Source: a virus
DNA: 22,228 bases
Virus record (IMG/VR): IMGVR_UViG_3300050019_000275
Coordinates: 1-22,228 of that record
Direction: 5' to 3' (one strand)
The translations under genes were made by a program, and so were the position numbers. Positions 1-22,228 of this stretch are shown in pieces; the first letter of the stretch is position 1; the number at the start of each line of letters is the position of its first letter. A model generated the notes under the pieces. The model was not told the DNA's origin. It made no database searches and worked only from the letters and a program-made list of their open reading frames with translations.

Positions 1-99
1 CTCCAGGCACACCGGGTAAGTGCGCCCCTTGTGGGTGAACACCCACGACAGGTGCCGGGCCGGATGCGAACAGCTGAAAAGACGCAGTAGCCAATTCAT
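1..99 (-). CDS. Small Cys/His protein, truncated by the window edge
   Basis: The first 33 codons are visible and the frame runs off the left edge. The start ATG overlaps the stop of the upstream 43-aa membrane gene (ATGA), so it belongs to the same operon as MuA/MuB. The visible peptide begins MNWLLRLFSCSHPARH and ends YPVCLE, placing a CxH pair at residues 10-12 and a Cys at residue 31. This spacing resembles small zinc-binding phage or acidobacterial proteins in which a second CxxC would follow just outside the window. That resemblance is from memory, and the function is unknown. Confidence 0.6.
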   Translation of the reverse strand, partial: MNWLLRLFSCSHPARHLSWVFTHKGRTYPVCLE

Positions 100-227
100 C
101 GCACCACCAGCCTTCCCATCCATGCGGCGTAGAGCAGGTGTCCCACAACGTAGGACGCGCCGAGGATCAGCAGCGCGGTGCACAGCGGCTCGGCCCAGCG
201 GTCGATGCGATCGATCAGGCGGTTCAT
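96..227 (-). CDS. 43-aa predicted membrane protein
   Basis: Starts at an ATG overlapping the MuB stop as ATGA and ends in another ATGA junction with the next gene, so translational coupling supports it despite its size. Residues about 15-35 form one hydrophobic segment (LCTALLILGASYVVGHLLYAA), preceded by a charged amphipathic stretch (MNRLIDRIDRWAEP) and followed by a short basic tail. A single-pass inner-membrane peptide is the only property that can be read from it. Position directly after MuB is often occupied by small accessory genes in Mu-type phages. No specific function is proposed. Confidence 0.6.
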   Translation of the reverse strand: MNRLIDRIDRWAEPLCTALLILGASYVVGHLLYAAWMGRLVVR

Positions 228-1312
228 GCGACCTCACTTGCCGCAGCCGCTGGGTGCTGCATCTTCACCCGATCGATTGAGTTGGTCAGGCTGCGAATGT
301 CGATGTAGGCGCCGCTGCCCAGATCGCGCGGCGTGGGCAGGCGCTTCACCAGCTCCGGGCGGAAGCCATCGCTGTAGGCATCCCAAGTCAAGGCCCGGTC
401 GATCAGCCCGCTGATCTTTCGTTTGACCACGTCAGGGGTGAGGCTGCTGAAGTAGTAGCCCAACTCCAGCTCGGTGATGGCCTCCGCCTCCTGGCGCGAG
501 ACCCCCGGCAGGTGCACCTTCTCAATGATGCGGTTGTTCACCTGGCCCAATGTCGCCGCACAGCTGGTCAACATCTGCCGCAAATTGTGCGAGCCGGATA
601 ACAGGATGGAGAACTGCGGCGGCTCGTCTACCAAACTGCGCACCGCTTCCAGGCAGTCGGGGGAGAGATGCTGCGCTTCATCGATGATTAGCAGCGCGCG
701 CCGGGACTGAAAGGCAAAGGCCAACGAGCGCGCAATGCGTGGACCATCTCCCGCCGAGGACACGCCGCAAGCAACCGCGATCTGTTTCAGCAACTGCGTT
801 GGCCGCATCTTAATGCGCGCGTAAACGTAAAACGCGCGGCGCCCAGTGCCATTCTTGGTCAGTTCGCTGCGGTTCAGCTCAGCCACGAGGTGCTTCAGCG
901 AGAAGGTTTTCTCTGAGCCCGGCGGCGCATCCACCAGATACATCACTGGCCGGCGCAGCAGCTGCTGAAAGGTCTGCCGCATGGTGCGGACGTTGGCGGT
1001 GTCATAGAGTTCGCCGTACGCCTCGGTGGCCGGCGCAATGGGATGAGCGGTGATAAAGGCGATGATGGCCTGGCAGATGGGCCCGGCGTTGCCCGACACC
1101 TGGTGGTACTTGTCGTTTAGCAGTAGCGCCACCGAGGTGCGGGAATAGTTGATGCGAGCGGCAAACTCAGTCGTCGACAGCCCACTGCGGTCAAGGTAAT
1201 CGCGCAGCAGCGCCACCACCTGATGGCGCCCGCGCTCGCCTAACTTCAGCGCCTTGGCGCGCGTTACCCGATCGTTCTCCGGGATCGGACCAAAGGCATT
1301 TCTGTGCGTCAT
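224..1312 (-). CDS. MuB-type transposition ATPase (AAA+ target-capture protein)
   Basis: 362 aa, slightly longer than Mu B. Residues about 44-72 form an N-terminal helix-turn-helix (STTEFAARINYSRTSVALLL), as in MuB-type proteins. The AAA+ core follows, with a Walker A region at 128-136 reading DAPPGSEKT, a Walker B at 206-212 (ALLIIDE) and a sensor-1-like strand near 236-241 (ILLSGS). In this family ATP-bound protein coats target DNA and delivers it to the transpososome, stimulating MuA. The Walker A is non-canonical, with Ala and Glu where glycines are usual, while Lys135 and Thr136 are kept. It is preceded by AAGGAG five to six bases from the ATG, overlapping the MuA stop. Function by family and by adjacency to MuA is firm; actual ATPase activity is not proven by the sequence. 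Confidence 0.9.
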   Translation of the reverse strand: MTHRNAFGPIPENDRVTRAKALKLGERGRHQVVALLRDYLDRSGLSTTEFAARINYSRTSVALLLNDKYHQVSGNAGPICQAIIAFITAHPIAPATEAYGELYDTANVRTMRQTFQQLLRRPVMYLVDAPPGSEKTFSLKHLVAELNRSELTKNGTGRRAFYVYARIKMRPTQLLKQIAVACGVSSAGDGPRIARSLAFAFQSRRALLIIDEAQHLSPDCLEAVRSLVDEPPQFSILLSGSHNLRQMLTSCAATLGQVNNRIIEKVHLPGVSRQEAEAITELELGYYFSSLTPDVVKRKISGLIDRALTWDAYSDGFRPELVKRLPTPRDLGSGAYIDIRSLTNSIDRVKMQHPAAAASEVA

Positions 1313-1320
1313 GTGTCTCC

Positions 1321-3252
1321 TTAGTCTTCCTCGAAGCGCCGCGCGCTCTCGGCGGCGGTCATGGGCGCGCGCGCTGCGTTGTCGGGACGCAAACGCACTC
1401 GCCGTTGGGTGACGGCATCGTTGACGGCAATCACGCCGGCGCGCGCTGCCAGATGTTCGGCCTCGGTCAGCGCGCCGTTGGCTCGTGCCTCGTCAGCGAT
1501 GGCTCGGAGCTCGCCTACGGTTTGCTTCTCCAGGCGGCGCCGCAGTTGCATACTGGCAGCAATCGCCGGACCCGACTCTGCCGACTGGGTTACGTAATGC
1601 TCGGGCTTGGCCCAGGCGATCAGCCGCTGGTTGTCGTCGAGAATGGCCACCTTCTCCAGGTCGAGTGGGTCGTAGGCTACGGTGACCGTGCGCCCGTTCT
1701 GCGAGTGCATCGCGATCGCATCGATCTCATCGACGGGGATGTAGCGACGATTGGCCAGCGCGATGGCACACTCGTGCACCACCCGCGACTCGTGCTCGGC
1801 CAGACACAGAGCTAGTACCTCAGGCGGGGGCGCCGGCCGCTGGACGGAATTGTGGAAGGCGGCAAACGCCTCGCGCGGCGACATGCCTTCCATGTCGCGG
1901 CTCTTCTGCGGCTTGTTGTGATAGTCGTCTTCGATCCAGGCGATGGCCATGCGAATGACCTCGCTGGTCCAGGGCAGCTTGGAGTTGCCGGGCCGGCCCA
2001 TGCGCAGCAGCTTGCCGTGTTCGGCCATGGCCTCGGTTGCAAAGTCGGGGCGGGTGGCGGGAGACGAGCCCGAATAAGTGGGGAACATGCGATCGAAGCC
2101 GGAGTGCACCGTCCGGAACAGCCGCTCGACGTGCTTCGACTGCGGATGGCGCACAATGCAATGCTGCACCGCGATTCCTAACCGCGCGAGTACTCCGTCC
2201 TCGATCCCGAACCGGTCGGCTATCTCGTCATACTCAGCCTGCCACCAGTCCGCGGGGGCCATGCCGGACTCACGCAGATAGGCTGGCATGGCTCCTTTGG
2301 CGACCTTGAGATAGTCCTTGCCGTTGTCGCAATAGATCGACTCGGGCAGCCCGTAACGCTCGATGCCACGGCGCAGCGCGCTAGTGATGGAATGCGACGA
2401 CCCTTCAAACGCCCACGAGTAGCCCAGGAACATGTTCGAGCGGAAGTCGGCGAAAGCGGTAAAGCGTAGACGAATGCGCGCGCCCCACTCGGCGTCGGCG
2501 AACGAATCGTTCATCGCAAACAGATCGTGGATCATGTGATCGCCCACCCAGATTTGGCCAGCGCTCACGTTGATGCGGGTGCGCGACAAATAAGGAGCGC
2601 AGCGTTCGCGATACACGGCGCGGCCTTGCTCGGCCAGCAGCTTCAAGGGTTCGCTAAACTCCTGGCCAGAGAGGAAGCGGTACACGGTGCCGTACGACGG
2701 CAGGTCGCAGGGCTTCACTCCCACGACCAGGCAATCGCGGCGCAGCGCTTCGTAGGCGGTGGCGATGGTCTGCCGCTGCACCACCTTCACGTAGGCGACC
2801 AGCTTCGCGGCGGCGCGATGTTGCCGAAAGAAATGCGAAGTGCCCTTGTCTTTATGGACACGCTTGGCCAAGCCCAGCAGTCCCTTCTTGCGGTAGGCCG
2901 TGTACCAACGCCAGATGGTGGCCGGCGACAGCTGATGCTGCTGCGCCAGGTATTCAGCCATGGCGGTGGGTCGGAGTACTCTGCGGCCATCGGGCAGCAA
3001 CAGCCCAAGATCGAGATGCAGTTGTTCGCGCGGCGCGGCCGCCTTCTCGAGCTGGAAATTGATTAGCGGCTCCAGGATGGCCAGGCGTTCGCGGGCCTGG
3101 GCTTCTTCCTTGGGCGAGAGCGCGACCTTTGGGGCAGGGATTAGGGGCTTGGGGCTAGGGGCTAGTTGTAGCGACTGAGGCTGCGGCTGCGGCGCCGGGG
3201 AGCAGGACAACTCGAAGGTCTCGGCCATCGGAGATACATCGCGCTCGCTCAC
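1321..3252 (-). CDS. MuA-type DDE transposase
   Basis: 643 aa, close to the 663 of Mu A. Residues about 90-135 carry a winged-helix/HTH segment (LSPATIWRWYTAYRKKGLLG). The catalytic core has D238 (QIWVGDHM), D309 (IYCDNGKDY) and E376 (SKHVERLFRTVH), matching the DDE triad of the Mu transposase core. About 500-555 is the C-terminal beta-barrel-like domain (RRYIPVDEID), and the basic, Ala-rich C-terminus would contact MuB. It catalyses strand nicking and transfer during integration and replicative transposition. The start is GTG in a GTGA overlap with the upstream gene. The first 45 residues are Pro-rich and low complexity, partly encoded by a heptamer tandem repeat, which suggests a dispensable linker. 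No frameshift or lesion is seen, so the gene looks intact. Confidence 0.95.
   Translation of the reverse strand: MSERDVSPMAETFELSCSPAPQPQPQSLQLAPSPKPLIPAPKVALSPKEEAQARERLAILEPLINFQLEKAAAPREQLHLDLGLLLPDGRRVLRPTAMAEYLAQQHQLSPATIWRWYTAYRKKGLLGLAKRVHKDKGTSHFFRQHRAAAKLVAYVKVVQRQTIATAYEALRRDCLVVGVKPCDLPSYGTVYRFLSGQEFSEPLKLLAEQGRAVYRERCAPYLSRTRINVSAGQIWVGDHMIHDLFAMNDSFADAEWGARIRLRFTAFADFRSNMFLGYSWAFEGSSHSITSALRRGIERYGLPESIYCDNGKDYLKVAKGAMPAYLRESGMAPADWWQAEYDEIADRFGIEDGVLARLGIAVQHCIVRHPQSKHVERLFRTVHSGFDRMFPTYSGSSPATRPDFATEAMAEHGKLLRMGRPGNSKLPWTSEVIRMAIAWIEDDYHNKPQKSRDMEGMSPREAFAAFHNSVQRPAPPPEVLALCLAEHESRVVHECAIALANRRYIPVDEIDAIAMHSQNGRTVTVAYDPLDLEKVAILDDNQRLIAWAKPEHYVTQSAESGPAIAASMQLRRRLEKQTVGELRAIADEARANGALTEAEHLAARAGVIAVNDAVTQRRVRLRPDNAARAPMTAAESARRFEED
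3131..3165 (-). repeat. Heptamer tandem repeat inside the MuA gene
   Basis: Five seven-base units read on the minus strand as CTAGCCC, CTAGCCC, CAAGCCC, CTAATCC, CTGCCCC. They are in frame and encode the Pro-rich linker near MuA residues 30-41 (LAPSPKPLIPAP). Confidence 0.65.
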
Positions 3253-3878
3253 GCCGCCATCCTTAACGCCCTGCGGCTGGCTTGCCAGGCGCGCAGTCTC
3301 TCTGCCGCTCGCTTGTAAGGCACCGGCTGGCGCGAAGGCCTGACGAAGTGGCCATCTTCATAGACCATCAGCCGAATGTCGAAGAGCGAGAACATCTTCT
3401 TCCCACTCCGGCGCTGGCCAGCACGCAGCCGCTCGGCTTCTCTCAGGCCGCCCGGAGTTAATCCAAAGCGTGATGGGTAGCAGCGGCCGAAGCGCTTCAA
3501 CAGCCGCTTGGCTTCCACCAGGCTGATACGCAAGCCATGTCGCCGCATGCGGCCTTGAATCAGGATGGCGTCATGCTCGCGCCGGAAGCGGCAGTAGGCG
3601 CGCAAGTTGATCATGGCGCGGTCCTTCTCGTTGCGCTTGCGCCAATACTCTTCGCTGACTTCGGGATTGCGGCTGCGCCAGCGGCGCAGGTAGGCAGTTT
3701 TCCATTCCCGGCGATGGCCGCGCTCGCGTTTGTTGTTGCAGTCCTTGCAACGTGAACGCAGCAACCAGGAGCCATCGCTGCGGCGGCGAACCAGGATCAT
3801 CTCGTCGATGACTTTCTCAACTCCGCAGGCCCGGCAGAGATGCTTTTCCGGGAGATCGGCTTTGCGCATGAACTTCAC
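3249..3878 (-). CDS. Cys4 zinc-finger protein, function unknown
   Basis: 209 aa, strongly basic. The N-terminus has CRAC at residues 16-19 and CKDC at 43-46, the spacing expected for a structural zinc site. Dense Arg/Lys follows across residues 50-115 (for example REWKTAYLRRWRSRNPE). This suggests nucleic-acid binding. The zinc-finger layout recalls HNH or endonuclease VII type phage proteins, but no HNH catalytic motif is visible, so nuclease activity is not claimed. It starts with GTG overlapping the upstream stop (an in-frame ATG lies three codons later) and its stop overlaps the MuA start as GTGA. Co-translation directly upstream of MuA makes a transposition or regulatory accessory role plausible. 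Confidence 0.7.
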   Translation of the reverse strand: MKFMRKADLPEKHLCRACGVEKVIDEMILVRRRSDGSWLLRSRCKDCNNKRERGHRREWKTAYLRRWRSRNPEVSEEYWRKRNEKDRAMINLRAYCRFRREHDAILIQGRMRRHGLRISLVEAKRLLKRFGRCYPSRFGLTPGGLREAERLRAGQRRSGKKMFSLFDIRLMVYEDGHFVRPSRQPVPYKRAAERLRAWQASRRALRMAA

Positions 3879-4114
3879 TGCGGCCGTCCTTTCTCCATCG
3901 GCTCAAACTCTGCGGCGCGATCGAGCAGCGCGAGCAGCACGCCCTTCACGTAGAACGTGCTGTTGGGCGCCATGCTCACGCCGGGACAGCACTCGATCAT
4001 CTCCACCGTCAAATCAGCCAGCGCCTGCCGGGTGCGCTCCACCGACTTCGGCTTCCGGCCGAGCGCTGCCAGCCGTTGGTTGAAGGTTGCGAGGTCGACG
4101 TCGACTTGGCTCAC
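3875..4114 (-). CDS. 79-aa hypothetical protein of the early operon
   Basis: Starts with GTG in a GTGA overlap with the preceding gene and ends in a GTGA overlap with the following one, so it sits tightly in the operon. The sequence is mixed helical and soluble-looking (LATFNQRLAALGRKPKSVE) with two adjacent cysteines (ECCPG) and a short hydrophobic helix near residues 56-65 (VKGVLLALLD). No recognised domain. It is supported by coupling and by operon continuity rather than by homology. Confidence 0.6.
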   Translation of the reverse strand: MSQVDVDLATFNQRLAALGRKPKSVERTRQALADLTVEMIECCPGVSMAPNSTFYVKGVLLALLDRAAEFEPMEKGRPQ

Positions 4115-4320
4115 GATGCCGCCCTTCGCGCCTTAGTGAATTCGCGGCGGTTAGTGTGGGCGCGATAAACACATGTGGTCCGGTGATTTTCAAATTTCGG
4201 CCCTGGGTTAACTGCGACGAAATTGCCTGAGGGGTCTTTGAACAAGCGAATGCGCTGACCGCAAGCGGTACACGTAGTGCGGTAAGCGAAGGTGTAACCC
4301 GGGGGGGAGTTTCCTACCAT
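4111..4320 (-). CDS. 69-aa zinc-binding protein
   Basis: The chosen ATG has AGGGAG six bases upstream and overlaps the stop of the 34-aa membrane gene by seven bases. A longer in-frame start at 4440 is less likely because it would run through two other coupled genes. The protein carries C17-x2-C20 (CTACGQ) and H46-x3-C50 (HRTTC), consistent with one zinc site, around a beta-rich middle (RIRLFKDPSGNFVAVNPG). The C-terminus is basic. It ends in a GTGA overlap with the 79-aa gene. It resembles small phage zinc-ribbon proteins; the partner or nucleic-acid target is unknown. Confidence 0.65.
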   Translation of the reverse strand: MVGNSPPGYTFAYRTTCTACGQRIRLFKDPSGNFVAVNPGPKFENHRTTCVYRAHTNRREFTKARRAAS

Positions 4321-4418
4321 GTCCCACTCCCTAAAAACAGGAAGACCATGAGCGAGAGAACAAGCCACGCCACCGCACACGGATGTTCCCGCCAAAGTTG
4401 TTTCATAAGGCAGCTCAT
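4314..4418 (-). CDS. 34-aa single-pass membrane peptide
   Basis: This short frame is easily missed. It begins at an ATG overlapping the upstream stop (ATGA), with GGAGG six bases before it, and it ends inside the first codons of the 69-aa zinc gene, so both ends are coupled. The peptide is MSCLMKQLWREHP followed by a hydrophobic stretch from about residue 14 to 32 (CAVAWLVLSLMVFLFLGSG). That is enough for one transmembrane helix with a charged N-terminus. It lies two genes downstream of the M50 protease gene and may be a partner or substrate, which is speculation. Confidence 0.6.
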   Translation of the reverse strand: MSCLMKQLWREHPCAVAWLVLSLMVFLFLGSGTW

Positions 4419-4759
4419 CGCGCGCCTCCGGACATGGCAACTGGGCCGCTTGCGGCGGAGCTGCTGGCGACTGGCTTCTTCGGCCCGCGCTTGCGTATCA
4501 GCAAGACGCGCATGCGCTCCAGCATCTGCTGCATGGTCATGCCGGGCTGGATCCGCAAACTGGCGATGGGCAACTGGCTTTCGTCCAACTTCCTGATGCC
4601 GGGGCCGATCACCACCAGATCAATGCCTTGCCACGCGGAGATCGCTGCTCCCACGTCGTTGACGGTCAGCACGCGATAGCCGTTGGTTTGTAGCACCAGG
4701 CGCAGCACGGGGATTTGCGCTGCGTGCTCGAGGCAGAGGATGACCCGTTTGGGCTTCAT
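4415..4759 (-). CDS. Receiver-like (CheY-fold) protein lacking the phosphoacceptor Asp
   Basis: 114 aa from the ATG that overlaps the M50 stop (ATGA). The first 55 residues follow a response-regulator pattern: beta1 KRVILCLE, alpha1 IPVLRLVLQTNGY, beta2 RVLTVND, alpha2 GAAISAWQ, beta3 DLVVIGPG. The residue after beta3 that would be the phosphorylated Asp is Gly52, and only one acidic residue follows beta1. It would therefore be a pseudo-receiver that signals without phosphorylation, if the fold assignment is right. The C-terminal 25 residues are low complexity (KKPVASSSAASGPV), and related wording occurs in the neighbouring M50 gene. Alternative: an unrelated small alpha/beta protein. Confidence 0.5.
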   Translation of the reverse strand: MKPKRVILCLEHAAQIPVLRLVLQTNGYRVLTVNDVGAAISAWQGIDLVVIGPGIRKLDESQLPIASLRIQPGMTMQQMLERMRVLLIRKRGPKKPVASSSAASGPVAMSGGAR

Positions 4760-5244
4760 CGCGCACCTACCGCCGCGGTCAAAACAACTTCCACCGCGCA
4801 AGCTACGCACACCAACACCAGCGCCCAGCACAATTTGTTGATCAACCGTCCCGAACCGGCGTCTGGCAACTGGCTACTGGCTACTGGCTTCAGCCACTGC
4901 CACACGATCTTGCCCGCCTGGTATCCATCGCTGTTGGGGAGCGGAAGAAGATTCGCGACGCCGGTCAGGAGATTGAATGCCACAAACACTTCGCAGTGGT
5001 GGCCTGAGAACTGCAGCGCCAGATAAAGGTTGCTGAGCGGGCCGGCCAGGATGACCAGGAAGTTTTGCAGCCGCGTGCCCGGCTGAAAGATGGTGTATAG
5101 GCCGCGCCAGCGAATGCCCACGCGCTGCACCTTCACACCCACGCCGTAGGCGGTGACAACGTGACCCGCTTCGTGGAGGAACATCGCGAGCGCCCCCCAA
5201 GCGAGAACCCGTGCAAGTGTGCCCAGCACAGACAGTGTCGTCAC
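4756..5244 (-). CDS. M50-type (site-2 protease-like) membrane zinc metalloprotease
   Basis: 162 aa from the GTG that overlaps the upstream stop (GTGA). Motifs appear in the order expected for the M50 family: HEAGH at residues 24-28 in a hydrophobic helix (LAMFLHEAGHVVTAYG), LAGPLSN at 66-72, and a PLPNSDG segment at 101-107 corresponding to the third zinc ligand (NxxPxxxxDG-like). Another hydrophobic helix lies at about 139-158. Such enzymes cleave substrates within the membrane, for example anti-sigma factors. No PDZ domain is present, so this is a minimal form. The region 118-127 is encoded by a heptamer tandem repeat. Its substrate is unknown; adjacent membrane peptides are candidates. Early-operon position suggests a role in the lysogeny decision, host take-over or exclusion. 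Confidence 0.8.
   Translation of the reverse strand: MTTLSVLGTLARVLAWGALAMFLHEAGHVVTAYGVGVKVQRVGIRWRGLYTIFQPGTRLQNFLVILAGPLSNLYLALQFSGHHCEVFVAFNLLTGVANLLPLPNSDGYQAGKIVWQWLKPVASSQLPDAGSGRLINKLCWALVLVCVACAVEVVLTAAVGAR
4864..4891 (-). repeat. Heptamer tandem repeat inside the M50 protease gene
   Basis: Four seven-base units, on the plus strand TGGCAAC, TGGCTAC, TGGCTAC, TGGCTTC. They are in frame and encode about residues 118-127 (LKPVASSQLP) just after the last zinc-ligand segment. Confidence 0.6.
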
Positions 5245-5423
5245 AGCTTGGCCGCCCTTCTGCCGGTCAAGCGGACTTCGCGGAACCAGTAGCGCCGGGC
5301 GCAAAGGATAGCGGCGAGGCCCAGCGCCAGCGGGACGATGGTAGTGCCGGGGTTGGCGGTGATCGTCGAAATGAAATAACTGATCAATGTGTTGGCGTCG
5401 TGAAGGAAGGTTAAAAAGTTCAT
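5241..5423 (-). CDS. 60-aa membrane protein upstream of the M50 protease
   Basis: ATG start overlaps the upstream stop (ATGA), with AAGGGAG about eight bases before it. Residues 10-20 are moderately hydrophobic (NTLISYFISTI) and residues about 26-44 form a clear transmembrane helix (TTIVPLALGLAAILCARRY), followed by a basic cytoplasmic-looking tail (WFREVRLTGRRAAKL). It is translationally coupled to the M50 protease. A coupled single-pass protein with a basic tail next to a site-2-like protease is a reasonable substrate or anchor candidate, but nothing in the sequence proves this. Confidence 0.6.
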   Translation of the reverse strand: MNFLTFLHDANTLISYFISTITANPGTTIVPLALGLAAILCARRYWFREVRLTGRRAAKL

Positions 5424-5839
5424 TGCGGGGCTCCCTTCTTATGAAGGCGAATGGGCTTTGCTAGTGCCGCGAGGATCGCAGCCGAACTGCGCTCAAGGCG
5501 TAGAAGCTTTTGCTGCTTCTTAGCCCACAGCAACAGTTGCTGATCGCGCTGGCCGATGACCTTGAATCCATCCATCTCGGGGATGAGGAAGAGTAGGCGG
5601 TTATCATTCACGACTTTGCAAAAGGCCCGAGTGAACTCAGATGGCCAGCGATGAAACTCCTTGCGTCCCGCGGTGTAGCCGTACAACATCCGGACAGTGA
5701 AGCGCGTACCGACCAACTGCGCCATCTCCGATGCGATTTGCGCATGGCCCTTGCCGGACTCTCTTGTTACCCGATGTATAAGTTTTCCGATGGCAAGCCC
5801 ATCTAGGCACGGGACCGGCTTCCGCTCACCCTTGGTCAC
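5420..5839 (-). CDS. Phage regulator, paralog B of a tandem pair
   Basis: 139 aa from a GTG in a GTGA overlap. Residues about 20-85 match the neighbouring upstream protein: SGKGHAQIASEMAQLVG, RMLYGYTA, HRWPSEFTRAFC and RLL segments align without gaps with its counterpart. This domain recalls a small helical family found in Mu-type phages, in which QIADEM and LTRAFC-like motifs surround a probable DNA-binding fold; I recognise the pattern but not a formal name. The C-terminal third differs and is helical and basic (LLWAKKQQKLLRLERSSAAILAAL). Probably a transcriptional regulator of the early or middle genes. Confidence 0.65.
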   Translation of the reverse strand: MTKGERKPVPCLDGLAIGKLIHRVTRESGKGHAQIASEMAQLVGTRFTVRMLYGYTAGRKEFHRWPSEFTRAFCKVVNDNRLLFLIPEMDGFKVIGQRDQQLLLWAKKQQKLLRLERSSAAILAALAKPIRLHKKGAPQ

Positions 5840-6282
5840 AGTCCACTTCCGTCTAACCGCTGCTCGATAGCGCTGATGGCCCGTTCGGCGCGGGAGCGCT
5901 GCAAATGGTTGCGGCCCAACTCCAGCAGATGGCTTTCGGTGTCGTTGATGACGCGGAGCCCGGCGGCTTCAGCCAGCACGCGCAGCAGGCGGGCGTCGCC
6001 GGTGGCCGAACAAAAGGCCCGCGTCAACTCGGCGGGCCAGCGATGTTCTTCTTGGGATTCGGCGGTGTAGGCATTCAACATGCGCTCGGTGATTTGGCGA
6101 CCGACTAGCCGCGACATTTCATCGGCAATCTGGGGGCGGCTTTTGCCGCTGTTGCGAATGGCTTCCACTAGAACGCCCCGGATGAGGGCCGAGTCGTTCA
6201 TCGTCCCAGTCAGTTCCGCATTGGCCCCTTCGATCAGGGCAAGCTGGCATTTTGGGGTGAATCTTTTAGGCGTGGTTTCCAT
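5836..6282 (-). CDS. Phage regulator, paralog A of a tandem pair
   Basis: 148 aa if the first ATG is used; an alternative start is Met28 (MNDSALIRG). Neither has a good Shine-Dalgarno sequence, and alignment with paralog B supports only the part from about residue 30 onward. The shared domain covers about residues 40-110 (SGKSRPQIADEMSRLVG, RMLNAYTA, HRWPAELTRAFC). The C-terminal helix (RNHLQRSRAERAISAIEQRL) may oligomerise. The position is second in the early operon, after the small HTH gene, and it is coupled to paralog B by GTGA. A DNA-binding regulator is the best guess, by analogy with similarly placed proteins in Mu-type phages. Confidence 0.65.
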   Translation of the reverse strand: METTPKRFTPKCQLALIEGANAELTGTMNDSALIRGVLVEAIRNSGKSRPQIADEMSRLVGRQITERMLNAYTAESQEEHRWPAELTRAFCSATGDARLLRVLAEAAGLRVINDTESHLLELGRNHLQRSRAERAISAIEQRLDGSGL

Positions 6283-6320
6283 TGATTTTGCGGCACAGCC
6301 ACCGCATCATCTACCGCGTG
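6281..6320 (+). repeat. Copy 1 of an approximately 40-bp direct repeat flanking the immunity region
   Basis: Begins ATTGATTT and contains CCGCATCATC followed by TACCGCGTG. It aligns with 7002-7042 on the same strand. It lies between the stop of the 71-aa HTH gene and the start of regulator A. Conserved blocks are the first eight bases and the central ten, with a diverged GC-rich middle. Confidence 0.5.
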
Positions 6321-6536
6321 TTAAGCAGCGCACTTCCGCTCGACTCTCGTGATTTCCTTCAGCAGGACACCAGCGACCCGCTCGCTCTGGCGTGCGCCAG
6401 TTGCGACGAGGTAGGCGTGGGTGCGGCTGACCCCAGCCTGCCGAGCCGCCCGCGAGAAAATCCCCTGGTACAGGAGCGCCTTGCGGAACTTCTTAGTGCG
6501 AGCTACGATGTGCACCGGAACAGTGATAGCTTTCAT
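6321..6536 (-). CDS. 71-aa helix-turn-helix protein, first gene of the early operon
   Basis: Residues about 28-52 read FSRAARQAGVSRTHAYLVATGAR, a helix-turn-helix with the typical A-x3-G-V-S core. The position, divergent from the repressor and first in the transposition operon, is that of Ner or Cro in Mu-type phages, which turn down the early promoter after its first burst. The ATG lies about nine bases after the -10 of the predicted promoter and has no Shine-Dalgarno sequence, so the transcript would be nearly leaderless. Sequence similarity to Ner itself is not claimed. The N-terminus is basic and compact. Confidence 0.7.
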   Translation of the reverse strand: MKAITVPVHIVARTKKFRKALLYQGIFSRAARQAGVSRTHAYLVATGARQSERVAGVLLKEITRVERKCAA

Positions 6537-6545
6537 ACAAGAGAA

Positions 6546-6574
6546 GTTGTACAGGCTGGCCTACACCTTGTCAA
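6546..6574 (-). promoter_or_regulatory. Predicted early promoter (sigma70-like)
   Basis: Reading the minus strand, TTGACA (6574-6569) is a perfect -35 box, followed after exactly 17 bases by TACAAC (6551-6546), a four-of-six -10 box. The expected transcription start is near 6539, three bases before the ATG of the HTH gene at 6536. It would drive the whole leftward transposition operon. Confidence 0.65.
6547..6574. promoter_or_regulatory. Candidate repressor operator overlapping the early promoter
   Basis: Half-sites TTGTACAGG (6547-6555) and CCTTGTCAA (6566-6574) form an imperfect inverted repeat that spans both the -10 and -35 boxes. Occupation by the divergent XRE repressor, or by the small HTH protein, would block the early promoter. 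The symmetry is visible; binding is inferred. Confidence 0.4.
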
Positions 6575-6591
6575 GAGTTATTTTGGGAAAA

Positions 6592-6981
6592 ATGCAGTCT
6601 GCTACCAAAGCGGGACTTGAGGGGCCGAAGCCAGAATGGGCGGCCAAGGTCTTTGAGTTGAGGAAGACGCGATTAAACCTCACTCAGCGGCAGTTCGCCG
6701 CACGGCTCGGACTGACCATCACAACCGTTTCAAGCTGGGAGACGGGGACGCAGCGCCCATCTGTTGAGCACTACCTTATTATGGCGAACATCGCCCCAGA
6801 CGAAGAGCAGCGCCGGTGGTTCTGGGGGCAGGCCGGAATTAATCTTTTGCTCATCCCCAAAGCAGCCGGGTTCACCAATGGGGATGCTCAGTCCGTCGTC
6901 CCAGGGCCGGATGACAAGCGGCGTGCTGCCCAGCCGCGCAGCAAAAAGCCGAAGCCCGACTCCCCCGCCGCTTGCTGGTAA
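6592..6981 (+). CDS. XRE-family repressor of lysogeny
   Basis: 129 aa from the ATG at 6592, with GGGAA just upstream. Residues about 17-55 are a classic XRE helix-turn-helix (LRKTRLNLTQRQFAARLGLT followed by VSSWETGTQRPS). Downstream is a short linker with WFWGQAGINLLLIP and a basic, proline-rich tail (RSKKPKPDSP). It is transcribed divergently from the transposition operon, the arrangement of the c repressor versus ner/A/B in Mu-type phages. The length is shorter than Mu c and no protease-degradation or cleavage motif is evident. GC content is lower than in the late genes, common for immunity genes. It could instead be a second Cro-like protein, but position and size favour the repressor. 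Confidence 0.75.
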   Translation: MQSATKAGLEGPKPEWAAKVFELRKTRLNLTQRQFAARLGLTITTVSSWETGTQRPSVEHYLIMANIAPDEEQRRWFWGQAGINLLLIPKAAGFTNGDAQSVVPGPDDKRRAAQPRSKKPKPDSPAACW

Positions 6982-7001
6982 TTCTTTTCTCCACATTTAA
7001 T
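6972..7001 (+). promoter_or_regulatory. Weak candidate promoter for the rightward accessory genes
   Basis: TTGCTG (6972-6977) and TTTAAT (6996-7001) are spaced by 18 bases in the most AT-rich stretch of the neighbourhood, just after the repressor. It could serve the genes from 7040. Match to consensus is modest. Confidence 0.3.
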
Positions 7002-7042
7002 ATTGATTTCCCCGCGCAGGCCGCCGCATCATCGTACCCGTG
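7002..7042 (+). repeat. Copy 2 of the approximately 40-bp direct repeat
   Basis: Begins ATTGATTT and contains GCCGCCGCATCATC then GTACCCGTG; the last bases form the GTG start of the next gene. It shares ATTGATTT and CCGCATCATC with 6281-6320. Together the two copies bracket the HTH-gene/repressor divergon. Confidence 0.5.
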
Positions 7043-7528
7043 ACCTGGAAAAACAAAGCCAAGGGCAGGGCCTACGGGCAGAAGCGCCGCCTCCGATTTC
7101 AATCCCTCGGGCTGTGCACGCGCTGCGGCGACGAGAAGCAGCGCTTTGATCGCAAATCCTGCAACGCCTGTCTGGAGCTGTACCGCGCACAAGAAGAGGC
7201 CCGCTACCTCAGCCGGATTGGGACCTGCAGTCATTGCCGCACCGCGCCTGTCGAAGGGCGCCGGCTGTGCGATGCCTGCAGGCAGAAGGTCAACAACCAA
7301 AACAATAGGTGGATGACCTCGATCAACAAGATCGCCAAGGCCGCCGAAGCCCTGGTGCTGGCCTGTGAATATGTGAAGCGCGACCTTTCCGCCGACGACA
7401 TGCTGCGCGCCCGGGCGCAATCCGCCAAGGCCATGAAGCAGTTATTCCGCGCCGTGCATGAGATGCAGCAGCGCCGAGGGTCATTCAAAAACCGCGTGCA
7501 ACCAATGCGGCTGAGGCGCGTCGCATGA
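7040..7528 (+). CDS. Double zinc-ribbon protein, function unknown
   Basis: 162 aa from a GTG start. It has two Cys4 clusters: CTRC/CNAC at residues about 26-44 and CSHC/CDAC at about 63-80, each with a compact spacing fit for one zinc. The N-terminus is basic (WKNKAKGRAYGQKRRLRF), and the C-terminal half is a long helix (INKIAKAAEALVLACEYV) followed by a basic tail. This organisation suggests nucleic-acid binding with helical oligomerisation. It may be a middle or late transcription activator, since it is the first rightward gene after the repressor, where Mu has its regulators; that is inference. It ends in an ATGA overlap with a small coiled-coil gene. Confidence 0.7.
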   Translation: MTWKNKAKGRAYGQKRRLRFQSLGLCTRCGDEKQRFDRKSCNACLELYRAQEEARYLSRIGTCSHCRTAPVEGRRLCDACRQKVNNQNNRWMTSINKIAKAAEALVLACEYVKRDLSADDMLRARAQSAKAMKQLFRAVHEMQQRRGSFKNRVQPMRLRRVA

Positions 7529-7698
7529 CCATCCAAGAGGAGAAGGCCGAGATCGCGCGGCTCGACTGCGAGATTGAGCAGGAGCGGCAACGGCACGCGG
7601 CCGCGCTGCAAGCCATTCAGCGCGGGGCAACCGTTGAGTTCCGCACAACGAGCTGTGATCCGCTCCCTTGCGGCCATCCTGGGAAGAAAGGACGATAG
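7525..7698 (+). CDS. 57-aa coiled-coil peptide with C-terminal cysteines
   Basis: The ATG overlaps the stop of the preceding gene (ATGA). Residues 1-32 form a highly charged amphipathic helix with hydrophobics at heptad spacing (TIQEEKAEIARLDCEIEQER), typical of a short coiled coil. Residues 44-51 hold CDPLPCGH, a possible CxxxxC..H metal site, before a basic tail. Too small to assign. Coupling to the zinc-ribbon gene suggests the two are made together. Confidence 0.55.
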   Translation: MTIQEEKAEIARLDCEIEQERQRHAAALQAIQRGATVEFRTTSCDPLPCGHPGKKGR

Positions 7699-7702
7699 CA
7701 TC

Positions 7703-8134
7703 ATGAACCTCACCAAGTCATTTCCTATATTAAGAATCCTGGTGGCAGTAGCCCTGCTGCTAGCTACCGGGACCGCCCATGGGCAGCAAGCGAGGCGCTG
7801 GCAATTGTCCGCCGCATGCAAGCCTAAATTAAGAATTGCTTTCGACGCTGTGCGCGATCTCGATCCGTCGGCCAGCAATGCAGCATTCGAGTCCGCAGTC
7901 GCCGAAGCCAAGAAGGAACTTCGGCAAGCCCGCGCAGTAGCTGTCACGCGAGATGACCGCGAAGCGGTGGAAGAGATTGAGGTGTATCGATACCAGCGCG
8001 ACGCTTGTCACAGCTACAGGGACGCTGACGGCTACCGCGACTGCGAACAGCGCGCTGGTGCCACGGACTGGAACATCAGCTATGGATTAGGGCTGGCAAA
8101 GAAAGCGCCGCCCAAGAGTGCTCCCACTCACTAA
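7703..8134 (+). CDS. Secreted or periplasmic protein of unknown function
   Basis: 143 aa. The start ATG at 7703 has AAAGGA upstream and begins a convincing Sec signal: basic MNLTKSFPILR, hydrophobic ILVAVALLLA, then a polar c-region with likely cleavage near GTAHGQQ (residues 23-29). The mature part is helical and charged with three cysteines (residues 39, 102 and 114) and a run of aromatic and acidic residues (EIEVYRYQRDACHSYRDADG). No enzymatic motif is visible. Candidates are a lysis accessory or a lysogenic-conversion protein exported from the host cytoplasm. Neither is shown by the sequence. Confidence 0.6.
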   Translation: MNLTKSFPILRILVAVALLLATGTAHGQQARRWQLSAACKPKLRIAFDAVRDLDPSASNAAFESAVAEAKKELRQARAVAVTRDDREAVEEIEVYRYQRDACHSYRDADGYRDCEQRAGATDWNISYGLGLAKKAPPKSAPTH

Positions 8135-8137
8135 CAC

Positions 8138-8179
8138 CTGCCCACTGCCTACTGTTTCCCTGCATCTAGCCCCGCATCC
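8138..8179 (+). repeat. Heptamer tandem repeat (intergenic)
   Basis: Six consecutive degenerate seven-base units with register CTGCCCA, CTGCCTA, CTGTTTC, CCTGCAT, CTAGCCC, CGCATCC. The end of the run shares 18 identical bases with 20407-20424. Confidence 0.5.
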
Positions 8180-8183
8180 GTAA
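8166..8183 (+). repeat. 18-bp dispersed repeat, first copy
   Basis: CTAGCCCCGCATCCGTAA, identical to 20407-20424. It overlaps the end of a heptamer run (8138-8179) in the gap after the secreted-protein gene. Confidence 0.6.
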
Positions 8184-8330
8184 TGTGAGCGCGCGCCCGC
8201 GCGCTCGTCCCCCTATGCTCAAATCTGTCGGCGTCATGCGGTCCGTGTGATCCGTTCAGACGCCACTTGGCGCGCCGATCACACAACCCGGCGCGCCAAC
8301 TAAAAGTTTGCAACTCAGAGAGGGAACCGC

Positions 8331-8600
8331 ATGTTTAAGAATTTCAATTGGGCTCTATTCGTAGCCGAACTGCTGCAGAACGCCGGCCCCGTCATTGTGG
8401 CGGTCGAGAAGGACAAGGCCGATGCAAGCCACGAAACCAAAACCGAGCTGGCCACGCAGAGCCTGCTGCAGACGTCGACCGTGGCGCAATCGGTGGACCC
8501 GAAAGACACGGAGAAGATTCAGGCAATTACGGCGATAGCTGGCGGCATCATTCAGGCCACCAAGACGCCGTCGCCGATCGCGCCCGCTTCCACTTCGTAA
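8331..8600 (+). CDS. 89-aa hypothetical protein
   Basis: ATG preceded by AGAGGGAAC. The N-terminus is amphipathic-hydrophobic (MFKNFNWALFVAELLQNAG, then PVIVAVEKDK) and the rest is Thr/Ala/Gln-rich and helical (KTELATQSLLQTSTVAQS), with a second mildly hydrophobic helix (IQAITAIAGGIIQATK). No recognised family. It could be a small virion or lysis-associated protein; the lack of a clear transmembrane span makes a holin unlikely. Confidence 0.55.
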   Translation: MFKNFNWALFVAELLQNAGPVIVAVEKDKADASHETKTELATQSLLQTSTVAQSVDPKDTEKIQAITAIAGGIIQATKTPSPIAPASTS

Positions 8601-8649
8601 TTCGGTGAGGAAAGGAGGTCGCGGAGAATCGCCAGAGCCATGGTTCGGA

Positions 8650-8685
8650 GTGGCTAGCAAGCTAGCTTGCTAGCAGGCTAGCCAC
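8650..8685. repeat. Array of four GCTAGC hexamers at exact 8-bp spacing
   Basis: GCTAGC occurs at 8653, 8661, 8669 and 8677, separated by AA, TT and AG. Positions 8653-8674 are a perfect 22-bp palindrome, and GTGGCTAGC (8650-8658) pairs with GCTAGCCAC (8677-8685). It lies in the 215-base gap between two small genes and no T-run follows. A protein-binding array or a cruciform/hairpin are both possible. Confidence 0.65.
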
Positions 8686-8815
8686 CCGGCCAATGAATTG
8701 GCCCGAGCCAGCGGAACAGGTTTGCAGCGAAGGGAACTACGCGCCCACTCGCCGAGTAGTAAGCAGCCTGTTCCCCTGGCCCGGACCATGAAGCCGGAGA
8801 AAGCGAAGTGACCTT

Positions 8816-9055
8816 ATGGGATTCAGCGCAAAAAGACAGTGCCAGCTAGCGGGATGCAGGAAGCTGCTGCCGCAGGAATACAAGGGGACAGCCCCACGCT
8901 TTTGTTCCTCGGAGCACAAGCAGTTAGACAACCGCAACAACTTGCGGGCGCGCAGGGAGAGGGTGCTGGCAAAAGCCAAGGAGGAGAGCCCGGAGAAATG
9001 CCCCGATTGTGGAAGGCCCTGGCGGAAGAAAAAAGGGGCGCCCAAGAAACCGTGA
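8816..9055 (+). CDS. 79-aa zinc-finger protein
   Basis: Residues 9-14 give CQLAGC, residues about 30-34 give CSSEH, and residues about 62-65 give CPDC, so it has the ligands for one zinc site plus a second half-site. The middle is a basic helix (NRNNLRARRERVLAKAKEE) and the C-terminus is Lys/Arg-rich (RPWRKKKGAPKKP). The first half resembles small zinc-finger motifs that recognise nucleic acid (CxxxxC...FCSxxH). It sits between two structured intergenic regions. Start supported by continuity only, with no strong Shine-Dalgarno sequence. Confidence 0.55.
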   Translation: MGFSAKRQCQLAGCRKLLPQEYKGTAPRFCSSEHKQLDNRNNLRARRERVLAKAKEESPEKCPDCGRPWRKKKGAPKKP

Positions 9056-9089
9056 TTTTGCGCTGGGCGGCCACTTTGGGGTGGCGGTG

Positions 9090-9132
9090 GGGGGTAAGGG
9101 CCAAGATCCAATGCGAGTAAGCCCTTACCCCC
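9090..9132. terminator. Long hairpin after the zinc-finger gene
   Basis: GGGGGTAAGGGC (9090-9101) and GCCCTTACCCCC (9121-9132) form a perfect 12-bp stem with a 19-base loop. Only TT follows, so termination is possible but not textbook. It separates the accessory block from the packaging operon. Confidence 0.45.
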
Positions 9133-9134
9133 TT

Positions 9135-9146
9135 GTAACGCGTTAC
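9135..9146. promoter_or_regulatory. Perfect 12-bp palindrome GTAACGCGTTAC
   Basis: Perfect twofold symmetry directly after the 9090-9132 hairpin and 71 bases before the first late gene. The size and place suit a dimeric regulator site for the late operon, possibly bound by one of the zinc or HTH proteins. No clear -35/-10 pair was found next to it. Confidence 0.35.
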
Positions 9147-9217
9147 GCGGGCATTTGAATCGGCGTAGCCCGTTGGCCGGCCCGGTTCGTAGAAGGCGAT
9201 TTAAGGAAAAGGCAAGA

Positions 9218-9697
9218 ATGGCGGATTCCGAGCAAAAAACGCCGACGCTCCCCTTCACCCCTCTGGTGCGCCAGCTTCTGGCTGGGGGCGGCACGGCTGT
9301 GGTGTTGGCCTACTGCGCCTATCAGCTACTGATCTCGCAACCACAAAACAGTTTCGCGCTGCTGCGGGAGTGGGGGCCGCGGCCGCTGCTCACTCTGGTT
9401 CTGTGTTATTTCGCCTGGGTGTTGGGGAAGATGGTCATCGCCCAGATGAAGGAGATGTCGGACGCGGTAAGGCAGGCGGCGGTGGCAGCCGCAACCGCAG
9501 CCGCCGCCCTGGCTGAGATGGCCGCCAAAGATGACCGCCAGGCTGAAGTGATGCGGTTGCTTACCCAAGACGCCGCGCGCACGGCCGGTCGCGCCGTCGA
9601 GTTACTACAGGAACAAGCGGTGAAGTTGGACAAGGTCACCGAGAAGCTCTCGCGGATGCCATGCCACGAGGCCATAGAGTGTTCCCCAAGGCTGTAG
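9218..9697 (+). CDS. Mu gp25-like (DUF2730-type) membrane/coiled-coil protein
   Basis: 159 aa from the ATG at 9218, preceded by AAGGAAAAGG; a start 63 bases upstream lacks such a signal. Two hydrophobic segments, residues about 20-38 (LLAGGGTAVVLAYCAYQLL) and 56-76 (PLLTLVLCYFAWVLGKMVI), precede a long Ala/Gln-rich coiled coil (residues 78-148). The membrane anchor plus coil, followed by gp26-like and gp27-like genes, is the arrangement of the gp25 gene in Mu-type phages. Its role there is not established. A holin-like function is an alternative because of the two membrane segments. Confidence 0.6.
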   Translation: MADSEQKTPTLPFTPLVRQLLAGGGTAVVLAYCAYQLLISQPQNSFALLREWGPRPLLTLVLCYFAWVLGKMVIAQMKEMSDAVRQAAVAAATAAAALAEMAAKDDRQAEVMRLLTQDAARTAGRAVELLQEQAVKLDKVTEKLSRMPCHEAIECSPRL

Positions 9698-9709
9698 GAA
9701 AGGGGCCGG

Positions 9710-10024
9710 ATGGAAGCAACTACGGAAAGGCTGCGGCGGATTCGCGGCAAAATGTTGCAGTTGGTCGCACTCAATCACGAGCAACAGTCCACCCACTTGG
9801 ACGACATCCATCTTTGGGACCTGCTCGAGAGAGAGGGCTTCGATGTGTCGCAGAATTACGTAATCACGCGCCTGGAGGAGCTTGAGGACCGCGGCTATTT
9901 GCGATTCGAGCCAGAGCGTAACGACAGGACAGGGGAACGCTCCCTGCGCCACATTAAAATCACGGCTTCCGGCCGCGACGTGGTGGAGCGCCTCTCCACT
10001 GACCTGGCAATCCTGATTCCGTAA
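9710..10024 (+). CDS. Mu gp26-like winged-helix protein
   Basis: 104 aa with AAAGGGGCC before the ATG. Residues about 29-75 fold as a winged helix (DIHLWDLLEREGFDVSQNYV, then VITRLEELEDRGYLRFE), and residues about 80-98 form the C-terminal strand and helix (RHIKITASGRDVVERLST). The sequence RGYLRFE-x-RHIKITASGRDVVE is the pattern of small phage winged-helix proteins next to the terminase genes in Mu-type phages (gp26 position). It probably binds DNA. Whether it regulates transcription or assists packaging is unknown. Confidence 0.6.
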   Translation: MEATTERLRRIRGKMLQLVALNHEQQSTHLDDIHLWDLLEREGFDVSQNYVITRLEELEDRGYLRFEPERNDRTGERSLRHIKITASGRDVVERLSTDLAILIP

Positions 10025-10026
10025 CC

Positions 10027-10725
10027 ATGGCGAAACCTCGGCCAAAAACGGGAGAGCGACGGCAGGTGCGGCAGCCTCTGCTGATCGACCTAATGCCGCC
10101 CGATGTGCACGAGGCCATCAAGGAGCTGCGCAACGATTACAACCTGGTCTGGGCCGAGATTGAGCGGCTGTCGGCGCTGCCCTATGGCAAAGGATGGGGC
10201 AGCGAGTTAGGTAAGTACGGGTTTGTCGATTGGGATGGGCTGCCGGCGCGGGTACTGGAGAAGTTTCCCAAGCGCATCTTGTCGAAGCGCAATCTGCTTC
10301 GCTGGTTTGATATTCGCGAATCGCAGAACATTGAGGAGCTCGACCACGATCGGCGGACGGCGCTCAAATTTACCCGCGCCTACCTGAAGCGTGGGGGCAT
10401 TGAGGGACTGGACAACGCGGCCATCAATGCGGCCAGCGATCAGGTCTTTCTGATGCTGCGCAAGGTCAAAGGGCAGCAGAGAGAGAACCCCGCGAAGTAC
10501 ATGTTGGCCCTGGCGGACATAACTCAGGAGGCGCGGAAGAACGACATTCGCCAGCGCGTCGCTGAGACGGGTGAAGGGCGCCTCAAGTTGTCAGAAGACA
10601 AATGGAACGCGGCGAAGAAGAAGACCGAGGCCCTGGCAGGGGAGATCGAGTCGGCCGTTGCCGAGGGCCGTCAGCCCGATCTGAAGGATCTGGCTGCAAA
10701 GGTTCGTGAGGTTTATGGAGCATAA
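10027..10725 (+). CDS. Terminase small subunit (Mu gp27/DUF3486-like)
   Basis: 232 aa, starting two bases after the preceding stop. The N-terminal part contains LPPDV-like text (DLMPPDVHEAIKELRNDY) followed by a helix that reads like a small-terminase HTH (NLVWAEIERLSALPYGKG), and the C-terminal half is helical and charged (KKKTEALAGEIESAVAEG). The size and the position directly before the large terminase fit the gp27 family of Mu-type phages. It would recognise packaging sites and bring DNA to the large subunit. The large-terminase gene starts within its last codons. Confidence 0.7.
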   Translation: MAKPRPKTGERRQVRQPLLIDLMPPDVHEAIKELRNDYNLVWAEIERLSALPYGKGWGSELGKYGFVDWDGLPARVLEKFPKRILSKRNLLRWFDIRESQNIEELDHDRRTALKFTRAYLKRGGIEGLDNAAINAASDQVFLMLRKVKGQQRENPAKYMLALADITQEARKNDIRQRVAETGEGRLKLSEDKWNAAKKKTEALAGEIESAVAEGRQPDLKDLAAKVREVYGA

Positions 10726-12199
10726 GCCGATTTTGTTCAAGTACCAGCAGCGCTGGGTGAAGGACCCCAACCGCCTGAAGATCGCGGTGAAGTCTACCCA
10801 GATCGGCTACTCGTTTGGCGAGTCGTACGCCGACGTGGTGCGCTGCATCGAGCGCCCGAATTACCTGCGCGCCATCCTCTCCAAATCAGAAAAGCAGGCC
10901 CTGGAGTTCGCGCGCAAATGTGCGGATCATTGCAAGGCTATCGGCGCGGTCGCGCAGCTGACTGAGAACCAGTCGTTCGAGGGGACGTCGATGCTGGAGC
11001 ACCGCATCGAGTTTCCCAACCGCTCGCGCATCATCGTACTCACCTCCAACGCGGACACGGCGCGCGGCTATAGCTGTGACATCACCCTCGACGAGTTTGC
11101 CTTCCATCGCGACCAGAAGAAGGTGTACGCCGCAGCCTATGGCCGCACCACGCGGGGCTACGACCTAGCCATCATTTCCACGCCCTTCGGCGAGGCTGGG
11201 GAGTTCTACGCGATCGCCAAGAAGTTGGGGCTGGCTGAGGGCGTTGCGCCCGCCAAGCAGCCGGTGCGAGTCGGTGAATGGTCGGGGCACTGGTGCGACA
11301 TTTACCAGGCAGTGCGTGAGGGACTCACGAACGTCGACGGGTCGCCACTCGACCCAGAGAAGGTACTGGCCGGCATCGACGATCCCGACTCGCGCGACCA
11401 GGAATATCTCTGCAAGTTCTTGAGCGACGCCATGAGTTGGGTCGCGTGGGAAGAGATCGTGCGCGCCACCACCGTGGATTCCGCCGTCATCAACATCGAA
11501 CGCGACGGAGATCTAAATGTGGCGATCGAGGAGATCCGCGCTGCCATGGCCCGCTATCCGCTGCCCCCGGGCGCAGTTCCGTTCCTGGGCGGCGATATTG
11601 CCCGCAAGCGCGACCTCACCATCTACTGGCCGATCTACGCCTTTATGTCGCTGGGGGTGAACGTCACGCCGTTCGTTGTCCGCATACGCGCCCGCAAATT
11701 CAAGGAACAGCGCAAGATCGCGGAATTGCTGATGGACGAGTTGGAACCGCGGAGGTTGTGCCAGGACGCGACTGGGCTCGGCATGCAGCTGGCGGAAGAG
11801 TTGGGCGAGAGATACGGCGCAGCGCGGGTCGAGCCGGTGAACTTCACGTTTGAAACGAAGGAAGATTTGGCGGTGCGCACCCGTCGTCGTTTCGAGGATA
11901 GCGCCATCAAGATCCCCGACGACAAGAACATCAAGGCCGGCATTCACGCAGTGAAGAAGTTCCCGACGGCGGCTGGGCACTTCCGCTTCGATGCGGCGCG
12001 CACCGATGCCGGCCACGCCGATGAATTCTGGGCCTTGGCGCTGGCTTTTATGGCGGCGGAGGGCGCACCCGCAGTGGCCATGGCATCGTCGGACGGCGAG
12101 TGGATGCCGCGCCAGCGCGCTAACCCTTCACGCGAGGTGTCGGCCGATAGAGAGCAGCTCGACGTGCGCATCCGCGATCGCGAAAGGAGGGCCTGGTGA
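10715..12199 (+). CDS. Terminase large subunit (Mu gp28-like packaging ATPase/nuclease)
   Basis: 494 aa from the ATG at 10715, which has GAGG just upstream; a GTG nine bases earlier is an alternative. Residues about 24-31 carry the ATPase site (AVKSTQIGYSF, the K-S-x-Q-I-G form seen in gp28 types rather than a textbook Walker A). Walker B is DITLDE at about 122-127, and a coupling motif ISTPFG follows at about 154-159. The C-terminal RNase H-like nuclease shows GGDIARKRDLT (about 292-302), CQDATGLGM (about 349-357) and DAGHADE (about 431-437), three acidic clusters for metal binding. The enzyme cuts and pumps phage DNA into proheads. Overlaps the small-terminase gene by 11 bases and the portal gene by 4. 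Confidence 0.85.
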   Translation: MEHKPILFKYQQRWVKDPNRLKIAVKSTQIGYSFGESYADVVRCIERPNYLRAILSKSEKQALEFARKCADHCKAIGAVAQLTENQSFEGTSMLEHRIEFPNRSRIIVLTSNADTARGYSCDITLDEFAFHRDQKKVYAAAYGRTTRGYDLAIISTPFGEAGEFYAIAKKLGLAEGVAPAKQPVRVGEWSGHWCDIYQAVREGLTNVDGSPLDPEKVLAGIDDPDSRDQEYLCKFLSDAMSWVAWEEIVRATTVDSAVINIERDGDLNVAIEEIRAAMARYPLPPGAVPFLGGDIARKRDLTIYWPIYAFMSLGVNVTPFVVRIRARKFKEQRKIAELLMDELEPRRLCQDATGLGMQLAEELGERYGAARVEPVNFTFETKEDLAVRTRRRFEDSAIKIPDDKNIKAGIHAVKKFPTAAGHFRFDAARTDAGHADEFWALALAFMAAEGAPAVAMASSDGEWMPRQRANPSREVSADREQLDVRIRDRERRAW

Positions 12200-13776
12200 A
12201 GATTGAAGCTCTTGACTTAAGTGATGCTCGCGCCGAAATGGCGCGCCAGGCTCGCCTGCGCGAGGAGCAGATCGAAACCCCAGTACTTAAGACGAAGCAG
12301 GCCATCGGGCCCATGCTGTTCCAGGTGGGCGACGGCGAAGACGCCGGCTTCCAGCGCATCACGTCGCCGCAAATGCGGCGCGACCTGAACCCGCTGATGC
12401 AGATGCGCATGCAGTCGCTGGCCTATTACCTCTCGGCGACCAACCCATTTGCCAAGCGGATCAAGGAAGTGATCACCAGCTACGTGGTTGGCCGCGGTTT
12501 TAACCCGACGGCGAAAGATGCCGGAGTGCAGCAGGTGATCGACAAGTTCTGGAAGGACCCGGTTAACCGCATGCGGCGCACCGTGCGGGAGTACTGCAAC
12601 GAGTTGACCGTCTACGGCGAGCTGTGCATTCCGGTGTCGGTGAACGAGGTCGACGGCTCTGTGCGTTTGGGCTATGTCGACCCGATGGATATCGAGAGCA
12701 TCGAGTTTGGCGTGCTGCAGACGACTGGAGAGGAAAGGCCCGAAGGTCAGTTTGGCGCCCCTAATTCCAGAGACGCAGGGTTGTCGTTTCCGGTCGCCGT
12801 CATCATGCGCAAGCGCTACGACCAGCAGTCGACGACGCGGATGGAAGTGATTCGCCGCGACGAGGATCCCAACTCTCCGACCTTCGGACTACTGAAAGGC
12901 GACTGCTTCTACTGGGCCATCAACAAGGCCAAGGGCGCATCGCGCGGGCTGAGTGAGTTCTTCTGCCTATGCGATTGGCTCGACGTCTTCGATCAGATGA
13001 TCTTCGACTTCGCTGATCGCGCCCGCACGTTGAACAGCTACGTGTGGGACTTTACGCTGGAGGGCGCCGACCAGCCGACCATCGACAAGTTCCGTGATGA
13101 TGTGACTAAGAAACCGCCGCGGCAAGGCGGAGTGTTGGTGCACAACTCACAGGTGAAGGTGTCGGCCGTTACTCCCGACCTAAAGGGCGCCGACATGCGT
13201 GAGACCGCGCGCGTGGTGAAGGGCTACGGGCTTGGCGGAGCCGGGCTGCCGCCTACCTTCTTCGGAGACTCCGAGAATTCAAACAAGTCCACCGCCGAGG
13301 AAATGACTGGGCCTACCGGTAAGAAGTTCGAAGACCGCCAAGAGGACCTCTCGGGCAACGTGATCGAGATCCTGGAGTTCGTGGTGGACCAGGCCATCAT
13401 CCACGGAGTGCTGGCCGATAGCGTCGACCGAACCGTCGACGTGCAGTGCCCTGAAGTGCAGATGCGCGACCTGGCAAAGGCTGGGGTCACCATGGGCGCG
13501 GTAACCAACTCGCTGACCATCGCCGAAGAAAACGGCTGGATCAAGTCGGAGACCGCAGCACAGAGCTTCCACAGCATCCTGGAGACGATTGGAGTTGAAG
13601 TCCAGGACAGCAAGACGGAGTTCGCCGAAGCGCAGGACGAGAAGAACGAACGCGAGGCGCAGAACATTAACAAGTTGAACCCGCAGAAGAACCTGGCCGA
13701 TGCGTTGCTGGCTCTGAACGATCCCGAAGCGGCGGCGAAGGCGGCGGCTGCGAATGGAAAGGCGGCGGTGAATTGA
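12196..13776 (+). CDS. Portal protein (Mu gp29-position)
   Basis: 526 aa from a GTG in a GTGA overlap, preceded by AAAGGAGG. Features of phage portals are seen in order: N-terminal amphipathic lead (LNPLMQMRMQSLAYYLSATN), crown/wing region with NPFAKRIKEVITSYVVGRG at about 80-100, CNELTVYGELCIPV at about 134-148, DPMDIESIEFG at about 160-171, KGDCFYWAINKAKGASRG at about 232-250, stem-like helices, and GLPPTFFGD at about 350-358, typical of the clip-to-stem region. The C-terminal 60 residues are charged and Ala-rich. It forms the dodecameric DNA-entry vertex of the head. Placement between large terminase and gpF-like protein agrees. Confidence 0.8.
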   Translation: MKIEALDLSDARAEMARQARLREEQIETPVLKTKQAIGPMLFQVGDGEDAGFQRITSPQMRRDLNPLMQMRMQSLAYYLSATNPFAKRIKEVITSYVVGRGFNPTAKDAGVQQVIDKFWKDPVNRMRRTVREYCNELTVYGELCIPVSVNEVDGSVRLGYVDPMDIESIEFGVLQTTGEERPEGQFGAPNSRDAGLSFPVAVIMRKRYDQQSTTRMEVIRRDEDPNSPTFGLLKGDCFYWAINKAKGASRGLSEFFCLCDWLDVFDQMIFDFADRARTLNSYVWDFTLEGADQPTIDKFRDDVTKKPPRQGGVLVHNSQVKVSAVTPDLKGADMRETARVVKGYGLGGAGLPPTFFGDSENSNKSTAEEMTGPTGKKFEDRQEDLSGNVIEILEFVVDQAIIHGVLADSVDRTVDVQCPEVQMRDLAKAGVTMGAVTNSLTIAEENGWIKSETAAQSFHSILETIGVEVQDSKTEFAEAQDEKNEREAQNINKLNPQKNLADALLALNDPEAAAKAAAANGKAAVN

Positions 13777-14669
13777 GCGCGCAATCTGATTTCTCGGCGA
13801 AGGTGAATGCGCTGATCGCGCAGTCGCGCCTGTTGCCTGAGGAGGCGCGCAACAAAGTCCTCGAGCTGTTGAACGAGGCGCGGATCCGCGTCGTCGCCGA
13901 TCTATCAGGGATGAATCCAGAGAGCTTCTCGGCGGCACAACTGCGATCGCTAAAAGCCTCCATCGATGTTGCCTTCGATGATTTCCGTCGCCAGGCCACC
14001 GGCTACGTGCAGGCGGCGCAAGCCAAGTCGGCAAATCTTGGGCTCGATATGGTCAACCAGCCGATCGAGGCCGTGGTGGGGCCACTGTCGCTGGGCCAGG
14101 TATCAACCAGTACGCTGGCCATCGCGCAGGGCTACACCGCCGACCTGATCACCGGGCTGAGCCACGACGCCGCGATGAAGGTGAACGCCGTCATCCAGCG
14201 CGCCTTCCTGGGCGGCCAGTCGATGACCGACATCTTTACGCAGATCGGAAAGGCGCTGGGCGACGGCGATTTCACCGGAGTGTTTGGCCCCATCGGCGAC
14301 CGCGCCGTGGTGATCATGCAGAACGAGATCCTGCGAGTGCAGTCGCTGGCCACGCAGGCGCGCATGCAAGATTTGCTGGGCCGGCACCCCGATTTGCAAA
14401 AGCAGTGGTGGCACATTCCTGCATCCATCCACCCGCGGCCGCTGCACTTGATGGCGCATGGGCAGGTGGTGAATGTGGACCAGCCGTTCGATGTGGGCGG
14501 CGAAGAACTGATGTTCCCGCGCGATCCCAGTGGGTCGGCGGAGAACACTATCAACTGCCACTGTCTTTCGCGCCCGTACTTCTCGCCCGCGGCGTTGAAA
14601 GCCAGCCCCGAACAGCGTGGACTGCTCGACTCGCTGGGGATCAAGGTCACGGTGAAACGGGCGGCTTGA
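13773..14669 (+). CDS. Mu gpF-like head morphogenesis protein
   Basis: 298 aa from a TTG start that overlaps the portal stop (TTGA). The diagnostic part is the C-terminal third: KQWWHIPASIHPRPLHLMAH followed by GEELMFPRDPSG and NTINCHCLSRPYF, the conserved block of the Mu F (gp30) family with His, Asp and Cys residues that may hold a metal. The N-terminal two thirds are helical (about 1-95) and Ala/Gly-rich (about 95-190). The family protein is a minor head component needed for capsid assembly or DNA injection. The unusual TTG start may lower its synthesis relative to the portal. Confidence 0.8.
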   Translation: MSAQSDFSAKVNALIAQSRLLPEEARNKVLELLNEARIRVVADLSGMNPESFSAAQLRSLKASIDVAFDDFRRQATGYVQAAQAKSANLGLDMVNQPIEAVVGPLSLGQVSTSTLAIAQGYTADLITGLSHDAAMKVNAVIQRAFLGGQSMTDIFTQIGKALGDGDFTGVFGPIGDRAVVIMQNEILRVQSLATQARMQDLLGRHPDLQKQWWHIPASIHPRPLHLMAHGQVVNVDQPFDVGGEELMFPRDPSGSAENTINCHCLSRPYFSPAALKASPEQRGLLDSLGIKVTVKRAA

Positions 14670-14703
14670 AAATGTTGTTCCACGTAGAACGTGGGGAAAG
14701 GTC

Positions 14704-15159
14704 ATGAAGAGGATGGCTACCAAACAAGAAATTCCGAATGCTCCCAAACTTTTACCTCCGGACGAACGGAAGCGCTGGCTCAAGATTTACGCCACCGCTT
14801 TCAAGGAAGCGCAGAACGACTTCCCTGAGGACACCACATTGCAGAAGCAGACGGCGCTGCGCGAGGCCAACCGGATGCTGCGGGTGCATGCGCCCGAGGA
14901 CTATGAGGAGGCGATGAAGATCCCCGGGCACCTGGTGAAGCAGCGCTTCGTGGATTCGAAGGGCGTGCTACGGGTGACCACGATCGACGGAAAGAAGTAC
15001 CACTTCGAGGTGCCCCCAAAGGTCCGCACGGCATTAGCGGAGGAGCGCCAGGGCGAGAAGAAGAGGCGTTGGCTGCTGGGTAAGCGACAGCGGGCCTCCC
15101 GTGGGCTCGATCATGTCCGCACGGAATTGGCGGAGGCGCCCAGGGCCAAGAAGAAGTAG
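14704..15159 (+). CDS. ChaB-like small protein near the head genes
   Basis: 151 aa, AAAGG before the ATG. Residues about 12-62 read LPPDERKRWLKIYATAFKEA then DTTLQKQTALREANRMLRVH, which resembles the ChaB fold (LP-x-AQ-IY-x-AF followed by an A-rich second helix) seen as a domain of several phage proteins. The middle (VLRVTTIDGKKYHFEVPP) is beta-like and the C-terminus is strongly basic (RWLLGKRQRASRG, RAKKK). It may bind DNA or capsid. The ChaB assignment rests on pattern similarity and needs a profile comparison. The alternative is an unrelated head-associated protein. Confidence 0.5.
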   Translation: MKRMATKQEIPNAPKLLPPDERKRWLKIYATAFKEAQNDFPEDTTLQKQTALREANRMLRVHAPEDYEEAMKIPGHLVKQRFVDSKGVLRVTTIDGKKYHFEVPPKVRTALAEERQGEKKRRWLLGKRQRASRGLDHVRTELAEAPRAKKK

Positions 15160-15191
15160 AGAAAGCCCGGAGGCGGCCGGAAACGATGCGA

Positions 15192-15222
15192 GCCCCGCGA
15201 GATCGCCAACAACTCGCGGGGC
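15192..15222 (+). promoter_or_regulatory. Strong hairpin in the leader of the capsid gene
   Basis: GCCCCGCGAG (15192-15201) and CTCGCGGGGC (15213-15222) form a perfect 10-bp GC-rich stem with an 11-base loop, ending 17 bases before the chosen start of the protease-scaffold-capsid gene. It argues that the earlier ATG at 15186 is not the start, because that frame would run through the hairpin. It may stabilise a processed capsid mRNA or attenuate upstream transcription. Confidence 0.55.
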
Positions 15223-15239
15223 GAAAGAAGGATACAGCG

Positions 15240-18116
15240 ATGAGCAATTTGAAGGCGGTAAAAATCTTACTGGCCCACATTGGAGATCCCGCCTGGGGGC
15301 GCTACCTACTGCCCGACGGCTTTCGCACCATGTTGGCGGCGACCAAAACCGATGGCGGCAAGGAATTGTCGGCCAGCGACTATGCCTATGTTGGCGACCC
15401 TGAGAAGCCTAGCACCTGGAAGCTGCGCATTGACGATGAGGCGCATGTCGAGGATGCGCTGGCCCGATTCAACCAAACCGACTTGCCCTCGGGCGCCAAA
15501 ACCAAGGTGATTCGCAAGCTGATGGCGATGTGCAGGAAGTATGGCATCGACGCCACTGGCTTCAAGAAGGAATACGCGCCCAAGAAAACCTCCCAGGCAA
15601 TGGGTTTCACGAGTCAGCAGTCGCTGGAGGATATTCGCGACGAGATTAACGATGCGCTGGCGGAGAAATTTGGGAAGGCGAGTACCTACCCGGGGCCGAA
15701 GTACTGGTTGGTTGAGACCTTCCCGACGTACGTGATCGTCAATGGCAATGATGACCCGGACGACATGTATCAGATCCCGTACAGTGTCGGGGAAGATGGC
15801 CTCAGCTTCGGCGATCCGCAGGCAGTCGATGTTGCCTACATCCCAGTCGAATCGACCGGCGGCTTCTCGGCCATGGCGGCCGACGGTGGAGACGATTGGG
15901 TGTACCCCGTGGTGATGATGAAGGCCGGGTTCGCTAACGGCTCGGTGGAACATGCCGGCAAGAAGCTGCGGCAGTACTTCGACGAGAACATCATCCAGCA
16001 AGTGGCGCTGGCCGCCAATGGCGGCAAGTTCGGACGGCGGCATCCGCGGGCTGGAGAGAACGAAAATGCCATGCCGGAGCGCATTGCCGGCTGGCTCGAC
16101 AACGGGCGCGTCATCGATTCGGGCGATGGCGCGATGGCCGTCGCCGACGTCCACTTACTGAAGAGCGAGACGCACCTTCAATCCACGCTATTGGCCGCTC
16201 GTCAGGCGAACAAGCTTGACCTGTTTGGCGTTTCGGTGTTGGCCTACTTCGGCTACACCCCCGCCGTCATTGCGGGCGAACCGGTACTGAAGGCCACCAA
16301 GCTGGCGAAGTTCAGCTCGCTCGACTGGTGCGCTGAGCCTGCTGCCGGTGGCCGCTTTCTCGAATCTATCCGCACCGCTGCTGCGCGTGAGCTTCCTGCC
16401 GAGGTTTCCGAGATGCAGCGGGAAGCAGTTAAACCGCCCGTCAATGATGGGCATAACCACGGCGGCGCCGGCGACGGAGCTGACCAGAACGCAGGAGGCA
16501 ATATGAAATTCAAGGAGAAAATCCTTACGCTTCTCGCGGCGCTGCGGAAGAAGGATGCCGGCCGCGCCACGACTCTCGAAACTGAATTCACCGCGCTGGC
16601 TGAAGACAAACACGGCGAGTTCCTAACCAAACTGGCGGAAGAAGTGATCATGGCCCTGCCCGCGCCGGCGGCCGTCGTCACCGACGAAAACAACCCGGTG
16701 GTCCAGGCCCGCACCGCGTTGGCGGAAGCGAAGAAGATCCAAGCGCAGACGCTGATTCAGACCAAGCTGGCCGAATCGAAACTGATCGGCCCGGCGCTGG
16801 AGTACCTGAAGACGTCGTTCGCGACTCGCCTCAGTGACGGTCTGACCGTGACCGAGGATTGGCTGAAGACGGAGATCGAACGCGCCCGCAGCACGTTCGC
16901 TGCCTTCTCGAATGTTGGCCGGGTGCGCGGCGGCGGCGTCGTTGTCAGCCTGGACTCGGTCGACAAAGTCCAACTGGCCGTCGATGGTCTGTTCGGCCTG
17001 ACCAACGATAAAGGAGTGGTGCCGTTCCGTGGAATTCGCGCCGCGTACATCCACTGTACCGGCGATGACGCGCTGCGCTTTGACCAGGGCAGCTTCTTCC
17101 GCTCGGCGCAGGCCGACAGCGGCATCACGATGGGCGACTTCCCCAACCTGCTGCTGAACTCGATGACCAAGCGGCTGCTGGCTGACTATGCCGAAGTTGG
17201 CATGGGCGGCCTCGAAAACCTGATCACCACCGGCAGCCCGATCCCCGATTACAAGACGCAGGACCGGGTGCGCGAAGGCTACCTGGGCGACTTGGATACG
17301 GTGGCTGAGAGTGCGCCGTACACGGAGATCGACAAACCCACCGACGAGCGGGTGAGCTATGCGGTCGCCAAGCGCGGCAACCTGCTCACCATCTCGGAGG
17401 AAACCATCCGCACCGACGATCTGGGCGCGGTGGCGCGCTTCCCTGGGCGTATTGCGCGCGCCGCGCGGCGCACGCTGAAACAATACGTGACCAACTTCTT
17501 CGCCAACAACCCGAACTACGGCGTGGATACGGTGTCCTGGTTCAACGAGGCGCACAACAACCTGGGCTCGGTTGCCCTGGGGATCGACGAATTGATCGCG
17601 CGCGAGATCGCGTTGATGCGCCAAACCGAGAAGGACAGCGGAAAGCCGTTGGGCTTCCCCCTGACCTGGCTGATGGTGCCCCCGGAACTGAAGGCGGTGG
17701 CCTTTCAGATCAACAAGGCGGAGTTCTACAACCCGAGCCCCGACGAATACCTCCGCGTGCCCAACCCGTTCTACCAGACGTTTGGCGCGAACAACGAGCG
17801 CATCGTCATCAACGAACTGTTGCTCGATGAGAACGACTGGTACTGGGGAACCAACCGCGACAACGCGCCGTTCCTCGAGATCGGGTACCTGGACGGCTAC
17901 CAGCAGCCGCAAATCCTGCTGGCCAGCTTGCCCACGCAGGGCACGCTCTTCACCAACGACAACATCCAATACAAGGTGAAGTTCGTGTTCGGCGGAACCA
18001 TGATCGACTACCGCAGCGTCGGCAAGAACGTCGTCAGCGGCGGCACGCCGAGCAGCAGCAGCAGCGGTGGATCTTCCAGCAGCAGCGGTGGATCTTCCAG
18101 CAGCTCGAGCCACTAG
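15240..18116 (+). CDS. Prohead protease-scaffold-major capsid fusion (Mu gpI/Z/T-like)
   Basis: 958 aa from the ATG with AAGGA eight bases upstream. Residues about 40-105 resemble a small phage domain (ADYAYVGDPEKPSTWKLRID-like, DEAHVEDALARFNQ) found before Mu-type proteases. Residues about 220-375 look like a prohead protease, with a candidate His at 268 (GRRHPRAGENENAMPERIAG) and Ser at 332 (DLFGVSVLAYFG). Residues 422-540 are helical and charged, scaffold-like (MKFKEKILTLLAALRKKDAG). About 560-930 is the gpT-type capsid (GITMGDFPNLLLNSMTKRLL, then VSYAVAKRGNLLTISEETI). In Mu these are separate or nested genes. Here a single frame has an in-frame internal start with its own Shine-Dalgarno at 16493. 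Residues 938-958 are a Ser/Gly tail. The catalytic assignment is tentative. Confidence 0.8.
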   Translation: MSNLKAVKILLAHIGDPAWGRYLLPDGFRTMLAATKTDGGKELSASDYAYVGDPEKPSTWKLRIDDEAHVEDALARFNQTDLPSGAKTKVIRKLMAMCRKYGIDATGFKKEYAPKKTSQAMGFTSQQSLEDIRDEINDALAEKFGKASTYPGPKYWLVETFPTYVIVNGNDDPDDMYQIPYSVGEDGLSFGDPQAVDVAYIPVESTGGFSAMAADGGDDWVYPVVMMKAGFANGSVEHAGKKLRQYFDENIIQQVALAANGGKFGRRHPRAGENENAMPERIAGWLDNGRVIDSGDGAMAVADVHLLKSETHLQSTLLAARQANKLDLFGVSVLAYFGYTPAVIAGEPVLKATKLAKFSSLDWCAEPAAGGRFLESIRTAAARELPAEVSEMQREAVKPPVNDGHNHGGAGDGADQNAGGNMKFKEKILTLLAALRKKDAGRATTLETEFTALAEDKHGEFLTKLAEEVIMALPAPAAVVTDENNPVVQARTALAEAKKIQAQTLIQTKLAESKLIGPALEYLKTSFATRLSDGLTVTEDWLKTEIERARSTFAAFSNVGRVRGGGVVVSLDSVDKVQLAVDGLFGLTNDKGVVPFRGIRAAYIHCTGDDALRFDQGSFFRSAQADSGITMGDFPNLLLNSMTKRLLADYAEVGMGGLENLITTGSPIPDYKTQDRVREGYLGDLDTVAESAPYTEIDKPTDERVSYAVAKRGNLLTISEETIRTDDLGAVARFPGRIARAARRTLKQYVTNFFANNPNYGVDTVSWFNEAHNNLGSVALGIDELIAREIALMRQTEKDSGKPLGFPLTWLMVPPELKAVAFQINKAEFYNPSPDEYLRVPNPFYQTFGANNERIVINELLLDENDWYWGTNRDNAPFLEIGYLDGYQQPQILLASLPTQGTLFTNDNIQYKVKFVFGGTMIDYRSVGKNVVSGGTPSSSSSGGSSSSSGGSSSSSSH
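16493..16505 (+). promoter_or_regulatory. Internal ribosome-binding site and in-frame start for scaffold-capsid
   Basis: AGGAGG (16493-16498) is four bases from an in-frame ATG at 16503 (residue 422 of the fusion), the start of the helical scaffold region. Translation from here gives about 537 aa of scaffold plus capsid without the protease. This recalls the nested protease/scaffold genes of Mu and lambda. Confidence 0.7.
18057..18098 (+). repeat. Two perfect 21-bp tandem units coding the Ser/Gly capsid tail
   Basis: Unit AGCAGCAGCGGTGGATCTTC (plus one C) occurs at 18057-18077 and again at 18078-18098, in frame and translated as Ser-Ser-Ser-Gly-Gly-Ser-Ser. It encodes part of the C-terminal S5-GG-S5-GG-S6-H tail of the capsid fusion. 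Confidence 0.8.
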
Positions 18117-18130
18117 CGCTCGGGCTTGTA

Positions 18131-18180
18131 CCTGGCTGCGGAGTTCGCCATCGCTCCGCAGCCAGGCATCTTTCAATCTT
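18131..18180 (+). terminator. Hairpin terminator after the capsid gene
   Basis: CCTGGCTGCGGAG (18131-18143) and CTCCGCAGCCAGG (18154-18166) form a perfect 13-bp stem with a 10-base loop, followed by CATCTTTCAATCTTT. Probably a partial terminator or an mRNA 3'-end stabiliser that favours capsid over downstream genes. Confidence 0.75.
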
Positions 18181-18192
18181 TAAGGAGTGCAA

Positions 18193-18927
18193 GTGGCCGC
18201 CGATCCGAAAACCCGATTTGCAGGACGCATTGGCACACTGATCCTCGATGCTGCCGGCAAGATCGATCCCTCAGGGATGGACGCCGCCATCGACGAGGCC
18301 ATCAACATCCGTTTCTCCAGCGACCGTCCGCGGCTGCTGGTGTCTGACATCCAGGGCAATGCCAGCAACGATCTGCCGCTTCCCACCGGGCCCAATGGCG
18401 AGACCTGGGAAGACGGCTTCTCCAATGTCGAATCGATTGAATTCCCGATCGGCAATGTACCCGAATCGATGGTCGACAACAGCGACTACAAGATGTATCG
18501 CGCCCCCGCGACCCACGACAATCCGCTGGGCATCTACCTGCGCATGCTGGGTACCGTGCCCCAGGCGAGCGACGAGCTGCGCGTGAGCTGGACCATCCGC
18601 CACACGCCTGCCACTGTGCCCGCCGGCGACTTTGAAGCGGTGTGCTGCTACGCAGCCGCGCTGTGTTTTGGTTCAATGGCGGCCAGCTACATCCAGAGCG
18701 TGGATGCGGCCATTCCCGGCGACACCGTGAACTACCGCACCAAAGCGCAGGAATGCCTGACGGTGGCCAAAGATTTTCGCACGCGCTACTTCAACCACAT
18801 CGGAGCGGCCGATGCTGGCGCTGCTGGCGGATCGCCGGCGCAGCCTCCGGCGCTGTCGATTGGTAAGTTCCGCGAAGAACTGCAGCCGGGCATGGACCGG
18901 CTGCTGCACGGCAAGTACTCGAGGTGA
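18193..18927 (+). CDS. Head-tail connector/neck protein (probable)
   Basis: 244 aa. The GTG at 18193 is chosen because AAGGAG lies five bases upstream; a GTG six bases earlier overlaps that Shine-Dalgarno sequence. It follows the capsid directly. The N-terminal third is GRIGTLILDAAGKIDPSGMD, then beta-rich text (LRVSWTIRHTPATVPAGDFE at about 130-150) and helices with an Ala/Cys-rich stretch (EAVCCYAAALCFGSMAASY). The final region has NYRTKAQECLTVAKDFRTRY, then a Pro/Ala linker and a tail helix. This suits an adaptor that joins portal and tail. The family is not recognised with certainty. Confidence 0.5.
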   Translation: MAADPKTRFAGRIGTLILDAAGKIDPSGMDAAIDEAINIRFSSDRPRLLVSDIQGNASNDLPLPTGPNGETWEDGFSNVESIEFPIGNVPESMVDNSDYKMYRAPATHDNPLGIYLRMLGTVPQASDELRVSWTIRHTPATVPAGDFEAVCCYAAALCFGSMAASYIQSVDAAIPGDTVNYRTKAQECLTVAKDFRTRYFNHIGAADAGAAGGSPAQPPALSIGKFREELQPGMDRLLHGKYSR

Positions 18928-18933
18928 AGTGAA

Positions 18934-19206
18934 ATGGGGGGAAGTGTTCAGCGCTTTGGAGCCATCCGCAAGATTCGTTCCCGCGAGTGGTTTCTCGCAA
19001 ACCGTGAACGCGTGATCGAAAGCGCGAAGAGACTCTGCCGACGGTCCGCTACTGAGTTAGACGGCGGGGAACTGTTGGACGAGCACATTGCAATTGAAGA
19101 ACTATCGGCGGATGACCCGATTCGGATGCAAAAAGAGTTTATGTATGACGAGGTGCTCCTGAAAATCACAGCGAGGGGAGTTCGTCCACCGGGGATAGCT
19201 GCATAG
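18934..19206 (+). CDS. 90-aa hypothetical protein between neck genes
   Basis: ATG six bases after the preceding stop with GAGGTGAAG upstream. It is a charged helical protein (RKIRSREWFLANRERVIESA, EHIAIEELSADDPIRMQKEF). Base composition is visibly lower in GC than neighbouring late genes. No signal peptide or membrane segment. The size and place between two neck genes make it a possible structural or moron gene. No function assigned. Confidence 0.55.
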   Translation: MGGSVQRFGAIRKIRSREWFLANRERVIESAKRLCRRSATELDGGELLDEHIAIEELSADDPIRMQKEFMYDEVLLKITARGVRPPGIAA

Positions 19207-19208
19207 CC

Positions 19209-19733
19209 ATGGAAACCATCATCAGCGTCACCCACAATCCGGACATGATGCCCGGCGTACAGCAGGCGATCGAGCGCGGCGTGTTGCTGGGGGTGGAGAA
19301 GCTGGCGGTGGTTGGGCTAACCAAAGTGCAGGCCAAGACTCCGGTCGCCTACGGCATCCTGGTCGGAGCCGAAGAGACTACGACGAGCAATTTTGGGGCA
19401 TCGCTGCCGGGCATGGGCGGCATCGGCATCAAGGCGACGATCTTTGCTGGGCCTCCGGCTGATGTTTACGCGGCGCCGGTGGAGACGGGGGCCGTGCCTC
19501 ACTTCCCGCCGCCGCAAGCGCTGTTGCTGTGGGTAATGAAACGCTTCCAACCGGAGAACGATAAAGAGGCAATCTCGATCGCGTGGGCAGTGGCTAAGAC
19601 GATTGCCAAGCGCGGCACCAGCGGCGCGCACATGTTTGAGCAAGGCTACGAGGAAGTACTGGCGCAAGCCGGTGCCATCGTCGAGTCCGAGATTGCTCGC
19701 GAGCTCGAAGCCGTTAATCGAGGTGCGCTGTGA
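19209..19733 (+). CDS. Tail completion/neck protein (HK97 gp10-like)
   Basis: 174 aa. The core reads VQQAIERGVLLGVEKLAVVG, PVAYGILVGAEE, then ETGAVPHFPPPQALLLWV and AWAVAKTIAKRGTSGAHMFEQ. The ETG-x-PHFPP...LLLWV and IAKRGT-x-MF pattern is the signature of phage HK97 gp10-like and virion morphogenesis proteins, which bridge the connector and the tail. The C-terminal helix (GAIVESEIARELEAVNRG) matches the family. The gene begins two bases after the previous stop and ends in a GTGA overlap with the tail-terminator gene, so they form a tight neck cluster. Confidence 0.7.
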   Translation: METIISVTHNPDMMPGVQQAIERGVLLGVEKLAVVGLTKVQAKTPVAYGILVGAEETTTSNFGASLPGMGGIGIKATIFAGPPADVYAAPVETGAVPHFPPPQALLLWVMKRFQPENDKEAISIAWAVAKTIAKRGTSGAHMFEQGYEEVLAQAGAIVESEIARELEAVNRGAL

Positions 19734-20215
19734 GCCGGGTGGCAGACATCAAGGCACGCTGTGTTGAGTTACTGCAGCCCATTGTCGCCCCCGGCAAGGT
19801 CTACGCCTATTCGCCCTACGGCAACACCGAGGCCGCGCTGAAAGCGGTGATGCTGGACTCCACCGGCAAGATCCACCTGTGGGCGGTGATTCGCGAATCC
19901 ACCCCGTCGGAGGACAGGAGCATCCCAGCGGTTGAGGACCACCACAAGCTGGTGTTTCGCGCCTGGGCTGGGCTGGTGGGCGACGGCAGCGAATCGGAAG
20001 CGGCGTTCACAGAAGAGATCGAAGCGGTGCGCGACGCGTTTCGCAGTAATCGCAGCCTGAAGAAGCTGGATGGCACCGATCCAAAAGTTTTCTTTTGCAA
20101 GCCCATGCAGGTGCGGACGCAGATGACGGGCACGCTGGTGGGATACCTGGTGCATTACGCCGAGGTGACTATGGAGGCGGAGGACTACCCCATCGACTTC
20201 GACAACACCCCATGA
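19730..20215 (+). CDS. Tail terminator-like protein
   Basis: 161 aa from a GTG in a GTGA overlap. Alternating helix and strand text (VADIKARCVELLQPIVAPGK, then LVFRAWAGLVGDGSESEAAF and IEAVRDAFRSNRSLK, ending LVGYLVHYAEVTMEAED) is typical of the alpha/beta fold of lambda gpU/SPP1 gp17-type terminators, which cap the tail tube. The position after the gp10-like protein and before the tail tube supports this. The sequence itself is not diagnostic, and the name rests mainly on gene order and size. Confidence 0.55.
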   Translation: MSRVADIKARCVELLQPIVAPGKVYAYSPYGNTEAALKAVMLDSTGKIHLWAVIRESTPSEDRSIPAVEDHHKLVFRAWAGLVGDGSESEAAFTEEIEAVRDAFRSNRSLKKLDGTDPKVFFCKPMQVRTQMTGTLVGYLVHYAEVTMEAEDYPIDFDNTP

Positions 20216-20391
20216 CGGTGGTAGCCAGGGGCGAACCTCGGCCCGAGCCGACACCGCAGATGCGTGAGTGCGTGCAGCGCTTTGCCGCCTTGCGCAAACT
20301 GCCGCACGTTTGCCCCAACCTTTGCTGTTGCCGCTGCTCGCTGGAGCGGCTGGGACCACACCTGTTGGCGCTGTGGATGAGCGAACAATGA
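20212..20391 (+). CDS. 59-aa Cys-rich peptide
   Basis: ATG overlaps the stop of the tail-terminator gene (ATGA). The peptide has a proline-rich, polar N-terminus (RGEPRPEPTPQMRECVQRFA) and a cluster of five cysteines in CPNLCCCRCSLE at residues 34-45, plus C20. It could bind zinc or be oxidised. Its coupling to tail genes is clear, its role is not. A longer in-frame start exists upstream but would overlap the terminator gene by 120 bases, so the ATGA start is preferred. Confidence 0.5.
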   Translation: MTVVARGEPRPEPTPQMRECVQRFAALRKLPHVCPNLCCCRCSLERLGPHLLALWMSEQ

Positions 20392-20406
20392 GGGAATTCC
20401 CAGCAG

Positions 20407-20424
20407 CTAGCCCCGCATCCGTAA
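20407..20424 (+). repeat. 18-bp dispersed repeat, second copy
   Basis: Identical over 18 bases (CTAGCCCCGCATCCGTAA) to 8166-8183. Both copies are intergenic and precede a gene in the same direction. This one lies 43 bases before the ATG of the 106-aa gene. Related to the heptamer repeats elsewhere in the window. Confidence 0.6.
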
Positions 20425-20467
20425 AGTGCGCCGACAATCGGCTGTTGGCGGATGGAAACTGACTTTT

Positions 20468-20788
20468 ATGGCAGGCGAAGACTTCGTTCACGTTGAGCTG
20501 ACCGCCGCTGGAGCCAAGATGGCCGGGGCAGGCAAACAGCTGCGCGTCACCGTCGGCCGCAGCAGCTTCCTGTTCAAGGTTGGCGAGTCGCAGCGCGTGA
20601 CCCGCGCCTACGAGTGGACCGCGCTGCTGAAGCAGAAGCACTATCAGGGCCAGCCCGTATTCCAAATTTCCACGGCACAAACGATGCAGTCGCCGGCAAC
20701 GACGGGGCCTCACGTTCTTACGGGCCCCGGCGTCCGGGCCTTTGGTTCGCAGCACCACCCCGCGATCGCGGTGCACAAGGAGACCTAA
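20468..20788 (+). CDS. 106-aa hypothetical protein before the tail tube
   Basis: The ATG at 20468 is favoured over one 42 bases upstream because it opens directly into a folded beta-rich region (EDFVHVELTAAGAKMAGAGK, then RVTVGRSSFLFKVGESQRVT). The second half (EWTALLKQKHYQGQPVFQIS) is mixed, and the C-terminus contains Gly, Pro and His residues. Stop TAA lies inside the tail-tube Shine-Dalgarno context (AAGGAGACCTAA), so expression is linked. Probably a small tail- or neck-associated structural protein; unrecognised. Confidence 0.5.
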   Translation: MAGEDFVHVELTAAGAKMAGAGKQLRVTVGRSSFLFKVGESQRVTRAYEWTALLKQKHYQGQPVFQISTAQTMQSPATTGPHVLTGPGVRAFGSQHHPAIAVHKET

Positions 20789-21889
20789 ATGTCGCTCGAC
20801 TTCAATCCGCAGAAAAAATCGGCACGCAACCTCGTGATCTCGCCCAACATTCAGCTGGCTGCCGGCAACATCTTTGCCGACGCCGCGCTCACTCGTCGCC
20901 AACGGTTCGATGGCGCGGCCGTGATGGAGCAGACCCCCACTCGCGCGGGCGACAAAGACATGAGCGGCAAGGGCACCGAGTTTGCCACCGACTCGCAGCT
21001 GACCAATTGGGATTCGAAGTTCAGCTGCAAGGCCGACCTGGACGATTTCATCGCGGGTTGGGCTTTGGCGCTGGTGATGGGAGCCGAGGACGTGAGCGGC
21101 GCGGATGCACCTTACCTGCACTCCATCACCTTCGACGAAAGCTCTGCGGGCACGCATGCGCCCATGACCAACGTCTACCTGGAAGACACGGAAGACGTGA
21201 AGAGCAAGTACTGCGACATGTCGGCGACCGACGTCACACTTAGCTTGTCGGCGAAAGGCCGTGCGGGGATTGAGATCGCGATGGCAGGCACCGGTCGTTG
21301 GCGAGACGAGGCCATGGCGGCCTTGCCCGCGCTGGCAGAGTACGCCTACCTGATGAACTCCGACACCGTGTTTGAGTTGGGCCCGTTCGGGGGTGCGCTG
21401 GCCAGTATGGTTGGGCGCTTCATGTCGGCGACGCTCAAGATCTCCAGTGGAACGGTGAGCCACGTTGCACCCGGCGGCCAGCAGTTCGGCATCTTCATGC
21501 GGACCGGGCTGAGGAAGTTCTCTTTGCAGGCCACCATCGCCGCCAAAGAGACTGACGACGTCCGCACCTTGCTGGTGAACGACACCATGTGCCAGCTGGC
21601 TATGACCACCACGTCCGGGGTATTGCCTTCGATCCTCGGCATCTCGATCCCCAAGTTCAAGATGAAGACGCACAAAATTGGGGTGGACGGGAGCATGGTG
21701 ATCTGGCAGGTCGAAATCGACGAGACCACCGCGCTGAAGGTTGTGGGCGACGCGCCCGTCGACGCCTTGAGCGTGACGGTGCAGAACTCGGTGCCGGCAT
21801 ACCTGGTCGGGGTCGCTGGAGAGAGTTCGAGCAGCAGCGGCGCCAGCAGCAGCAGTTCGGGCGGCTCCAGTAGTTCATCGAGCGCTTAA
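20789..21889 (+). CDS. Major tail tube protein with a Ser/Gly C-terminal tail
   Basis: 366 aa, ATG one base after the preceding stop with AAGGAG nine bases upstream, a strong signal fitting an abundant protein. The body is beta-rich with the repeated strand pattern of tail tubes (GTEFATDSQLTNWDSKFSCK, DVTLSLSAKGRAGIEIAMAG, KFSLQATIAAKETDDV, MVIWQVEIDETTALKVVG). No sheath features such as long proteolysis-resistant insertions are seen, which supports a non-contractile tail. Residues 346-366 are S5-GA-S5-GG-S6-A, almost the same as the capsid tail, but with different serine codons. The gene is followed by a hairpin and a glycosyltransferase-like gene. Confidence 0.75.
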   Translation: MSLDFNPQKKSARNLVISPNIQLAAGNIFADAALTRRQRFDGAAVMEQTPTRAGDKDMSGKGTEFATDSQLTNWDSKFSCKADLDDFIAGWALALVMGAEDVSGADAPYLHSITFDESSAGTHAPMTNVYLEDTEDVKSKYCDMSATDVTLSLSAKGRAGIEIAMAGTGRWRDEAMAALPALAEYAYLMNSDTVFELGPFGGALASMVGRFMSATLKISSGTVSHVAPGGQQFGIFMRTGLRKFSLQATIAAKETDDVRTLLVNDTMCQLAMTTTSGVLPSILGISIPKFKMKTHKIGVDGSMVIWQVEIDETTALKVVGDAPVDALSVTVQNSVPAYLVGVAGESSSSSGASSSSSGGSSSSSSA

Positions 21890-21907
21890 AAACATACCAA
21901 CGAGCGG

Positions 21908-21941
21908 GGCTGGCCCGGCGCGAGTCGGACCGGCCCCAGCC
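21908..21941 (+). terminator. Hairpin after the tail tube gene
   Basis: GGCTGG (21908-21913) pairs with CCAGCC (21936-21941), and inner CGG/CCG segments extend it with an internal loop. No T-run follows. Like the hairpin after the capsid gene, it lies behind a highly expressed structural gene and may stabilise the 3' end or cut down read-through. Confidence 0.45.
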
Positions 21942-21962
21942 AATAACAAAGAGCCGAAGCGA

Positions 21963-22228
21963 ATGGCAAACAGCGAACTATGGGTCGGTGGCTTCCCCTC
22001 GCGCTACGGGGGAGCCGATACCGAACTCGATCACAACATCGACCTGTGGCGCCGCTTCGGCGTCGATGTGAACCTGGTGCCGATGTGGGGCGCCTCCGAT
22101 GACATGAAGGCAAGCGTGATCGATCGAGGCTGCCGGATCCACGACTACCGCGACGATGTTTTCGCGGACAAGATAGTGGTCAGCTTTTGCAACGGCGTGT
22201 TTCTGGAGAAGCTGCCCGCGATCATGCA
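21963..22228 (+). CDS. Glycosyltransferase-like protein, N-terminal part only
   Basis: 88 codons are visible before the right edge. The N-terminus reads WVGGFPSRYGGADTELDHNI followed by DLWRRFGVDVNLVPMWG and later ADKIVVSFCNGVFLEKLPAI. This follows the N-terminal Rossmann-like half of GT4-type glycosyltransferases: a first strand, a Gly-rich acceptor loop (YGGADTEL), a helix, and a second strand (VDVNLVPMW). The family usually has 350-400 residues, so the donor-binding half lies outside. The gene follows the tail tube by 73 bases in the same direction. Decorating virion proteins is a plausible role because two virion proteins carry Ser-rich tails; the acceptor is inferred. Confidence 0.65.
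   Translation, partial: MANSELWVGGFPSRYGGADTELDHNIDLWRRFGVDVNLVPMWGASDDMKASVIDRGCRIHDYRDDVFADKIVVSFCNGVFLEKLPAIM

Follow-up and report, generated by a model that had tools for sequence, protein, structure and literature searches.

Matching serine/glycine tails on the capsid and tail tube of a Mu-like phage: candidate acceptors for an adjoining glycosyltransferase

In the 22,228-nucleotide stretch of soil phage DNA analyzed here (IMG/VR record IMGVR_UViG_3300050019_000275, referred to as the window), the major capsid protein and the tail tube protein end in nearly the same Ser/Gly tail, and a glycosyltransferase (GT) gene begins directly behind the tube gene. We propose that the tails accept O-linked sugars, so that a single set of enzymes could coat both the head and the tail of the phage, an explanation to which we assign a probability of roughly 0.7. 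Several observations stand behind it: the two proteins share a peptide that is predicted to be disordered and that occurs jointly with the GT gene, and the same kind of tag sits on a non-homologous head protein in a sister phage. In other genomes, too, members of this GT family are associated with poly-Ser proteins.

Results

The capsid and tail tube end in the same peptide

The features of the two tagged genes are as follows:

15186..18116, + strand: prohead protease / major capsid protein fusion, tag-bearing, 976 aa (PF25209, E=4.8e-33; NCBIfam; HK97-type fold)
18051..18113, + strand: C-terminal tail of the capsid, S5-GG-S5-GG-S6-H, from in-frame reading, predicted to be disordered
18057..18098, + strand: exact 21-bp tandem duplication within the capsid tail, AGCAGCAGCGGTGGATCTTCC twice, seen as a self-match peak at offset 21
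20789..21889, + strand: tail tube protein, T5 pb6-like, tag-bearing, 366 aa (PF18906; Foldseek)
21824..21886, + strand: C-terminal tail of the tail tube, S5-GA-S5-GG-S6-A, from in-frame reading, predicted to be disordered

Gene identities were checked against Pfam, PHROGs, and NCBIfam. The capsid ORF matches PF25209 in Pfam and a protease/MCP fusion in NCBIfam, and its AlphaFold2 model (pLDDT 84) has an HK97-type fold by Foldseek, so that both domain match and fold are those of the HK97-type capsids of Mu-like phages. The tube matches PF18906 with 27.8 bits (cut-off 27; E=2e-6), and its model, of moderate confidence (pLDDT 68), resembles the tubes of T5, DT57C, P74-26, and SH-Ab15497 with Foldseek E-values down to 4e-12; here too, domain and fold are both those of a phage tail tube. 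The phage looks Mu-like and temperate, with a transposase.

Each tail lies in frame and closes its long ORF; the capsid reads ...TP-SSSSSGGSSSSSGGSSSSSSH and the tube ...GE-SSSSSGASSSSSGGSSSSSSA. No other ORF in the window has a Ser/Gly tail. Aligned in register, the tails are identical at 19 of 21 residues and at 6 of 21 codons, and six of the 16 serines that they have in common switch between the AGY and TCN sets; our recount thus reproduced the coordinates, residue and codon counts, and serine switching reported by the first-pass annotation. When the tube tail's codons were shuffled among like residues, 5.1 shared codons were expected on average, compared to the 6 observed (P=0.36 for 6 or more), and the nucleotide identity of the two tails is 54%, compared to 52% after shuffling (P=0.46). 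Given that codon and nucleotide sharing are at the level of chance, no DNA homology is left between the tails, and a recent duplication between the capsid and tube genes is rejected. The earlier view of the tails as a peptide tag common to two unrelated proteins, and not as the product of recent DNA copying, is borne out. The capsid tail by itself contains two exact 21-bp copies (18057-18077 and 18078-18098), indicating that it grew by internal duplication.

Both tails are predicted to be disordered: the mean AlphaFold2 pLDDT of the capsid tail is ~50, and that of the tube C-terminus is 35-42. Surface exposure of the tube tail is plausible by analogy, because T5 pb6, which has the same fold, carries at its C-terminus a peripheral Ig-like domain on which tube formation does not depend (PMC5717097). 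The window tube resembles pb6 and other siphophage tubes with Ig-like decoration domains in having this fold together with a C-terminal accessory element, but where those tubes have an Ig domain, it has a disordered Ser/Gly tail.

The tails are absent from most relatives

Single-sequence scans of viral contigs with the window capsid and with the tube found no relatives; alignment-based scans succeeded. No Ser/Gly tail was found among the ~80 homologous capsids recovered this way. The eight closest full-length capsids are 53-60% identical to that of the window, in phages of similar gene order. Capsid relatives stop where the capsid fold ends, at ..GVGKNVVAG, compared to ..VGKNVVSGGTP-S5 in the window. 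Among the tube homologues from the alignment-based scan, only the window and a sister phage (L097/L157) have such a tail; the others end in ..AYLVAA, compared to ..AYLVGVAGE-S5 in the window. The tails are extensions beyond the capsid and tube folds that the family does not need, and their absence from ~80 homologous capsids and from the tube homologues outside the window and sister excludes chance.

The first-pass annotation had suggested checking the tails for conservation in related Mu-type phages; we reject the view that they are a conserved trait, since they are missing in the capsid and tube relatives alike. It had also named, as the result that would speak against a tag, otherwise similar relatives lacking the tail in both proteins. 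Such relatives exist, and yet the tag idea survives them, because the tails sit on head and tail jointly and occur together with the GT. What the tailless relatives show is that the tails are an optional add-on and that assembly does without them. In thirteen more relatives that have the tube, both the tails and the GT4 gene are missing from the stretch covered; compared to the window and sister, this gives P=0.0095 for the co-occurrence of tail and GT (Fisher), in a small sample of related phages.

Directly behind the capsid gene, the window differs from its close relatives:

18117..18186, no strand: short gap where close relatives have a gene of 130-160 aa (tblastn)

In tblastn searches, four of these post-capsid proteins of 130-160 aa had matches in the relatives tested and none in the window or in L115. 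The small gene, of ~130 aa in close relatives (L020 9131-9523, with homologues in L017, L019, L023, L024, L161, L162, L166, L167, and L170) encodes a protein with no Pfam match that is probably an undescribed head decoration protein. That the capsid tail replaced this missing protein in the window is a guess.

Similar tails occur in a sister phage with a different head module

One sister phage, in the Acidobacteriaceae MAG L097 and in a twin virus contig (L151/L157), carries the same combination of tails and GT; that we found only one counts against the glycosylation explanation. Its tube is 69% and its GT 68% identical to those of the window, and the early modules are partly shared, with several proteins 77-88% identical and the transposase 43%. 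The head module is different. The sister capsid protein has no tail; instead, 26 serines and a final His close a cement-like small protein encoded just before the capsid gene. The sister tube closes with 29 serines, likewise followed by a His; counting both phages, three of four tails have His as their last residue. Thus, in each of two phages with unrelated heads, the same kind of tail is borne by the tube and by one head protein, and the GT is present as well. The GT4 gene sits inside the late structural region in both. In the sister it is followed by genes for a sugar-nucleotide epimerase/dehydratase (PF16363, 1e-53) and then a GT2 (PF00535, 1e-14).

Three smaller observations arose from these comparisons. 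The sister tube (L097 8510-9655) has an extra SSSSSS in one of its loops; at this site, the L020 tube has an insertion of ~90 residues. A stretch with a small Cys-rich ORF (window 20245-20394) has 75% DNA identity to L115 10502-10651; in the sister it sits elsewhere, in the head region (L115). Near the left end of the window, positions 85-213 have 91% DNA identity to L116 11643-11771, more than the neighboring transposition genes, which may point to a conserved end or to a regulatory site.

The gene behind the tube encodes part of a GT4 glycosyltransferase

The GT frame begins 73 bp 3' of the tube gene and runs off the 22,228-base virus contig:

21963..22228, + strand: start of a GT4 glycosyltransferase gene, cut off after 88 codons by the contig end, 61-68% identical to full-length GTs

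These full-length proteins are found in the viral contigs L003-L007 and in L097. The 88-residue window fragment falls short of the Pfam GT domain and, on its own, has no convincing match in Pfam, PHROGs, NCBIfam, or the PDB. The full-length GTs of L097 and L003 match both Glycos_transf_1 (PF00534) and Glyco_trans_1_4 (PF13692) above the Pfam cut-offs, and the L005 protein is likewise above the curated Pfam cut-off for a GT4 domain. Full-length relatives keep the EX7E motif, with invariant E254 and E262 (A3), at a position that in the window lies beyond the contig end; this truncation of the window GT counts against the glycosylation explanation. The Pfam match and the motif are shared with the GT4 family (Glycos_transf_1), but the present branch is set apart by having no PHROGs match and no relative among 50,697 INPHARED phage records; in 396 Acidobacteriota genomes, there were no relatives beyond L097's own. 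From these sequence comparisons, the window-type GT would be a separate branch within GT4.

Two points about the family count against glycosylation of a virion protein: the nearest solved structures in a profile search are BshA-like, and the acceptors of GT4 enzymes are more often lipids, polysaccharides, or small molecules.

The GT family recurs beside poly-Ser proteins

Scans and genome searches yielded the 22 loci of this GT family that were counted. In 15 of them, the GT gene has a poly-Ser ORF no more than 5 kb away, often directly adjoining it, compared to 2 of 57 control stretches (Fisher P~3e-9), where the GT loci are partly related and so not fully independent, and the control numbers are modest. 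The controls comprise 19 stretches mostly from the same Planctomycetota genomes and 38 from viral contigs with capsid relatives, with one poly-Ser ORF in each group. When three near-identical viral loci are collapsed, 13 of 20 loci have a poly-Ser ORF (P=4e-8). ORFs were chosen mechanically in this count, with the result that the window's own tube was hidden behind a longer antisense ORF. The remaining seven of the 22 loci, some of which have short flanks, lack a poly-Ser ORF nearby and count against the glycosylation explanation.

The serine-rich neighbors are diverse. L117, L118, and L120 have long SSSG-rich proteins directly upstream of the GT gene, and in L003, L005, and L006, a TP-rich protein and one that contains 25-46 serines in a row are encoded near it. 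The excess over the controls shows that the recurrent partner of the GT family is poly-serine, whichever protein bears it. This partnership of poly-Ser and GT4 is apparently undescribed so far, and it occurs in Planctomycetota as well.

Two loci are described here for their own sake. One Planctomycetota genome encodes a small protein that begins with a hydrophobic stretch at the N-terminus and finishes with S49, and the GT4 gene follows directly downstream (L122 5982-7710); no phage gene was recognized at this locus. In freshwater-type phages, L003 5540-12923 and similar stretches in L005 and L006 contain genes for a PF11397 GlcNAc transferase, HtrL_YibB, a methyltransferase-like protein, and a GT4, adjoining the mucin-like TP-rich protein and the poly-Ser protein. 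This cluster is probably another virion glycosylation cluster.

Discussion

A proposed model for glycosylation of head and tail

The first-pass annotation had listed glycosylation as one of three possible uses of the tails, and the adjoining GT gene, which that annotation had overlooked, and the sister phage now clearly favor it. In our model, both tails would be flexible acceptors for O-glycosylation. The phage-encoded GT4, whose gene lies 3' of the tube, would be catalytically active and add a sugar to the serines of any protein with a poly-Ser or Ser/Gly tail; an epimerase/dehydratase and a GT2, as in the sister phage, would supply and extend the glycan. Given that one head protein and the tail tube are both tagged, one enzyme set would coat the whole particle. 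If the tails are exposed on the virion surface, the benefit could be shielding, stability in soil, or carbohydrate display.

The tails might instead act unmodified, as flexible hydrophilic bristles or adhesive surface peptides, with the GT serving some other purpose. The disorder predicted for both tails by AlphaFold2 fits such peptides, and Ser/Gly composition is typical of flexible linkers. This leaves unexplained, however, why the tails and the GT are present together or absent together in tube-bearing relatives, and why unrelated poly-Ser proteins lie beside the same GT family; we consider it unlikely. It is a still smaller possibility that the GT is a lysogenic-conversion enzyme that alters host surface sugars and lies behind the tube by accident. 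Such GTs are frequent in temperate phages (general knowledge; PMC12619734), the window phage looks Mu-like and temperate, and the epimerase/dehydratase and GT2 of the sister would fit this role too. But in both phages the GT lies inside the late structural region, and its homologues adjoin poly-Ser proteins in very different genomes.

His is the last residue of three of the four tails, a hint of a common source. Together with the 21-bp tandem duplication in the capsid tail, this could mean that the tails are repeat-expansion noise, produced by replication slippage or by a Ser-rich segment spread by recombination, and kept as harmless C-terminal extensions. We regard this as very unlikely in view of the mixed Ser codons, the chance-level codon sharing between the window tails, the absence of such a tail from ~80 capsids, and the tagging of two different proteins in both phages, whose heads differ. 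Slippage alone is rejected by the mixed codons and by the two proteins in each of the two phages. Finally, although kinases commonly target serine, phosphorylation or some other modification in place of glycosylation is hardly credible when the recurrent neighbor is a glycosyltransferase, sugar-metabolism genes follow it in the sister, and no kinase was recognized among the window proteins scanned.

Comparison with known glycosylation systems

The nearest precedent for O-glycosylation of both head and tail comes from mycobacteriophages. For Che8, Corndog, and Myrna, published accounts report that the subunits of capsid and tail tube bear O-linked glycans, added by phage GTs, at their C-termini (PMC12619734, PMC12363180, PMC11600133, PMC11652166); the source study is cited there as Freeman et al, 2023 (Cell Host Microbe 31:1216; PMC12619734). 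The present system likewise includes a phage-encoded GT, its N-terminal part in the window and the full-length protein in the sister. In the mycobacteriophages, glycans are reported at the capsid and tube C-termini, whereas here the tails are candidate acceptors. The enzymes differ as well: three Che8 GTs match the GT2/GT25 Pfam families, in contrast to the GT4 families matched by the present GT, and for the one Che8 GT compared, gp108 against A3, hhalign gave a probability of 0.5% (E=0.12). As far as tested, then, the Che8 GTs are unrelated to this GT4. They are also encoded far from the structural genes, unlike the window GT directly behind the tube. Che8 has no poly-Ser tail, its capsid ending in ..VVVFNKTGS and its tail protein in ..AEQYSDGS, and no poly-Ser end was found among nine ORFs of the Myrna structural region. 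Judged by sequence, the present case would work like mycobacteriophage glycosylation while belonging to it neither by enzyme nor by acceptor.

The streptococcal SRRP pathway may serve as an analogue for Ser-rich acceptors. In this pathway, the Ser-rich protein Fap1 is O-glycosylated stepwise, with the first sugar added by the Gtf1-Gtf2 pair (PMC5207161). As in Fap1-type systems, a Ser-rich candidate acceptor is encoded beside GT genes in the window and in GT-family loci. The SRRP acceptor is a secreted adhesin, whereas here the tagged proteins are virion proteins. No Gtf1/Gtf2 (GtfA/GtfB)-type partner was recognized behind the L151 GT4, in a region inside which both the L151 and the window contigs end. 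The solved-structure matches listed for the GT family include no SRRP glycosyltransferase; BshA-like GTs appear instead.

Implications

The broader proposal is a previously undescribed, portable tagging system, in which a poly-Ser tract, either C-terminal or inserted, is paired with a dedicated GT4 that glycosylates any protein bearing the tract. Such a system would act on non-homologous heads and on tubes in phages of soil Acidobacteria, and on other poly-Ser proteins in Planctomycetota and freshwater phages. We see the chances of this generalization as evenly balanced. If it is true, glycosylation of both head and tail would extend to phages outside the mycobacterial group, and it would rely on a simple peptide tag that can be transferred between proteins and is served by an enzyme of its own. 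A poly-Ser tail together with this GT4 would provide a sequence rule for recognizing sugar-coated virions in metagenomes, and the pair might become a tool to place glycans on chosen proteins. The proposal would also predict a function for the poly-Ser tracts beside GT genes in Planctomycetota, which family searches have left unexplained.
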